DNA from: Flavobacteriaceae bacterium | Lineage (GTDB): Bacteria > Bacteroidota > Bacteroidia > Flavobacteriales > Flavobacteriaceae | Direction of reading: 5' to 3' | Assembly (NCBI GenBank): GCA_003443635.1 | Contig: CP031964.1 | Coordinates: 900,321-964,320 of the forward strand | Length of the DNA stretch: 64,000 bases | Shown here: positions 1 to 64,000 of the stretch, piece after piece | How the letters are laid out: the number at the start of each line of letters is the position of its first letter | Position numbering within the stretch: position 1 is the stretch's first letter | The notes under the pieces: model-generated | The model's database searches: none | Told to the model about the DNA's origin: nothing | The model's input: only the letters and a program-made list of their open reading frames with translations | Translations under genes and position numbers: made by a program

Positions 1-1
1 T

Positions 2-739
2 CCGTTTATAGTTCAAGAAATTGCAGAAGCTTTAAAAGGAACTGATAAAACAGTTTTAATTAAAAACCCAGTAAACCCAGACTTATCTTTATGGTTAGGT
101 GCAGTGGAACGATTTTATACGGCAGATGTTAAAAATTTAGGCGTGATACATAGAGGGTTTTCAACTTACGAGAAAACAAGATATCGTAATAATCCAGAAT
201 GGCAAATACCAATAGATCTTCAAAATCGTTTTCCTGATTTGCCAATAATTTTAGATCCATCTCATATTGCAGGGCGTCGTGATATTATTTTCGACTTGTG
301 TCAAACTGCGTTAGATTTAAATTTTGATGGATTAATGGTAGAAACACATTATGACCCCGATAATGCTTGGAGTGATGCAGCGCAACAAATTACTCCAGCT
401 ACCCTAATTCAATTTATGGAAGATTTAAAAATTAGGAAACGAACAGATGATGAGATAGAGTTTAAAAATAAGTTAAATACGCTTCGAACACAAATTGATG
501 TTATTGATCACCAACTTATAGAAACTCTAGGAAAACGAATGAAAGTTGCTGATGATATAGGAGCGCTGAAAAAGAGTAAGAATGTAGCAGTTTTACAAGC
601 CAAACGCTGGAATGAAATTCTTGGAAAAATGATCCTTCAAGGAGAAGAGAAAAATTTAAGCGAAGAATTTATCCTTAGAGTATTTAAAGCAATTCATCAA
701 GAATCTATAAATCATCAGAAGAAGATTATAAATGGATAA
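2..739 (+). CDS. Bifunctional DAHP synthase / chorismate mutase, 5' end missing
   Basis: The frame is open from the window edge and has no start here, so the N-terminal part is cut off. The first ~150 visible residues match the end of a type I-beta (KDPG-aldolase-like) 3-deoxy-7-phosphoheptulonate synthase, with RGFSTYEKTRYRNNPEW, the LDPSHIAGRR stretch and VETHYDP. The last ~85 residues are a type II chorismate mutase: a helical LRTQIDVIDHQLIETLGKRM segment followed by IGALKKSKN. Together they make the entry step of the shikimate pathway and the branch step to prephenate, an arrangement known in Bacteroidota. A strong terminator follows at once. Identification is firm; the length of the missing part is unknown. 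Confidence 0.93.
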   Translation, partial: PFIVQEIAEALKGTDKTVLIKNPVNPDLSLWLGAVERFYTADVKNLGVIHRGFSTYEKTRYRNNPEWQIPIDLQNRFPDLPIILDPSHIAGRRDIIFDLCQTALDLNFDGLMVETHYDPDNAWSDAAQQITPATLIQFMEDLKIRKRTDDEIEFKNKLNTLRTQIDVIDHQLIETLGKRMKVADDIGALKKSKNVAVLQAKRWNEILGKMILQGEEKNLSEEFILRVFKAIHQESINHQKKIING

Positions 740-772
740 GTTTTTATTTACAAAATAATATGTATATATTCG

Positions 773-805
773 AAAAAGTTCAACAAATTATTGTTGAACT
801 TTTTT
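773..805 (+). terminator. Rho-independent terminator after the DAHP synthase gene
   Basis: A perfect 14-bp inverted repeat (773-786 with 791-804) with a 4-base ATTA loop. The right arm ends in a T run. It lies 34 bases after the stop codon. Confidence 0.85.
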
Positions 806-828
806 AATAAAGAACCAACTTAACCATT

Positions 829-2472
829 ATGAGAAAACACATTTTAGTATTATTTTTATTGAGTTCAACTTTTTTTATTACTGCTCAAAGTAAATTAGGT
901 CCAATTACTATTATTCAAGGAGAAGAGATTATAGAGGATTCTGAAAAGATAGTAAGAATAGCAGGAGAATTAAATGACAAAATTTATACACTTGCAATTA
1001 AAAAGAAAGCTTATTTTGTAAAAGTTTTTAATTCTTCAGATATGTCATTAATTTCTACTAATGAGATAGATTTATCTGAGTTTAATGGAAAAGATATTGA
1101 TTTTGAGGATTTTGCGGTAATTAATAATGGTATCTATGTTTTTGGTAGTGTATATGATAAAAAAACTAAAATTTCTAATCTTTTTGGATTTGAAGTTTCA
1201 GAAGATGGTAAACTAACTAATAAAAAGAAGAAAATATTTTCAACAAAAGTTACTAAAAAGAAAGAAAGAGGAGCATTTTATTTTAAAGACTCACCTACAG
1301 AAGATAGACTTCTAATATTACATGCAACAATTTTTGAAAAAGAAGAAGCTATTCAATATGAAATTAAATTATTAGATCAAGACTTAAGTGAATCTCTAAG
1401 TCATCTAGAAAAAATCCCTTTTAAAGATAGAAAGGATTTAGAATTTACTATAGCTGATTTTGATGTTAGTATAAATGATGATGTTTTTTTAGTCATTAAT
1501 GAAAGTTATAGAGATAGAAAAGAGAAAACTAATAAAGAAAAATTTCAAATCCATGCTTTTAAAAGTGAAAATGCATATAATAAAGAAATCATTGATATAA
1601 AATTTACTGATAAAGAAATTATCAATTGTGAAATGCTTGCAAATCAAGACGGAAAATTACAATTGGTCGGCTTTTATTCAAGCGTAAGAAAAAATGGAAA
1701 AACCAATAAAGATTTGAAAGGTGTTTATGCTTCAGTTATAAATGTGAAAACAAATGCTGTAGAACAATTAAGATTTAACGAGTTAGATCATGAAACAAAA
1801 GTAAAATTGATAGGCGAACGTAGAGCTAAAAAAGGAAAAGATGTAAAACCACTTTATTTAACTCATAGTTTGATCGAAAGAAATGATGGAGGACTTATTT
1901 TACTTTCTGAATATCAATTAATTCAAGTAGGAAGAAGTAGTGGAATAGGGCCATTAGCAGTCACTCCAATCCAACATATTAATAATGAAATTATAGTTAC
2001 TTCATTAAACCCAGATGGATCAATTGATTGGACTAATGTAATTGCTAAAAAACAAATTGCAGCTTATGCTTCATTTTCTCTAGGATTTTCAGCTTTTTCA
2101 GGTAATGGAAACTTTACTGTAGGAGCAGGGATAAATGTGCCAATAGCAACGTTAGGAAGAGGGCCTGAATATTTAAGTGCAATGCCAATATATGAAAATG
2201 AACAACTTATAGTTATCTTTAATGATAATGAAAAAAATATAAATATCACTGATATTGAAGAAATTAAAACAATGAAAGTTTATAATAAGGCGATACCTAC
2301 TGCTTATGTTTTTGATAAAGAAGGAAATATCAATAGGGTTGATCAAGGAAAGTATCAAAAAGGTCAATTAATTTTAAGACCAAGAGTATTCTACAGAAAA
2401 AGCCCAAACGAATACATAATATATTCATCAAGAAAATCTCAAGATAAACTTGGAAGATTATTTCTCGAATAA
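829..2472 (+). CDS. Exported protein of unknown function
   Basis: 547 residues. It begins with a clear Sec signal peptide (Lys/Arg, a leucine/phenylalanine core, then ITAQS as the likely cleavage region), so it should reach the periplasm or outer membrane. I recognise no family. The body is lysine-rich and mostly alternating short strands, with repeated patterns of hydrophobic strand, polar turn and DG/NG dipeptides, as in beta-propeller or sandwich proteins. There is no lipobox, no T9SS C-terminal domain that I can recognise and no transmembrane helix after the signal. The gene stands alone between two strong terminators (773-805 and 2487-2530). I see no TAnnTTTG promoter upstream. Confidence 0.75.
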   Translation: MRKHILVLFLLSSTFFITAQSKLGPITIIQGEEIIEDSEKIVRIAGELNDKIYTLAIKKKAYFVKVFNSSDMSLISTNEIDLSEFNGKDIDFEDFAVINNGIYVFGSVYDKKTKISNLFGFEVSEDGKLTNKKKKIFSTKVTKKKERGAFYFKDSPTEDRLLILHATIFEKEEAIQYEIKLLDQDLSESLSHLEKIPFKDRKDLEFTIADFDVSINDDVFLVINESYRDRKEKTNKEKFQIHAFKSENAYNKEIIDIKFTDKEIINCEMLANQDGKLQLVGFYSSVRKNGKTNKDLKGVYASVINVKTNAVEQLRFNELDHETKVKLIGERRAKKGKDVKPLYLTHSLIERNDGGLILLSEYQLIQVGRSSGIGPLAVTPIQHINNEIIVTSLNPDGSIDWTNVIAKKQIAAYASFSLGFSAFSGNGNFTVGAGINVPIATLGRGPEYLSAMPIYENEQLIVIFNDNEKNINITDIEEIKTMKVYNKAIPTAYVFDKEGNINRVDQGKYQKGQLILRPRVFYRKSPNEYIIYSSRKSQDKLGRLFLE

Positions 2473-2486
2473 AAGCATATAAAAAA

Positions 2487-2530
2487 CACACAAAAAAGAC
2501 TCATATTATAATATGAGTCTTTTTTGTGTG
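2487..2530. terminator. Perfect 44-bp palindromic terminator
   Basis: Two 22-base arms, 2487-2508 and 2509-2530, are exact reverse complements with no spacer. The outer part has A6 and T6 tracts, so it could stop transcription in either direction. It closes the unknown exported gene. The T tract and the TTTG at its right edge also provide the likely -33 element for rsgA. Confidence 0.85.
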
Positions 2531-2554
2531 GTATTATAATTATTTTCATCTTTG
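2523..2554 (+). promoter_or_regulatory. Promoter of rsgA
   Basis: TTTG at 2523-2526, a 20-base spacer, then CATCTTTG at 2547-2554. This is one base from the Bacteroidota -7 consensus TAnnTTTG at the right spacing. Transcription would start about 4-7 bases downstream, almost at the ATG at 2561. Confidence 0.5.
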
Positions 2555-2560
2555 TCAACA

Positions 2561-3508
2561 ATGACAGGACTTGTTTATAAATCTACAGGAAGTTGGTACA
2601 CCATTAAAACTCTTAATGGTAAAACTTATGAGTGTCGTATTAAAGGAAGATTTCGATTAGAAGGTATAAAAAGTACCAATCCAATTTCTGTAGGGGATTA
2701 TGTGGATTTTGAACTTGAAACAAAAAACAATGAAGTTACTGGTGTTATCAACAAAATACACGAACGTCAAAATTATATTGTTAGAAAATCAGTTAACCTA
2801 TCTAAGCAAACTCATATCATAGCATCTAATATAGATCAGGTCTTTTTATTAATTACTATCAATAATCCACCAACATTTACAAGTTTTATAGATCGTTTTT
2901 TAGTAACAGCTGAAGCATACTCCGTAAAAACGGTATTACTCTTTAATAAAATTGATACCTATAATGACGATACGCTATTAGAAGTGAAATACTTGGCAGC
3001 ATTATACAGAAATATAGGATATGAGTGTATAGGTATTTCTGCAAAAACAGGAAAGAATATCAGTAAAGTAAAACAATTAATGGAAGGTAAAGTAAGTATG
3101 TTTACTGGGCATTCCGGTGTAGGAAAATCTACATTAATAAATGCTATTGAACCCGGGCTGAGTTTACGTACAAAAGAAATCTCTTCTCAACATATGCAAG
3201 GACAGCATACAACTACATTTGCAGAAATGTTTGACCTTAATTTTGATGCTAAAATTATAGATACACCTGGTATAAAGGGTTTTGGGATTGTAGATATGGA
3301 AAAAGAAGAAGTTGGAGATTATTTTCCAGAATTTTTTAAATTAAAACAAGATTGTAAATTCAATAATTGTTTACATATTAAAGAGCCGAAATGTGCAGTA
3401 AAAAAAGCTTTAGATAACAATGAGCTAGCTTATTCGAGATATAAAAGTTATTTGCAAATTTTAGAAGGTGAAGAAGAACATTATAGAACAGATAATTTTG
3501 AAAAATAA
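2561..3508 (+). CDS. rsgA: Ribosome small-subunit biogenesis GTPase RsgA
   Basis: A circularly permuted GTPase that checks late 30S maturation. The N-terminal OB-fold (about residues 1-75) is followed by the permuted G motifs: NKID (G4) comes before GHSGVGKST (G1) and DTPGIKGF (G3). The C-terminal zinc cluster is CKFNNCLHIKEPKC. The frame could begin at a TTG at 2552, but that codon sits inside the -7 promoter element, so I chose the ATG at 2561, giving 315 residues and the usual MTGLVYKSTGSWY beginning. It heads a run of housekeeping genes that continues with dtd and the MazG-like gene. Confidence 0.95.
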   Translation: MTGLVYKSTGSWYTIKTLNGKTYECRIKGRFRLEGIKSTNPISVGDYVDFELETKNNEVTGVINKIHERQNYIVRKSVNLSKQTHIIASNIDQVFLLITINNPPTFTSFIDRFLVTAEAYSVKTVLLFNKIDTYNDDTLLEVKYLAALYRNIGYECIGISAKTGKNISKVKQLMEGKVSMFTGHSGVGKSTLINAIEPGLSLRTKEISSQHMQGQHTTTFAEMFDLNFDAKIIDTPGIKGFGIVDMEKEEVGDYFPEFFKLKQDCKFNNCLHIKEPKCAVKKALDNNELAYSRYKSYLQILEGEEEHYRTDNFEK

Positions 3509-3558
3509 TGAAGCTTTTATAGATGATTAAGAAGACATTGTTAAAATGAAATAAACAA

Positions 3559-4011
3559 ATGAAAGCAGTAATTCAACGTGTTCTTAATGCTAGTGTTACA
3601 ATCGAAGGAGAAAAAACAGCTTCTATTAGCAATGGTTTATTAATTTTAATAGGGATAGTTAATGAAGATACTATTGAAGATATTAAATGGTTAACTAATA
3701 AAATCATAAACCTTCGTATTTTTAATGACGAACAAGATGTGATGAATAAATCTTTAATCGATACTGATGGAGATGTAATCATTGTAAGTCAGTTTACATT
3801 GCATGCTAGTACCAAAAAAGGAAACCGTCCAAGTTATATAAAAGCTGCTAAATCAGATATTGCAATCCCATTATATGAAACTCTTATCTCTTATTTTGAA
3901 CAAGAATTAAATAAAAAAGTTCAAACAGGTAAATTTGATGCAGATATGAAAGTAGAATTATTAAATGATGGACCAGTTACCATTATAATAGATTCAAAAA
4001 ATAAAGAATAA
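3559..4011 (+). CDS. dtd: D-aminoacyl-tRNA deacylase
   Basis: 150 residues, the normal length for DTD. The start MKAVIQRVLNASVTI, the catalytic SQFTLHASTKKGNRPSY stretch and the GPVTIIIDS end (the Gly-Pro motif that reads chirality) are all present. The enzyme frees D-amino acids, and glycine mischarged on tRNA-Ala, from tRNA in the cytoplasm. It starts 50 bases after rsgA and ends one base before the next ATG, so translation is probably coupled to the MazG-like gene. Confidence 0.95.
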   Translation: MKAVIQRVLNASVTIEGEKTASISNGLLILIGIVNEDTIEDIKWLTNKIINLRIFNDEQDVMNKSLIDTDGDVIIVSQFTLHASTKKGNRPSYIKAAKSDIAIPLYETLISYFEQELNKKVQTGKFDADMKVELLNDGPVTIIIDSKNKE

Positions 4012-4012
4012 A

Positions 4013-4339
4013 ATGAATATAAAAGACGCACAAAAAGCAGTTGATGATTGGATTAAAAATCATGGTGTTCGCTATTTTAATGAACTCACTAATATGGCAC
4101 AACTAACTGAAGAGGTAGGAGAAGTTGCTCGTATTATTGCTAGGCGTTACGGGGAGCAAAGTGAAAAGGAAAGCGATAAAAATAAAGATTTAGGAGAGGA
4201 ACTTGCAGATGTAATGTTTGTAGTGTTATGTTTAGCAAACCAGACAGGAGTTAACCTTCAGGAAGCTTTTGATAAAAAATTAGATTTAAAAACAAAAAGA
4301 GATCACGATCGACATCATAATAACGAAAAATTAAAATAG
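4013..4339 (+). CDS. MazG-like nucleotide pyrophosphohydrolase
   Basis: A 108-residue all-helical protein of the MazG / dCTPase-like superfamily. The paired acidic motifs that bind magnesium are visible as LTEEVGEVARI and LGEELADVMFV, that is ExxE followed by ExxD. The likely role is hydrolysis of non-canonical or excess nucleoside triphosphates to monophosphates; the substrate cannot be read from sequence. The ATG lies one base after the dtd stop. Confidence 0.88.
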   Translation: MNIKDAQKAVDDWIKNHGVRYFNELTNMAQLTEEVGEVARIIARRYGEQSEKESDKNKDLGEELADVMFVVLCLANQTGVNLQEAFDKKLDLKTKRDHDRHHNNEKLK

Positions 4340-4359
4340 ATTTGTGTTTTTAAAGCATT

Positions 4360-5586
4360 ATGAATATCAATCTTCTAAAATCGATCTTAAATCAATCGTC
4401 TTCTATTGAGATAACAGGATCAAAAAGTGAGTCTAATAGGTTATTGTTATTACAAGCCTTATATTCTAATTTATCTTTAGATAATGTATCTAATTCTGAT
4501 GATTCTCAATTAATGCAAAAAGCATTGCTAGCTAATGATGGGATTGTAGATATTCATCATGCAGGTACAGCTATGCGCTTTTTAACTGCTTTCTTCGCGA
4601 CGCAAGTAGGTGAAGAAATTGTTTTAACAGGCTCTAATAGGATGCAAGAACGTCCAATTCAAATTTTGGTAGAAGCTTTACGACAATTAGGAGCAGATAT
4701 TAATTATGAGAATGAAGAAGGCTATCCACCACTAAAAATTAAAGGGAAAGTACTGAAAAAACATCAAGCTTCTTTAAGAGCCAATGTTAGTAGCCAATAT
4801 ATTTCAGCTTTACTTTTAATAGCTCCAAGGCTTAAAAATGGTATAGAATTAACTTTAGAAGGGAATATCACTTCAGTGCCTTACATTAATATGACACTAA
4901 AACTTCTTAATGAAGTTGGTGTAGAAACATCTTTTGAAGATAATGTAATTATTGTAAAACCAAACTTTGTAAATCCAGAACCAATAACTTTAATCGTTGA
5001 GTCAGATTGGTCATCTGCTTCGTATTATTTTAGTTGTATAGCGTTAAGTGCGATTGGTACAGAAATAACATTATCATCTTATAAAAGAAATAGTTTACAA
5101 GGAGATTCTTCTTTGGTGAAATTTTATAAAGAGTTTGGAGTAGAAACAAAATTTAATGAGCATTCGATTACACTTAAAAAAATCACTCAAGATTTATCAC
5201 CAAAAACTTTTAACTTAATCAACGCTCCAGATATTGCCCAAACCATAGCAGTTACATGCTTAGGATTAGGCATAGAATGCTACTTAACTGGATTGCATAC
5301 ATTAAAAATTAAGGAAACCGATCGACTGCAAGCATTGAAAAACGAAATTGAAAAGTTTGGAACTCAAGTTATAATTACTAATGAGACACTAAATATTTCT
5401 AATGTTCAAAATTTAAAAACAGATGTGATTGTTAATACATATCATGATCATCGTATGGCAATGGCATTTGCGCCTTTAGCGTTATGTGTTGGTTTTCAAA
5501 TTAATGATGCAGATGTAGTGTCAAAATCATATCCAGATTTTTGGAATGATTTTAAAAAAATAGGATTCGCTTTAATTGAAAATTAA
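4360..5586 (+). CDS. aroA: 3-phosphoshikimate 1-carboxyvinyltransferase (EPSP synthase)
   Basis: Sixth step of the shikimate pathway, joining shikimate-3-phosphate and PEP. The 408 residues carry the family landmarks in order: SKSESNRLL near the N terminus, HAGTAMRFLTAFFA (the PEP-binding region), the SDWSSASYYF segment, KETDRLQALKNEI and DHRMAMAFAPLAL near the end. It is about 20 residues shorter than the E. coli enzyme, as is common in Bacteroidota. It starts 20 bases after the MazG-like gene and probably belongs to the same transcript. Confidence 0.95.
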   Translation: MNINLLKSILNQSSSIEITGSKSESNRLLLLQALYSNLSLDNVSNSDDSQLMQKALLANDGIVDIHHAGTAMRFLTAFFATQVGEEIVLTGSNRMQERPIQILVEALRQLGADINYENEEGYPPLKIKGKVLKKHQASLRANVSSQYISALLLIAPRLKNGIELTLEGNITSVPYINMTLKLLNEVGVETSFEDNVIIVKPNFVNPEPITLIVESDWSSASYYFSCIALSAIGTEITLSSYKRNSLQGDSSLVKFYKEFGVETKFNEHSITLKKITQDLSPKTFNLINAPDIAQTIAVTCLGLGIECYLTGLHTLKIKETDRLQALKNEIEKFGTQVIITNETLNISNVQNLKTDVIVNTYHDHRMAMAFAPLALCVGFQINDADVVSKSYPDFWNDFKKIGFALIEN

Positions 5587-5603
5587 AATAAAGCTTTAAA
5601 TAC

Positions 5604-5635
5604 TTGACAACCCCTATTCTGAGATTGTATATTTG
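5604..5635 (+). promoter_or_regulatory. Promoter of queA
   Basis: TTGAC at 5604-5608 and TATATTTG at 5628-5635 match the -33 and TAnnTTTG -7 elements used in Bacteroidota. The ATG of queA follows 23 bases later. Confidence 0.65.
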
Positions 5636-5658
5636 CCACTTTCTTAAAAAACAACTAA

Positions 5659-6708
5659 ATGAAATTATCACATTTTCACTTTGATCTTCCAGAAGATTTA
5701 TTAGCAGAATACCCTTCAGAACATAGAGATGAAGCTAAACTTATGGTTTTAAATCGTAAAGAGCAAACTATAGAACATAAGCAATTTAAAGATCTCATCG
5801 ATTATTTTGAAGAAGATGATGTGATGATTCTTAATAATACTAAAGTATTCCCAGCAAGATTATATGGTAATAAGGAGAAAACAGGCGCAAGAATTGAAGT
5901 TTTCTTATTAAGAGAGCTTAATGGTGAACAACGCCTTTGGGATGTATTGGTAGATCCAGCTCGTAAAATAAGAATTGGGAATAAATTGTATTTTGGCGAT
6001 GATGATACTTTGGTGGCAGAAGTTATAGATAATACGACATCTAGAGGTCGTACGTTACGTTTCCTTTTTGATGGATCATATATAGAGTTCAGAAAAAAAT
6101 TAAATGAACTTGGTGAAACCCCATTGCCAAAATATATAAAAAGAGAGGTAGAGCCAGAAGATGAAGAACGATATCAAACTATTTTTGCTAAAAATGAAGG
6201 AGCAGTAGCAGCGCCAACGGCTGGATTACATTTTTCAAAGCATTTATTAAAACGTTTAGAAATAAAAGGAGTAGATTTTGCAGAAATTACGCTACATGTT
6301 GGTTTAGGAACCTTTAACCCTGTTGAGGTTGAAGATTTATCTAAACATAAAATGGATAGCGAAGAGATTCTTGTAGAAAAACCTGCTACTGATGTTATTA
6401 ATGCAGCTTTAAAAAATAAGCGACGTATATGCGCTGTAGGAACTACAGCTATGAGAGCAATAGAAAGCTCTGTATCTTCAAATGGAACATTAAACGAATA
6501 TGCAGGTTGGACTAATAAATTTATTTTCCCTCCATATGATTTTAGTATTGCAAATTGTATGATTACTAATTTTCATACTCCAAAATCAACATTATTAATG
6601 ATGGCTTCAGCTTTTGCAGGTCATGATTTTATTATAAGAGCATATGAAGAAGCAATTAAAGAAAAATATAAATTCTATAGCTATGGAGACGCAATGCTAA
6701 TTATTTAA
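5659..6708 (+). CDS. queA: S-adenosylmethionine:tRNA ribosyltransferase-isomerase
   Basis: Transfers and rearranges the ribose of SAM onto 7-aminomethyl-7-deazaguanine at tRNA position 34 to make epoxyqueuosine. The 349 residues are full length. Family motifs are [24 protein letters not shown] at the start, the [13 protein letters not shown] stretch, the [18 protein letters not shown] block and [20 protein letters not shown] near the end. It has its own promoter (TATATTTG at 5628) and a good terminator, so it may be a single-gene transcript. Confidence 0.96.
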
Positions 6709-6713
6709 AAACT

Positions 6714-6738
6714 AAAACCTCTTAACAGAGGTTTTTTT
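6714..6738 (+). terminator. Terminator after queA
   Basis: Perfect 9-bp stem AAAACCTCT / AGAGGTTTT with a TAAC loop, followed by more T. It begins 6 bases after the queA stop. Confidence 0.85.
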
Positions 6739-6873
6739 ATTACGCTTAATTGAAATATTTATATGTTAAAGTAAAATCCATTCTTTACATTACTTTCACA
6801 CTTTAAAACTTAAAAAGAATACCATTGCAATAACCAATGTAAAATATAATAAACAATACAATATACTTTTAAT

Positions 6874-6881
6874 TACTTTTG
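6874..6881 (+). promoter_or_regulatory. -7 promoter element of rlmN
   Basis: TACTTTTG matches TAnnTTTG exactly and lies only 8 bases before the rlmN ATG. The rlmN mRNA therefore probably has almost no leader. No clear -33 TTTG is seen. Confidence 0.5.
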
Positions 6882-6889
6882 TTGCCTAA

Positions 6890-7930
6890 ATGACAATTAA
6901 TAAGAAAGACATACGAGCACTTACAAAAGAGCAACTACGAGATTTTTTTGTAAACCAAGGAGATAAAGCATTTCGTGGAAATCAAGTATATGAGTGGTTA
7001 TGGCAAAAATCTGCACACAAGTTTGACGATATGACTAACCTCTCTAAAGCTACAAGAGAGATGTTAGAAGCAAATTTTGTGATTAATCATATTAAAGTTG
7101 ATACAATGCAACGTAGTAATGATGGCACTGTTAAAAATGCAGTACGTTTGCATGATGGATTAATTGTAGAATCTGTACTTATTCCTACAGAAACACGAAC
7201 TACAGCTTGCGTTTCGTCTCAAGTAGGTTGTAGTTTAGATTGTAAATTTTGTGCTACTGCAAAGCTAAAGCGAATGCGAAATTTAAATCCTGATGAGATT
7301 TTTGATCAAGTTGCCGCAATAGATAAAGAAAGTAGATTGTATTATAATCACCCATTAAGTAATATTGTGTTTATGGGTATGGGAGAACCTTTAATGAATT
7401 ATAATAATGTAATTAAAGCTATAGATAAAATCACATCACCTGAAGGGCTAGGAATATCTCCGAAACGTATTACTGTATCTACTTCTGGAGTGCCAAAAAT
7501 GATTAAAAGAATGGCAGATGATGAAGTTAAATTTAACCTAGCGGTATCTTTACATTCAGCGATTGAGGAAGTGCGTACTTCTATTATGCCTTTTAATGAA
7601 ACCTTTCCATTAAAAGATTTAAAAGAATCTTTAGAATATTGGTATGCTAAAACTAAACGTAAAATAACATATGAGTATGTGGTCTGGGAAGGAATTAACG
7701 ATTTGCAAAAAGATATTGATGCATTGGTACAATTTTGTAAATATGTGCCATCAAAAGTTAACCTTATAGAGTATAATCCAATTGATGATGGTGATTTTCA
7801 ACAAGCAAATAACGAAGCTATAAATAATTATATTCGTACTTTAGAAAGAAATAGAATTGTAGTGAATGTGCGCCGTAGTCGTGGTAAGGATATTGACGCA
7901 GCTTGTGGACAGTTAGCTAATAAAACTTAA
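6890..7930 (+). CDS. rlmN: Dual-specificity 23S rRNA / tRNA adenine-C2 methyltransferase RlmN
   Basis: A radical-SAM enzyme that methylates C2 of A2503 in 23S rRNA and A37 in some tRNAs. The iron-sulfur cluster motif CSLDCKFC (Cys114, Cys118, Cys121) is intact, the SAM-binding FMGMGEPLMNYNNV segment follows, and the second catalytic cysteine is in the C-terminal ACGQLA (about Cys339). At 346 residues it is full length. The preceding 180 bases hold the queA terminator and the TACTTTTG promoter element. Confidence 0.96.
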   Translation: MTINKKDIRALTKEQLRDFFVNQGDKAFRGNQVYEWLWQKSAHKFDDMTNLSKATREMLEANFVINHIKVDTMQRSNDGTVKNAVRLHDGLIVESVLIPTETRTTACVSSQVGCSLDCKFCATAKLKRMRNLNPDEIFDQVAAIDKESRLYYNHPLSNIVFMGMGEPLMNYNNVIKAIDKITSPEGLGISPKRITVSTSGVPKMIKRMADDEVKFNLAVSLHSAIEEVRTSIMPFNETFPLKDLKESLEYWYAKTKRKITYEYVVWEGINDLQKDIDALVQFCKYVPSKVNLIEYNPIDDGDFQQANNEAINNYIRTLERNRIVVNVRRSRGKDIDAACGQLANKT

Positions 7931-7936
7931 GATACT

Positions 7937-8914
7937 TTGAAAATTGTAGAGCAAATAAAACAACCTATTGCGTTCGAAATGGATCTTTTTGAAGAAAAAT
8001 TTAGAGTGTCAATGTCTTCTAAAGTTGCTCTACTTAATAGAATAACACATTACATAGTTAATCGAAAAGGTAAGCAAATGCGACCTATGTTTGTATTCTT
8101 AGTTTCTAAAATGGTTGCTAACGGAGAAGTTAATGATCGTACTTATCGAGGAGCCTCAGTAATCGAATTAATACATACGGCAACCTTAGTACACGATGAT
8201 GTTGTAGATGATAGTAATCTTAGACGTGGATTTTTTTCTATAAATGCGTTATGGAAAAATAAAATAGCTGTTTTAGTTGGGGATTATTTATTATCTAAAG
8301 GGTTATTACTTTCTATAGATAATAATGACTTCGATTTATTGAAAATTATCTCTATAGCAGTAAGAGAAATGAGTGAAGGAGAATTATTGCAGATAGAAAA
8401 AGCACGTCAATTAGATATTACAGAGAATATATATTACGAGATTATTAGGCAAAAAACAGCAACATTAATAGCAGCTTGTTGTAGTTTAGGTGCTGCCTCA
8501 GTAAAACCAGCTTCTCCTCATACAGAAACAATGCGAAAGTTTGGAGAATTAATTGGAATGGCATTTCAGATAAAAGATGATTTATTTGATTATGGTGAAG
8601 ATAAAATAGGAAAACCAACAGGCATTGATATTAAAGAACAAAAAATGACTTTGCCACTTATTTATGTGCTTAATAATGTGTCTTCGAAAGAGAAAAATTG
8701 GCTTATTAATTCTATAAAAAAGCATAATAAAAATCAAAAACGTGTTAAAGAAGTTATATCTTTTGTAAAAGAAAGAGGCGGCTTGGATTATGCGATTTTA
8801 AAAATGAAAATGTTTCAAGCAGAAGCATTACAATTACTTCAAAATTACCCAGAATCTGAATACAAAAAATCACTAGAACTTATGGTGAATTATGTAATCG
8901 ATAGGAAAAAATAA
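7937..8914 (+). CDS. Polyprenyl (all-trans) diphosphate synthase
   Basis: Makes the long isoprenoid chain, probably the menaquinone side chain. Both aspartate-rich motifs are present: DDVVDD within LVHDDVVDDSNLRRG, and DDLFD within FQIKDDLFDYGED. RKGKQMRP, which binds IPP, lies near residue 50. The start is TTG at 7937, only 6 bases after the rlmN stop; the next in-frame ATG would remove conserved N-terminal helix, so TTG is preferred. Chain length of the product (octaprenyl or other) cannot be told by eye. Confidence 0.9.
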   Translation: MKIVEQIKQPIAFEMDLFEEKFRVSMSSKVALLNRITHYIVNRKGKQMRPMFVFLVSKMVANGEVNDRTYRGASVIELIHTATLVHDDVVDDSNLRRGFFSINALWKNKIAVLVGDYLLSKGLLLSIDNNDFDLLKIISIAVREMSEGELLQIEKARQLDITENIYYEIIRQKTATLIAACCSLGAASVKPASPHTETMRKFGELIGMAFQIKDDLFDYGEDKIGKPTGIDIKEQKMTLPLIYVLNNVSSKEKNWLINSIKKHNKNQKRVKEVISFVKERGGLDYAILKMKMFQAEALQLLQNYPESEYKKSLELMVNYVIDRKK

Positions 8915-9073
8915 TTTTTAAATTAATTTAGGTTAAATATTTAAACCCAATTTGGGGCATTTGTTTTGAGATGATACTCCCAAATAATTGTACTAAATTG
9001 TAATTTCAAAAAATAATTTTAATCTCAGGCAACCTTTAATACAACTTTTACGTCTTTATAAATAGAAGCTTAA

Positions 9074-9658
9074 ATGGAACCAACTTTGAAAGTTATTCAG
9101 CTATATAAAAACGAAACCCGGCTTATTAAAAAAGCAATACAAAACGATCGAGAAGCGCAACATTTATTATATGAGTTGCATTCGCCAAAAATGTTGAGTG
9201 TATGCAGATATTATATAAGTGATGTACAACATGCTGAAGAAACTATGCTTAATGGTTTTTTTAAAGTGTTTACAAAATTAAAACAATATAAAAATAAGGG
9301 AAGTTTTGAAGGATGGATAAGACGTATTATGGTAAGAGAAGCAATTTCATTTTTAAGACAAAAAAAACAAATTGAATTTGCTACAGATGATATAGAAATT
9401 TCTACTGCTACTATTACAAATAATATAAAAACTGAAATAGAAGTTGCAGAAATACAGCAACTTATAGATAAACTTCCAGAAGGATATAGAATTGTATTTG
9501 TGATGTATGCAATTGAAGGTTACAAACATCACGAAATAGCAGAGTTATTAAATATAAATGAAGGAACTTCTAAATCACAATTATTTAAAGCTCGCAAATT
9601 ATTACAACAGCAAGTAATTGCATTAAATACAGTAAGTAATGGCACCAATGAAATTTGA
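9074..9658 (+). CDS. ECF-type RNA polymerase sigma factor
   Basis: 194 residues of the sigma-70 ECF group. Region 2 covers about residues 25-100 (ending in GSFEGWIRRIMVREAISFLR) and region 4 about 130-185 (LPEGYRIVFVMYAIEGYKHHEIAELLNINEGTSKSQLFKARK), joined by a short linker. The next gene overlaps its end by 20 bases in another frame, so the two proteins are likely made in fixed ratio. That gene encodes a one-helix membrane protein, so an envelope signal is plausible. The target genes are not visible. Confidence 0.93.
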   Translation: MEPTLKVIQLYKNETRLIKKAIQNDREAQHLLYELHSPKMLSVCRYYISDVQHAEETMLNGFFKVFTKLKQYKNKGSFEGWIRRIMVREAISFLRQKKQIEFATDDIEISTATITNNIKTEIEVAEIQQLIDKLPEGYRIVFVMYAIEGYKHHEIAELLNINEGTSKSQLFKARKLLQQQVIALNTVSNGTNEI

Positions 9659-10433
9659 AAATAATATTAAAGATAAATTAGAAGAACGCAAATTAATACC
9701 TAGTGATAATGCTTGGGAAATACTTCAAGAGCGTTTAGATAGTAATACAAGTAAAAGAACAAAAAAAGGATTCTGGTGGCTCGGTATAGCTGCGAGTTTT
9801 ATAGGAATGCTGATAGTGGTTACAGTATTTTTTAATAAAAATGAAGATTCAGAGTTGCCAAAGCAATTAGTAGATGTAGAAGAAACTAATGTATTAGATG
9901 TAGAGAATACTTCTGGAAATAAAGAAACAACGTTGCAGAACGAAGCTGTAACAGATGTGCCTGATGAGTTTGAAAGTAAAACATTAGAGACTATAGATAA
10001 AATTAAAAAAACACCTGAGTTTAAAAAAGAATTGAACTTAAAGCAGAAAGAGATAATTACTGAAGAAAATAAAAATATAACTATTGCACAAACAAAAACC
10101 GAAGATGAAATAGATGTTGATAAAGTTAAAGAGACAAAAGTATTAACTATAGAACAACAACAAATCAATGCTATTGTAGCAGAAATTAATAAACTGGATA
10201 AAGCTTCAAATACATTAAATATAAATTCAGAGGTTGATGCTCTTTTACAAGAAGCGCAAAAAGAAATTGCATTTAATAAACTATATAATCAAGCTATTAA
10301 AACGGTAGATGCAGATGGATTACTTCAAGACGTTGAAGGAGACTTGCAAAAATCGTTTAGAAATAAAGTTTTTAAGGCTTTAGTAGATGGTTATAAAGAT
10401 GTACGAACTGCAGTAGCTAACCGAAACAACTAA
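9639..10433 (+). CDS. One-pass membrane protein, possible anti-sigma partner
   Basis: 264 residues: about 45 cytoplasmic residues (KFENNIKDKLEERKLIPS, then SDNAWEILQERLD), one transmembrane helix at about 47-65 (FWWLGIAASFIGMLIVVTVFF), then a long acidic and helical periplasmic part. It starts inside the ECF sigma gene; ATG codons at 9639 and 9648 both fit. The layout of short cytoplasmic helix, one membrane helix and periplasmic domain is that of an anti-sigma factor, but there is no zinc-binding HxxxCxxC motif and I recognise no named family. The anti-sigma role rests on gene context only. Confidence 0.7.
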   Translation: MAPMKFENNIKDKLEERKLIPSDNAWEILQERLDSNTSKRTKKGFWWLGIAASFIGMLIVVTVFFNKNEDSELPKQLVDVEETNVLDVENTSGNKETTLQNEAVTDVPDEFESKTLETIDKIKKTPEFKKELNLKQKEIITEENKNITIAQTKTEDEIDVDKVKETKVLTIEQQQINAIVAEINKLDKASNTLNINSEVDALLQEAQKEIAFNKLYNQAIKTVDADGLLQDVEGDLQKSFRNKVFKALVDGYKDVRTAVANRNN

Positions 10434-10489
10434 TCAATCAAATCAAAACGAATATTAAACAAATTAAAAATCATCAAAAACGAACAGTT

Positions 10490-11581
10490 ATGAGAACAAT
10501 TACAAAAATATTAATTGTATGTATATGCTATTTTTTTGTACTACAAATTAATGCACAAGACACAGAGAAAAATAATAACAAGGAGAAAATAGAAGCTTTG
10601 AAATCTCTTAAAGAAACTATTGAAACAGAAGAGAAAAACCTTTTAAGAGAAACTGTAGAGAGTATTAACGAGCGCCTAGATAAAGGGAAGATTACAAAAA
10701 CTGAAGCTGATAAATTAAAAAAAGAAGCTGCAAAAAAACATGCTTTAAATATTGAAAATAGAATTGCTATTATAGATAATAAAATTGCTTTTTTGGGACG
10801 TAATTCGGATGAAACAAATACTAAAACTGGTGATGATCCTAATCTTGTGATTAGCTTGTTTGGAAAAAGAGATAAAAAAGGAGATGACAAAAATGTATTT
10901 CGTATTGGAAGCCGAAGAGATAAACCAAGAAAGTATGACAGACGCACCACAAGTGATTTTGTTTTAGCTTTTGGATTGAATAATGCGATTATAGATGGAG
11001 AATCTTTTGATGATACACCTTATGAACTTGGAGGCTCTCGATTTTTTGAAATAGGATGGGCCTGGAAAACACGAGTATTTAAAAACACCAATTTTTTAAG
11101 ATTAAAATACGGTTACTCGTTTCAAATTAATGGATTGAGGCAAAAAGATAATGTCATTTTTGTACAAGATGGTAACGAAACTAGGTTAGAAGAATTTAAC
11201 TTTAACCTAAGGAAATCTAAACTTACAAATACTAATCTTGTATTTCCAGTGCATTTCGAGTTTGGCCCATCTAAAAAGAGAGAGTATGACGATTATTTTA
11301 GATATTCAACAAGGCATCAATTTAAAATAGGTGTAGGAGGGTATGCTGGGTTTAATATAGGAACACGTCAAAAATTGAAATTTAGAAATGAAAATGGCGA
11401 TCGTGTAAAAGATAAAATTAAGCAAAATTTTAATACTACAGATTTTATATATGGCTTAAGTAGTTATATCGCTTTTGGTGATACAGCGCTCTATGTAAAA
11501 TATGATCTATCACCAATTTTTAAAGATCAACTCGTAGATCAAAATAATATTTCGGTTGGCTTGCGCTTTGATATGGATTAG
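10490..11581 (+). CDS. Exported protein: coiled coil followed by a probable beta-barrel
   Basis: 363 residues. A signal peptide ends near INAQD. Residues about 25-100 are a charged, heptad-like helix. The remainder, from about residue 145, has alternating strands with aromatic ends (FVLAFGLNNAI, FEIGWAWKTRVF, LRLKYGYSFQI) and ends in VGLRFDMD, consistent with an outer-membrane barrel, though the final residue is not Phe. It follows the sigma/partner pair by 56 bases and is probably co-transcribed, so it may be a target or the sensed envelope component. No family recognised. Confidence 0.65.
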   Translation: MRTITKILIVCICYFFVLQINAQDTEKNNNKEKIEALKSLKETIETEEKNLLRETVESINERLDKGKITKTEADKLKKEAAKKHALNIENRIAIIDNKIAFLGRNSDETNTKTGDDPNLVISLFGKRDKKGDDKNVFRIGSRRDKPRKYDRRTTSDFVLAFGLNNAIIDGESFDDTPYELGGSRFFEIGWAWKTRVFKNTNFLRLKYGYSFQINGLRQKDNVIFVQDGNETRLEEFNFNLRKSKLTNTNLVFPVHFEFGPSKKREYDDYFRYSTRHQFKIGVGGYAGFNIGTRQKLKFRNENGDRVKDKIKQNFNTTDFIYGLSSYIAFGDTALYVKYDLSPIFKDQLVDQNNISVGLRFDMD

Positions 11582-11608
11582 CAAAAGTTTTATTTGAATA
11601 GCAGTTTT

Positions 11609-11642
11609 TAGGTGTGTAAAAATCCTTATTTTTATACACCTA
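11609..11642 (+). terminator. Stem-loop between the sigma operon and dnaG
   Basis: A 13-base stem (TAGGTGTGTAAAA with TTTTATACACCTA; one G-T pair) ends 13 bases before the dnaG start. It lacks a long T tail, so it may be a weak terminator or a leader structure of dnaG. Confidence 0.5.
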
Positions 11643-11655
11643 ATTTCTGTTTATT

Positions 11656-13617
11656 TTGATCTCAAAATCCACCATAGATAAAGTTTTTGAAACTGCTCGG
11701 TTAGAGGAGGTTATTGGAGATTTTGTTCAACTTAAAAAATCAGGAAGTAGTTTTAAAGGATTAAGCCCGTTTAGTGAAGAACGCACACCGAGCTTTATGG
11801 TATCTCCTGTAAAACAAATATGGAAAGACTTCTCAACAGGAAAAGGAGGGACAGTGATTTCTTTTTTAATGGAACATGAGCATTTTACTTATCCTGAAGC
11901 TATAAAGTACATAGCAAATAAGTATAATATTGAAGTTGAAGAAACAGAACTATCTAACGAACAGAAAGTAGAGGCTAGTGAGCGAGAAAGTATGTATTTG
12001 GTTAGTGAATTTGCAAATACGTATTTTCAAAACATACTTCATAAAACTGACCAGGGAAAAGCAATAGGATTAAGTTATTTTAAAGAACGCGGTTTTACTA
12101 GCGAAACCATTAAAAGATTCCAATTAGGATATGCTTTAGATAAATGGACTGCATTTACAGACGAAGCTATTAAAAAAGGTTACGCTCTTAAATACCTTGA
12201 AAAGACAGGGCTTACTATTATAAAAGAAGAAAAGCAGTATGATCGTTTTAAAGGGCGTGTACTATTCCCTATTCATAGTATGTCTGGTCGAGTACTTGGG
12301 TTTGGCGGACGCATTTTGGCTAACAATAAAAATGCCGCTAAGTATTTAAACTCTCCTGAGAGTGATATTTATCATAAAAGCAAAGTATTGTATGGTATTT
12401 ATCAAGCAAAACAAACCATAGCTAAAGAAGATAATTGTTATTTAGTTGAAGGATATACAGATGTTATTCAATTTTCACAAAAAGGTATTAAAAATGTAGT
12501 ATCCTCTTCAGGAACAGCATTAACTCCAGATCAAATTCGTTTAATAAACCGCTTAACTAAAAATATTACTGTACTATTTGATGGTGACGATGCAGGAATA
12601 AGAGCATCTATTCGTGGGATTGATTTGATCTTAGAACAGGGAATGAATGTTAAAGTATGTACTTTCCCTAAAGGCGAAGATCCTGATAGTTTTGCAAAGC
12701 AAAATACATTAGAAGAGTTAAATACATATCTTCAGGAAAATGCTAAAGATTTTATAAGATATAAAGCTTCTTTATTAATGGAAGAAGCTAAAAATGATCC
12801 TGTAAAAAAAGCAGGGTTAATTAGAGATATGGTTACAAGTATTTCTAAAATTCCAGACCGTATTCAAAAAGAAGTATACGTACAAGAATGTGCCCGAATA
12901 ATGGAGATTAGTGAAGATGTATTGTTTAGCACATTAGCACAAATTGGTAAAAAAGAATTAAAAGAAGCAAACAAAGCATATCAGCAACATCAAAAGCAAA
13001 CTGCTTTTGATGTTGTAAAACATAAAGCTCCTATTAAAAAAATAGATGTTCAGTTTGAGTTAGAGCATCGTATTATAGAACTCTTATTACTCTATGGTAA
13101 TAAAACAGAGGATTTTGAAGATTTAGTTTTAAAAGAAACTGAATCTGGAGATTTAACCTTAGAGCCCGTAATACATCAAGCAAGAGTGTTTGAAAAAATA
13201 TATTTGGATTTGCAGGAGGATGAGATGGAATTTACAAATGAAAACTTTAAAACATTATATTATACCATTATCGATGCTTTAAATCAAGATAAAGATTTTG
13301 CAATTGAAAATTTTGTGAATACTGTAGAACCTGATATGGCCGGAGAAATAACAAGTATATTAATGAATGATGAGCGCTATACATTACATGATTGGGAACG
13401 AAATAATATTTTCCCTAAAGCAAAAGAACTCGGGATAGCACAATTGGTTAATGAAACTATTTTAAATTTACGACGCTTTTTAATAGATCAAAAAGTAGAA
13501 GAGTTTAAACGTGATACAATTAAAAATTCTAATAATAATTCACTATTAGAGGACGTGTCTAATTATACCAATTTAAAAATGCTACTGTCAAGAAAATTAA
13601 ATCGCGTTTTAGGATAA
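11656..13617 (+). CDS. dnaG: DNA primase DnaG, zinc ligands lost
   Basis: Makes RNA primers at the replication fork. The 653 residues show an N-terminal CHC2-like domain (1-100), a TOPRIM core (VEGYTDVIQFSQKG, LFDGDDAGIRAS) and a C-terminal helicase-binding region. The zinc ribbon is degenerate: the four positions normally Cys, His, Cys, Cys, with spacing 3/18/3, are Ser37, Ser40, Asp58 and Thr61. The rest of the fold (GLSPFSEERTPSF, DFSTGKGG) is kept. The start is TTG at 11656, giving the conserved MISKSTIDKVFETAR beginning. Confidence 0.95.
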   Translation: MISKSTIDKVFETARLEEVIGDFVQLKKSGSSFKGLSPFSEERTPSFMVSPVKQIWKDFSTGKGGTVISFLMEHEHFTYPEAIKYIANKYNIEVEETELSNEQKVEASERESMYLVSEFANTYFQNILHKTDQGKAIGLSYFKERGFTSETIKRFQLGYALDKWTAFTDEAIKKGYALKYLEKTGLTIIKEEKQYDRFKGRVLFPIHSMSGRVLGFGGRILANNKNAAKYLNSPESDIYHKSKVLYGIYQAKQTIAKEDNCYLVEGYTDVIQFSQKGIKNVVSSSGTALTPDQIRLINRLTKNITVLFDGDDAGIRASIRGIDLILEQGMNVKVCTFPKGEDPDSFAKQNTLEELNTYLQENAKDFIRYKASLLMEEAKNDPVKKAGLIRDMVTSISKIPDRIQKEVYVQECARIMEISEDVLFSTLAQIGKKELKEANKAYQQHQKQTAFDVVKHKAPIKKIDVQFELEHRIIELLLLYGNKTEDFEDLVLKETESGDLTLEPVIHQARVFEKIYLDLQEDEMEFTNENFKTLYYTIIDALNQDKDFAIENFVNTVEPDMAGEITSILMNDERYTLHDWERNNIFPKAKELGIAQLVNETILNLRRFLIDQKVEEFKRDTIKNSNNNSLLEDVSNYTNLKMLLSRKLNRVLG

Positions 13618-13624
13618 ATAAAAA

Positions 13625-14254
13625 TTAAGCAAGCTCCATATGCCTAGCCTGATTAATTAAATCTACTAAATTAGTAACATTTAATTTTTGCATTAGCCTT
13701 GCCTTATATGTGCTTACAGTTTTTTCATTTATCTCTAACTCTCTAGCAATTTCTTTATTTTTTCTCCCAGAGCATAATAGTTTTAACACCTCTACCTCTC
13801 GGGTAGATAGTTTTTTATAGTAGCCGGTTTTTCTTTTACCCTGCTCATCAAAAGCAAGACGTTGTGCTAATTCGTTACTAATATAAATACCGCCATTGTG
13901 TACTTTTAATATGGCATCTTTTATTGTCTGAGTATCGGCAGTTTTTGCTAGATAACCTGAAGCGCCTGCTTTAATAGTGCTAACAGCGTATATTTCTTCT
14001 GGATGAGAACTAAACATAATTACTTTTACTTCAGTAAACTCTTTTTTTAGAGTTCTGAGTGCAGTAATACCGTTAAGTTCTGGTAAATCAATTTCAGAAA
14101 TTACAACGTCAACATTGTTTTTTGTAACAAAATCAAAAAGTTCTTTTCCGGAGTTAACACTTCCTATAACGTCTATGTCATAAGATGACTCAAAAAGCAT
14201 TTTGAGTCCAGTTCTTATAATTGGATGATGATCAGCAACTAATACTTTAATCAT
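13625..14254 (-). CDS. NarL/FixJ-type response regulator with altered phosphorylation site
   Basis: 209 residues: receiver domain about 1-120, then a LuxR-type helix-turn-helix about 140-205 (LSTREVEVLKLLCSGRKNKEIARELEINEKTVSTYKARLMQKL). The receiver is odd. The acceptor position reads ISEIDLP, so Glu54 stands where Asp is expected, and the acidic pocket reads VADHHP with one Asp replaced by His. The conserved lysine is kept (SGYLAKTAD). No histidine kinase gene adjoins. The protein may act without phosphorylation. It is convergent with dnaG, 7 bases apart. Confidence 0.92.
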   Translation of the reverse strand: MIKVLVADHHPIIRTGLKMLFESSYDIDVIGSVNSGKELFDFVTKNNVDVVISEIDLPELNGITALRTLKKEFTEVKVIMFSSHPEEIYAVSTIKAGASGYLAKTADTQTIKDAILKVHNGGIYISNELAQRLAFDEQGKRKTGYYKKLSTREVEVLKLLCSGRKNKEIARELEINEKTVSTYKARLMQKLNVTNLVDLINQARHMELA

Positions 14255-14324
14255 AATATAATCTGTTTTAAATATTTAAGTTTATACAGAAGTAGGGATT
14301 CTTATATTATTGATGGAATTTTCA

Positions 14325-14332
14325 CAAATTTA
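14325..14332 (-). promoter_or_regulatory. -7 promoter element of the response regulator gene
   Basis: On the minus strand this reads TAAATTTG, an exact TAnnTTTG. It would give a leader of about 65 bases. Confidence 0.45.
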
Positions 14333-14380
14333 GCAAAAAAAAACCGTTTTTAAGATTTATTATTTAATAAATTTCCAATT

Positions 14381-15169
14381 TTACTTTAAATCATTAGGTA
14401 TTTCACAAATGGGAATTGGTATCATTTTATGCTTATTTGACGAGTTATAACGTTTAAAAATTTTAAATACTTCTCTTTGTCTGCCACTAAAATCGTTTAT
14501 AGTTTTTCCTTTTTCATTTTCTTGCATAGCCCATTCCAATTCATCATAATTTGCTCCAATTTGATCTTCATCACTACGAGCATCTCCAAATAAACCATCA
14601 CTTGGAGCTGCTTTTAATATTGATTCAGAAACCTTTAAAAACCTCCCGATTTTATAAACTTCAGACTTTAATAAATCTGCAATAGGGCTTAAATCTACAC
14701 CACCATCACCATATTTTGTATAAAAGCCAACACCAAAATCTTCAACTTTATTCCCTGTTCCAACTACCAATAATCCTAATAATCCTGCATGATAATATAA
14801 AGTTGTCATTCGTAAACGCGCTCTAGTATTAGCTAGTGCCATGTCTACAATTTCTTGCTTTCCGTTTAATGTAACTTTAGTTTTAAAATTTTCAAAAACA
14901 GGTGTTAAATCTACTCGTGTGTCTTTTACATTAGGAAAGTGTTCTTTCAATAAAGCAATATGCTCTTGAGCTCTTGTAACATGACTTTTGGCTTGATGAA
15001 TGGGCATCTCAATACATAAAACATCTAAACCTGTTTTAGCGCAAAGTGTTGAGGTCACTGCAGAATCTATACCTCCAGAAATGCCAATTACAAAACCATT
15101 TACTTTAGCATTACTAGCATAATTTTTAAGCCAATCTATAATATGATTTACTACTTTTTCTGTTTTCAT
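14381..15169 (-). CDS. nadE: Ammonia-dependent NAD+ synthetase
   Basis: Last step of NAD synthesis, amidation of deamido-NAD. The PP-loop ISGGIDSAV lies near residue 30, and DGGVDLSPIADLLKSEVY and the RSDEDQIG segment follow. At 262 residues it has only the synthetase domain, with no glutaminase, so ammonia should be the nitrogen source. The frame could be extended upstream to 15223, but the nadE promoter element (15210-15217) lies inside that extension, so the ATG at 15169 is the start. It is divergent from gldB. Confidence 0.94.
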   Translation of the reverse strand: MKTEKVVNHIIDWLKNYASNAKVNGFVIGISGGIDSAVTSTLCAKTGLDVLCIEMPIHQAKSHVTRAQEHIALLKEHFPNVKDTRVDLTPVFENFKTKVTLNGKQEIVDMALANTRARLRMTTLYYHAGLLGLLVVGTGNKVEDFGVGFYTKYGDGGVDLSPIADLLKSEVYKIGRFLKVSESILKAAPSDGLFGDARSDEDQIGANYDELEWAMQENEKGKTINDFSGRQREVFKIFKRYNSSNKHKMIPIPICEIPNDLK

Positions 15170-15197
15170 TACTTGATGTTTTATAATAAAGAATAAG

Positions 15198-15217
15198 TAC
15201 CTTTGCAAGCAAAAATA
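15198..15217. promoter_or_regulatory. Symmetric two-way promoter of nadE and gldB
   Basis: TACCTTTGC (plus, for gldB, from 15198), two A, then GCAAAAATA (minus strand TATTTTTGC, for nadE, to 15217). Two TAnnTTTG elements face each other across two bases, so both -7 elements share one near-palindrome and the predicted transcription starts cross. Confidence 0.6.
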
Positions 15218-15273
15218 AACCAAATCTGTATAATTTATAGACGTTAATATCGTTAAGTTTTCAATATTAAAAT

Positions 15274-16236
15274 ATGCGAAAGTTATTTAGTGTTATTATA
15301 ATTGTATTTGTTCTTCTTTTTTCTTGTGAGAAAACAAATAAGTTAGAGGAGGAAATAGATTCTATTTCGATGGATGTTTCTGTTGAGCGTTTTGATCAAT
15401 TATTTGCAAATACATCTCCTGAAAATTTATCGAAGTTAAAAGAAGAATACTCATTTATGTTTTCTAAAAGGTATAACGATTCTGTTTGGATTAATAGAAT
15501 TAATGATACTTTACTTCAACAATTAGCGATAGAAACCAAAAAGAAATTTAGTGATTTTAGTGAAGTAGAATCTGAAATAGAATCTTTTTTCAAGCACTTA
15601 AAACATTATAATAAAACATTTAAAAAACCAAGAATTATAGGTTATACAGATTATGTTGACTATAGAAATAAAATATTTGTAACAGATTCTATTGTTTTAA
15701 TTGCATTAGATACTTATTTAGGAAGTACCCATGAATTTTACCAAGACATACAACGATATTTAGTGCAGAATTTTGAGTCCTCACAAATTGTTTCAGATTT
15801 AGCCTCAGAGTATGCTAAACAAAAAGTTTATCAATCTAAGCGGAAAACATTTTTAGATGAAATGATTTACTATGGTAAAGAATATTATTTTAAAGATGTA
15901 ATGATTCCTTTTAAAACTGATGCAGAAAAAATTGGATATACATCTGATCAAATAAATTGGGCTATCGCTAATGAATATAATATCTGGACCTATTTTGTAG
16001 AAAACGAATTGTTATTTGATACAGATACTAAACTTGTAGTTAAGTTTATTAATCCGGCACCATTCTCGAAATTTGGATTAGAATTAGATAATGAATCTCC
16101 AGGACGCTTAGGTAGATATATAGGTTGGCAAATCGTTAAATCTTATATGGATAATAATGAAGTATCATTAGAAAAATTATTGACAACTGAAGCCGAAGAA
16201 ATTTTTAATAAAGCAAAATTTAAACCACGCAAATAA
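15274..16236 (+). CDS. gldB: Gliding motility lipoprotein GldB
   Basis: 320 residues with a lipoprotein signal (LLFSC, Cys18 as the lipid anchor) and the GldB family body, including the PAPFSKFGLELDNESPGRLGRYIGWQIVKSYM stretch near the end. GldB is needed for gliding and type IX secretion in Flavobacterium johnsoniae, although its biochemical role is unknown. Its stop TAA shares its last base with the ATG of gldC, so the two are translationally coupled. The promoter is the symmetric element at 15198. Confidence 0.9.
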   Translation: MRKLFSVIIIVFVLLFSCEKTNKLEEEIDSISMDVSVERFDQLFANTSPENLSKLKEEYSFMFSKRYNDSVWINRINDTLLQQLAIETKKKFSDFSEVESEIESFFKHLKHYNKTFKKPRIIGYTDYVDYRNKIFVTDSIVLIALDTYLGSTHEFYQDIQRYLVQNFESSQIVSDLASEYAKQKVYQSKRKTFLDEMIYYGKEYYFKDVMIPFKTDAEKIGYTSDQINWAIANEYNIWTYFVENELLFDTDTKLVVKFINPAPFSKFGLELDNESPGRLGRYIGWQIVKSYMDNNEVSLEKLLTTEAEEIFNKAKFKPRK

Positions 16237-16574
16237 TGGCAAACACACATACTTCTAAAATTGAACTTACTATAGGATTAGATGAGAATAGGATTCCAGA
16301 AAATTTATCATGGACAGCTCCTGATGGAGGAGTAATGAATGAAGAGGCAAAGGCAATATTATTATCGGTTTGGGATAGTAAAGCAAAAGAAGCATTACGT
16401 ATTGATTTATGGACCAAGGATATGCCTGTAGATGAAATGAAAATCTTTTTTCATCAAACTTTAGTAGCTATGAGTGATACATTTAATAGAGCAACTCAAG
16501 ATGAAAAAATGACGGCTACAATGAAAGATTTTTGTGATTATTTTGCTGAAAAATTAGAGCTTAAAAATAATTAA
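16236..16574 (+). CDS. gldC: Gliding motility protein GldC
   Basis: 112 residues, no signal peptide, cytoplasmic. The sequence IELTIGLDENRIPENLSWTAPDGG and the downstream MKIFFHQTLVAMSDTFNRATQDEKM agree with GldC. It always follows gldB in gliding Flavobacteriia and is reported to improve, but not be essential for, gliding. The start overlaps the gldB stop by one base. It ends directly against the convergent rodA gene, with no space between the two stops. Confidence 0.9.
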   Translation: MANTHTSKIELTIGLDENRIPENLSWTAPDGGVMNEEAKAILLSVWDSKAKEALRIDLWTKDMPVDEMKIFFHQTLVAMSDTFNRATQDEKMTATMKDFCDYFAEKLELKNN

Positions 16575-17855
16575 TTACCATTCGTTAATTCGATTAGAAT
16601 CAAGTTTTACAAATATAAATAATAGTAAAGTAAAGCCCCAAAGCCCAGAACCACCATAGCTTAAAAACGGAAGTGGTATACCCACTGTTGGTATTAAACC
16701 CATAACCATCCCGATGTTAATCATAAAGTGAAAAAATAGGATAGCTGCGAGACTATAACCGTAGATCCGACTGAATTGAGATTTTTGAAGTTCAGCTAAA
16801 AATAAAATTCGCACTAAAAGCAGTACAAATAAGAGTACTACAAAACTACTCCCTAAAAACCCCCATTCCTCTCCTACAGTACTAAAAATATAATCTGTAT
16901 GCTGTTCGGGTACAAATTTCCCAGTAGTTCGTGTGCCTTCTAAAAAACCTTTTCCCAAAAAACCTCCAGAACTTATTGCTTTTTCAGATTCACGCAAATT
17001 ATAAGCAAAAGTTTTTTTCATTTGCTCTAATCTTACAGGATCTTTTTCTAGACGTAACCATAAGCTTATCCTATCTTTCTGATGTGTTTTTAAAACAGAA
17101 TTATAAAAAAACTGGACTCCAAAAGTGAATCCTACACAAATTAGAGAAATAAAAATAGGACGTAATATGCTAGACTTTTTTCTTTTAATAAAAAAGTGAT
17201 GTACAAAAATTAATATGATTGCAATTATAAATGTAGGAATTGCAGAAAATTTTAAAGTAGATACTGCTAATGCAATTATCCCGAATATTATATATAAATA
17301 AATATTGGAAATGCCTTCTCTATAAAACACAAAAAATAAAGCAGTATAAACAAGCGTACTTCCAGCATCATTTTGAAGTAGAATTAAAAATGCGGGTAAT
17401 AATATAATAGCAAGTGTTTTTAACTGATCTTTAAGAGTTGTAATATTAGTTTGTAAATCACTGATATATTTTGCAACTGCTAGTGCTGTAGCAACTTTTG
17501 CAAATTCGCTAGGTTGAATTGTCATTCCTCCAATTGCGTACCAGGATGTTGCTCCATTTACGTTTTTTCCGAAAATAAAAAGCCCTAAAAGGGACAATAT
17601 TGCAGTAAAATAGATAATGCTAGCAAAACGTTCATAAAACTTTGCTTCAAGAGATAGTACTAAAAGAATTAATACAAAAGAAAAAAGTATAAATACAAGT
17701 TGTTTGCCATAAGGTTGACTCATGTCAAAATAACTTGTGATTTCCCCTGAAGCAGATGCAGACAATATATTTAACCATCCAAAACTTACTAAAAGTAAAA
17801 ATAGAAGGATTATAATCCAATCGAATTTTAAATTTTTACTTCGATTCAAATTCAT
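16575..17855 (-). CDS. rodA: Rod-shape peptidoglycan polymerase RodA
   Basis: 426 residues with about ten transmembrane helices, a SEDS family glycosyltransferase that builds lateral wall peptidoglycan with PBP2. Landmarks are GATSWYAIGGMTIQPSEFAKVA, LLQNDAGSTLVY, and the C-terminal GIPLPFLSYGGSGLWG. It is last in the minus-strand mreB-mreC-mreD-mrdA-rodA unit and starts where mrdA ends. Confidence 0.95.
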   Translation of the reverse strand: MNLNRSKNLKFDWIIILLFLLLVSFGWLNILSASASGEITSYFDMSQPYGKQLVFILFSFVLILLVLSLEAKFYERFASIIYFTAILSLLGLFIFGKNVNGATSWYAIGGMTIQPSEFAKVATALAVAKYISDLQTNITTLKDQLKTLAIILLPAFLILLQNDAGSTLVYTALFFVFYREGISNIYLYIIFGIIALAVSTLKFSAIPTFIIAIILIFVHHFFIKRKKSSILRPIFISLICVGFTFGVQFFYNSVLKTHQKDRISLWLRLEKDPVRLEQMKKTFAYNLRESEKAISSGGFLGKGFLEGTRTTGKFVPEQHTDYIFSTVGEEWGFLGSSFVVLLFVLLLVRILFLAELQKSQFSRIYGYSLAAILFFHFMINIGMVMGLIPTVGIPLPFLSYGGSGLWGFTLLLFIFVKLDSNRINEW

Positions 17856-19720
17856 TATTGATTAATCTTAAATGGTAATTTACTATAAGGTTTTAGATAT
17901 TCTTCTTCTAAACTTTTGTTAAGAACTAATTGTTCCATTTGCTTCAATGTAACTTCACCTTTAATATACTTTTCGATCATTAAACTGGCAATTCGCCCAG
18001 CCCAACGCGCACCATAATAACCATTCTCTACTAAAACAGCTATAGCAATTTTAGGATCTTCTTTTGGAGCAAATGCTACAAAAATAGAATGATCAGTAAG
18101 TTGAGTTTTTTTACCTTCAATTAAGGTGAAATTTTCTGCAGTCCCGGTTTTACCACAAATATCAATCCCTGGAACACGTAAAAAATTAGCCGTTCCATTT
18201 TTGTTATTATATACATCAAATAAACCTTCTACTACAGGTTCGAAATGACGCTTATCAATTGTAGTTTTATGAGGTGTCTTGTATTTTGAAGGAATTGTAT
18301 CTCCTTCTATCTCTTTTATAATATGTGGAGTATAATAGTGTCCTCTATTGGCAATCGTTGCGGTTAAGTTAGCCAATTGTATTGGAGTTACTAAAACTTC
18401 ACCTTGTCCAATAGAATTTGAGATAGTTGTTGTTGCTCTCCATCGAAAATCTGGATATCTTTTATCGTAATAAGCCCCATCAGGAATATTACCTTTTTTA
18501 CCAACAGAAAGGTCATTATTTAAAAAATTTCCTAATCCGAAACTTTTAATGTGTTTACTCCATATGTTTGTAGCTTCAGTAGGATCGTCATATTTATCAA
18601 TAGTTTTTCTATATACGGTAGCAAAATATGAATTGCACGATTGAGCAATACCACTATTTAAATTATGAATACCAGATCCGCAATGACAACCCATAGGGCG
18701 ATTACCCCCGTAATGATAGGCTCCAGTACAACGTACAGTAGTATGAGTGTCAATTACTCCTTCTTGAAGCCCAGCTAGAGCAATTAAGGTTTTAAATGGA
18801 GAACCAGGTTCATGCATTCTTAATAACCCCTTATCTACCAATGGAAGGTGAATAGAATCGTTATTAAGCTTAGTATAGTTTTTAGAACGCTCCCTTCCTA
18901 CCAAAAGATTTGGATTGTAAGAAGGGGCAGAGACTAAACTTAAAATTTCACCACTGCTAGGCTCTATAGCCACAATTGCACCAATTTTATTTTGCATTAA
19001 TTCTTCACCGTAAGCCTGTAAATTCGAATCAATAGTAATTTTAATGTCTTTTCCAGGCTTAGCAATTGTATCTGAATTACCATTATTAAAAGGGCCTATA
19101 TCTCTATTAAATCTATCTTTTTGAATAAACTTTACACCTTTTTCACCTCTTAATACTTCTTCATATGAAATTTCAATACCACCTTTTCCTATTAAATCTC
19201 CTTGTTTGTAATAAGTATCTCTATTAATAGTGCTTTGATTTACTTCAGCAATATACCCTAGCACATTAGCTCCAATAGAAGTTTGATAATCTCTTAATGA
19301 GCGCTTTTGGATATAAAATCCACGATATTTTCTCATTTTCTCAGCTAAAACACCATAATCTTCCTTTGATAGATGAGATAAAAATACTTGAGGGATCCTA
19401 GGAGAATAAGTATGTCTTCGTTTATAAATTGATTTAAAATCTTCTTTGGTTATTTTTAAAAGGTTACAAAACTCAATGGTATCCATCGCTTCGACTTCAC
19501 GAGGGATAATCATGACATCATAAGATGGTTGATTTGCAACTAGAAGCTTTCCATTTCTGTCGTAAACATAACCTCGTTTGGGGTAATTAAATACTTTACG
19601 AATAGCGTTATCGTCATGTGGATTATATTCTTGAGCTGAATATATCTGAAGATAAAACAACCTAATCATAAAAATTATGCCTACAAAAACGACACTTGAT
19701 AAGAGTAATAGTTTTCTCAT
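17855..19720 (-). CDS. mrdA: Penicillin-binding protein 2
   Basis: The elongasome transpeptidase that cross-links new peptidoglycan. One N-terminal membrane helix, a pedestal domain (about 40-220) and the transpeptidase domain with SPFK (Ser307 active site, Lys310), SCN (361-363) and KTG in the C-terminal third. Residues 331-352 carry Cys331, His336, Cys345, His346 and Cys347, a cluster that might bind metal as in other PBP2 proteins. 621 residues. The end shares one base with rodA and the start overlaps mreD by 4 bases. Confidence 0.95.
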   Translation of the reverse strand: MRKLLLLSSVVFVGIIFMIRLFYLQIYSAQEYNPHDDNAIRKVFNYPKRGYVYDRNGKLLVANQPSYDVMIIPREVEAMDTIEFCNLLKITKEDFKSIYKRRHTYSPRIPQVFLSHLSKEDYGVLAEKMRKYRGFYIQKRSLRDYQTSIGANVLGYIAEVNQSTINRDTYYKQGDLIGKGGIEISYEEVLRGEKGVKFIQKDRFNRDIGPFNNGNSDTIAKPGKDIKITIDSNLQAYGEELMQNKIGAIVAIEPSSGEILSLVSAPSYNPNLLVGRERSKNYTKLNNDSIHLPLVDKGLLRMHEPGSPFKTLIALAGLQEGVIDTHTTVRCTGAYHYGGNRPMGCHCGSGIHNLNSGIAQSCNSYFATVYRKTIDKYDDPTEATNIWSKHIKSFGLGNFLNNDLSVGKKGNIPDGAYYDKRYPDFRWRATTTISNSIGQGEVLVTPIQLANLTATIANRGHYYTPHIIKEIEGDTIPSKYKTPHKTTIDKRHFEPVVEGLFDVYNNKNGTANFLRVPGIDICGKTGTAENFTLIEGKKTQLTDHSIFVAFAPKEDPKIAIAVLVENGYYGARWAGRIASLMIEKYIKGEVTLKQMEQLVLNKSLEEEYLKPYSKLPFKINQ

Positions 19721-20223
19721 CTACTTTTTTTAGAAAATAAAATAGTTATTAAAATACATAGTATAATTGTAAATATACCTGAGAAGAACGATTTTTTAAG
19801 TATCAAAATTATCTTATCAGTGCTAAAAATTTCTAAACTGAATAAAATAATGTGATGTGCTAGTGTGATAATAGTAATATATGTAATCCTTTTGGAAAAC
19901 TCTGTAGAACTAAATTTTATAGTTTGATGATCATATAATGCACCAAAAGAAAATTTTAAAATTACAGGACGTATATATGCTATCGTAACACATGCGGCTG
20001 CATGGACTCCTCCAGAATCCAAAAATAAATCGAGTGTTAAGCCTAGTAAAAAACTAATAAAAAGAAAAAGTAAGCGATTATTTTTAATTGGAAAAAGTAT
20101 GATGAATAAAATATAGATATAAGGATTGACGTACCCTAAGAAATTGATATTGTTTAAAATAAGAGCTTGCACTAAAATTAAAGTGATAAATCGCAAGATA
20201 TTTAGAGTAACAATATTATTCAT
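19717..20223 (-). CDS. mreD: Rod shape-determining protein MreD
   Basis: 168 residues with about five transmembrane helices, as expected for the inner-membrane scaffold MreD. Sequence similarity in this family is weak; the call rests on length, topology and position between mreC and mrdA, with overlaps on both sides. The GGVHAAACVTIAYIRP segment is typical of the Bacteroidota members. Confidence 0.85.
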   Translation of the reverse strand: MNNIVTLNILRFITLILVQALILNNINFLGYVNPYIYILFIILFPIKNNRLLFLFISFLLGLTLDLFLDSGGVHAAACVTIAYIRPVILKFSFGALYDHQTIKFSSTEFSKRITYITIITLAHHIILFSLEIFSTDKIILILKKSFFSGIFTIILCILITILFSKKSR

Positions 20224-21040
20224 CTTGATCGTTTAAAGTTGAAATTTCTTTAGCATCTCGATTTTCAATAATATAAACATGACCAATATTAGTCATATCA
20301 TTAAATAAATTAACTTGAATAGTATAATAATTCTCTGTTTCATCAAGCTCAAAAGAAGAAATACTACCTATGCCTATTCCTTTAGGGAATATGGTAGAAA
20401 AACCTCCAGTAATAATAGAATCGCCAATATTTAAATCTATTTCTGCTTGTTTCGGAACATCCTCAAGTTGAACTATATTAGGGAATTTGCCATCCCATTT
20501 TAATACTCCAAAATGATTTGTATTTTTTAGTTGTGCATTAATCCTGCTATTTGAGTTTAGAATTGAAATAACTCTAGAATATTTTTTAGAAGTATTATCG
20601 ATAATCCCAATAATACCTTTTGAGGTAATAACCCCATAATCTTCTTTTATACTGTCTCGCTTTCCTTTGTTTATTAATAAATAATTGTTGAGTGAAGAAT
20701 AACTATGGCTGTAAACTTTAGCAGAAGTTAATTTGTAAGTACTAGTACTATCTATCTTAATAATACTATCATTTAAATCATCTCCTTTTGTATTAAATAA
20801 AATTGATTTTAAACGATTATTTTCTTCTAATAAAATTTTATTTTCATTTTTTAAATTAAAATAATCTCCAATACTACTTACAGTCCCATAAACACCACCT
20901 GTTAAAAAATTAGCAGAGTTTATAAATTTACTTTTATGATAAGAATGCGATTGAAACGTTAGTGATAATGCTATCCCAAAAAGCAACAAAAACAAAATGA
21001 AAACTTTGTTTCTAATTATAAAGTTAATTATTTGTTGCAT
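20216..21040 (-). CDS. mreC: Rod shape-determining protein MreC
   Basis: 274 residues: a short cytoplasmic end, a transmembrane helix near residues 11-28, a coiled coil (about 60-85, LKNENKILLEENNRLKSIL) and a periplasmic beta domain with the conserved GVITSKGIIGIIDNTSKKYSRV and ITGGFSTIFPKGIGIG segments. It links the MreB filament to PBP2 and RodA. It begins 11 bases after mreB and overlaps mreD by 8 bases. Confidence 0.93.
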   Translation of the reverse strand: MQQIINFIIRNKVFILFLLLFGIALSLTFQSHSYHKSKFINSANFLTGGVYGTVSSIGDYFNLKNENKILLEENNRLKSILFNTKGDDLNDSIIKIDSTSTYKLTSAKVYSHSYSSLNNYLLINKGKRDSIKEDYGVITSKGIIGIIDNTSKKYSRVISILNSNSRINAQLKNTNHFGVLKWDGKFPNIVQLEDVPKQAEIDLNIGDSIITGGFSTIFPKGIGIGSISSFELDETENYYTIQVNLFNDMTNIGHVYIIENRDAKEISTLNDQDE

Positions 21041-21051
21041 TACTTACTTGA

Positions 21052-22080
21052 TTATTTAATCAATACACTCTTGTATTTAGGAAGGTTTTTGAGTACAATT
21101 CCAGTACCTCTAACTACAGCCCTTAAAGGATCTTCTGCAATATAAACAGGTAAATCTGTTTTTTGAGACAAACGTTTATCTAAGCCTCTAAGCATAGAGC
21201 CACCACCAGCTAAATAGATCCCTGTATTATATATGTCTGCAGCAAGCTCTGGAGGAGTTTGAGATAGAGTTTCCATTACTGAATCTTCAACTCTTAAAAT
21301 AGATTTATCTAATGCTTTAGCAATCTCTCGATATGATATCTGTACTTGCTTTGGTTTTCCAGTTAATAGGTCACGCCCTTGAACACTCATTTCTTCTGGC
21401 GGAAGGTCTAGATCTTCAGTTGCAGCACCAATTTGAATTTTAATTTTTTCAGCTGTTCTGTCCCCAACATATAAATTATGTTGAGTGCGCATATAATAAA
21501 TAATGTCGTTTGTAAAAACATCACCTGCTACTTTTACAGATTTATCGCATACAATTCCTCCCAGAGCAATCACAGCGATTTCTGTTGTTCCTCCACCAAT
21601 ATCTACAATCATATTACCTTTAGGTTGCATGATATCGACACCAATACCAATAGCAGCAGCCATGGGTTCATGAATAAGGTATACTTCCTTCCCGTTTACA
21701 CGTTCACAAGATTCTTTAACAGCACGCATTTCAACTTCTGTAATTCCAGAAGGAATACAAACTACCATTCGAAGTGCTGGAGAAAATAATTTTTTCTTTA
21801 ATGCAGGTATATTTTTGATAAACATATTTATCATTTGCTCAGAAGCATCAAAATCTGCAATGACACCATCTTTAAGAGGTCTAATGGTTTTGATGTTTTC
21901 ATGAGTTTTACCTTGCATTTGGTTGGCTTCTTTACCAACAGCTATTATTTTTCCAGTAATCCTATCTCTTGCTACTATTGAAGGGCTATCAACTACAACT
22001 TTATCGTTGTGAATAATTAGCGTATTTGCTGTTCCTAAATCTATTGCAATTTCTTCTGTTAAGAAATCAAAAAATCCCAT
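21052..22080 (-). CDS. mreB: Rod shape-determining protein MreB
   Basis: Actin-like filament protein that guides lateral wall synthesis. 342 residues with the nucleotide-binding blocks DLGTANT (phosphate 1), DIGGGTTEIAVI (phosphate 2) and GIYLAGGGSMLRGLD (adenosine), and EPMAAAIG. First gene of the rod-shape operon. Confidence 0.97.
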   Translation of the reverse strand: MGFFDFLTEEIAIDLGTANTLIIHNDKVVVDSPSIVARDRITGKIIAVGKEANQMQGKTHENIKTIRPLKDGVIADFDASEQMINMFIKNIPALKKKLFSPALRMVVCIPSGITEVEMRAVKESCERVNGKEVYLIHEPMAAAIGIGVDIMQPKGNMIVDIGGGTTEIAVIALGGIVCDKSVKVAGDVFTNDIIYYMRTQHNLYVGDRTAEKIKIQIGAATEDLDLPPEEMSVQGRDLLTGKPKQVQISYREIAKALDKSILRVEDSVMETLSQTPPELAADIYNTGIYLAGGGSMLRGLDKRLSQKTDLPVYIAEDPLRAVVRGTGIVLKNLPKYKSVLIK

Positions 22081-22116
22081 ACGTTATTGATATTATTGAG
22101 GGGTTCTTAAAATTAT

Positions 22117-22134
22117 TTTACGTGTATGCGTAAA
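22117..22134. promoter_or_regulatory. Inverted repeat in the mreB leader region
   Basis: TTTACG and CGTAAA separated by TGTATG, 37 bases before the mreB start. It could be an operator or leader hairpin; the sequence alone does not decide. Confidence 0.25.
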
Positions 22135-22190
22135 TGTAATAAATTATACGTTACGAATGTTAAAATAGATTTTTAAAAAACAGCTTTATT

Positions 22191-23723
22191 TTAATGCTTA
22201 AAATGTCTAACCCCAGTCATTACCATAGCAATATTATTATCATTGCAATAATCGATACTTAATTGATCTTTTATTGAGCCTCCTGGTTGGATTACAGCAC
22301 TAATTCCAGCATTGTTAGCAATTTCTACACAATCAGGGAACGGAAAGAATGCATCACTTGCCATTACAGCTCCTTTTAAATCAAATTTAAAAGATTGTGC
22401 TTTATGTATTGCTTGATTTAAAGCATCAACACGACTTGTCTGCCCCGTGCCACTAGCGCATAATTGCTTGTTTTTTGCCAATACTATAGTGTTAGATTTT
22501 GTATGCTTACATATTTTAGAAGCAAATATTAAATCGTCTAATTCGTTTTGATTAGGTTCTGACGTAGTCGCATTTGTTAATTGCGAAATGCTATCTGTAA
22601 TATTATCTTTATCTTGAACTAAAATACCATTTAAACAAGTCCTTACTGTAGTTTGAGGTAAATCTAAATCGTTTAAGATTAATAAAATTCGATTTTTCTT
22701 TCCTTTTAAAATTTCTAAGGCATCATTACTAAATGAAGGTGCAATTACTACTTCGCAAAATAAATTATGGATTTCTTCTGCAGTAATTTTATCAATTTCA
22801 GTATTACAGATTAAAATACCTCCAAAAGCAGAAACTGGATCTCCAGCTAAGGCATCTACATAAGCTTGGTGTAATGTTTCTCTTTGGGCTAACCCACAAG
22901 CGTTATTGTGTTTTAAAATAGCAAATGTAGGAGCGTCACCTTTAAATTCGTTCATTAAATTTACAGCAGCATCTACATCTAAAAGATTATTATAACTTAG
23001 TTCTTTACCATGAAGTTTTGTAAACAAACCATCAAAATTTCCGAAAAAATACCCTTTTTGATGTGGGTTTTCTCCATAACGTAATACCTTACCGTTTGGT
23101 TCACTTATTTTTAAAACAGCTTCATTATTATTTTGATTAAAATAATTAAAAATAGCACTGTCGTAATGTGACGATACATTAAACGATTTTGTAGCAAAAC
23201 GCTTTCTGTCTTCAATAGAGATACTTCCGTTATCTTTAGAAATTAAATCTAAAAACTCAGCATAATCATCAACTGAAGATACACAGATAACATCTTTAAA
23301 GTTTTTTGCAGCAGCTCGAATAAGAGAAATACCTCCTATATCAATCTTTTCAATAATATCTTGCTCACTTGCTCCAGAAGCTACTGTTTTTTCAAACGGA
23401 TATAGATCAACAATTACAGCATCAATTTGGGGAATTTCAAATTCTGCTAATTCTGAAACATCTTGAGGGTTATCTTGACGATTTAAAATACCTCCAAAAA
23501 TCTTTGGATGTAATGTTTTTACACGACCTCCTAATATAGATGGATATGAAGTAACATCTTCTGCTGGAACAACATTAACCCCTAAATCGTTTATGAATTT
23601 TTGTGTGCCTCCAGTTGAGTAAATTGTAACTCCTTGTTCGTCTAATTTTTTTACAATAGGTTCTAAACCTTCTTTGCTAAAAACTGATATTAATGCAGAT
23701 TTAATCGTCTTAAAGTCGCTCAT
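22191..23723 (-). CDS. purH: Bifunctional AICAR formyltransferase / IMP cyclohydrolase
   Basis: Last two steps of purine synthesis. The N-terminal IMP cyclohydrolase domain (about 1-195, with STGGTQKFINDLG and GGRVKTLHPKIFGGIL) and the C-terminal transformylase domain (AILKHNNACGLAQ, SGQTSRVDAL-like region, SDAFFPFPD, QPGGSIKDQ) are complete; 510 residues. A GTG at 23747 would lengthen the protein by 8 residues but lies inside the TATTTTTG promoter element, so the ATG at 23723 is used. Confidence 0.96.
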   Translation of the reverse strand: MSDFKTIKSALISVFSKEGLEPIVKKLDEQGVTIYSTGGTQKFINDLGVNVVPAEDVTSYPSILGGRVKTLHPKIFGGILNRQDNPQDVSELAEFEIPQIDAVIVDLYPFEKTVASGASEQDIIEKIDIGGISLIRAAAKNFKDVICVSSVDDYAEFLDLISKDNGSISIEDRKRFATKSFNVSSHYDSAIFNYFNQNNNEAVLKISEPNGKVLRYGENPHQKGYFFGNFDGLFTKLHGKELSYNNLLDVDAAVNLMNEFKGDAPTFAILKHNNACGLAQRETLHQAYVDALAGDPVSAFGGILICNTEIDKITAEEIHNLFCEVVIAPSFSNDALEILKGKKNRILLILNDLDLPQTTVRTCLNGILVQDKDNITDSISQLTNATTSEPNQNELDDLIFASKICKHTKSNTIVLAKNKQLCASGTGQTSRVDALNQAIHKAQSFKFDLKGAVMASDAFFPFPDCVEIANNAGISAVIQPGGSIKDQLSIDYCNDNNIAMVMTGVRHFKH

Positions 23724-23746
23724 TTGTTGTGTTAGTTTTAAAGCCA

Positions 23747-23754
23747 CAAAAATA
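23747..23754 (-). promoter_or_regulatory. -7 promoter element of purH
   Basis: Minus strand TATTTTTG, an exact TAnnTTTG, 23 bases upstream of the chosen ATG. It decides the purH start. Confidence 0.55.
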
Positions 23755-23866
23755 GCACTTTTAATGAGAAATTTAAGATTGCATTTAATTTAAAAAACAG
23801 CGTTTTTTTAACTAAATAAGATAGTTGTTAACAGCTATATGAAATTTTAAATAAATAACTTTTAAA

Positions 23867-24337
23867 TTATAAACTTAAAACATCAAGTTTTTCTGCAACT
23901 TGTTTACAAATAAACTCTAAAAAGCGTTCGTCTTTTTCTGTAAATGGATCAATAACATTAGAATCTATGTCTATTTGACCAATATTTTCACCATTGACAA
24001 AAATGGGAACTACAATTTCAGATTTTACAGAAATACTACACGATAAGTAATTGTCTTGAGCAGCAACATCTGGAACAACAAAGTTTTCATTACTCACAGC
24101 AACTTGTCCACAGATACCTTTTCCGAAAGGAATAATAGTGTGATCTGTTGGAGCACCAACATAAGGGCCCAATTTTAATTCTTCTTTATCACCATTTCTA
24201 AAATAAAACCCTACCCAATTATAATAATCTACGTGAGCTTCTAAAAGCTCGCATATTGCATAAAGGCGTTTTTCAACCGTTTCATTTGTATTTGAAACTA
24301 TTTCGGTTACTTTTGATTTTAGATTATCTAATGACAT
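23867..24337 (-). CDS. GAF-domain protein related to free-methionine-(R)-sulfoxide reductase
   Basis: 156 residues forming a single GAF domain. It matches the fRMsr family in VDYYNWVGFYF, FGKGICGQ and SEIVVPI. In E. coli fRMsr three cysteines act (84, 94, 118). Here the two later ones are present as Cys76 and Cys100 with identical spacing, but the first position is His66. Activity is therefore likely but not certain. Upstream extension to 24412 would include the promoter element at 24355-24362, so the ATG at 24337 is used. Confidence 0.85.
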   Translation of the reverse strand: MSLDNLKSKVTEIVSNTNETVEKRLYAICELLEAHVDYYNWVGFYFRNGDKEELKLGPYVGAPTDHTIIPFGKGICGQVAVSNENFVVPDVAAQDNYLSCSISVKSEIVVPIFVNGENIGQIDIDSNVIDPFTEKDERFLEFICKQVAEKLDVLSL

Positions 24338-24354
24338 ATGCTGAAAAATTTTGA

Positions 24355-24362
24355 CAAAAATA
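24355..24362 (-). promoter_or_regulatory. -7 promoter element of the GAF gene
   Basis: Minus strand TATTTTTG, 18 bases upstream of the ATG at 24337; this supports the shorter protein. Confidence 0.5.
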
Positions 24363-24426
24363 TTTAAAATTGAAAAAAAACATTCAAAAAAAATAGATAA
24401 TTTTAAATACAATAAAACGATTTAAA

Positions 24427-24975
24427 TTGAAACATCTTTTTATAAAATATAAGTCGGTAATACAATTTATACTTACGTTTTTAGGTGTATATATAGTACT
24501 ATCTTTATCTTATAAATTTTACCTAGATTATTCCAATAAATCATCATCTGCAGATTATATAACAAGCCAAGTAGCCAAGCAAAGCGAATCTTTAATTGGG
24601 GTTACTGGTTATGAAGCACAAGTGTTGCCTCACCCAAACGAACCATCAATAAAAATTTTAGTGAACGATAAATATATTGGACGTGTGATAGAAGGATGCA
24701 ACTCTATAAGTATTATTGTTTTGTTTGTATCTTTTATAATAGCTTTCAAAGGAAAATGGAAAACAACTCTATTATACTTATTGGTAGGAAGTGTTTTAAT
24801 TTATATTGTGAATTTAATTAGAATAGTCATTTTATCCATAGGGTTATATGAATACCCAGAAAAAGAAAAACTACTACATACTGTTATTTTCCCGTTAATT
24901 ATCTACGGAATGGTTTTTTTATTATGGATGTTTTGGGTAAACCGATTTAAAACATTAAACCCTAAAAATGAATAA
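24427..24975 (+). CDS. xrtF: Exosortase family protein XrtF
   Basis: 182-residue membrane protein, a cysteine transpeptidase-like exosortase of the F type found in Flavobacteriia. The catalytic set is visible: Cys91 in EGCNSISI, Arg132 in NLIRIVIL and His151 in LLHTVIFP. About four or five transmembrane helices, with an extracytoplasmic stretch at 33-85. The start is TTG at 24427; no ATG is available upstream in frame. The partner gene overlaps its 3' end by 8 bases. Substrates with the matching C-terminal sorting signal are not seen in this window. Confidence 0.9.
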   Translation: MKHLFIKYKSVIQFILTFLGVYIVLSLSYKFYLDYSNKSSSADYITSQVAKQSESLIGVTGYEAQVLPHPNEPSIKILVNDKYIGRVIEGCNSISIIVLFVSFIIAFKGKWKTTLLYLLVGSVLIYIVNLIRIVILSIGLYEYPEKEKLLHTVIFPLIIYGMVFLLWMFWVNRFKTLNPKNE

Positions 24976-25396
24976 GATTATCAAATATGGTTTAGTAAGC
25001 TTACTAATATTTTTATTGGTTTTAATTCGTGTATTTCAAGATGAATTATTTTACGATCCTTATTTGCAATTTTTTCAAAACGATTTTTTATATATAGACT
25101 CTCCTCGTCGAGAAGTATTTAAATTAACTTTATTTACAACCTTAAGATTTATACTAAATACAGCATTATCACTAGGGATTATTAAATTGCTTTTAACAGA
25201 TAAAAGCATTGTAAAGTTTTCAGCAATACTATATGGTATTGCATATGTTATTTTATTAATTTTATTCTTGTATTTTGTGTTAAACCCAAGACAAGAAGAC
25301 TATTATATCTTTTTTAATATTCGAAGATTTCTTATTCAACCTATAATTTTAATCGTGTTATTACCTGCATTTTATTATTATAAATTAAAACAGTAA
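24968..25396 (+). CDS. Exosortase F system-associated membrane protein
   Basis: 142 residues with four predicted transmembrane helices and the polar motif DPYLQFFQNDFLY after the first helix, and NPRQEDYYIFFNIRRFLIQP between the third and fourth. This agrees with the small membrane protein that accompanies XrtF in Flavobacteriia. The 8-base overlap with xrtF implies coupled translation and perhaps a complex. Molecular role unknown. Confidence 0.85.
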   Translation: MNKIIKYGLVSLLIFLLVLIRVFQDELFYDPYLQFFQNDFLYIDSPRREVFKLTLFTTLRFILNTALSLGIIKLLLTDKSIVKFSAILYGIAYVILLILFLYFVLNPRQEDYYIFFNIRRFLIQPIILIVLLPAFYYYKLKQ

Positions 25397-25440
25397 TTGT
25401 TAAGTGTTTCGTAAAAAGAGTATTAATTTTTTAGTTTTTG

Positions 25441-25448
25441 TATCTTTG
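25441..25448 (+). promoter_or_regulatory. Promoter of the metal-handling unit
   Basis: TATCTTTG, the same octamer as at the initiator tRNA and miaB promoters, followed by TACC. Transcription should start near 25452-25455, practically on the TTG chosen as the first codon. Confidence 0.6.
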
Positions 25449-25452
25449 TACC

Positions 25453-25860
25453 TTGTTAAAAGAATTATTACATAAAGTTTTTTCTATAAGTTTAGCGCTA
25501 ATAGTATTGTGTTCAACACTATCATTTACTGTTGAAAAACATTATTGTGGATCTTTTTTAGTTGATGTAGCGTTGTTTAATTCTGTTGAAAAATGCGGAA
25601 TGGACACTGTTATGAATTCTAATGAGAATGAAAAATCATGTTGTAATGATGAGATTGAAGTTATTCAAGGTCAAGATGAGTTAAAAGCGCTTACTTTTGA
25701 TGATTTAAATTTTGAACAACAGCTTTTTATTACCGTTTATACATATTCTTATATTAATTCTTTTAAGGGATTAGAGAATAGAACGATATCTTTTTTAGAA
25801 TATCCACCACCACTTATTGTCAGGCAACTCTTCAAACTTGACGAGGCTTATTTAATTTGA
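25453..25860 (+). CDS. HYC_CC_PP family protein
   Basis: 135 residues. After a hydrophobic N-terminal segment (about 8-24) come the three marks that name the family: HYC (30-32) in EKHYCGSFLVD, CC (63-64) in SCCNDE, and PPP (118-120) in LEYPPPLIV; Cys48 is a further cysteine. The family is known only as a Bacteroidota protein, with no assigned role that I know. I chose TTG at 25453, because a TTG at 25438 is upstream of the transcription start. It opens a six-gene unit rich in metal-binding motifs, so binding of a thiophilic metal outside the cytoplasm is a reasonable inference. Confidence 0.8.
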   Translation: MLKELLHKVFSISLALIVLCSTLSFTVEKHYCGSFLVDVALFNSVEKCGMDTVMNSNENEKSCCNDEIEVIQGQDELKALTFDDLNFEQQLFITVYTYSYINSFKGLENRTISFLEYPPPLIVRQLFKLDEAYLI

Positions 25861-25970
25861 TTTTTTATTATTTCTAATAACAATGCGCATGAGTATTGTT
25901 ACTTGATTGTATACCAATATTTGGATGCAATTATAATTTTATAGAAAAATAATAATCAAAAAGAACAATA

Positions 25971-26738
25971 ATGAAAATATATATAGGATCATTTATAGCA
26001 ATGCTATTTAGTGTTGTTAGTTTAGCGCAGGGTCCTCCAATTACTTTAGATAAAATTATTTTATTAGGAAGTGACAGTTTTACTGCGAGAACACTAATAG
26101 AATATAGAAATACTGAGCGAGGAAATTTTGTATATATTCCTTTTAGTCTAAGTTATTTACCTACCTCTAATACATCTATAGCTATAGATATTCCATTTAT
26201 TACCTATGATTTTGAATCTGCTTCCAATGGAAGTGGTTTAGCAGATATAAGATTAACTGGTAAATATCAGTTTTATCAAAAAAATGCTACAGGCAAAACA
26301 TTTAGAGTATTAGCAAAAACAGAGCAAACTTTACCAACAGGAGAAGAACTGGATTTATTAGGATTGAGTACAGGATTGTATCAAGGATACTATGGTATAT
26401 TAACAGGTTATGAATCTTTAAAATTTGGAATAACTAGTGAATTGGGATATAATTGGATTCCTAATGGAACCTTAGATCATTTAAGATACAAGCTAGGGTT
26501 TGGATTGCCTCTATTAAAACCACAATTCCCTAATAAACAAATCAACTTGTATTTTGAATATAGCAATTTTTGGATTTTTGAAAGAAATTGGTATCAATTG
26601 CTATATGCACAGGGAATACAGTATGCAGGAAAGGATTTCACAATAGATGTTTCCGTTCAAGTTCCTTTGGTGAATGATGTAGATACTGGTCGTGAATTGA
26701 ATTACTCCTTATTCCTTGGTGGTAGATACACTTTTTAA
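25971..26738 (+). CDS. Probable outer-membrane beta-barrel protein
   Basis: 255 residues. Signal peptide ending at SLAQG, then alternating amphipathic strands (FVYIPFSLSYLP, TSIAIDIPFITYDF, ADIRLTGKYQFY, FRVLAKTEQTLPTG) and a terminal Phe (LGGRYTF), typical of an outer-membrane barrel. The SGLADIRLTGKYQF and LPTGEE segments are like those of the phenol-degradation MetA / transporter-like barrels. It lies between the HYC_CC_PP gene and the first HMA gene, so passage or binding of a metal or a metal complex is inferred from context. The 110-base gap before it holds a weak hairpin only. Confidence 0.75.
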   Translation: MKIYIGSFIAMLFSVVSLAQGPPITLDKIILLGSDSFTARTLIEYRNTERGNFVYIPFSLSYLPTSNTSIAIDIPFITYDFESASNGSGLADIRLTGKYQFYQKNATGKTFRVLAKTEQTLPTGEELDLLGLSTGLYQGYYGILTGYESLKFGITSELGYNWIPNGTLDHLRYKLGFGLPLLKPQFPNKQINLYFEYSNFWIFERNWYQLLYAQGIQYAGKDFTIDVSVQVPLVNDVDTGRELNYSLFLGGRYTF

Positions 26739-26767
26739 AATATTATAAATAATTAAAAAAATAAAAA

Positions 26768-27115
26768 ATGAAAACAAAAATAATAATGACACTGTTTCTA
26801 GGATTGGTTTCAGTATCAACAATACAAGCTCAAAAAGAACGTGATAGTTTTAAAATTCAAGTGGATGGATTAGGATGTCCTTTTTGTGCTTATGGGTTAG
26901 AAAAGAAATTTAAAGAATTTAAAGGAATAAAAAACGTAGCTATAGATATTGAAACAGGTGATTTTACTTTCACTTACCCGACAGAAAAGAAATTAACTAT
27001 TTTACAAGTTGAAGAACAAGTGAAAAAAGCAGGTTATACTCCAGTTACTATGAAAATTACTAGAGCCAATGGAGAAATAGAAGTTTCTGAAAGTAAAATA
27101 GAAAATACACCTTAA
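26768..27115 (+). CDS. Exported heavy-metal-associated (HMA) domain protein
   Basis: 115 residues: a signal peptide (to about TIQAQ) and one ferredoxin-like HMA domain with the metal site GCPFC (Cys37, Cys40) at the usual place in the first loop. HMA domains bind copper(I), zinc or mercury. Export makes this a periplasmic metallochaperone or sensor rather than a cytosolic CopZ. It begins 29 bases after the barrel gene and ends 10 bases before the NHL-repeat gene. Confidence 0.88.
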   Translation: MKTKIIMTLFLGLVSVSTIQAQKERDSFKIQVDGLGCPFCAYGLEKKFKEFKGIKNVAIDIETGDFTFTYPTEKKLTILQVEEQVKKAGYTPVTMKITRANGEIEVSESKIENTP

Positions 27116-27125
27116 GTATCTGAAA

Positions 27126-27956
27126 ATGAAGAAAATTTTAATAATGCTAAGTTTTACTGTAATTATTGCTAGCTGTAACTCCTCTAAAAAGGAGATAGCT
27201 AAGAAATGGGTATTACAGGAAACAATTAATATAGACGAAGTCAACCCAATTGGTATTACCTTAAAAGGAGAAGAACTGTGGTTATCTGATGCAGACCATA
27301 ATCGATTAGTAAATATTGATAATAAAGGAAATATACTTAAAATTATAGATGGCTTTGATAGACCAATGCATATTTCTGCTAATGCTACTTCTATTTATGT
27401 GCCTCAATACGGATCTGATACGATTGCAATTGTAAATAAGGATGTACGAAAGGTATTGCCCATAGAAATAAAATTAGACGCTCCAGCTGGAGTGTCTAAT
27501 TTTAAAAATGAGATAGCGATTGCTGATTTTTACAACAATCAAATTCATTATTTCAATGGCACACAATGGAATAGTTTTGGAAGTGAAGGCAATGCTAATG
27601 GACAATTTTATTACCCTACAGATGTGCAGATTACGTTAGATGAAATTTGGGTTGCTGATGCTTATAATCATCGAGTTCAGGTGTTTGATAAAACAGGTAA
27701 TTTTTTAAAAGCAATTGCTTATAATCAAGGAATAAATGCTGCTACAGGAATTTATGTTTCAGAAAATGAAGTTTTTGTAACTGATTTTGAAAATGACCGT
27801 GTTTTAATTTTTGATCATCAAGGAAATTTAAAACAACAATTAAAAGATCAAGTGCATAAACCTACGGATATGATTATAAAAGGTGAAACTTTATATACTC
27901 TTAATTATCGAAAAGGCACTTTGAATTCTTATTTTCAAGAACCCATAAAAAAATGA
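27126..27956 (+). CDS. NHL-repeat beta-propeller lipoprotein
   Basis: 276 residues. Lipobox IIASC with Cys17 as the anchor. The rest is a propeller of NHL-type blades: LWLSDADHNRLVNIDNKGN, IWVADAYNHRVQVFDKTGN and VFVTDFENDRVLIFDHQGN are the clearest three. Such propellers bind ligands or partner proteins. Placed between an HMA protein and a TonB-dependent receptor, it may be a surface or periplasmic partner of that receptor. No catalytic motif is seen. Confidence 0.85.
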   Translation: MKKILIMLSFTVIIASCNSSKKEIAKKWVLQETINIDEVNPIGITLKGEELWLSDADHNRLVNIDNKGNILKIIDGFDRPMHISANATSIYVPQYGSDTIAIVNKDVRKVLPIEIKLDAPAGVSNFKNEIAIADFYNNQIHYFNGTQWNSFGSEGNANGQFYYPTDVQITLDEIWVADAYNHRVQVFDKTGNFLKAIAYNQGINAATGIYVSENEVFVTDFENDRVLIFDHQGNLKQQLKDQVHKPTDMIIKGETLYTLNYRKGTLNSYFQEPIKK

Positions 27957-27982
27957 AATAGAAAACTTAAATTATAAATGTA

Positions 27983-30220
27983 TTGAAACACATTATATAT
28001 ATCATATTATTATTTCCTATTGTACTTTTTTCTCAAAATGATTTAAAAGGTATAGTGATGGAAGTAAATGAAAATAATGAAGAAATTCCTCTTGGAGGAG
28101 CTAGTATATTCTGGCTCGATACCACAATAGGGACAACGACAGATTTTGATGGAACATTTACAATTCCTTATAAAAAGGAATATGCAAAGTTGGTTATAAG
28201 TTATGTGGGTTTTAAAACAGATACACTAACAATTACAAATGTTAAACCTATTAAGCATATTCTACAGTCAGAAAATAGTTTGGACGAAGTTTCTATTACT
28301 TCTCAAAAACAAGCTACACGAAAATCGTATTTGCAAGCGGCAAATATTTTAAATATTAGTAGCGATGAGTTACTTAAAGCTGCTTGTTGTAATCTGTCTG
28401 AAAGTTTTGAAACCAATCCGTCTATCGATGTTAATTTTGCTGATGCCGTTTCTGGAACAAAACAGATAAAATTATTAGGTTTAACAAGCCCATATATTTT
28501 AATCGCTACTGAAAATATTCCATCTATACGAGGTGCTTCGCAAGCGTACGGGTTGAGCTTTATTCCAGGTACTTGGGTAGAGAGCATTCAAATTACTAAA
28601 GGAGCAGGAAGTGTTATTAATGGCTTTGAAAGTTTTTCAGGGCAGATCAATGCAGAACTTCAAAAACCAAGAGAAAATGATAAGCTATTTGTTAATGCAT
28701 ATGCATCTGGGAGTGCACGATTTGAACTGAATACACATTTAAATAAAAAAGTAAGTGATCGATGGGATACAGGTTTGTTTGTTCATGGTAATTTACGAGA
28801 ATCCAAATTTGACAGAAATAACGATTCGTTTCTGGATGTACCTTTAATGAAGCAAGTTAATGTGATTAATCGTTGGCAATATACCGATACTCAAAATGGG
28901 TTTGTGAGCTTCATTAACTTTAGATATCTCAATGACGAAAAACAATCCGGTCAAACACAATTTAACCCTGATATAGATAGGTTGACAACTAATGCTTGGG
29001 GTAGTGAAATAGATACTGAGCGTTTTGAGGTGTCTGCTAAACTGGGTTATGTAAACCCAGAACTACCTTATCAAAGCATTGGAGCTCAATTTGCCTATAG
29101 TAATCATGATCAAAATTCATTTTTTGGATTAAGAACTTATGACATTACGCAAAATAGCCTATACTCTAATATTATCTATAACTCTATTTTAGGAGATACT
29201 CGACATAAATTTAAAACAGGAATAAGTTTTACTTATGATGATTATGATGAACTAGTTTTAGGGGATGTGTTTAAGAGAACTGAGCGCTCTGTAGGAGGTT
29301 TTTTTGAATATACATTTGATAATATAGATGATCTTAATTTAACCGCAGGTGTACGAATAGATACTCATAATTTATTAGGAACATTTATAACACCTAGATT
29401 TCATTTACGGTATACACCTTGGGAAAGATCGGCATTAAAAGCATCTTTTGGTAGAGGAAAGCGTAGTGCTAATATTTTTGCTGAAAATCAGAAATTTTTT
29501 GCAAGTTCACGATCTATTAATATTTTAAATTCAGACGGACCAATTTATGGGTTAGAACCTGAAATCGCTTGGAATTATGGAGTGTCGTTTCTTCAAGGAT
29601 TTAATCTTTTTGGAAGAAAAGCTGATGTAACATTAGATTTTTATAGAACAGATTTCCAAAATCAAGTAATAGTAGATTCTGAAAATCCTTTAGAGCTTAA
29701 TTTTTATAATTTAGAAGGTGATAGTTTTGCTAATAGTTTTCAAGCTGAATTTAATTATAATTTAGCAGAACGATTAGATTTACGATTTGCATATAAATTT
29801 TATGATGTAAAAACCGATTTTCTTTCAGGAGAATTGCAAACTCCTTTAACCCCTAAAAATCGAATATTTGCCAATACATCCTATGAGACCAAACAAAAAG
29901 ATAATGAAGCTCAATGGAAGTTTGATGCTACATTTAATTGGATAGGAGAGCAGCGCTTTCCTTCAACTGTATCTAGCCCTATAGAATTTCAACGATCAAA
30001 CTTTACACCAACAGTTATAACACTTAATGCACAAATAACTAAAGTGTTTTCTAAAACTTTTGAAGTATATTTAGGAGGCGAAAACATAAATAATATAAGA
30101 CAGGATAATCCTGTTGTTAGTAACGATAACCCTTTTGGACAAAACTTTGATACTACTTTTGTGTATGGTCCAATTTTTGGAAGTACATATTATGTAGGAT
30201 TAAGATTTAAAATTGAATAA
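27983..30220 (+). CDS. TonB-dependent receptor with N-terminal carboxypeptidase-like domain
   Basis: 745 residues. Signal peptide to about residue 17, a carboxypeptidase-D regulatory-like domain (about 20-95, GASIFWLDTTIGTTTDFDGTFTIP), then a plug domain and a 22-strand type barrel ending in VGLRFKIE. Just before the plug is a Cys-Cys pair (135-136) in LLKAACCNLSESF, which ordinary siderophore or sugar receptors lack and which I associate with receptors located next to HMA genes. The start is TTG at 27983. It sits 26 bases after the NHL gene and one base before the next HMA gene. It probably imports a metal or metal complex. Confidence 0.88.
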   Translation: MKHIIYIILLFPIVLFSQNDLKGIVMEVNENNEEIPLGGASIFWLDTTIGTTTDFDGTFTIPYKKEYAKLVISYVGFKTDTLTITNVKPIKHILQSENSLDEVSITSQKQATRKSYLQAANILNISSDELLKAACCNLSESFETNPSIDVNFADAVSGTKQIKLLGLTSPYILIATENIPSIRGASQAYGLSFIPGTWVESIQITKGAGSVINGFESFSGQINAELQKPRENDKLFVNAYASGSARFELNTHLNKKVSDRWDTGLFVHGNLRESKFDRNNDSFLDVPLMKQVNVINRWQYTDTQNGFVSFINFRYLNDEKQSGQTQFNPDIDRLTTNAWGSEIDTERFEVSAKLGYVNPELPYQSIGAQFAYSNHDQNSFFGLRTYDITQNSLYSNIIYNSILGDTRHKFKTGISFTYDDYDELVLGDVFKRTERSVGGFFEYTFDNIDDLNLTAGVRIDTHNLLGTFITPRFHLRYTPWERSALKASFGRGKRSANIFAENQKFFASSRSINILNSDGPIYGLEPEIAWNYGVSFLQGFNLFGRKADVTLDFYRTDFQNQVIVDSENPLELNFYNLEGDSFANSFQAEFNYNLAERLDLRFAYKFYDVKTDFLSGELQTPLTPKNRIFANTSYETKQKDNEAQWKFDATFNWIGEQRFPSTVSSPIEFQRSNFTPTVITLNAQITKVFSKTFEVYLGGENINNIRQDNPVVSNDNPFGQNFDTTFVYGPIFGSTYYVGLRFKIE

Positions 30221-30221
30221 A

Positions 30222-30578
30222 ATGAAAAAAATAATAGTATTGTTAATAGCACTATGTTTAAGTGTAGTAACATTTGCTCAAAATAAAAATGAAAAAGCGT
30301 CAATTGAAGTAGATGGTGTGTGTTTAATGTGCAAACTGCGTATTGAGAAAGCTGCTATAAAAACCAAAGGAGTTAAATCTGCTGTTTGGAATATAAAATC
30401 TCACGAGTTAAAACTTATTTACGATCAACGTAAAACTAATTTAAAGTCAATTCAACAAAATATTGCAGCTGTTGGGCATGATACTAAAGCAATAAAAGCA
30501 ACTGAAGAAGCTTATAATAGTGTAGATCCTTGTTGCAAATATCGTGATGAAAAAGTCGTGAATGATCATAAAAACTAA
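30222..30578 (+). CDS. Second exported HMA-domain protein
   Basis: 118 residues. Signal peptide to about FAQ20, HMA domain with GVCLMC (Cys34, Cys37), and in addition a C-terminal Cys-Cys pair (104-105) in DPCCKYRDE that the first HMA protein lacks. The ATG at 30222 lies one base after the receptor stop; an upstream TTG at 30213 lies within the receptor gene and is not preferred. Likely a periplasmic metal carrier accepting metal from the receptor. A strong terminator follows at 30582. Confidence 0.88.
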   Translation: MKKIIVLLIALCLSVVTFAQNKNEKASIEVDGVCLMCKLRIEKAAIKTKGVKSAVWNIKSHELKLIYDQRKTNLKSIQQNIAAVGHDTKAIKATEEAYNSVDPCCKYRDEKVVNDHKN

Positions 30579-30581
30579 TTG

Positions 30582-30618
30582 AAAAAGCCAGAAATTAATT
30601 TCTGGCTTTTTTTTTATA
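30582..30618 (+). terminator. Terminator of the metal-handling unit
   Basis: A perfect 15-base arm palindrome (30582-30596 with 30597-30611) with A5 and T runs, the T run continuing to about 30615. It begins four bases after the stop of the second HMA gene. Confidence 0.9.
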
Positions 30619-30647
30619 ATTTCGGACAAATACTAAAGCAATTCTAA

Positions 30648-32372
30648 ATGAAACGAATTTCATACTTTTCCTTGTTTATAGTTACATTAATAATGTTTCT
30701 TACATCTTGTACAAATAATAAAAACGTAGAAGCTTCAATGCTTATCTATGGAGGCACTATTTACACAGTTAATAATGATCAAACTATAGTTGAAGCAGTA
30801 GCAGTAAAAGGAGATACTATTCTTTTTGCCGGTGCTTTAAAGGAAGCAGAAAAACTTAAAGGAGAAACTACTGAATTGATAGATTTAAAAGGGAAAACTA
30901 TGACTCCTGGTCTTATTGAAGGGCATGGTCATTTTATGGGGCTAGGGTATAATGAAATTAGTTTAGACTTGTTGGGAACAACGAGTTATCAATCTATTAT
31001 TGATGCTGTAGCAAAACGTGTTGAAACAGCAGAGCCGGGTGAATGGATTACAGGTCGTGGATGGCATCAAAGTAAATGGGATTCTTTACCTGAGAATTTG
31101 GTAAAAGGATTTCAAACTCATTTTAGATTGAGTGAGGTGTCGCCTGATAATCCAGTATATTTAAGTCATGCTAGTGGGCATGCAGGTTTTGCAAATGCAA
31201 AAGCTATGGAAGTTGCAGGTTTAACAGGATTGTATAAAGAAGGCTTAGGAGCTTATAAGATTGAAGGAGGAGAAGTCATTTTAGATGAGGGAGGGCGTCC
31301 AACAGGTGTTTTTAACGAGCGAGCGCAAACTTTGATAACAAGACATGTTCCAGATAGAACAGCAGAAACAGATAGACAAGCGTTTGATTTAGCCGTTAAA
31401 GCTTCCCATAGAAACGGGATTACAAGTTTTCATGATGCAGGTATTCCTAGGAGAACTATTGAATTTTACGATGAGATGCAGTCTAATGATAAAATGGATG
31501 TACGTATCTATGCTATGTTGACAGGGTGGGATAAAGAATTACTGAATGAATGGTATACTAAAGGCGCTAGAATTGATCCAGACCACAAATTTACGATTCG
31601 CTCCATAAAGTTGAACTGTGACGGAGCACTAGGTTCGAGGGGGGCATGGTTATTAGAACCCTATACAGATCGCCCAGATCATTTTGGACACGAAACTTTA
31701 CCAATGGAGTTTGTGAGAGAGACGGCTTATAATGGATTGCAAAATGGATTTCAGGTTTGTGCGCATGCTATAGGAGATAGAGCTAATAGAGAAATTTTAG
31801 ATCGCTATGAACTAGCAATGAATGCTCTTGGAGGTAAGGCTGAAGATCATAGATTTAGAATAGAACATGCACAGCACCTACATCCTGATGACATTCCACG
31901 TTTTGCAGAACTAGGTGTGATTCCTGCTATGCAGGCAGTTCACATGTCGTCTGACCGCCCTTGGGCAATTGATCGCCTTGGTGAGAAACGAATTAAAGAA
32001 GGAGCATATATGTGGCAAGATTTATTGCAGAGCGGTATACCGATTGTTAACGGTACTGATGTGCCTGTGGAACCTATTAATCCTATAGCGAGTTTTTATG
32101 CAAGTATTAGCCGTAAAACATTAAAAGGACTTCCAGAAGAAGGTTACGAACCAGAACAGAAAATGACTCGGACTCAAGCTTTAAGATCTTATACACTAGA
32201 TGCAGCCTATGGTGCATTCGAAGAAGATATTAAAGGATCAATAGAGGTAGGGAAACTCGCTGATTTCACTATTTATAATCAAGATTTAATGACAGTTCCA
32301 GAAAATCAAGTGCTTGATACAAAAGTAGTGATGACTATTTTCGATGGTAAGGTTGTGTTTGAAGATAAATAA
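30648..32372 (+). CDS. Amidohydrolase-family lipoprotein (YtcJ-like)
   Basis: 574 residues of the amidohydrolase 3 family with a TIM barrel and a flanking beta domain. The lipobox FLTSC (Cys21) sends it to the periplasm or outer membrane, unusual for a hydrolase of this class but common in Bacteroidota. Metal-site motifs: HGHF after TPGLIEG, IGDRANRE preceded by CAHA, RIEHAQHLHPDD, and NGTDVPVEP carrying the catalytic aspartate. The substrate, presumably an amide or N-acyl compound, cannot be told. It has its own space between two terminators, with TAATTTCG at 30617 as a poor promoter candidate. Confidence 0.9.
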   Translation: MKRISYFSLFIVTLIMFLTSCTNNKNVEASMLIYGGTIYTVNNDQTIVEAVAVKGDTILFAGALKEAEKLKGETTELIDLKGKTMTPGLIEGHGHFMGLGYNEISLDLLGTTSYQSIIDAVAKRVETAEPGEWITGRGWHQSKWDSLPENLVKGFQTHFRLSEVSPDNPVYLSHASGHAGFANAKAMEVAGLTGLYKEGLGAYKIEGGEVILDEGGRPTGVFNERAQTLITRHVPDRTAETDRQAFDLAVKASHRNGITSFHDAGIPRRTIEFYDEMQSNDKMDVRIYAMLTGWDKELLNEWYTKGARIDPDHKFTIRSIKLNCDGALGSRGAWLLEPYTDRPDHFGHETLPMEFVRETAYNGLQNGFQVCAHAIGDRANREILDRYELAMNALGGKAEDHRFRIEHAQHLHPDDIPRFAELGVIPAMQAVHMSSDRPWAIDRLGEKRIKEGAYMWQDLLQSGIPIVNGTDVPVEPINPIASFYASISRKTLKGLPEEGYEPEQKMTRTQALRSYTLDAAYGAFEEDIKGSIEVGKLADFTIYNQDLMTVPENQVLDTKVVMTIFDGKVVFEDK

Positions 32373-32390
32373 ACTTAGAAAACTAAATAA

Positions 32391-32424
32391 AAAAGACCCT
32401 TGATTTTATCGTCAAGGGTCTTTT
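32391..32424. terminator. Two-way terminator between the amidohydrolase gene and groEL
   Basis: 13-base perfect stem AAAAGACCCTTGA / TCAAGGGTCTTTT with an 8-base loop. The A and T runs at the two ends allow it to serve both converging genes. Confidence 0.9.
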
Positions 32425-32449
32425 AATTTATATATAATACTATATTATA

Positions 32450-34138
<1,689 letters not shown>

Positions 34139-34194
34139 TTATAAATAATAATTTAGTTTTGATTAAAGAGATTCCTGTTTTCACAAGAATGTAA

Positions 34195-34470
34195 TTATAC
34201 GATAGCTAAGATATCGCTCTCACGCATAATTAAATAATCGTTACCTTCAAGTTTGAGCTCTGTTCCAGCATATTTGCCATATAAAACAGTATCTCCAACT
34301 TTTACAGTAATAGGATCATCTTTGGTACCGTTACCAACGGCAACTACATTTCCTTTTTGAGGTTTTTCTTTGGCATTATCTGGAATGATAATTCCTGAAG
34401 CTGTTGTAGTTTCAGCTTGAAGTGGCTCTATAAGAACACGATCTGCTAATGGTTTAATATTTAATCCCAT
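34195..34470 (-). CDS. groES: Co-chaperonin GroES
   Basis: 91 residues, complete: [11 protein letters not shown] at the start, the mobile loop [13 protein letters not shown] and the [28 protein letters not shown] end. It caps the GroEL ring. Upstream lie a 16-base dyad and a TTGGCAC element, but no TAnnTTTG promoter. Confidence 0.97.
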
Positions 34471-34503
34471 TGTTTTTATTTTTTTGATTAATTAAATTAT
34501 GTT

Positions 34504-34536
34504 TAACGCATTAGCGTTATTCTAAAATTGTGCCAA
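34504..34536 (-). promoter_or_regulatory. Control region of groES-groEL
   Basis: TAACGC-ATTA-GCGTTA (34504-34519), a perfect dyad, and 10 bases further upstream TTGGCAC on the minus strand (34530-34536). TTGGCAC is the core of the sigma-54 -24 element, but the -12 region reads TTAGAA rather than TTGCA, so the match is half. No TAnnTTTG element is visible here, unlike most other promoters in the window. Confidence 0.35.
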
Positions 34537-34591
34537 TAGATTAATGCTGACAAAATTTCATTTCACTGTAATTTCTAGTTAATATTAATTA

Positions 34592-34625
34592 CAAAAAATG
34601 CCAACTTTTACAGTCAGCATTTTTA
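34592..34625 (-). terminator. Terminator of the miaB-secG unit
   Basis: AAAAATGC and GCATTTTT arms, extended by an inner ACT/AGT pair with mismatches, about 43 bases beyond the secG stop on the minus strand. Confidence 0.6.
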
Positions 34626-34667
34626 ATGTACTATTATAAATTAATAACTCTTCTAGTTATTAGTTTC

Positions 34668-35009
34668 TTAATTGTTTTCTGTTGTTGGAGGCGGAGGTGG
34701 TGTCGTTTCCGTACTTACTGGCTGTGATGTTGTCGCATTTTGATCTAAAGCTTTAGATTCTGATGTTCCGTTTGGGCCACCAATAGCAACATTAGATAAT
34801 AAAATTAATGCTAATAATAAGGTAGCTAATGCCCAAGTACTTTTATCTAAAAAATCCCCTGTTTTTTTTACACCACCTAATTGTTGTCCACCACTACCAC
34901 CAAATGATGATGATAATCCACCACCTTTAGGATTCTGTACCATTATTACTACAACTAGTAAAAATGCTACGATAATGATTAGACCTAAAAATATTGTAAA
35001 CGTACTCAT
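34668..35009 (-). CDS. secG: Preprotein translocase subunit SecG
   Basis: 113 residues: two transmembrane helices (about 3-22 and 55-75) on either side of the conserved QNPKGGGLSSSFGGSGGQQLGG loop, and a low-complexity Thr/Pro tail (TTPPPPPTTE) usual in Bacteroidota. It aids SecYEG. It lies two bases after the preceding minus-strand gene and closes the miaB unit. Confidence 0.95.
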   Translation of the reverse strand: MSTFTIFLGLIIIVAFLLVVVIMVQNPKGGGLSSSFGGSGGQQLGGVKKTGDFLDKSTWALATLLLALILLSNVAIGGPNGTSESKALDQNATTSQPVSTETTPPPPPTTENN

Positions 35010-35011
35010 TA

Positions 35012-35902
35012 TTATATAGTATTATGTTTTTGTAATTCTTTTACTGCTTGAATTTGGTCTGCAAAGAAACTACTTTTTTCTGGATATTTCAAACTTAAAA
35101 TTTTATAAGACTGAATCGCTTTATCGTAATTTTTTTGCTCCACATAAATCCGCGCTAATGTTTCAGTCATCAGGGACTTAGGCTTCATCATTTGAGCTTT
35201 AGCAATGTTATGTGATTTCCCTTCTTTTTTTACAGGTTCAATCTTTGGGTTATTGGCAATAAACTTATCTATTAAGTCAAATTTGTTTGTCTTTTTGACT
35301 TCTGTAAGATCGTTTTTGATTTGCTTCTTTTTGTCTCTAATAATAGGTTTGAAGCTTGTTATTTTTAACCATTCGCCAAAAGAATGAGCTTCATTTTTAT
35401 TAAAGTTTAAAGGTTTGCCAACTTCAAGAATTTCTTTTGGTGTTTTTGTTGTTTCTGTTGAGTCAGCTGTGAATGTATCTGTAGTAATATGCTTTGCTTT
35501 AAATAAAGAAGGGTTTAAAGTAGGCTCTGTATCTTTTATATACTGTTTTAGTGTATCGTCAATAATCACACTTTTGTTAATAGAAATATCTTCAACATCT
35601 TTAACTTCAATATCTTTTATGTGCTCTAAATTCTGTTTAATATATTCAGAAACTTTATTTTGAATAAACTCTTCAGAAGTAATAAAATCAAATAAAATAC
35701 TTCTATCTGCAGTATGAGCAGCAGTTGTTTTTAATTCTTGATTATATTTGAAGCTATCTTCGTTTTTAAGCCCTTTTAAATAAATTGCTCTTACCGATTG
35801 AAAATAAGGAAACTCATTAATAATAGATTTGATCTCATTAGTTTGTTTGTCATCCAAAGTTTGCGGATGTTGTAGTAAATATGTGAGATCTGTAGTATTC
35901 AT
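35012..35902 (-). CDS. Conserved protein of unknown function with a C-terminal TPR-like repeat
   Basis: 296 residues with no signal peptide or membrane helix, so cytoplasmic. The C-terminal part (about 245-290) reads TLARIYVEQKNYDKAIQSYKILSLKYPEKSSFF, a tetratricopeptide-like helix pair; the N-terminal third (HPQTLDDKQTNEIKSIINEFPYFQSVRAIYLKGL) looks like another helical repeat. The middle is charged and probably disordered. It is packed between lptE (10 bases) and secG (2 bases), so a link with outer-membrane assembly or export is possible, but nothing in the sequence states the role. Confidence 0.75.
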   Translation of the reverse strand: MNTTDLTYLLQHPQTLDDKQTNEIKSIINEFPYFQSVRAIYLKGLKNEDSFKYNQELKTTAAHTADRSILFDFITSEEFIQNKVSEYIKQNLEHIKDIEVKDVEDISINKSVIIDDTLKQYIKDTEPTLNPSLFKAKHITTDTFTADSTETTKTPKEILEVGKPLNFNKNEAHSFGEWLKITSFKPIIRDKKKQIKNDLTEVKKTNKFDLIDKFIANNPKIEPVKKEGKSHNIAKAQMMKPKSLMTETLARIYVEQKNYDKAIQSYKILSLKYPEKSSFFADQIQAVKELQKHNTI

Positions 35903-35912
35903 TTATTTAAAC

Positions 35913-36419
35913 TTACCAATTTGCTAATGAAGCATTAAATATATCTTGAGTAATACGTTCAAAAATCTCTTCTTGAGCTGTAGTTCTTAAAGCAGGAGAT
36001 AAATCTGCAGCACCTTCAAAATCAAAGAAAAAAGAAAATGGTTGTTCAAAATCTGCTTCAGGATCTTTTTTGTTAAAATAACGAACATTAACTCTAATAG
36101 TTAAACGATTTTGTGCAGCGGTATTATTTGCAGTAGCGGTAGTGGGAGATACTCTATAATCTATAATTTCACCTTCGTAAACTAAATCTCCATTAAATTT
36201 TACAAGCTCTAAACTTGTTTGATCTCTTAACAAATCTGTTAATGTATTAGTGAAATCTCGATCTATACCAGGTTCAATTAATTGCGAATTATTTTGAAAA
36301 AAATTAACTTGAAAACTATTCGTGCCTTCAGGAATAGATGCTCCTGTAAACGAATAGCTAATACAGCTTATTGATGTTAATGTAATAGCAATTATTAATA
36401 TATATTTTAATAGTTTCAT
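35913..36419 (-). CDS. lptE: LPS assembly lipoprotein LptE
   Basis: 168 residues with a lipobox (TSISC, Cys19) followed by the Bacteroidota LptE body: YSFTGASIPEGTNSFQVNFFQN, the conserved first strand and helix, and RLTIRVNVRYFNKKDPEADFEQPFSFF. LptE plugs LptD at the outer membrane for lipopolysaccharide insertion. The start is 55 bases downstream of the sigma-54 activator gene. Confidence 0.9.
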   Translation of the reverse strand: MKLLKYILIIAITLTSISCISYSFTGASIPEGTNSFQVNFFQNNSQLIEPGIDRDFTNTLTDLLRDQTSLELVKFNGDLVYEGEIIDYRVSPTTATANNTAAQNRLTIRVNVRYFNKKDPEADFEQPFSFFFDFEGAADLSPALRTTAQEEIFERITQDIFNASLANW

Positions 36420-36474
36420 TTAGATGTTTTTATTTTAAAACGAAATTAAGTCAAAAGAGATTGTCTATTTAAAC

Positions 36475-37728
36475 TTATAAATCAAATTGTTTAATTTTTC
36501 TATATAATGTGCGTTCGCTAATACCTAGCTCTGCTGCTGCTAATTTACGTTTTCCATGATGACGTTCTAGCGATTTTTTAATTAATTCTAATTCTTTGTC
36601 ATGAAGCGAAAGTGTTTCTTCTTCTAAAACTTCTTCAGCAAAATGATATTTATCTTGAGAATCTTCAATTATCTCAACAGTTGGAGGGTTTTGTTGAGGA
36701 AGAGATAAAACCTCTAAATTTTCCTTATGATCAACATCATCCTCTCGGTATATTTTCTGAATTAAACTCTCATTATCTTTTTGAACATCTTTATTATTTC
36801 CCTCTTGCATAAGCTTCATGGTTAACTTTTTAAGATCATTTAAATCACTTTTCATATCAAACAGCACCTTGTATAAAATCTCACGCTCGTTACTAAAATC
36901 ACTTTCAGATTTCGAGGTATTAATAACTGCTGGTAAATTTTGACCAACATCTGGTAAATAATGTCTTAATGTATCTATAGAAATGGCTCTATTTTGTTCT
37001 AATACAGAAATTTGCTCTGCTACATTACGCAATTGCCTAATATTACCACTCCAACGATATTTTAAAAGTAAACTAATAGCTTGTTCATTTAATCTAATGG
37101 TAGGCATTTTGTATTTTAGAGCAAAATCACTGGCAAATTTTCTAAACAATAAATGAATATCTTCTTTTCGTTTACGGAGAGCAGGTAGATGAATTTCTAC
37201 TGTACTTAATCTGTAATATAAATCTTCTCTAAATTTTTCTTTTTGAATGGCTTCAAACATATTAACGTTTGTTGCTGCTACGATTCTAACATTTGTTTTT
37301 TGTACTTTACTGGAACCTACCTTTATAAATTCTCCATTTTCTAAAACACGAAGTAAGCGTACTTGAGTAGTTAAAGGTAATTCTCCAACTTCATCTAAAA
37401 AAATGGTACCCCCATCTGCAACCTCAAAATAACCATTACGGGTTTGTGTTGCTCCTGTAAAAGCGCCTTTTTCATGACCAAACAATTCACTATCAATTGT
37501 ACCTTCAGGAATAGCACCGCAATTTACTGCAATAAATTTACCGTGTTTACGATGTGATAATTGATGAATTATTTTAGGAATACTCTCTTTACCTACTCCA
37601 CTTTCTCCAGTAACCAAAACAGAAATGTCTGTTGGAGCTACTTGTATAGATTTTTCAACAGCACGATTTAAACTAGGATCATTCCCAATAATTCCAAAAC
37701 GTTGTTTTATAGCTTGAATTGATTCCAT
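36475..37728 (-). CDS. Sigma-54-dependent transcriptional activator without a sensor domain
   Basis: 417 residues. The AAA+ domain starts almost at the N terminus (about 10-245): Walker A GESGVGKE (41-48), the sigma-54 contact loop GAFTGA (88-93), Walker B TIFLDE (108-113) and the arginine-finger region REDLYYRLS. A charged linker (about 270-375) follows, then a Fis-type helix-turn-helix (RKLAAAELGISERTLYRKIKQF). There is no receiver, GAF or PAS domain, so control must come from level, partner proteins or the linker. The longer frame begins inside miaB; ATG at 37728, four bases after the miaB stop, is the start. Confidence 0.92.
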   Translation of the reverse strand: MESIQAIKQRFGIIGNDPSLNRAVEKSIQVAPTDISVLVTGESGVGKESIPKIIHQLSHRKHGKFIAVNCGAIPEGTIDSELFGHEKGAFTGATQTRNGYFEVADGGTIFLDEVGELPLTTQVRLLRVLENGEFIKVGSSKVQKTNVRIVAATNVNMFEAIQKEKFREDLYYRLSTVEIHLPALRKRKEDIHLLFRKFASDFALKYKMPTIRLNEQAISLLLKYRWSGNIRQLRNVAEQISVLEQNRAISIDTLRHYLPDVGQNLPAVINTSKSESDFSNEREILYKVLFDMKSDLNDLKKLTMKLMQEGNNKDVQKDNESLIQKIYREDDVDHKENLEVLSLPQQNPPTVEIIEDSQDKYHFAEEVLEEETLSLHDKELELIKKSLERHHGKRKLAAAELGISERTLYRKIKQFDL

Positions 37729-37732
37729 AGTT

Positions 37733-39178
37733 TTAATTATTTTCAGAATAACCAATGGCATCACCAATAAGTGTTGCGCTAGTACAATCTTTAGTTTTTA
37801 CGTTTACAAAATCACCTATTTTGTAATGTTCTTTGGGGAATACCACAACTGCATTATGCTCGTTTCGTCCAGACCAATGTTTTGAGGATTTTTTAGATTC
37901 TTTTTCTATAAGAACTTCTACAGTTTTATTAACAAATTGTTTAGTTCGGTATAAACTGTGTTTTTGTTGTAAATCTACAATTTCTGCTAACCTGCGTTTT
38001 TTTACCAACAGAGGCACATCATCATCTAATTTACGCTCCGCAAGAGTTCCTGGACGTTCAGAATAAGCATACATATATCCAAACGAATATTTAATGCTGT
38101 TCATTAAACTTAAAGTATCTTGATGATCTTGTTCTGTTTCTGTAGGAAACCCAGTTATCATGTCTTGACTTACTGTGCAGTCTGGTAAAATATCTTTAAT
38201 ATTTTTAATTAACTCAATATATTCCTCACGTGTGTGTTGACGATTCATTTCTTTTAAAATGCGATTACTACCACTTTGTACTGGTAAATGAATGTAGTTA
38301 CAGATATTTTTGTATTTCGACATAGTTTTAATCACATCCAAAGACATGTCTTGAGGATTAGATGTCGAAAAACGAATACGCATTTTAGATTGTGCTTCAG
38401 CACAAAGTTCTAATAATTTAGAGAAATTTATTGCTGTTGCTTTTTGTATCTCTGAAGCATTTGCAAAATCTTTTTTAAGCCCACCTCCATACCATAAGTA
38501 ACTATCTACATTTTGACCTAATAATGTAATCTCTTTAAAGCCCTTATTCCATAAATCGTTTATTTCTTCAATAATACTCTGAGGATCTCGACTACGTTCA
38601 CGACCTCTTGTAAAGGGGACAACACAAAAAGTGCACATATTATCGCAACCTCTTGTAATAGAAACAAGTGCAGTAACCCCATTTGTATTTAAACGTACAG
38701 GAGCAATATCTCCATAAGTTTCTTCTTTAGAAAGAATAACATTTACGGCATTACGACCTTCATCAACTTCTGCAATCAAATTAGGTAAATCTTTATAAGC
38801 ATCAGGTCCAACAACAAGGTCTACTATTTTTTCTTCTTCTAAAAATTGCGTTTTTAGGCGTTCAGCCATACAACCTAAAACACCAACTTTCATTTTAGGG
38901 TTAACTCGTTTTACAGCATTGTATTTCTCTAAGCGCTTTCTAATTGTTTGTTCTGCTTTATCGCGAATAGAACAAGTATTAACTAAAACTAAATCCGCAT
39001 CTTCAAGGTTACTGGTTGTATTAAAACCTTCTTTAGATAATATTGAAGCTACAATTTCACTATCGCTAAAATTCATAGCGCAACCATAGCTTTCTATAAA
39101 AAGCTTTCGTGTATTACTTGTTTTTTGATCTAAAACAAGGTGTTTCCCTTGTTTGCTTTCATCAATAATCTTCTCCAT
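37733..39178 (-). CDS. miaB: tRNA-2-methylthio-N6-dimethylallyladenosine synthase MiaB
   Basis: A methylthiotransferase acting on A37 of tRNA. 481 residues: UPF0004 N-terminal domain with its three cluster cysteines (ESYGCAMNFSDSE, NTCSIRDKA, GVLGCMAERL), radical-SAM core with CDNMCTFC, and a C-terminal TRAM domain (about 405-475). It starts the minus-strand unit miaB / sigma-54 activator / lptE / unknown / secG, with a good TAnnTTTG promoter at 39215. Confidence 0.96.
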   Translation of the reverse strand: MEKIIDESKQGKHLVLDQKTSNTRKLFIESYGCAMNFSDSEIVASILSKEGFNTTSNLEDADLVLVNTCSIRDKAEQTIRKRLEKYNAVKRVNPKMKVGVLGCMAERLKTQFLEEEKIVDLVVGPDAYKDLPNLIAEVDEGRNAVNVILSKEETYGDIAPVRLNTNGVTALVSITRGCDNMCTFCVVPFTRGRERSRDPQSIIEEINDLWNKGFKEITLLGQNVDSYLWYGGGLKKDFANASEIQKATAINFSKLLELCAEAQSKMRIRFSTSNPQDMSLDVIKTMSKYKNICNYIHLPVQSGSNRILKEMNRQHTREEYIELIKNIKDILPDCTVSQDMITGFPTETEQDHQDTLSLMNSIKYSFGYMYAYSERPGTLAERKLDDDVPLLVKKRRLAEIVDLQQKHSLYRTKQFVNKTVEVLIEKESKKSSKHWSGRNEHNAVVVFPKEHYKIGDFVNVKTKDCTSATLIGDAIGYSENN

Positions 39179-39214
39179 AAATATTCTTGAGACTTTTTAA
39201 GGTCAATAAGTATG

Positions 39215-39249
39215 CAAAGATACAATTTATTTATACTTTGTGACAAAGT
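39215..39249 (-). promoter_or_regulatory. Promoter of miaB with an overlapping dyad
   Basis: Minus strand TTTG (39247-39244), 21 bases, then TATCTTTG (39222-39215), a near-ideal Bacteroidota promoter. The -33 element lies inside the dyad ACTTTG-TGA-CAAAGT (39235-39249), a possible repressor site. Confidence 0.65.
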
Positions 39250-39330
39250 GTCATACCTGTATAAATATTTTTTGTGAGATATATTTTATCTCTCTACATT
39301 TGATCGCTATTGTAAACGATTAGCTAAATT

Positions 39331-40110
39331 ATGAATACAATTAATTATTTATTAGATAAAATTAGCAATTCAAAACAGTTAGATTTTGGAACTGTTTTTA
39401 GTAATTCTTTTGAATTGTTTAAAAAAACTTGGATACAAGGATTCTTAATGAAATTGATGACGATATTAATAACGCTTCCATTAATAATAATACTTTACAT
39501 TCCATTAATATTTCTTTTTATAGCTCAGATTAATGAAGGAGATTACGATCCAGAAATATTTTCTGCCTTTTTTGCTGGATTTTCTATTATATATATAATA
39601 TTCATTTTTGTTGGAGTATTTGTTTTAGGAGCAATGTCAATGGCAATTAACGCTGGATTTTATAGAATAATGATGCTTTTAGATAAAAATGAGCAAGTGA
39701 GAATATCTGATTTGTTCTATTTTGTGAAAAGTAAATATTTAGGTAAACTACTTGTCTTATTAATAATTTCAATGATCATATCAGTAATTGCAGCATTATT
39801 ATGTGTACTACCTGTTTTTTATGTAATGGTGCCTATTTCTTTTTTTACTGTAGTTTTTGCATTTAATCCAGATCTAAGCGCAGGAGATATTATAACGATT
39901 AGTTTTAAATTGGGAAATAAAAAATGGCTAATTACATTTGGCTTGCTAATAATATCTTCTATGCTAACAAGTATTGCTGTTACGGTTACTTGTGGATTAG
40001 CAGCATTATTTGTATCTGCGTTTATATATCACCCAACATACTTAGTTTACAAAGAAGTAATAGGCTTTAATGATGAAAGTGATTTAATTAAGATAGATGT
40101 TCAATATTAA
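39331..40110 (+). CDS. Polytopic membrane protein of unknown function
   Basis: 259 residues with about five or six transmembrane helices: two long ones at 40-75 and 95-120, then 140-160, 165-190 and 205-240. The N-terminal 35 residues are cytoplasmic, KQLDFGTVFSNSFELFKKTWIQGF. This resembles the short membrane proteins that are wrongly named beta-carotene monooxygenase in some flavobacterial annotations; I see no basis for that name. It lies between the miaB promoter and the LpxR-like gene, with 25 bases to the latter. Confidence 0.7.
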   Translation: MNTINYLLDKISNSKQLDFGTVFSNSFELFKKTWIQGFLMKLMTILITLPLIIILYIPLIFLFIAQINEGDYDPEIFSAFFAGFSIIYIIFIFVGVFVLGAMSMAINAGFYRIMMLLDKNEQVRISDLFYFVKSKYLGKLLVLLIISMIISVIAALLCVLPVFYVMVPISFFTVVFAFNPDLSAGDIITISFKLGNKKWLITFGLLIISSMLTSIAVTVTCGLAALFVSAFIYHPTYLVYKEVIGFNDESDLIKIDVQY

Positions 40111-40134
40111 ACAATATTAATACTGTTTTTTACT

Positions 40135-41076
40135 TTGAAATTAATATTTACCACAATATTTAAACTCCTTAAACAATTAACTTTATTGTTATTGGTATTA
40201 CATACTTGTATAACATATTCGCAAGACATAAACGAACAAATAGAATTTAAAATAGATAACGATAAATTTTTATTTATAGACAGATATTATACTAGTGGTT
40301 TATTTATAACTTATAAAAAGCAACTAGAAAACGATTTTATATTTGATAATATTGAAGGTAATAAACTTCAATTAAATTTAACATTGGGTAACGAAACATA
40401 TACACCTACAGATTTGAGTTCTTTTGACTCTTCTAGATTTGATAGACCTTTTGCAGGTTGGCTTTATGGAAGTATTGAAATTGTTAAAATAAAAAGTAGG
40501 TCTGCATTATTTTTAGCATTAGAAGGAGGTGTTACTGGAGATGCTTCATTATCTGGAAGCTTGCAGCAAGGATTTCATGATTTGTTTGATTTAGGTAATA
40601 GGCCAACTTGGGCAGAACAAATAGGATTTAAAGTGTTATTTAATTTTAAATTAAAATACATTTATAATTGGCAGCTTAATAAAAATAATACATTTCAAAT
40701 TATAACAAAACCTAGTTTAGGAACAAAAGATATTTTTGTTAATAATGAAGTCAGATATGTTTTTGGAAAATTTAATACATTTAATGAAACTTCTGGAATT
40801 GGAGTTGTTAATAGTTCTTTAAACAATGAGTTTTTTGGCTTTATAGGACTAGGGCATAAATATGTAATACATAACACATTGTTGCAAGGCGGAATTACTA
40901 GAAATGAAACTACATTTACGGCGAGTCCAACAAGAAATGTATATAAATTGGATGTTGGAAGTACACTTAAAATAAAACGAAATACATACAAACTAGTTTA
41001 TAGTTTTAATACTAAAGAAACTAAATTATCTTCCTCTCATGGCTACGGGTCTTTTACATATGCAAGAAGTTTTTAA
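40135..41076 (+). CDS. LpxR-like lipid A 3'-O-deacylase
   Basis: 313 residues. Signal peptide to about SQD31, then a beta-barrel of the LpxR / DUF2219 family. Family marks: IDNDKFLFIDRYYTSG (the conserved Asn42 and Asp43 plus the DRYYTxG strand), FDRPFAGWLYGS, and the GSLQQGFHDLF stretch whose His matches the catalytic histidine. The C terminus ends in Phe, as in outer-membrane barrels. The enzyme would remove an acyl chain from lipid A at the outer surface. The start is TTG at 40135. Confidence 0.85.
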   Translation: MKLIFTTIFKLLKQLTLLLLVLHTCITYSQDINEQIEFKIDNDKFLFIDRYYTSGLFITYKKQLENDFIFDNIEGNKLQLNLTLGNETYTPTDLSSFDSSRFDRPFAGWLYGSIEIVKIKSRSALFLALEGGVTGDASLSGSLQQGFHDLFDLGNRPTWAEQIGFKVLFNFKLKYIYNWQLNKNNTFQIITKPSLGTKDIFVNNEVRYVFGKFNTFNETSGIGVVNSSLNNEFFGFIGLGHKYVIHNTLLQGGITRNETTFTASPTRNVYKLDVGSTLKIKRNTYKLVYSFNTKETKLSSSHGYGSFTYARSF

Positions 41077-41143
41077 AAAAAAGTAATTGTATTAAATAGA
41101 AGCTAAAACAATATAAAATTAGGTTCATATATTTTTTTTCATA

Positions 41144-41151
41144 TACATTTG
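41144..41151 (+). promoter_or_regulatory. -7 promoter element of topA
   Basis: TACATTTG followed by TACC, exact TAnnTTTG, 19 bases before the topA ATG. Confidence 0.55.
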
Positions 41152-41170
41152 TACCTTCAAAAAAATATTT

Positions 41171-43651
41171 ATGGCTAAGAATTTAGTAATTGTTGAGTCA
41201 CCTGCAAAAGCAAAAACTATAGAAAAGTTTTTGGGTAAAGATTTTAAAGTGGAGTCTAGTTTTGGACACATTTCAGATTTACCGTCTAAAGAGTTGGGTG
41301 TAGATGTAGAAGGAGATTTTGATCCAAAATATGAAGTCTCTAAAGATAAAAAAGCAGTAGTAAAAAAGTTAAAAGAGCTGGCTAAGAAAGCTGAAATGGT
41401 TTGGTTAGCTAGTGATGAAGATAGAGAAGGAGAAGCAATTGCTTGGCACTTAGCAGAATCTTTAAAATTAGATAAAGCTAAGACAAAACGTATTGTTTTT
41501 CACGAAATCACAAAAACTGCTATTCAGAAAGCAGTAGAAAATCCAAGAAGTATAGATTATAACTTAGTTGATGCTCAACAAGCACGACGAGTATTAGATC
41601 GTATAGTAGGTTATGAATTATCTCCTGTTTTGTGGCGAAAAGTAAAAGGGGGGCTGTCTGCAGGGCGTGTGCAATCTGTTTCTGTAAGGTTAATTGTAGA
41701 ACGCGAACGCGAAATTCAAAATTTTAAACCACAAGCATCTTATAGAATTGATGCCGAATTTTCTAATACTGCCGGGCAATCATTTAAAGCGAAATTACCT
41801 AAGAATTTTACAACAAAAGAAGAGGCATATCAATTTTTAGAAGCTAATGCAACTGCAAATTTTAGTGTAGCGAGTTTAGAAAAGAAACCTGCCAAAAAAT
41901 CGCCAGCTGCACCATTTACAACATCAACACTACAACAAGAAGCATCACGTAAATTATATTTTTCTGTTAGTAAAACGATGACAATGGCTCAGCGTCTATA
42001 TGAAGCTGGTCTTATTACTTATATGAGAACAGACAGTGTAAATTTATCTGATGATGCAAGACAAGCAGCCGAAATAGAGATAAACCAAGCTTACGGACCT
42101 GAATATAGTAAGTCTAGAAATTATAAAGGAAAGTCTAAAGGAGCGCAAGAAGCTCACGAAGCAATTCGTCCCACAGATTTCTCTAAACATACTGTAGGTA
42201 TCGATAGAGATCAAGCTAGATTGTACGAGCTTATCTGGAAACGTGCTATTGCATCACAAATGAGTGAAGCACAATTAGAACGTACTAATGTTAAGATTTC
42301 TGCATCAACACATAGCGAGCAATTTAGTGCTAATGGAGAAGTAATTAAATTTGATGGATTTTTAAAAGTATATTTAGAAGGTACTGATGATGAGAATGCA
42401 GAACAAGAAGGAATGTTACCTGCATTACAAGAACAAGAAACATTGCTTAATAAATATGTTACAGCAACACAGCGTTATACACGACCTCCATATAGATATA
42501 CAGAAGCTTCATTGGTAAAACAACTTGAAGAATTAGGAATTGGACGACCATCTACATATGCGCCAACCATATCTACAATTCAGAATAGAAATTATGTAGA
42601 AAAAGGAACTATTGAAGGTGAAGAGCGAAAATATACACAGTTAGTACTTAGTGAGGGACAAGTAAAAGACAATCAGCTTTCAGAAAAAGTTGGATCAGAT
42701 AAAGGTAAATTGGTTCCAACAGATATAGGAATGATAGTAACAGATTTTTTAGTCAATCATTTTGAAACCATTTTAGATTATAATTTTACTGCAAAAGTAG
42801 AAGAAAGCTTTGATGATATCGCTGACGGTAAAGAGGATTGGAAAAAAATGATGAAAGATTTTTATATAGATTTCCATCCTAAGGTAGAAGATGTTCAAGA
42901 AAATGCAGAAAGAGAATCTGGAGAGCGTATTCTTGGAGAAGACCCAAAAACAGGAAGACGAGTAAGTGTTCGCTTAGGGAAGTTTGGACCAATGGTACAG
43001 ATAGGAACTGTAGATGATGAAGAAAAGCCAATATTTGCAAGCTTATCTCCAGAACAACAATTAAACACAATTACTTATGAAGAAGCAATGGATTTGTTTC
43101 AACTTCCAAAAAACTTAGGTAATTATAAAGATGAAGAAATAAGTGTTAATAATGGTCGTTTTGGTCCTTATGTAAAATTTGGCAAAAAATTCATTTCATT
43201 GCCAAAAGGAGTAGATCCATTAACAGTAGAGATGGATGATGCGATTGTGCTTATTGAAGAAAAAGAAAAAGCAGATGCTCCTATATATACATATAAGGAG
43301 TTGCCAGTACAAAAAGGAAAAGGGCGTTTTGGACCATTTATTAAATGGAACAATATGTTTATTAATGTCAATAAAAAATACGATTGGGATAATTTATCAG
43401 ATTCAGATATCGTAGAGCTTATTGAAGACAAAATTCAGAAAGAAAAAGATAAGTTAATTCATCATTGGGAAGCAGAAGGAATTAGAGTTGAAAAAGCAAG
43501 ATGGGGACGTCACAATATTATTCAAGGAAAAACTAAAATAGAGCTTGCAAAAACCATAGATGTTTCTAACTTTACACTTGAAGAAGTTCAAGCTCTTATA
43601 GAGAAGAATGCTCCTAAAAAGAAAAAAAGAGCAACTGCAAAAAAGAAATAG
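41171..43651 (+). CDS. topA: DNA topoisomerase I
   Basis: Relaxes negative supercoils. 826 residues: TOPRIM domain (LVIVESPAKAKTIEKFLG, ASDEDREGEAIAWHL), the gate domains with the active-site tyrosine in ITYMRTDSVN, and C-terminal repeats of the GRFGPYVKFG and KGRFGPFIKWN type, then a lysine-rich tail (KKKKRATAKKK). The zinc fingers found in the E. coli enzyme are absent and the protein contains no cysteine at all. The arginase-like gene starts 3 bases later. Confidence 0.97.
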   Translation: MAKNLVIVESPAKAKTIEKFLGKDFKVESSFGHISDLPSKELGVDVEGDFDPKYEVSKDKKAVVKKLKELAKKAEMVWLASDEDREGEAIAWHLAESLKLDKAKTKRIVFHEITKTAIQKAVENPRSIDYNLVDAQQARRVLDRIVGYELSPVLWRKVKGGLSAGRVQSVSVRLIVEREREIQNFKPQASYRIDAEFSNTAGQSFKAKLPKNFTTKEEAYQFLEANATANFSVASLEKKPAKKSPAAPFTTSTLQQEASRKLYFSVSKTMTMAQRLYEAGLITYMRTDSVNLSDDARQAAEIEINQAYGPEYSKSRNYKGKSKGAQEAHEAIRPTDFSKHTVGIDRDQARLYELIWKRAIASQMSEAQLERTNVKISASTHSEQFSANGEVIKFDGFLKVYLEGTDDENAEQEGMLPALQEQETLLNKYVTATQRYTRPPYRYTEASLVKQLEELGIGRPSTYAPTISTIQNRNYVEKGTIEGEERKYTQLVLSEGQVKDNQLSEKVGSDKGKLVPTDIGMIVTDFLVNHFETILDYNFTAKVEESFDDIADGKEDWKKMMKDFYIDFHPKVEDVQENAERESGERILGEDPKTGRRVSVRLGKFGPMVQIGTVDDEEKPIFASLSPEQQLNTITYEEAMDLFQLPKNLGNYKDEEISVNNGRFGPYVKFGKKFISLPKGVDPLTVEMDDAIVLIEEKEKADAPIYTYKELPVQKGKGRFGPFIKWNNMFINVNKKYDWDNLSDSDIVELIEDKIQKEKDKLIHHWEAEGIRVEKARWGRHNIIQGKTKIELAKTIDVSNFTLEEVQALIEKNAPKKKKRATAKKK

Positions 43652-43654
43652 TTA

Positions 43655-44821
43655 ATGAATTTTAATTTTCTCACTCCTATTCAGGATTTGGTATTAGCTC
43701 ATAACGAGCTATTGTCAACTCAAGTTTTGGGCAGAAAATTTAAAATTCATTCTCAACAAAATGGAATTCCAGATTTAGACGATGTAAAAATTGCTATCAT
43801 TGGTGTTTTAGAAAACAGAAATGATGTTAGTTATATAGGAGAAGAATTTCAGTTAAGTGAAATCCGAAAATCATTATATGCTCTGTTCCCAGGTAATTGG
43901 TATTTAAATGTAGCAGATTTAGGAGATATTCAAAAAGGAGAAACCGTCGAAGATACTTACTTTGCACTCCGAACTACAATTACTGTTTTATTAGAGAAAA
44001 ATATTATACCTATTATAATAGGAGGGAGTCAAGATCTAACTTATGCTAATTATAGAGCTTACGATAATGTAGCACCTATGATTAATATTGTTAATGTAGA
44101 TAGTAATTTTGATTTAGGAGATTCATCTCAACCAATAAAAAATGACAGTTTTTTAGGAAAGATAGTTTTAGAAGAACCTTATAATCTATTTAATTATTCG
44201 ACTATAGGATATCAAACTTATTTTAATTCTCAAGAAGAAATTGATTTAATGGATAAACTTTATTTTGAAGCATATCGTTTAGGTGAAATTTCTAATGCAA
44301 TAGAAAGCGTCGAGCCATTAATGAGAGATGCGAACATTGTAAGCTTAGATCTAAGGAGCATTCGTTCTGCAGAAGTTAGTACAAAACAAAAGTTCTCTCC
44401 TAATGGATTTGACGGTAAAGAGATTTGTGCTATATCCAGATATGCAGGTATAAGTAATAAAGTATCTTCTTTTGGAATATATGAGTATAAAACCTCAAAA
44501 GATGACGATGCAACATCAATGTTAATTGCGCAGATAATATGGTATTTTATCGAAGGTGTTAATTGCAGAATTAAAGATGACGATTTTAAAGACGAATCTA
44601 GCTATCAAAAGTTTACTGTTTTAATAGAGAACGAAGAACTTATTTTTTATAAAAGCGTTAAAACTGGACGTTGGTGGATAGAGATACCTTTTTTGCCAGA
44701 TGTTAATAATAAATTAAAAAGGCATACGTTATTATCTTGCATGCATGAGGATTATATTAATGCAACCAAAGGAAAAATACCTGAAAGATGGTATAAAGCA
44801 TATAAGAAAAACAACGTTTAA
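43655..44821 (+). CDS. Arginase/formiminoglutamase-fold protein with lost metal ligands
   Basis: 388 residues with the ureohydrolase fold. In active enzymes three motifs bind two manganese ions: GG(D/S)H, DAHxD and SxDxD. Here they read GGSQD (123-127, His to Gln), DSNFD (149-153, His to Asn) and SLDLR (230-234, second Asp to Arg). So at least three of the six ligands are gone and catalysis is unlikely. It lies between topA and gldK, an order seen in Flavobacteriia, and ends 153 bases before gldK. A structural or regulatory role linked to gliding or secretion is possible but unproven. Confidence 0.85.
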   Translation: MNFNFLTPIQDLVLAHNELLSTQVLGRKFKIHSQQNGIPDLDDVKIAIIGVLENRNDVSYIGEEFQLSEIRKSLYALFPGNWYLNVADLGDIQKGETVEDTYFALRTTITVLLEKNIIPIIIGGSQDLTYANYRAYDNVAPMINIVNVDSNFDLGDSSQPIKNDSFLGKIVLEEPYNLFNYSTIGYQTYFNSQEEIDLMDKLYFEAYRLGEISNAIESVEPLMRDANIVSLDLRSIRSAEVSTKQKFSPNGFDGKEICAISRYAGISNKVSSFGIYEYKTSKDDDATSMLIAQIIWYFIEGVNCRIKDDDFKDESSYQKFTVLIENEELIFYKSVKTGRWWIEIPFLPDVNNKLKRHTLLSCMHEDYINATKGKIPERWYKAYKKNNV

Positions 44822-44848
44822 ATAAAGCCATAGAACCTTGTTTTTACC

Positions 44849-44928
44849 GACGAAATGCATTTTTTTAAGACAAAATGCATTTTTTTTGCTTAAAAAGTTG
44901 TTTTTTCGAAAATATATAAATATGTTTA
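44849..44928 (+). promoter_or_regulatory. Upstream direct repeat and promoter of gldKLMN
   Basis: GACGAAATGCATTTTTTT (44849) and GACAAAATGCATTTTTTT (44869) differ in one base of 18 and start 20 bases apart, two helical turns. A GTTG at 44897 and TATGTTTA at 44921 (one base off TAnnTTTG) make a likely promoter just downstream. The repeat is placed as an activator site would be. Confidence 0.55.
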
Positions 44929-44974
44929 CAACCTCAAAAAACAAGATAGATAATTAACCTATTATTATATGTAT

Positions 44975-46330
44975 ATGAATAAGTTTATATTATTAATAGC
45001 GATTTTAGCGATGTTAACTAGTTGCGGCTCCGGAGATAAGGGTGAACTAGTGGGCGTTAAAGGAAGGAAATGGAACCCAGAGAAACCTTATGGGATGGAA
45101 TTGATTCCTGGAGGAGCTTTTATTATGGGTAAATCTGATGATGATTTAGCTGGTGTAAATGATGCCCCAACTAAAACAGTTACAGTAAGAGCTTTTTATA
45201 TGGATGCTACCGAAATTACTAATAGCGAGTATCGTCAGTTCGTAGAATGGGTAAGAGATTCTGTAATTAGATCTGAATTAGCAGACTTAGCAGACTTAGA
45301 AGGGAAAACCCCTGGTAATGACGATATAGGAGATTTTGCATATTTAGGTGCTGGAGATGATCAAGATGAGTTAACACCATATGAGCAATATATGATTGAT
45401 ACTTATGGGGAAAATGAAAAAAAATTGAATTACGATATTGATTTAATTTTTGATAAAGATGATTATCCAGATGTTTTATATGCCGAAGTAATGGACGGAA
45501 TGCGTATCCCATTAGAAGAATCATATAATGGTCAACGTAGTTGGGATGTTAAAAAATTTAAATTTCAATACACAACTATAGATATTGAATCTGCAGCAAA
45601 ATATAAAGAGCTAAGTAGAAGTGATGTTATTTTAACCGAAGCTGTTGAAATATATCCAGATACAACTACTTGGATCAGAGATTTCTCTTATTCTTATAAT
45701 GAACCAATGCATAACGATTATTTCTGGCATGCAGCTTATGATGATTATCCAGTTGTAGGCGTAAGTTGGGAACAAGCTAAAGCATTTTGCCAATGGCGTA
45801 CGATCTATAAAAACTTAGATCAAAAAGAAAGAAAAAAACAAGCAGTGAGCAGATTTAGATTGCCATCTGAAGCAGAGTGGGAATATGCTGCACGAGGAGG
45901 TTTGCAAGGAGCTACATTCCCATGGGGTGGACCTTATACTAAAAACGATAGAAGTTGTTTTTATGCAAACTTTAAACCAGTAAGAGGTGATTATGCAGCA
46001 GATCAAGCGTTATATACTGTTGAAGCAGATGCATTTGAACCAAATGATTATAATCTTTATAATATGGCAGGTAATGTATCAGAGTGGGTGAACTCATCAT
46101 ATGATCCAGCGTCTTACGAATATAGCTCAACAATAAACCCTAATGTAAATGATGAAGAGAATGAGCGTAAGGTTGTTCGAGGTGGATCTTGGAAAGATGT
46201 TGCATACTACTTACAAGTAAGTTCAAGAGATTATGAGTATGCAGATTCTGCAAGAAGTTATATAGGTTTCCGAACAGTACAAGATTACAAAGGAACAGAA
46301 GTAACTAAAAATGGGCGTTATCAAAATTAG
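44975..46330 (+). CDS. gldK: Gliding motility / type IX secretion lipoprotein GldK
   Basis: Forms, with GldN, the periplasmic ring under the outer membrane. 451 residues from the ATG at 44975; an ATG two codons earlier (44969) is also possible. Lipobox MLTSC (Cys17), then the FGE-sulfatase-like fold with ELIPGGAFIMGKSDDD, RLPSEAEWEYAARGG and NMAGNVSEWV, typical of GldK/GldJ. Position in front of gldL, gldM and gldN makes it GldK rather than GldJ. Confidence 0.94.
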   Translation: MNKFILLIAILAMLTSCGSGDKGELVGVKGRKWNPEKPYGMELIPGGAFIMGKSDDDLAGVNDAPTKTVTVRAFYMDATEITNSEYRQFVEWVRDSVIRSELADLADLEGKTPGNDDIGDFAYLGAGDDQDELTPYEQYMIDTYGENEKKLNYDIDLIFDKDDYPDVLYAEVMDGMRIPLEESYNGQRSWDVKKFKFQYTTIDIESAAKYKELSRSDVILTEAVEIYPDTTTWIRDFSYSYNEPMHNDYFWHAAYDDYPVVGVSWEQAKAFCQWRTIYKNLDQKERKKQAVSRFRLPSEAEWEYAARGGLQGATFPWGGPYTKNDRSCFYANFKPVRGDYAADQALYTVEADAFEPNDYNLYNMAGNVSEWVNSSYDPASYEYSSTINPNVNDEENERKVVRGGSWKDVAYYLQVSSRDYEYADSARSYIGFRTVQDYKGTEVTKNGRYQN

Positions 46331-46416
46331 AACACAAATAATATTTTAAATTAACCAAATAAATTAACTATTAACCTACTTAAGTAATAACTACTTAAAC
46401 TTAAAAATTGAAAATT

Positions 46417-47058
46417 ATGGCACAGTCAAAAGCAAGTAAAAAATTAATGAATATGGCATACGGTTTTGGAGCCTCAATCGTAATCGTTGGTGCATTATTC
46501 AAAATTATCCATTTCGAAATTGGACCATTAACAGGTAATGTAATGTTAACCATAGGTTTAGTAACTGAAGCAGTAATCTTTGCAATTTCTGCATTCGAAC
46601 CTGTAGACGATGAATTCGATTGGTCTTTAGTATATCCAGAATTATCTGGAGGAAAAGCTAAAGAACAAAACCAGAAAAATGAAGATGCAGGGGGATTATT
46701 GTCTAAAAAGTTAGACGATTTATTAAAAGATGCTAAAATAGATGGAGAATTAATGGCAAGTTTAGGAGATAGCATTAAGAATTTTGAAGGTGCTGCAAAA
46801 AGTATTTCACCAACTGTAGATTCTATATCTGCAACTAAAAAATACGGAGAAGAAATGTCTTTAGCTGCTGCTCAAATGGAGTCATTAAATAGCTTATATA
46901 AAGTACAGTTAGATAATGTTAACCGTCAGGCATCAATTAATGAAGAGTCTATCGAAAACGCTGCTAAGCTTAAAGAGCAAATGCAATCATTGGCTTCGAA
47001 CTTATCATCATTAAATGGTGTATACGGTGGAATGTTAACTGCAATGAACAAAAACTAA
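46417..47058 (+). CDS. gldL: Type IX secretion motor subunit GldL
   Basis: 213 residues. Two transmembrane helices (about 16-33 and 39-60) form, with GldM, the proton-driven motor of the T9SS. The conserved membrane glutamate is Glu51 in GLVTEAVIFAI; His32 and Glu34 lie at the end of the first helix. The C-terminal half is a coiled coil (ESLNSLYKVQLDNVNRQ and so on). A TTG at 46408 would add MKI but the ATG at 46417 gives the standard MAQSKASKKLMN start. Confidence 0.95.
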   Translation: MAQSKASKKLMNMAYGFGASIVIVGALFKIIHFEIGPLTGNVMLTIGLVTEAVIFAISAFEPVDDEFDWSLVYPELSGGKAKEQNQKNEDAGGLLSKKLDDLLKDAKIDGELMASLGDSIKNFEGAAKSISPTVDSISATKKYGEEMSLAAAQMESLNSLYKVQLDNVNRQASINEESIENAAKLKEQMQSLASNLSSLNGVYGGMLTAMNKN

Positions 47059-47099
47059 TTAGGATTTAATCCATTAAATAACCCAAAAACTAATTAGTT

Positions 47100-48668
47100 A
47101 TGGCAGGAGGTAAATTATCTGCAAGGCAGAAAATGATAAACTTGATGTATTTAATATTCATTGCGATGTTAGCATTAAATATGTCAAAAGAAGTGCTTTC
47201 AGCATTTGGTTTAATGAACGAAAAATTAACCGAATCTAATGAAGTAGCAACCGACCGAAACTCAGCTTTTTTAGCAGGACTTGTAGAAAAAGCAAATGAG
47301 CAACCAGAAAAATATCAACCTTTAAAAGATAAAGCTGATCAAATTGCAGTATTCGCTGATGGATTTGATTTATATTTAAGTGACCTTAAAGTTAAGATGA
47401 CTGCAAAAGTTGAAGATCCAACTTTATATGAATCTATGGACAAAACAGACTTTTTGGATAATTATTTCTTTAAAGGAGATAAATTAAAACCTGAAGGAAA
47501 AGAGTTTATAGCAGAAATGAAAAAATTTAGAGAAGGTGTTGTAAATACTTTAGCAAACAATCCTGAATTTAAAACCATTTCTGATGATGTAATGAAAAAT
47601 TTCAATACAGACCCAGTTCAGGTAAAAGGAGAAATTAATAAAAAAGAATGGTTAGATTACCATTATAGAGGATTCCCATTAGTAGCGTCATTAACTAAAA
47701 TGACACAGATACAAGCAGATATTAAAACAACAGAATCTAATGTATTGTCAGCAATGTTACAAGGTGAGTTAAATAAGCAAGTATCTTTTAATAATTATAC
47801 AACACTTATGGAATCTCCTAAGACTGCTTATTTTAATGGCGAACAATTTGATGGTCAAATTGTATTAGGTAGAAAAGATAATTCTACAAAACCTAATAGA
47901 GTTGAATTAACTTTAGATGGTAGAAAACTTAATGAGAACCAGTATACCATTGAAGAAGGTAGAGTAAAATTAAAAGTTGGAACTGGAAGTGTAGGAGAAC
48001 ATAAAATAGAAGGTACGTTATTTTTTGCTGAAGGTGGAGAAGAAATACCAGTTGCTGTTAGTTCTTCATTTGCTACAGTAGCTAAACCTAATGCAGCTAC
48101 AATTTCTGCAGATAAAATGAATGTGGTGTATCGTGGAGTAAAAAACCCTATGACTATTTCATTTGCAGGTGTTGCAGATAATAATGTAAATGCAAGCGCA
48201 GAAGGATTAACACGAGTAAAAGGTTCTCAATATGTGTTGGACCCAACTAGAATAAAAGGTAGAAAAGTTACTATTAATGTAACAGGTAAATTACCTGACG
48301 GAGCTGCACCAGCTAGAGATTCTCGTGAATTTAGAATTAAAGATTTGCCAAAACCTACGGGAACAGCTCGTGGAGAAGATGGCTTTATAAAAATGCAACG
48401 TAATGGTTTAGAGATTTCTACCATTGGAGCTAAATTTGATGATTTCGATTTCGATTTACCATTAAATGTAACTGGATTTAAATTTAAAGTGCCAGGACAG
48501 CCTACAATACAGGTAAAAGGTAATAAATTAGATAGTAGAGCCAAAGGCGCATTACGTAAAGCTAAACGTGGATCTACAATTCAAATCATTGATATTGAGG
48601 CTAAAGCAAAAGGTGTTAGTATTAAACTTCAAAAAGTATCTCCGGTACTTATTGAACTAACAAATTAA
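47100..48668 (+). CDS. gldM: Type IX secretion motor subunit GldM
   Basis: 522 residues. A short cytoplasmic end (AGGKLSARQKMINLMYLIFIAMLALNMSKEVLSAF) contains the one transmembrane helix, followed by a long periplasmic shaft of helical and immunoglobulin-like domains that reaches the GldK/GldN ring. Length matches Flavobacterium johnsoniae GldM. It begins 41 bases after gldL. Confidence 0.95.
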   Translation: MAGGKLSARQKMINLMYLIFIAMLALNMSKEVLSAFGLMNEKLTESNEVATDRNSAFLAGLVEKANEQPEKYQPLKDKADQIAVFADGFDLYLSDLKVKMTAKVEDPTLYESMDKTDFLDNYFFKGDKLKPEGKEFIAEMKKFREGVVNTLANNPEFKTISDDVMKNFNTDPVQVKGEINKKEWLDYHYRGFPLVASLTKMTQIQADIKTTESNVLSAMLQGELNKQVSFNNYTTLMESPKTAYFNGEQFDGQIVLGRKDNSTKPNRVELTLDGRKLNENQYTIEEGRVKLKVGTGSVGEHKIEGTLFFAEGGEEIPVAVSSSFATVAKPNAATISADKMNVVYRGVKNPMTISFAGVADNNVNASAEGLTRVKGSQYVLDPTRIKGRKVTINVTGKLPDGAAPARDSREFRIKDLPKPTGTARGEDGFIKMQRNGLEISTIGAKFDDFDFDLPLNVTGFKFKVPGQPTIQVKGNKLDSRAKGALRKAKRGSTIQIIDIEAKAKGVSIKLQKVSPVLIELTN

Positions 48669-48721
48669 TAGTGGTAAGATTTTAATAAAATTAACCCCCT
48701 TGAATCTAATAAATTAATAAG

Positions 48722-49612
48722 ATGAATTTAAAAAGTTTTGTATTAACCGTTTCCTGTGTTTTTGCTATGACTTCTTCATTTGCTCAAGCAAATATACTAA
48801 ATGCTAAGAGCCCAGAAGAGATAGGAGTAAAAACGGATGAGCAGATCGCATTAGATAACGACAGACCATTAGAGTATGGCTATGTTGATGATAGAGATAT
48901 CTTATATTCTAGAATGATCTGGCAGAAAATTGTTCTTGACGAACGCGTAAATTTTCCATTATACTACCCTGTAGATACTAATAATATCGATAAAAACAGA
49001 CGTTCGTTATACGATGTTTTAATGAAAAGTGTAAAAAATGGAGATATCGAAAACATTTATGATGATTCTTATTTTACAACTAAACGTACATTAAAAGATA
49101 TTGAAGCATCTTTAGTTAGAGTTGATACAACATCTTTAGGAATAGAACAATATAATGCAGGTGAAGAAATTTCTGCAGAATATATTACTAGACGAAGTAT
49201 TGAAGCCGCAGATGTGGTAGAATATAGAGTAAAAGGATTGTATTATTTTGACAAACGTTTAGGTGAATTAAGATATCGATTATTGGGAATTGCACCCGTT
49301 GTGCCAGATGTTAATTTTATTGATGATGACGAACCAGATCTAGTAGAGTTATTTTGGGTATTTTTCCCTGATGCTAGAGAAGTACTGCATACAGCAAAGT
49401 CATTTAATGGTAAAAATAGCGCAATGCCAATATCCTTCGACCATCTATTAAATTCAAGACGTTTTAATGGGTATATCTATAAAGAACAAAACATCCAAGG
49501 TGACAGAGAAGTTACTGAATATGTTACAGATAACGCATTAATGCAATTATTAGAATCGGATAGAATTAAAGAAAAAATTCGAAATTTCGAACAAGATATG
49601 TGGAGTTACTAA
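48722..49612 (+). CDS. gldN: Gliding motility / type IX secretion protein GldN
   Basis: 296 residues with a signal peptide to about SSFAQA. The body has VDDRDILYSRMIWQKIVLDERVNFPLYYP and the VELFWVFFPDAREVLHTAKSFN stretch, both GldN/PorN marks. It pairs with GldK in the periplasmic ring. Last gene of the operon; a strong terminator follows. Confidence 0.94.
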   Translation: MNLKSFVLTVSCVFAMTSSFAQANILNAKSPEEIGVKTDEQIALDNDRPLEYGYVDDRDILYSRMIWQKIVLDERVNFPLYYPVDTNNIDKNRRSLYDVLMKSVKNGDIENIYDDSYFTTKRTLKDIEASLVRVDTTSLGIEQYNAGEEISAEYITRRSIEAADVVEYRVKGLYYFDKRLGELRYRLLGIAPVVPDVNFIDDDEPDLVELFWVFFPDAREVLHTAKSFNGKNSAMPISFDHLLNSRRFNGYIYKEQNIQGDREVTEYVTDNALMQLLESDRIKEKIRNFEQDMWSY

Positions 49613-49634
49613 ATTTGTAACAACACAGTAAATT

Positions 49635-49668
49635 AAAAAAAGCACTCGATATATCGAGTGCTTTTTTT
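49635..49668 (+). terminator. Terminator of gldKLMN
   Basis: Two perfect 17-base arms (49635-49651 and 49652-49668) with A7 and T7 at the ends, 22 bases after the gldN stop. Confidence 0.9.
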
Positions 49669-49716
49669 ATGCTTAAAAATGTAATGTCAAAGTTATTGGT
49701 TTATTTTAGCCAAGAA

Positions 49717-50769
49717 ATGAAAAAAGTAGATTATATAATTGTAGGTTCAGGTTTGGCAGGAATTTCTTTTTGCGAAACTTTAAAGCAACATAAGAAGTCT
49801 TTTGTAGTAGTAGATGATGGATCTCAGCAAACATCTGCCATTGCTGGAGGCTTATATAATCCTATAATTTTAAAACGCTTTACAAAAACTTGGAAAGCAG
49901 AAGAGCAATTAGAAATTGCATTGCCATTATATGCAAAACTAGAAAAAGAACTAGAGGTTATTTTAGATTATAAAACCCCAGTGTATCGCTTGTTTGCATC
50001 TGTAGAAGAGCAAAATAATTGGTTTGAAGCTTCAGATAAACCAGCGTTATCAAAATATTTATCCACAGAGCTCCTTAAAAATATAAGCCCATATATTAAA
50101 AATGATTTTGGATTTGGAAAAGTATTAAATACAGGTCGTATTGATACAGGTTTACTAGTCTCTAAGTATAAAAAGCACTTGAAAAAAGAAGAAATGCTTT
50201 TAAAAGAAACATTTGATTTTAAAGCGTTACAAATAAAAAATTCTAGTATAATTTATAATGATTATGAAGCTAAACAGATTGTTTTTGCAGAAGGGTTTGG
50301 TTTAAAACACAACCCTTTTTTTAATTACCTCCCTTTAGATGGTACCAAAGGTGAGTTAATTACAATACACGCTCCAAATCTAAAAATAGATTATGTGTTA
50401 AAATCTAGTGTATTTTTAATTCCATTAGGAGATGATTTATATCGCCTTGGTGCGACTTACGATTGGAAAGATAAAACAACTGAAACAACACTATCTGGTA
50501 AACAAGAATTATTAAATAAATTAAAACGCTTTTTAAAATGCGACTTTACAATTGTTAACCATATTGCAGGTATACGGCCTACAGTGAATGATAGAAGGCC
50601 TTTAATAGGTAAACATCCTAAATATAATAATATATATGTGCTTAACGGATTGGGAACTCGTGGAGTAATGATTGGCCCGTATGTGTCTAGAGAACTTTAT
50701 AATCATATAGAACTCCAAAAACCATTAGAAAAAGAAATAGATATTAATAGATATAGTAAGCTGTATTAA
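49717..50769 (+). CDS. FAD-dependent oxidoreductase (DAO/glycine-oxidase-like)
   Basis: 350 residues from the ATG at 49717. Rossmann FAD motif VDYIIVGSGLAGISFCETL at the start, and the C-terminal FAD-binding segment GIRPTVNDRRPLIGKHP and LNGLGTRGVMIGPYV, as in D-amino-acid oxidase / glycine oxidase-like proteins. The substrate is unknown. The longer frame starts at 49669 next to the gldN terminator; I prefer the codon just before the flavin motif. It converges with the DUF983 gene and overlaps it by 4 bases. Confidence 0.88.
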   Translation: MKKVDYIIVGSGLAGISFCETLKQHKKSFVVVDDGSQQTSAIAGGLYNPIILKRFTKTWKAEEQLEIALPLYAKLEKELEVILDYKTPVYRLFASVEEQNNWFEASDKPALSKYLSTELLKNISPYIKNDFGFGKVLNTGRIDTGLLVSKYKKHLKKEEMLLKETFDFKALQIKNSSIIYNDYEAKQIVFAEGFGLKHNPFFNYLPLDGTKGELITIHAPNLKIDYVLKSSVFLIPLGDDLYRLGATYDWKDKTTETTLSGKQELLNKLKRFLKCDFTIVNHIAGIRPTVNDRRPLIGKHPKYNNIYVLNGLGTRGVMIGPYVSRELYNHIELQKPLEKEIDINRYSKLY

Positions 50770-51155
50770 CTTGCTTTTTTAGCTAAAGATTTATCATAAC
50801 TCATAAACATATTTATCCATATGTTGCGAGATAATCTTAATATAATAGGGAGAAAAATGAGCATCGTAAGAACAATCCCAATAAACGATACAATTAAACT
50901 GGTTTCAAGCATTAAATTAGTAATCATAAACGAAGCAACTGCAAATGCAATTCCAACACCATAGCTTACATACATAGAGCCATAAAAAAAAGAAGGTTCA
51001 ATTTTATACTTTGTATTGCAATTAGAACAACGTTCGTGCATTTTTAATGTTTCAGAAATACGATAAGCGTTTTTGTTTATATACATAGATTCAGCATGAC
51101 ATTTAGGGCAACGTCCAGATAAAATACCATATAACTTATTTCCTTTTTTTAACAT
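50766..51155 (-). CDS. DUF983 membrane protein with two CxxC pairs
   Basis: 129 residues. The N-terminal half has two zinc-ribbon-like pairs, CPKC (about 16-19) and CSNC (about 43-46), and the C-terminal half two transmembrane helices (about 64-80 and 85-107). The role is unknown. Divergent from the ABC-F gene with facing promoters. Confidence 0.88.
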   Translation of the reverse strand: MLKKGNKLYGILSGRCPKCHAESMYINKNAYRISETLKMHERCSNCNTKYKIEPSFFYGSMYVSYGVGIAFAVASFMITNLMLETSLIVSFIGIVLTMLIFLPIILRLSRNIWINMFMSYDKSLAKKAS

Positions 51156-51166
51156 AGTAATTGTAT

Positions 51167-51199
51167 TATTTTTGCGGCTTCAATAACATTGCAAAATTA
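51167..51199. promoter_or_regulatory. Facing promoters of the ABC-F and DUF983 genes
   Basis: Plus strand TATTTTTGC (from 51167) and minus strand TAATTTTGC (from 51199) point at each other across 16 bases. Predicted transcripts overlap by a few bases at their 5' ends. Confidence 0.55.
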
Positions 51200-51238
51200 C
51201 CGATTTTAAAAAGGAAATGTGCAATTTTTATAACAAAT

Positions 51239-53149
51239 ATGCTTAATATACATAAGGTTTCCGTTTCGTTTCAAGGCGAAAATTTATTTGAAGATATTAC
51301 ATTTCGCTTAGGTAATGGTGATCGTGTTGGATTAGTAGGGAAAAATGGAGCTGGAAAGTCTACTTTACTTAAAATTTTATCTAGAGAAACAGAACCTACT
51401 ACAGGGCAAATAGCAGAAGATAAAGATTTAAAAATTGGATTTTTAAAGCAAGATATCGATTTTGTTTTTGGACGTACAGTTTTAGAAGAATCATATCAGG
51501 CATTTACAGAAATTAAAGAATTAGAAGCAAAAATCGAAGCAATTAATTTGCAATTGGTAGAGCGAACCGATTATGAAAGTGAAGCATATAACCAATTAAT
51601 GATCGACCTTAGTGATATACAGCATCAATACGAAATAATAGGAGGTTATAATTATCAAGGAGAAACAGAAAAAATATTACAAGGATTAGGATTTAAACGA
51701 GAAGATTTTAATAAGCTAACCGATACTTTTTCTGGAGGTTGGCGTATGCGTATTGAACTGGTAAAGTTACTTCTTCAAAATAATGATATACTTTTATTAG
51801 ATGAGCCTACTAATCACTTAGATATTGAATCTATTATTTGGCTAGAATCGTTTCTTAAAAACTATGCTGGAGCAGTAGTAATTGTATCTCATGATAAAAT
51901 GTTTTTAGATAACGTAACTAATAGAACGATTGAAATTTCTTTAGGTAGAATTTACGATTACCCTAAACCATACACAAAGTATTTAGTACTTCGTGAAGAA
52001 ATGCGTACACAACAATTAGCATCTCAAAAAAATCAACAAAAACAGATAGAGCAAACCGAGAAATTGATTGAAAAATTTAGAGCTAAAGCATCTAAAGCGA
52101 CTATGGCGCAATCACTTATTAAAAAACTAGATAAGATTGACCGCATTGAGGTAGATGAGGATGATAATAGTGTAATGACATTAAATTTTCCAGTATCAAT
52201 TACTCCAGGAAAAGTTGTAGTAGAATCAGAAAATATATCAAAAAATTATGATGATTTACAGGTATTAAAAAATGTAAACCTTTCTGTTGAACGTGATAGT
52301 AAAATTGCTTTTGTAGGGCAAAATGGTCAAGGTAAATCAACCTTGGCAAAAATTATTGTTGGAGAAGTAAAGCATGAAGGGAACATGAAACTGGGTCATA
52401 ATGTGCAAATAGGGTATTTTGCACAAAATCAAGCAGAATATCTGGACGGTTCAAAAACTGTATTAGATACAATGATTGATGCTGCAAACGAAACAAACAG
52501 AGCAAAAGTAAGAGACATATTAGGTTCATTTTTATTTAGAGGTGATGAAGTAGATAAATATGTAAGAGTCCTATCAGGAGGAGAACGTAACCGTTTAGCT
52601 TTAGCTAAGTTGTTATTGCAACCGCTAAATGTACTGGTTATGGATGAACCAACAAATCACTTAGATATAAAATCTAAAAATGTATTAAAAGAAGCTTTAA
52701 ATAGGTTTGCCGGAACTTTAATTTTAGTATCTCACGATAGAGATTTTCTTGGAGGATTAACCAATAAAGTGTACGAATTTAAGGATCAGAAAATTAAAGA
52801 ATATTTAGGTGATATCGATTTTTATTTAGAACAACGTAATGTCGAAAATCTTCGTGAGGTTGAAAAACGAACGATAGTTAAAGTTGAAGCAGATAAATCA
52901 TCAACAAAACAATCATACCAAGATCAAAAAAAACTAAAAAGCCTTAATAATAAACTAAGTAAGGTTGAATCTCAAATTAATCAATTAGAAAAAGAGATTA
53001 AAGAAATAGATATAGAATTAGAAACTAACTACGATAAAACTGTAGCAGCACCTAACTTTTTTGACACTTATCAAAATAAAAAAGATACGCTAGAAAGTTT
53101 AATGACTAAATGGGAAGAAACACAGGAAGAGATAGATGAAATATCTTAG
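51239..53149 (+). CDS. ABC-F family ATPase (Uup/EttA-like)
   Basis: 636 residues, two ATP-binding cassettes in one chain and no membrane part: Walker A GKNGAGKST and GQNGQGKST, signature motifs SGGWRMRIELVKLLL and LSGGERNRLALAKLLL, Walker B LLLDEPTNHLD and LVMDEPTNHLD. A C-terminal coiled coil (about 560-630) is like Uup. These proteins act at the ribosome E site or on DNA junctions. The frame is open to 51161, but the promoter element at 51167-51174 lies in it, so the ATG at 51239 is used. Confidence 0.92.
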   Translation: MLNIHKVSVSFQGENLFEDITFRLGNGDRVGLVGKNGAGKSTLLKILSRETEPTTGQIAEDKDLKIGFLKQDIDFVFGRTVLEESYQAFTEIKELEAKIEAINLQLVERTDYESEAYNQLMIDLSDIQHQYEIIGGYNYQGETEKILQGLGFKREDFNKLTDTFSGGWRMRIELVKLLLQNNDILLLDEPTNHLDIESIIWLESFLKNYAGAVVIVSHDKMFLDNVTNRTIEISLGRIYDYPKPYTKYLVLREEMRTQQLASQKNQQKQIEQTEKLIEKFRAKASKATMAQSLIKKLDKIDRIEVDEDDNSVMTLNFPVSITPGKVVVESENISKNYDDLQVLKNVNLSVERDSKIAFVGQNGQGKSTLAKIIVGEVKHEGNMKLGHNVQIGYFAQNQAEYLDGSKTVLDTMIDAANETNRAKVRDILGSFLFRGDEVDKYVRVLSGGERNRLALAKLLLQPLNVLVMDEPTNHLDIKSKNVLKEALNRFAGTLILVSHDRDFLGGLTNKVYEFKDQKIKEYLGDIDFYLEQRNVENLREVEKRTIVKVEADKSSTKQSYQDQKKLKSLNNKLSKVESQINQLEKEIKEIDIELETNYDKTVAAPNFFDTYQNKKDTLESLMTKWEETQEEIDEIS

Positions 53150-53193
53150 AATTCTTTTATGTGTTTTTTAACTTCAACATAATCTCATTTGAG

Positions 53194-53201
53194 TAATTTT
53201 G
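53194..53201 (+). promoter_or_regulatory. -7 promoter element of the efflux operon
   Basis: TAATTTTG, exact TAnnTTTG, followed by CAGCC; the first gene starts 29 bases downstream. Confidence 0.55.
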
Positions 53202-53230
53202 CAGCCTGAATCAAACCATTAAACACAAGA

Positions 53231-54364
53231 ATGAGAAAGGTTATACTTACTATCTTAGGACTTTTATTTGTTGTAGGAGCAGTTTTTGGAGCACGTTACT
53301 TAATTAATAGTAAAAATCGTGTAAGACCAGTACCTCCTAAAATAGTAAAAACAGTATTTACAGATATTGTTAAGAATACTTCAATTCCAATTGTCATTGC
53401 CGCAAATGGGAACTTAACTGCAAAAAGAAGAGTTGAATTATATGCAGAAGTACAAGGTGTATTTAAAGCTGGATCTAAATTATTTAAACCAGGTCAAGAG
53501 TACGGTTCTGGACAAACGTTAATACATATTGATGCCTCAGAATATTATGCTACAGTACAATCTGCAAAAAGTAATCTTTATAATTCTTTAACAGCAATAA
53601 TGCCAGATTTACGCTTAGATTTTCCTGAAATTTATAGCAAATGGCAGCAATACCTTAATAATTTTGATATTAACGGAACAACACCCGAGTTGCCAAAAAT
53701 GGTTTCAGAAAAAGAAAACTATTTTATCTCTGGACGAGGAATAGTATCTAGTTATTATAATATAAAAAATTTAGAACAGCGTCTTTCAAAATATAGTATA
53801 AGAGCACCGTTTCGTGGTATTTTAACAGAAGCTTTAGTAACAGAAGGAACCTTAGTTAGAAGTGGGCAAAAACTAGGAGAATACATTGATCCTTCAGTAT
53901 ACGAAATGGAAGTTGCTATTAGTAAGTCGTATGCCGATTTATTAGAAAAAGGAAAACGCGTAACTTTAAATAATATAGAAGGAACGCAAACTTATGAAGG
54001 TATTGTAAGTCGTGTTAATGCGAGTATAGATGTAGCAACACAAACAGTAACAGCATTTATAGAAGTAAAAAACAAAACTTTAAAAGAGGGAATGTATCTT
54101 GAAGCTCAACTTGAAGCTAAACAAGAACAAGATGCCATTGAGATTAATAGGAACCTCCTTTTAGAAAACAACGAAGTTTATGTGGTTAAAAACGATAGTA
54201 TTCTTGATGTTGTTTCTGTAAAGCCTGTATACTTTAGTGATGCTAAAGTTGTTTTGAAAAATGTTCCAGAAGGAACAGTTATTGTAACGCGACCACTTCA
54301 AGGTGCTTTTGCAGGAATGTTGGTTAAAAAGTTTGAAGAAAAGAAAGCAACTAAAAGCAATTAA
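53231..54364 (+). CDS. RND efflux periplasmic adaptor (membrane-fusion protein)
   Basis: 377 residues: one N-terminal transmembrane helix (about 5-25), a lipoyl-like and hairpin section (about 60-200, GNLTAKRRVELYAEVQGV, SIRAPFRGILTEALVTEGTLVRSGQKLG) and a beta-barrel domain. The hairpin is short. It links the RND pump to the TolC-type channel encoded two genes downstream. The pump gene begins 11 bases later. Confidence 0.93.
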   Translation: MRKVILTILGLLFVVGAVFGARYLINSKNRVRPVPPKIVKTVFTDIVKNTSIPIVIAANGNLTAKRRVELYAEVQGVFKAGSKLFKPGQEYGSGQTLIHIDASEYYATVQSAKSNLYNSLTAIMPDLRLDFPEIYSKWQQYLNNFDINGTTPELPKMVSEKENYFISGRGIVSSYYNIKNLEQRLSKYSIRAPFRGILTEALVTEGTLVRSGQKLGEYIDPSVYEMEVAISKSYADLLEKGKRVTLNNIEGTQTYEGIVSRVNASIDVATQTVTAFIEVKNKTLKEGMYLEAQLEAKQEQDAIEINRNLLLENNEVYVVKNDSILDVVSVKPVYFSDAKVVLKNVPEGTVIVTRPLQGAFAGMLVKKFEEKKATKSN

Positions 54365-54375
54365 TTTTATAAGTT

Positions 54376-57300
54376 ATGAGAAAAGTTATTGCTTATTTTA
54401 TCAAGCATCATGTTGCTGTTAATGTAGTTCTTTTAGCATTTTTAGCTTTTGGATTTATAGGGTTAACATCATTAAAATCTTCATTTTTTCCATTAGTAAG
54501 AACAGATACCATTACGATTAATGTAACATATCCTGGAGCATCTCCTCAAGAAGTAGAAGAAGGTATTATTCTTAAGATTGAAGATAATCTAAAAGGACTT
54601 CGAGGTATAGATAGAGTGACATCAACTTCTAGAGAAAATAGTGGTACAATTACGATTGAAGTACCAAAAGGAGAAGATATTAATTTTGTGCTCCTTGAAG
54701 TAAAAAATGCCGTAGATCGTGTACCGTCTTTCCCAACGGGGATGGAGCCTTTAGTTGTTGCAAAACGAGAGGCAGTTCGACCAACAATTTCCTTTGCTGT
54801 TAGTGGTGATAACATTTCTTTAAAATCATTAAAACAAATCGGTAGACAAATTGAAAATGATTTAAGAGGAATCGAAGGAATCTCTCAAATTGTAATTTCG
54901 GGTTACCCAGCCGAAGAAATTGAAATTGCAGTTAACGAAACAAGTTTATTAGCTTATAACTTAACATTTAATGAAGTATCTCAAGCTGTTGCGTCATCCA
55001 ATATTTTGGTTACAGGCGGTAATATTAAAACTGATGCTGAAGAATATTTAATAAGGGCAAATAATAGATCGTATTATGGAGATGAACTCTCTAACATTAT
55101 TGTAAGGGCCAGTTCAGATGGTAAAACTGTACGATTAAAAGATGTTGCTGTTTTAAGAGATCGATTTTCAGAATCACCTAATGCTTCTTATTTTAATGAA
55201 GATTTAACGGTAAATGTAACCGTTACAAGTACTAATAGTGAAGACCTATTGTCATCTGCAACTAAGGTTAAAGATTACATTGAAGATTTTAATTTAAAAA
55301 ACACCAATGTTAAATTAGATGTTGTAAATGATCAATCTATAGCGCTTAGACAAAGAACAAATTTATTAATAAAAAATGCATGGCAAGGTGTGCTTTTGGT
55401 ACTGATATTTCTCTCATTATTTTTAAATACTCGGTTGGCATTTTGGGTAGCCTTGGGAATTCCAGTTGCATTTTTAGGAATGTTCATTTTTGCTAGTGAT
55501 TTTGGAGTTACAGTAAATATATTGTCTTTGTTTGGGATGATTATAGTAATAGGGATTCTGGTAGATGATGGTATTGTTATTGCCGAAAATATATATCAAC
55601 ATTACGAAATGGGAAAATCACCAGTTGATGCTGCTTTAGATGGTATTATGGAGGTGATTCCACCAGTAGTATCGGCTATCATTACTACGCTATTAGCGTT
55701 TTCAATTTTCTTGTTTTTAGATAGTAGGATTGGTGAGTTTTTTGGAGAAGTATCTGTAGTAGTAATGTTAACTCTAGCGGTATCTTTAATTGAAGCATTA
55801 ATTATTTTACCAGCGCATTTAGCGCATTCTAAAGCTTTAAAAAGAAATAAAGAAGAGAATCCAAAATCTAAAATTAAGCAGTTTTTTGCTAAAATGAGAG
55901 TGATTAATGTAATAGGAGATCGTATTATGGTTTTTCTAAGAGATCGACTGTATATGCCAGTATTTCGTTTTGCATTAAAATATAAAATGCTAACTGTAGG
56001 TGGCTTTTTAGCTGCATTAATTTTAACTTATGGTGCTACAGGGGCTGGTATTATTGGAGTAACTTTATTTCCAACCACAGCAAGTGATACAGTTAATGTT
56101 GAATTAGACATGCCTAATGGAACTAATGTAAAAACTACAGATTCCATTATTTCATTAATAGAAGAAAAAGCATACATAGTTAATGACGAATTAACAGAAA
56201 AGTATTTAAATGGAACAGGAAAAGTTCTGTTTATGAATACGATTAGAAATATAAATAGCGCTTCGAGTGCCAGATTAACTATTAATATGCTTCCTGGTGA
56301 GGAAAGACCAGACGCAGTTACATCTTCTATTGTTTCTAGTAGATTACGAGAATTAGTAGGACCAGTGATTGGTGTAGAGCGATTAATTTTTGGATCGGGA
56401 AGAGGTTTTGGTGGTAAACCAGTGTCAGTATCTTTATTAAGTAATAATATAGAAGAACTTAAAGCTGCAAAGCAAGAACTTAAAACTGTATTAAATTCAA
56501 ACCCTTTATTAAAAGATGTAGAGGATAATGACCCGGTAGGGATTAAAGAAATAAGATTAAAACTTAAAGAAAGTGCTTATTTATTAGGCTTAGACTTACG
56601 TACTGTAATGGGGCAAGTACGCTCTGCATTTTTTGGGATTCAAGCACAGCGTTTTCAAAGAGGACAGGATGAAATTCGTGTTTGGGTACGTTACGATAAA
56701 GAAAACAGATCTTCAATTAATGATCTTGATGAAATGCGTGTTATTACCCCTTCTGGACAGCGAGTAACTTTAAAAGATATTGCAAACTATTCTATAGAGA
56801 GAGGAGATGTAGCGATTAATCATTTAGAAGGACGTAGAGAAATACAAGTCTCAGCAGATTTAAAAGATCCAACAGGAAGTGCTACAGATATACTAGCAGA
56901 TATTAAAGCGAATATAATACCAAATATTCAATCAAAATATGCATCTATTACACCTTCTTATGAAGGACAAAATAGAGAATTTGGAAAACTATTAAGCTCC
57001 CTTAAAAAAGTTGGAGCTATTGTGTTTATATTAATTTATTTAACTATTGCATTTACATTTAGAAGTTATAGTCAACCATTGATATTGATTCTTTTAGTAC
57101 CATTCAGTTTAACAGCAGTAGCTTGGGGGCATTGGTTTTTTAACTTCAGGTTAAATGTTATTTCTTTATTAGGTATAATTGCTTTAATAGGGATTATGGT
57201 AAATGATGGACTTGTACTTATTGGTAAGTTTAATACCAATTTAAAGAAAGGGATGAAATTTGATGATGCATTATTAATTGCAGGGAAATCTAGATTTCGA

Positions 57301-57669
57301 GCTATTTTCTTAACTTCTTTAACAACAATAGCAGGATTAGCCCCTTTATTATTAGAAAAAAGTAGGCAGGCACAATTTTTAAAACCTATGGCTGTTTCAA
57401 TATCGTTTGGTATTGCTTACGCAACATTACTAACTTTAATAATATTACCAATCTTCTTGTCTTTTAGTAATAGAATAAAAACAAATGTAAAATGGTTGGC
57501 AACAGGTAACAAAATTACTAAAGAAGAAGTAGAGCGCGCTATAAAAGAGAAAAACCAAGAAGATGAAGAATTACTTTTAAGTAGTAATTTAAATACTTCA
57601 ACTTTAGCCATAGATAATACTGGCAATGAATTTGAGATTAAAGAAAAGAATCAAGAAGATGAACATTAG
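54376..57669 (+). CDS. RND efflux transporter, inner-membrane pump
   Basis: 1097 residues of the HAE/HME type with twelve transmembrane helices in two halves and two large periplasmic loops. Typical segments: FPLVRTDTITINVTYPGASPQEVEE, LVLIFLSLFLNTRLAFWVALGIPVAFLGMF, DDGIVIAENIYQH (with the proton-relay aspartate pair) and FRAIFLTSLTTIAGLAPLLLE. Substrate unknown. The last 45 residues are polar and carry the nonapeptide IKEKNQEDE twice. The end overlaps the tolC-like start by 11 bases. Confidence 0.94.
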   Translation: MRKVIAYFIKHHVAVNVVLLAFLAFGFIGLTSLKSSFFPLVRTDTITINVTYPGASPQEVEEGIILKIEDNLKGLRGIDRVTSTSRENSGTITIEVPKGEDINFVLLEVKNAVDRVPSFPTGMEPLVVAKREAVRPTISFAVSGDNISLKSLKQIGRQIENDLRGIEGISQIVISGYPAEEIEIAVNETSLLAYNLTFNEVSQAVASSNILVTGGNIKTDAEEYLIRANNRSYYGDELSNIIVRASSDGKTVRLKDVAVLRDRFSESPNASYFNEDLTVNVTVTSTNSEDLLSSATKVKDYIEDFNLKNTNVKLDVVNDQSIALRQRTNLLIKNAWQGVLLVLIFLSLFLNTRLAFWVALGIPVAFLGMFIFASDFGVTVNILSLFGMIIVIGILVDDGIVIAENIYQHYEMGKSPVDAALDGIMEVIPPVVSAIITTLLAFSIFLFLDSRIGEFFGEVSVVVMLTLAVSLIEALIILPAHLAHSKALKRNKEENPKSKIKQFFAKMRVINVIGDRIMVFLRDRLYMPVFRFALKYKMLTVGGFLAALILTYGATGAGIIGVTLFPTTASDTVNVELDMPNGTNVKTTDSIISLIEEKAYIVNDELTEKYLNGTGKVLFMNTIRNINSASSARLTINMLPGEERPDAVTSSIVSSRLRELVGPVIGVERLIFGSGRGFGGKPVSVSLLSNNIEELKAAKQELKTVLNSNPLLKDVEDNDPVGIKEIRLKLKESAYLLGLDLRTVMGQVRSAFFGIQAQRFQRGQDEIRVWVRYDKENRSSINDLDEMRVITPSGQRVTLKDIANYSIERGDVAINHLEGRREIQVSADLKDPTGSATDILADIKANIIPNIQSKYASITPSYEGQNREFGKLLSSLKKVGAIVFILIYLTIAFTFRSYSQPLILILLVPFSLTAVAWGHWFFNFRLNVISLLGIIALIGIMVNDGLVLIGKFNTNLKKGMKFDDALLIAGKSRFRAIFLTSLTTIAGLAPLLLEKSRQAQFLKPMAVSISFGIAYATLLTLIILPIFLSFSNRIKTNVKWLATGNKITKEEVERAIKEKNQEDEELLLSSNLNTSTLAIDNTGNEFEIKEKNQEDEH

Positions 57670-58975
57670 AAATCCCCTAACGATATTGATGTTCGTTATT
57701 GTAACATCAATTCAAGCTCAAGAAGTTCTTACAAAAGAAAAAGCAATTGAATTAGCTTTAGAAAATAATTATGGAGTAAAAATTGCAAAAAACAATGTTG
57801 AGATTGCAGATAATAACAAAGGTGTTCTAAATACAGGATATTTGCCATCAGTAACGACTACGGCTGGTGCTACATTTAATAGAGACAATACCGAAGCTGA
57901 ATTTTTGAATGGAGATGTAACAACGTTAAACGGAGCTAAAAGCTCACGTTATAATGCACGGGTTAGTGTAAATTATACTTTATTTGATGGATTAGGACGT
58001 TTTTATGATTATAAGCGTTTAAAAGAAGAATATCAATTATCCGAACTAGATGCTAGAGAAACCATTGAGAATACAATATTTCAATTGTTTACAATTTATT
58101 ATAATGTCGCACAATTGTCTGAAAATGTTAAAGCACTTCAACAAACACTTAATATTACTAAAGATAGACTAAAGCGAGCAGAGTATCAATTTGAATTTGG
58201 TCAGAACACTAAACTTGCGGTGCTTAATGCGCAGGTAGATATTAATAATGACAGTATTAATTTAATTAGTCAAGATCAATTATATAAAAATACAAAACGT
58301 GATTTAAACGTTGTTTTGGGTGATGCAATGCGTGTAGATTTTAATGTAGATACAGATATTAATTTTCTAATTCAGTTAAACAGAGAAGAGTTGCTTAAAA
58401 AAATGAAAGCTAATAATGTATCTTTATTACAAATAGAGAAAAATATTACCATAAATAATTACACTTTAAAGTCTGGGAAATCAGCATTTTTACCTACAAT
58501 TGGACTAACAGGATCATATGGGTGGAATGAAAATAATAATAACGAAGCATCATTTTTAACAACATCTACTAACTTTGGTTTATCTGGAGGTATTAACCTT
58601 ACTTGGAATCTTTTTGATGGTGGTAGGGCAGTAAATATTCTTAAGAACGCAAAAATAACGCTTCAAAATCAAGAACTTCAAAAACAAGATTTAATTATTA
58701 ATATCGAACGTGATTTTAATAATGCTTGGGATGATTATCAAAATAAGTTAACAATTTTTCAAGTTCAAGAAGATAATATTATAACTTCAAAAAATAACTT
58801 TGATCGTACAGAAGAGAAATTTAAGCTAGGTCAATCTACATCTATTGAGTTTAGACAAGCACAACTTAATTTACTAAATGCAGAATTAAGTAAAAATCAA
58901 GCAAAATTTCAAGCGAAAATAGCAGAGTTATTAGTACTTCAGCTTAGTGGTGAGCTATTAAATGTAAAATTTTAG
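57659..58975 (+). CDS. TolC-family outer-membrane efflux channel
   Basis: 438 residues. Signal peptide to about IQAQE, then two OEP repeats, each with long coiled coils (LTKEKAIELALENNYGVKIAKNN; QKQDLIINIERDFNNAWDDYQNKL) and strands that make the barrel (TWNLFDGG). Outer-membrane exit duct for the adaptor and pump encoded just before. The ATG at 57659 lies inside the last codons of the pump gene, so the two are translationally coupled; the longer frame from 57626 lies wholly in pump sequence. Confidence 0.92.
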   Translation: MNIRNPLTILMFVIVTSIQAQEVLTKEKAIELALENNYGVKIAKNNVEIADNNKGVLNTGYLPSVTTTAGATFNRDNTEAEFLNGDVTTLNGAKSSRYNARVSVNYTLFDGLGRFYDYKRLKEEYQLSELDARETIENTIFQLFTIYYNVAQLSENVKALQQTLNITKDRLKRAEYQFEFGQNTKLAVLNAQVDINNDSINLISQDQLYKNTKRDLNVVLGDAMRVDFNVDTDINFLIQLNREELLKKMKANNVSLLQIEKNITINNYTLKSGKSAFLPTIGLTGSYGWNENNNNEASFLTTSTNFGLSGGINLTWNLFDGGRAVNILKNAKITLQNQELQKQDLIINIERDFNNAWDDYQNKLTIFQVQEDNIITSKNNFDRTEEKFKLGQSTSIEFRQAQLNLLNAELSKNQAKFQAKIAELLVLQLSGELLNVKF

Positions 58976-59002
58976 AAATAAGTTTTTTCTTACTTAATAT
59001 GC

Positions 59003-59049
59003 AGTTCGTCGAAAAAAATTGGTATTTAAGCGATTTCGATGTATGTTTG
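59003..59049 (+). promoter_or_regulatory. Promoter and possible LytTR site of the leucine-rich-repeat gene
   Basis: TATGTTTG (59042-59049) is an exact TAnnTTTG with TTGG (59019) as -33. Immediately upstream lies AGTTCGTCGAAAA (59003-59015), and TTAAGCGA (59026-59033) is a weaker copy 21 bases along. A near-identical AACTCGTCGAAAG stands upstream of the lytS-type gene. Confidence 0.5.
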
Positions 59050-59085
59050 TTATAGATTAACGCCCTCGTAAAAAATCTATCTAGT

Positions 59086-59988
59086 ATGAAAACCTTTAAA
59101 TTAACCTTAGTGTTATGCCTTGTTTCTGCATTTGCATTTTGTAATGTAACTCCAAAAGAAAAAAATGCTTTAATAGCAATATACAATTCTACACAAGGCG
59201 AGAATTGGACGAACTCTTGGGATTTAAACACGCCGATATCCAATTGGTATGGTGTAGTACTACAAGATGAAAAAGTAGTAGGTTTAAATTTAATGTTCAA
59301 TAATTTAAAGGGACAATTGCCAAGTGAACTAGGTGATTTAACTAATCTACAAGAATTAAATTTATTTAGAAATAATATATCAGGAACACTTCCTGCTTCA
59401 ATAGGTAATTTAAATCAATTAAAAACTTTAAATATAGCATTTAATAGCTTAGGAGGTAAGCTTCCAAAAACTATTGGCAATTTAAATGAATTGATAACAC
59501 TTCAATTATTTATGAATAAAATTGAAGGGGATTTACCAAAATCGATACAAGGTTTAAAAAACTTAGAAACACTAGAGTTATTTAGTAACAATTTACAAGG
59601 AAGGATACCTTCAGAAATTGGAGCACTAACTAGTTTAAAAACAATATCATTAAGTAGTAATAATTTTTCAGGAAAAATTCCTAATTCAATAGAAAATTTA
59701 AAAGAATTAAAACAATTAAGTTTATTTGATAATAAATTATTTGGAGTAGTCCCATCTAGTTTAGGCAAGCTTGCGAAGCTTGAAGAACTAATGTTGTCAG
59801 ATAATCTCCTTTATGGGAACATCCCATCAGAATTAGCAAATCTTGTTAGTTTAAAAGTGTTAATGTTAAATAATAATGATTTGAAAGGAGATTTTGCAGC
59901 TCTGTCAACAGCGTTGCCAAATATTGTTCAATTTGAATTTGTGAATTTAAATGAAGCTAGAAATACAAGATTGGTAGGAACCGATTAA
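59086..59988 (+). CDS. Exported leucine-rich-repeat protein
   Basis: 300 residues. Signal peptide to about AFC19-N, an N-terminal cap with GENWTNSWDLNTPISNWYGV (the W...W...GV cap of plant-type repeats), then about eight to nine 24-residue repeats of the form LPSELGDLTNLQELNLFRNNISGT. No C-terminal T9SS sorting domain or lipobox is seen. Repeat proteins of this kind are usually binding surfaces; ligand unknown. A stem-loop terminator follows. Confidence 0.88.
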   Translation: MKTFKLTLVLCLVSAFAFCNVTPKEKNALIAIYNSTQGENWTNSWDLNTPISNWYGVVLQDEKVVGLNLMFNNLKGQLPSELGDLTNLQELNLFRNNISGTLPASIGNLNQLKTLNIAFNSLGGKLPKTIGNLNELITLQLFMNKIEGDLPKSIQGLKNLETLELFSNNLQGRIPSEIGALTSLKTISLSSNNFSGKIPNSIENLKELKQLSLFDNKLFGVVPSSLGKLAKLEELMLSDNLLYGNIPSELANLVSLKVLMLNNNDLKGDFAALSTALPNIVQFEFVNLNEARNTRLVGTD

Positions 59989-60015
59989 TAACTTTTTACT
60001 TCTTGATCTTTTTAG

Positions 60016-60049
60016 AAAATGTTACTTCAATTTTGAAGTAGCATTTTTT
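60016..60049 (+). terminator. Terminator after the leucine-rich-repeat gene
   Basis: AAAATGTTACTTCA and TGAAGTAGCATTTT arms with one G-T pair and a short AATT loop, then T. Confidence 0.75.
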
Positions 60050-60072
60050 AGTTTTACTTAAATTATTAGCTT

Positions 60073-60255
60073 ATGGTGGAGCACTTTTTTCAATGCCCTT
60101 ATTGTTGGGAGACGATATCGATGCTATTAGATTCTAGTATTGCCAAGCAAACCTATGTAGAAGATTGCGAAGTGTGTTGTAATCCCATACAGTTAAGCCC
60201 TCAGTTTGAGGGTTTAATATTAATTTCTTTTGAAGCTTTAAATATTGAGCAATAA
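60073..60255 (+). CDS. CPXCG-type small cysteine-rich protein
   Basis: 60 residues with CPYC (about 8-11) and CEVCC (about 32-36), which together form a zinc-ribbon-like site. It matches the small CPXCG family, except that the Gly after CPYC is Trp here. Cytoplasmic, function unknown. It is a single gene just before the initiator tRNA. Confidence 0.85.
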   Translation: MVEHFFQCPYCWETISMLLDSSIAKQTYVEDCEVCCNPIQLSPQFEGLILISFEALNIEQ

Positions 60256-60270
60256 TTTTTAAAATAATGC

Positions 60271-60300
60271 TTGGTAAACACAAAAAGGATTGTATCTTTG
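60271..60300 (+). promoter_or_regulatory. Promoter of the initiator tRNA
   Basis: TTGG at 60271 and TATCTTTG at 60293-60300, 12 bases from the tRNA 5' end, a textbook Bacteroidota promoter. Confidence 0.7.
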
Positions 60301-60311
60301 TCGTCCAATAT

Positions 60312-60384
<73 letters not shown>

Positions 60385-60397
60385 CTAGGAAAGATAA

Positions 60398-60427
60398 GGC
60401 TTTACAGAAATGTGAAGCTTTTTTTAT
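60398..60427 (+). terminator. Terminator of the initiator tRNA
   Basis: Stem GGCTTTACA / TGTGAAGCT with a G-T pair and GAAA loop, followed by seven T, about 14 bases after the tRNA. Confidence 0.75.
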
Positions 60428-60483
60428 TTTTCTGTACAACAATTTTCTTTCCTTTTTAAAGGATATTCAGTTTTTTAAATTCT

Positions 60484-61209
60484 TTATAAAATCAACTCCT
60501 TGATCTTATTGGCATATCCGCGACTCACTTTTACTTTTGCATCGTTTTTAAGTACCAACAAATAACTTTTGCCATACTTAGATACTTCTCTAACCGCTGG
60601 TAAACTTACTATACTACTACGATGAATACGTAAGAACTGTTTAGGGTTTAGTTTTTTTTCCAATTGACTGATCCCTCGATTACTGATATAGGTTTCCTTT
60701 TGATCATAGATTTTAGAGTAATCACCATAGGCCTCTATATGATAAATTTCTTCGGTAGCGAGTGTTACATATTTAGCACCCTTTTCTACAATCATACGAT
60801 CAGGATATTCTGTTTTTGACATGATATGTTGGTCGGCTAGTGGAACAATATGTTGTGGGGAATTTTCTTTAAGCTTGGAAATTGCTTTGTCAAAACGTTC
60901 TCTCGTATAAGGTTTTAACAAATAATCTACGGCATGTACTTCAAAAGCTTGTAATGCATATTTATCATATGCTGTACTAAAAATAATAGTGGGTAATTCT
61001 TTCAAGTGTTCTAACACATCAAAGCCTGTCAAACCTGGCATTTGGATATCCATAAAAACCAAATCGGGTTTGAATTCATTAATGATTTTAATGGCATCTA
61101 CACCATTATTGGCTTCTCCTACAAGAATCAACTCTTTATGATTTTCTAAATATTCTTTGATAAGTGCACGCCCAGATTTTTCATCATCTACTATGACTAC
61201 TTTTTTCAT
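60484..61209 (-). CDS. LytTR-type response regulator
   Basis: 241 residues. Receiver (1-120) with the standard acidic pair Asp8-Asp9, phosphoacceptor Asp54 in FMDIQMPG, and Lys in YLLKPY. A LytTR DNA-binding domain occupies about 140-241 (VTLATEEIYHIEAYGDYSKIY, FLRIHRSSIVSLPAVREV). It starts 12 bases after the sensor gene and is its partner. LytTR proteins bind pairs of 9-base direct repeats about two helical turns apart; such a pair lies upstream of the sensor gene. Confidence 0.95.
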   Translation of the reverse strand: MKKVVIVDDEKSGRALIKEYLENHKELILVGEANNGVDAIKIINEFKPDLVFMDIQMPGLTGFDVLEHLKELPTIIFSTAYDKYALQAFEVHAVDYLLKPYTRERFDKAISKLKENSPQHIVPLADQHIMSKTEYPDRMIVEKGAKYVTLATEEIYHIEAYGDYSKIYDQKETYISNRGISQLEKKLNPKQFLRIHRSSIVSLPAVREVSKYGKSYLLVLKNDAKVKVSRGYANKIKELIL

Positions 61210-61221
61210 GTATTCGTTGTT

Positions 61222-62277
61222 TTATAGCTCGAATTGTACTTTGAGTCCGCTAGGGAAATTATCGGTTATTTGTAATGTAGATTGATACATTTTCTGTAAA
61301 CGTTTTTGGGTATTACTTAAACCAACGCCTAAATTAAAAATAGCTTCTTTATCTTCTACACCAATTCCTGTGTCATTGATTTCGAATATTAATTTATCGT
61401 CTTTTTCTTGAATGATAATATCTATATGACCGCCTTTTACGAGTGGAGAAATGCCATGTTTTACAGAATTTTCAACCAATGGCTGTAAAATCATAGGAGG
61501 TATTTTCCGCGAAAGCAAATCATCAGGCACTGAAATATTGATAGAGAGTCGATCTTCAAAACGTTTTTGCTCTAATTTTAAATACTTATTAACAAACTCT
61601 AATTCTTCTTTTAAAGTCACCTGATCTTCACGACTGGCCTTCAATTGGTATCTAAAAAGATCTGAAAGTTCAGCAATCATCTCTCGTGTTTCTTCCATTT
61701 CTTTGGGAATACTTGCATTAATGGTATTAAAGACATTGTATAAAAAATGTGGATTCAATTGTGCTTTAATCGCACTTAATTCACTTTTAAGCGCTGCATT
61801 TTTAAGCTCTATTTCATATTGTAGTCGTCGTTGATTGACAATATAATGCTCATAGGCATGGAATACGGCAAACTGAATTAAGTAAAACAACGCAGGGATG
61901 TAGACATCCCATATTTCTGGATTTCCATCTAAATGCCCGTAGCCTAAGAGATCACAAGTTTTATAGAATAGAGTTTTTGCAAATAAAACAAAAAACGGAA
62001 GTCCTAAGAAGTGGAGGAGTAATCGATACTTTAAAGGCCAAGCACGACATATTTTAAAAATGACAAACCAAACAATAGCGGTAGCTACAAACATTAACGT
62101 ATACTGTAGACCTTTTGTAAAGTACCAATCATTTAAACTCCATATCGTATCTGTAGGATCATTTTGCCCTCCTCTATTGTAGTATAAAGTAATATGATAA
62201 AAAAAGGAAAGTGCAAGATAAACAACTACGACGGCTAGAACTTCATAAATATGTATGCGGAAAAGGCTTTTTTTCAT
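61222..62277 (-). CDS. LytS-like sensor histidine kinase
   Basis: 351 residues. Four transmembrane helices (about 11-30, 58-76, 86-104, 128-146), a short coiled region, the His_kinase domain with phosphoacceptor His177 in AQLNPHFLYNVFNTI, and the ATP-binding domain (NSVKHGISPLVKGGHIDI). No separate sensing domain, so the membrane part must sense. Divergent from an outer-membrane receptor gene. Confidence 0.94.
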   Translation of the reverse strand: MKKSLFRIHIYEVLAVVVVYLALSFFYHITLYYNRGGQNDPTDTIWSLNDWYFTKGLQYTLMFVATAIVWFVIFKICRAWPLKYRLLLHFLGLPFFVLFAKTLFYKTCDLLGYGHLDGNPEIWDVYIPALFYLIQFAVFHAYEHYIVNQRRLQYEIELKNAALKSELSAIKAQLNPHFLYNVFNTINASIPKEMEETREMIAELSDLFRYQLKASREDQVTLKEELEFVNKYLKLEQKRFEDRLSINISVPDDLLSRKIPPMILQPLVENSVKHGISPLVKGGHIDIIIQEKDDKLIFEINDTGIGVEDKEAIFNLGVGLSNTQKRLQKMYQSTLQITDNFPSGLKVQFEL

Positions 62278-62311
62278 AATAGATTTCCCTTATAGATTAG
62301 TAAAAGGTATT

Positions 62312-62380
62312 CAAAACTATCCTTATTTTAAGGAGAAGTAATACAACTTTCGACGAGTTGCCCTATAGACCGATGAACGG
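62312..62380 (-). promoter_or_regulatory. Promoter and direct repeat upstream of the LytS/LytTR pair
   Basis: Minus strand TAGTTTTG (62319-62312), exact TAnnTTTG. Further upstream (plus strand) CGACGAGTTGCC at 62351 and CGATGAACGGTC at 62371 are imperfect repeats 20 bases apart, a spacing expected for LytTR binding. Minus-strand AACTCGTCGAAAG here matches the site upstream of the leucine-rich-repeat gene. Confidence 0.5.
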
Positions 62381-62402
62381 TCCTGAGTCCATTCGTATAG
62401 CT

Positions 62403-62416
62403 ATAAGGCGCCTTAT
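62403..62416. repeat. 14-bp palindrome within a longer stem
   Basis: ATAAGGCGCCTTAT is a perfect palindrome. ACCGAT at 62369 and ATCGGT at 62415 could close a larger loop around it. It lies between the LytTR-like repeats and the receptor gene. Confidence 0.4.
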
Positions 62417-62478
62417 CGGTTCTTTATTTTTAATGATTATAGAGTGGTTCATATTTGTACCAAACAAAAATAGAAATT

Positions 62479-64000
62479 ATGAATACTCGAACACTTTTTA
62501 CCGCTTTACTTATACTAGTATCTGCTTTCACGAAAGCGCAAACACTAACAGGAACCGTAGTTTCGGAAACTCAAGAACCTTTACCTTATGTAAATGTGAT
62601 TGTAAACACACAAGAAGGCAACCTTATAAAAGCCGCTATTACTAATGAACAAGGCGTTTTTAAAATACAAGACCTTTTCCCTAATACATACAATATTGTA
62701 GTATCTTTTATAGGATATAAAACTGTTGAAAAAACAATTACGATTACAGCAACATCTCTTGAATTACCCTTAATTCAAATGAAAATAGATACCGAAACAC
62801 TAGATAGTATTACGGTAGTGGCTCAAAAACCTATTATTAAAGTAGAGCCTGACAAAACCGTCTTTAATGTAGCAGCTACTGTAAGTAGTGCCGGTAACAA
62901 TGGTATTGAATTATTACGAAAGGCCCCTGGCGTACGTTTGGATAACAATAATAATGTTATTGTCGAAGGAAAAACAGGCGTATTAATATATATAGATGGA
63001 CGTCAAAGCTTTTTACAAGGAGATGACCTTACAGCCTATTTGCAATCGTTACAAGCTGATACTATTGAAAGTATAGAGATTATTACACAACCTTCCGCTA
63101 GATACGATGCCGCTGGAAGTGCAGGAATAATCAATATTATTTTGAAAAGAGAGAAAGGATTAGGTATTAGAGGTAGTGTGTCTAGTACTGTGACTTTGGG
63201 AGATTATCTGAGAACTAATAATACGATTTCATTCACTAGCCGACTTAAAAAATGGAATATATATGGAACATATTCCAACTATTTGGGACGTTCTACCAGT
63301 TTTATTGACCTCTTCCGAATTCAAGGAAATACTATTTTTGATTCTCAATCAGATTCAAAATTCGATGGATTCTCTAATAATATTCGTTTTGGTGCAGATC
63401 ATTATCTAAATAAGAAAAGTACGATTGGAGGAGTGATTACTACCAACCTCAATGATACGGAGAGTACTACCAATAGTCGAACTCCAATTATTGATCGTAC
63501 TACAGGAATTGTAAATAGCATTTTAAATGCTCCGAATAGTGCTGAGAATAGTACAGTAAATATAGGAGTGAACCTCAACTATCGTTATCAAGATACCACA
63601 GGAACCCTATTTAGTACCGATGTAGATTACGGACGTTATACCCTTGATCGACTCAATGATCAACCTAACTTTTTTCTAGCTCCTTCAGGAGAGATACTTA
63701 ATGAGAATATCACATTACAGAATACGCCTATTAATATTGATATTTATGCTGCTAAAGCCGATTATCAACAAAACCTTGGAAAAGGGACTTTTGAAACAGG
63801 AGTAAAAGCTTCCCAAGTACGTACAGATAATACTTTTGACTTCTTTAATATCATCAATGGAGAAAATACCTTAAACCTTGATCGAAGCAATGAGTTTATT
63901 TATGATGAAAAGATTTATGCAGCTTACGCGAAATACAACTTCAGCACTGAGAAATGGAAGTTCCAAGGTGGATTACGTGTTGAAACTACCGATGCTGATG
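62479..64000 (+). CDS. Outer-membrane beta-barrel receptor, 3' end missing
   Basis: The frame is open from the ATG at 62479 to the window end (507 codons visible). Signal peptide MNTRTLFTALLILVSAFTKAQ, a carboxypeptidase-like regulatory domain (about 22-105, LPYVNVIVNTQEGNLIKAAITNEQG), then a plug (VFNVAATVSSAGNNGIELLRKAPGV, IYIDGRQS, ARYDAAGSAGIINIILKR) and strands of a barrel. This is the TonB-linked outer-membrane beta-barrel family. Promoter element at 62450 is CATATTTG, one base from consensus. Divergent from the LytS/LytTR genes, so it may be their target. Substrate unknown. Confidence 0.9.
   Translation, partial: MNTRTLFTALLILVSAFTKAQTLTGTVVSETQEPLPYVNVIVNTQEGNLIKAAITNEQGVFKIQDLFPNTYNIVVSFIGYKTVEKTITITATSLELPLIQMKIDTETLDSITVVAQKPIIKVEPDKTVFNVAATVSSAGNNGIELLRKAPGVRLDNNNNVIVEGKTGVLIYIDGRQSFLQGDDLTAYLQSLQADTIESIEIITQPSARYDAAGSAGIINIILKREKGLGIRGSVSSTVTLGDYLRTNNTISFTSRLKKWNIYGTYSNYLGRSTSFIDLFRIQGNTIFDSQSDSKFDGFSNNIRFGADHYLNKKSTIGGVITTNLNDTESTTNSRTPIIDRTTGIVNSILNAPNSAENSTVNIGVNLNYRYQDTTGTLFSTDVDYGRYTLDRLNDQPNFFLAPSGEILNENITLQNTPINIDIYAAKADYQQNLGKGTFETGVKASQVRTDNTFDFFNIINGENTLNLDRSNEFIYDEKIYAAYAKYNFSTEKWKFQGGLRVETTDAD

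Follow-up and report, generated by a model that had tools for sequence, protein, structure and literature searches.

What does a six-gene operon with two HMA-domain proteins and a cysteine-marked TonB-dependent receptor handle in a flavobacterium, and what is the small HYC_CC_PP protein encoded at its head for? The locus lies in a 64-kb stretch of a Flavobacteriaceae genome (64,000 nt, hereafter the window), for which a first-pass annotation had proposed a single periplasmic relay of a thiophilic metal, perhaps copper, with all six gene products as partners.

Operon layout and conserved gene sets

The six reading frames were found by ORF check at the place and on the strand originally described, and the promoter box and terminator that bound them were likewise borne out:

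25441 to 25448, + strand: TATCTTTG, a -7 box of the sigma-A type (TAnnTTTG), leaderless-type promoter of the HYC_CC_PP gene
25453 to 25860, + strand: HYC_CC_PP protein, 135 residues, TTG start, UGA stop (NF047658, 118 bits, cut-off 28)
25856 to 25960, + strand: predicted RNA structure from the HYC_CC_PP stop towards the next start (from the z of the spacer, an extended fold and relatives)
25971 to 26738, + strand: outer-membrane-type barrel, 255 residues, first gene of the barrel-HMA1-NHL module (from ORF and module comparison)
26768 to 27115, + strand: HMA1, 115 residues, signal-like N-terminus, CPFC site (PF00403, 38.8 bits)
27126 to 27956, + strand: NHL beta-propeller lipoprotein, 276 residues (PF01436, 66.4 bits)
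27983 to 30220, + strand: TonB-dependent receptor, 745 residues, TTG start, CC at 135-136 within KAACCN (Pfam)
30222 to 30578, + strand: HMA2, 118 residues, CLMC site plus a C-terminal CC (PF00403, 28.6 bits)
30581 to 30612, + strand: intrinsic terminator, a hairpin of 14 pairs followed by a T-run

By ORF coordinates the first gap, the largest, measures 110 nt rather than the 111 nt first reported, and the other four stand as given (29, 10, 26 and 1 nt); because ORF starts were taken as the earliest possible, all five are lower bounds. The protein identifications also held: both HMA proteins exceed the Pfam HMA cut-off (PF00403, 24.8 bits), the cysteine pairs of HMA1, HMA2 and the receptor are present, and the first protein is a member of NF047658 by score; the name of that model says nothing of a function, and we propose a regulatory one. 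The receptor passes the Pfam cut-offs for TonB barrel, plug and CarbopepD_reg_2, with its CC preceding the plug. The barrel has no Pfam match above cut-off, the weak match to Phenol_MetA_deg (E 0.082) lying below it. Signal peptides of the operon proteins were assigned by eye.

Of 295 sampled Bacteroidia genomes, 185 encode HYC_CC_PP and 222 have a receptor matching profile A1 (E up to 1e-60), which was built from loci reached via HYC_CC_PP. One scan returned at least 590 receptor relatives, and a scan of viral contigs with the receptor found none. Among 80 named receptor loci, 77 carry a same-strand HYC_CC_PP gene upstream and 78 an HMA gene downstream, so that the co-occurrence anticipated by the first-pass annotation is conserved; the misses are contig ends except at L124, where RND, CopA and adaptor genes lie upstream of the receptor. 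By gene order and profile matches, the genes for HYC_CC_PP, HMA and receptor make up a trio that is conserved across Bacteroidia.

The receptor cysteines recur with similar regularity. One of the two patterns in the genome-contig scan contained CC, and we claim conservation only from 30 plus 20 receptors found with the profile but without CC as a requirement. The 30 best receptors of this class search all contain KAACCN and all have an adjacent HMA gene, with HYC_CC_PP recognised by HMM in 25 (one of the misses is the window itself, whose HYC_CC_PP gene lies beyond the flank taken). All 20 weaker receptors also contain CC, and 13 have HYC_CC_PP by HMM; their HMA-bearing gene is adjacent in 17, fused in one and distant in L164, and none was seen at L171. 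Four of these loci without HYC_CC_PP by HMM (L165, L171, L175 and L180) have, by eye, a small cysteine-rich ORF in its place. The motif is present in 124 of 127 receptor-like ORFs of the main locus set, the three exceptions being lower-scoring second receptors of their loci, and an alignment of 43 receptors has no invariant cysteine columns besides C135 and C136. On these alignments the receptor CC is conserved beyond chance.

Of 110 receptor-adjacent HMA proteins, 109 carry CxxC and 108 a second CC. At five loci (L180, L219, L220, L221 and L223) an HMA-like domain precedes the receptor in one reading frame; L180, L220 and L223 pass the Pfam HMA cut-off, L219 falls just under it (23.9 vs 24.8), and L221, with no Pfam HMA match, is HMA-like by eye only. 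Such fusions make HMA a likely direct partner of the receptor.

Searches of solved structures by sequence returned no match for the receptor (E up to 1e-5) or for HYC_CC_PP (E up to 1). Foldseek placed the receptor model, in which pLDDT is below 50 over most of residues 100-222 (covering the plug and CC region), in the generic TonB receptor fold, with PfeA first; because that fold is generic, the comparison does not name a substrate. The copper receptor OprC first appears among the structural matches at rank 37. The receptor studied here, also of the TonB type and with copper as its proposed substrate, differs from it in having no CxxxM, C135 and C136 being followed by N-L-S-E, and it is not among the six matches to TIGR01778 (OprC) in its genome. 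The portion of a Bizionia copper study drawn on here proposes an OprC-like receptor with a CxxxM-HxM motif (PMC11213822).

HYC_CC_PP is not tied to the receptor. Twenty regions fetched through HYC_CC_PP itself contained receptor plus HMA in seven cases, an RND operon in 11 and both in one (L050), and in the remaining region (L042) it stands ahead of genes for MbnP and for an MbnH-like di-haem protein.

The barrel, HMA1 and NHL genes likewise behave as a set of their own. In a set of 249 Flavobacteriaceae, the barrel was found in 21, the receptor in 151 (counted at E up to 1e-200, at which weaker receptors would be missed) and both in two (Fisher p = 6e-7, a value that ignores kinship). The two are the window's genome and G369, and three named Maribacter loci also have both. 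All 18 fetched barrel loci keep the order barrel, HMA, NHL, and 15 have HYC_CC_PP ahead. In L202, L205, L209, L210 and L214 the module has GAF or xrtF genes on one side and groEL on the other, and in L215 its neighbours are the GAF and xrtF genes; none of the six places holds a receptor. The same GAF/xrtF/groEL neighbourhood surrounds the window locus and many receptor loci. CPFC occurs in all 20 barrel-module HMA proteins compared, 17 of which combine two HMA-type sites, CPFC and a CxMC with C-terminal CC. The window splits these site types, with CPFC in HMA1 and the second type in HMA2 beside the receptor. From this comparison, barrel-HMA1-NHL appears to be a separate module that normally replaces receptor-HMA2 in the relatives that have it. 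Since the barrel usually replaces the receptor and the site types are divided, the window's six genes are, on module comparison, two machines behind one leader, and the single relay first envisaged for them does not hold.

Promoter, stop codon and spacer of the HYC_CC_PP gene

Four nucleotides separate the TATCTTTG box from the likely TTG start at 25453, and this geometry is widespread. In 95 of 134 HYC_CC_PP genes a TAnnTTTG box stops 2 to 9 nt short of a start codon in frame, with 4 nt the commonest distance; the control rates are 24 of 1467 for ORFs of at least 200 aa, 10 of 382 for divergent heads and 2 of 126 for receptors. The contrast is strongest in Flavobacteriaceae (80/100 vs 13/1087 control ORFs) and weaker outside the family (26/61 vs 8/309). 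In Flavobacterium psychrophilum, according to the sections of PMC9723704 used here, the box spans -12 to -5 relative to the transcript start and 5.5% of mRNAs are leaderless. With the box so placed, a spacing of 4 nt would put the transcript start on the HYC_CC_PP start codon, and the promoter geometry therefore predicts a leaderless mRNA.

The stop codon is biased as well. UGA ends 91 of 101 HYC_CC_PP genes in Flavobacteriaceae but only 64 of 1043 control ORFs, which rules out a general property of the clade; the bias is limited to that family, the counts elsewhere being 21 of 62 and 77 of 312. Among the 11 RND-headed loci, five have UGA and six a paired stop, and in several of the rest the predicted stem lies a few bases further on. 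A recognised metal gene lies within 400 nt downstream of 121 of 135 HYC_CC_PP genes, a count from loci partly chosen by those very genes. All HYC_CC_PP statistics pool loci reached by HYC_CC_PP, receptor or barrel; kinship means that these sequences are not independent observations, and some loci, L127 and L204 among them, probably come from one genome.

Behind the gene lies a comparatively long spacer: the median gap is 51 to 79 nt for its main neighbours, compared with about 0 to 24 nt for most pairs inside the operons (exceptions are NHL to P1B, 59.5 nt, and HMA to HMA, 38 nt). Folding was assessed for the 106 of 135 genes whose spacer was usable, meaning 40 to 170 nt long and followed by a recognised gene, and for 300 of 431 generic co-directional gaps. 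In the window, the spacer (25861-25970) has a z of -3.77, with none of 200 shuffles folding as well; UUUGAUU, which includes the stop codon, is predicted to pair with AAUCAAA 10 nt before the next start, enclosing two inner hairpins. Mean z is -2.60 for HYC_CC_PP spacers (n=106) vs -1.47 for generic gaps (n=300), -1.75 for receptor or barrel to HMA (n=37) and -0.19 for exoF to HYC_CC_PP (n=35), and the generic and receptor or barrel to HMA gaps thus also fold better than shuffles.

A closing helix of at least 7 pairs near stop and start was predicted in 70 of 106 HYC_CC_PP spacers vs 67 of 300 generic gaps, with further controls at 7/37 (receptor or barrel to HMA), 10/35 (exoF to HYC_CC_PP) and 204/1060 (shuffles). 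The stop codon has two or more bases paired with downstream sequence in 79 of 106 cases vs 27 of 87 other gaps, and the pairing partner lies a median of 9.5 nt before the next start; ORFs cut by a locus end were excluded from the accompanying comparison of stop codons (1450 counted). Where all three stop bases are paired, the combinations are UGA:UCA (44), UGA:UUA (13), UGA:UUG (1), UAA:UUA (5), UAG:UUA (2) and UAG:CUA (1); the stop is unpaired or only partly paired in the other 40 of 106. Within-clade covariation is thin: in two small clade alignments both partners have changed in 6 of 25 and 5 of 21 pairs, and the covariation term is favourable in the first alignment and unfavourable in the second.

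The stem was also considered as an intrinsic terminator and rejected, since a T-run follows its 3' arm in only 9 of 89 cases. A search against known RNA families gave three sub-threshold matches only, two of them on the terminator. When spacers, without the HYC_CC_PP reading frame, were checked for a second promoter with the strict TAnnTTTG box, none of 106 had one on the coding strand and 10 of 106 had one on the other strand.

The protein itself is short and constrained. C32, C48, C63, C64 and P120 are invariant in 49 sequences, and in the wider set of 135 the signature is common and by sequence not universal (HxC in 120, PP in 125, CC before PP in 122). Across 109 sequences the CC lies a median of 55 residues from the proline run (sd 1.49), the proline run 17 from the end, and the CC a median of 72 from the end (sd 1.14), while the distance from HxC to CC is looser (sd 4.0). 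Fixed C-terminal and loose N-terminal spacing would fit a nascent chain measured out by the ribosome; a folded domain could also give it. The conserved C-terminus, together with UGA in Flavobacteriaceae, suggests by analogy with TnaC, which pauses at termination, a pause at that step. Because the gene combines a leaderless-type promoter, a UGA stop, a stop-pairing stem and a spacer with no sigma-A box, we consider HYC_CC_PP probably a regulatory leader ORF and no relay partner, and so set aside the place in the relay that it had been given.

Known copper leaders and a proposed mechanism

HYC_CC_PP was not found in the literature searched, nor was any other copper leader in Bacteroidota. Two worked-out systems from other bacteria invite comparison. 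CutF of Rhodobacter capsulatus, as described in the parts of PMC9973294 consulted, shares with HYC_CC_PP its position as first gene (ahead of cutOG), a Sec signal, a Cys motif, a proline-rich C-terminus and an intergenic stem-loop ahead of the next gene. The CutF-like survey in those parts covers many Bacteroidota proteins, with TonB and RND neighbours, and requires PP in the last 15 residues, whereas the PP of HYC_CC_PP lies outside that range, 17 residues from the end. Section 12, in the text drawn on, treats the neighbours' spacer lengths and signal sequences, not stem conservation. HYC_CC_PP further differs from CutF in having HxC, C and CC instead of CxxxC, a leaderless-type promoter, a stop codon inside the stem and other downstream genes. 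It also has no DUF2946 match (PF11162, 49 members, E up to 10), and membership of that family was accordingly rejected.

CruR of Bordetella pertussis, which heads the bfrG/crtA operon, is likewise a small exported-type ORF with a Cys motif at fixed spacing from a C-terminal Pro-Pro, ahead of a copper TonB receptor, according to the portions used of PMC9426467 and PMC12914433. The same portions set it apart by Rho termination, a 162-nt spacer and a RAPP motif 3 residues from the end, and the CrtA receptors described in PMC12914433 have no conserved Cys and a PepSY_TM partner, whereas the receptor here has a conserved CC and an HMA partner. As to mechanism, copper binding is proposed to delay export of CutF, the ribosome then opening a start-shielding stem (PMC9973294, in part), and copper is proposed to relieve the pause in CruR, switching the receptor off (PMC9426467, in part). 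For both, the arrest itself had not been demonstrated, according to the section of PMC10987492 consulted.

Like these leaders, HYC_CC_PP is the first gene of a metal operon with the next gene on the same strand, and its Cys motif stands at a fixed distance from a C-terminal Pro-Pro; the intergenic stem-loop over the next start region is a prediction. We lean towards reading the locus as a copper-handling, most likely copper-acquisition, operon under a co-translational (nascent-chain) copper sensor. The nascent HYC_CC_PP chain would bind Cu(I) via its cysteines during export, metal binding would change a pause at the C-terminal PP motif or the UGA stop, and the paused ribosome would or would not hold the stem open, freeing the start region of the next gene. 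The CC-marked receptor would then import copper over the outer membrane and pass it to HMA2, with the barrel, HMA1 and NHL lipoprotein as an alternative route that usually replaces the receptor and that the window has in addition. More generally, and with a little less than even confidence, we suggest that HYC_CC_PP represents a widespread class of copper-sensing leaders in Bacteroidia, leaderless, clamped at the stop codon and of no detectable sequence kinship with DUF2946, and that this one class controls several envelope copper machines: CC-receptor plus HMA, barrel plus HMA plus NHL, RND efflux and, in one case or more, a pair resembling MbnP/MbnH. The weakest point is that receptor-type and efflux-type operons should need opposite copper responses under one leader.

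If true, this would give a function to a family present in well over half of the sampled genomes and add a concrete Bacteroidota copper leader to the CruR and CutF cases. It would also point to a large candidate class of copper receptors, the relatives counted above, and to a TonB-independent barrel module as a replacement for them. Since exact bases and residues are named, the idea is testable in a flavobacterium.

The metal and competing explanations

Genes sharing an operon with the trio bear on the metal. Among the 80 receptor loci, eight have a P1B ATPase in the same gene run, 29 an HMA-MauE-like membrane protein (20 between HYC_CC_PP and receptor, nine downstream) and 43 neither; besides the named scans, pattern matching or inspection by eye served to identify HMA-MauE and RND genes. 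All eight ATPases carry CPC, YN and MxxSS, which we take to be the P1B-1 copper ATPase signature. The ATPases of L114, L124 and the barrel locus L206 pass the TIGR01511 copper model (582 to 589, cut-off 397) and also, at lower scores, the cadmium model TIGR01512 (401 to 421, cut-off 313.5), and the three scanned RND pumps behind HYC_CC_PP (L036, L040 and L046) pass the CusA/CzcA model. In the window's genome, the TIGR01511 search returned one sub-cut-off ATPase of 795 aa plus a 20-bit fragment; the ATPase has a PF12156 domain and adjoins ccoN, the CcoI arrangement. The HMA-MauE protein was not found there, in a search that had no positive control.

Because of the P1B-1 signature, the CusA/CzcA pumps and the CcoI-type ATPase beside ccoN, the metal of the unit is likely copper, with a role in supply, and since the genome's one copper-type ATPase is of the CcoI type, cbb3 oxidase assembly would be the likely customer. 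The core of the first-pass annotation, a conserved envelope unit for a thiophilic metal, thus survives, and the trio, the HMA-receptor fusions, the P1B-1 ATPases and the CusA/CzcA pumps make copper the most likely one.

These neighbours can also be read differently. An exporter-type CopA in relatives' operons also fits detoxification, and the locus could be a copper (or silver) tolerance unit with the HMA proteins as a buffer for copper in the envelope and the receptor or barrel used to export the metal or to sequester it at the surface. The CopA-type ATPase between HYC_CC_PP and receptor in Maribacter and others, and the CusA/CzcA RND operons headed by HYC_CC_PP, speak for such a unit. We nevertheless consider it unlikely: the window's genome yielded only the CcoI-type ATPase and the fragment, an HMA fused to the receptor fits an acceptor, and TonB receptors of known function, to our knowledge, import. 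Nor need HYC_CC_PP be a leader at all. It could be a working periplasmic copper-binding chaperone or anchor that partners HMA, with the leaderless start and stem only tuning relative expression, as its signal-like N-terminus, its four invariant cysteines and a structure model containing strands plus a helix (pLDDT 77.7, though pTM 0.39) would allow. A role as a protein hardly accounts for the promoter geometry, the UGA stop or the pairing of the stop codon, however, and the gene heads several unrelated machines, which makes this reading fairly unlikely.

Copper as the metal, finally, has to be set against mercury or zinc. HMA1 and HMA2 give sub-cut-off matches to MerP and MerTP beside CopZ, and in L217, as in a similar region in L218, MerA and a MerT-like gene are found close to the barrel-HMA-NHL module. 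We regard either metal as very improbable, given the copper signature in every ATPase of the receptor loci and a mercury context in only 2 of 18 barrel loci. Against zinc, another receptor in the window's genome is the one followed by a ZnuA-family gene (L236).

Upstream genes and receptor start codon

Immediately 5' of the operon headed by HYC_CC_PP, the proposed copper-sensing leader ORF, the window carries the following pair:

24427-25396: XrtF exosortase and XrtF-associated membrane protein

The same pair lies ahead of HYC_CC_PP in 39 of the 80 named loci that encode the CC-marked TonB-dependent receptor. The apparent start codon of the window's receptor gene is TTG (27983); a nearby ATG (27978) is in the wrong frame and meets a stop two codons on.

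Gene neighbourhoods in relatives

At locus L042 (9190-11714), HYC_CC_PP stands at the head of an additional copper-linked gene pair, which encodes MbnP and an MbnH-like di-haem protein. A protein that joins an N-terminal HMA domain to a MauE/DoxX-like membrane part recurs in HYC_CC_PP operons (L051, L053, L064, L079, L086, L202, L205, L207 and other loci) and is a candidate for their inner-membrane step; a search of the window's genome returned no match to it. Short Cys-rich ORFs with no match to the HYC profile occupy the HYC_CC_PP position ahead of the receptor in L165, L171, L175 and L180; they may represent additional leader families.

In L217 and L218, the module comprising the outer-membrane-type barrel, an HMA protein and the NHL lipoprotein is close to mercury-resistance-like genes (in L217, MerA together with a MerT-like gene) and to a CzcA-like pump with a HYC-like small ORF at its head.

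A further TonB receptor in the same genome

Near 210 kb in the window's own genome (L236), another TonB receptor gene is followed by ZnuA-family and ABC ATPase genes, probably forming a zinc or manganese uptake operon.
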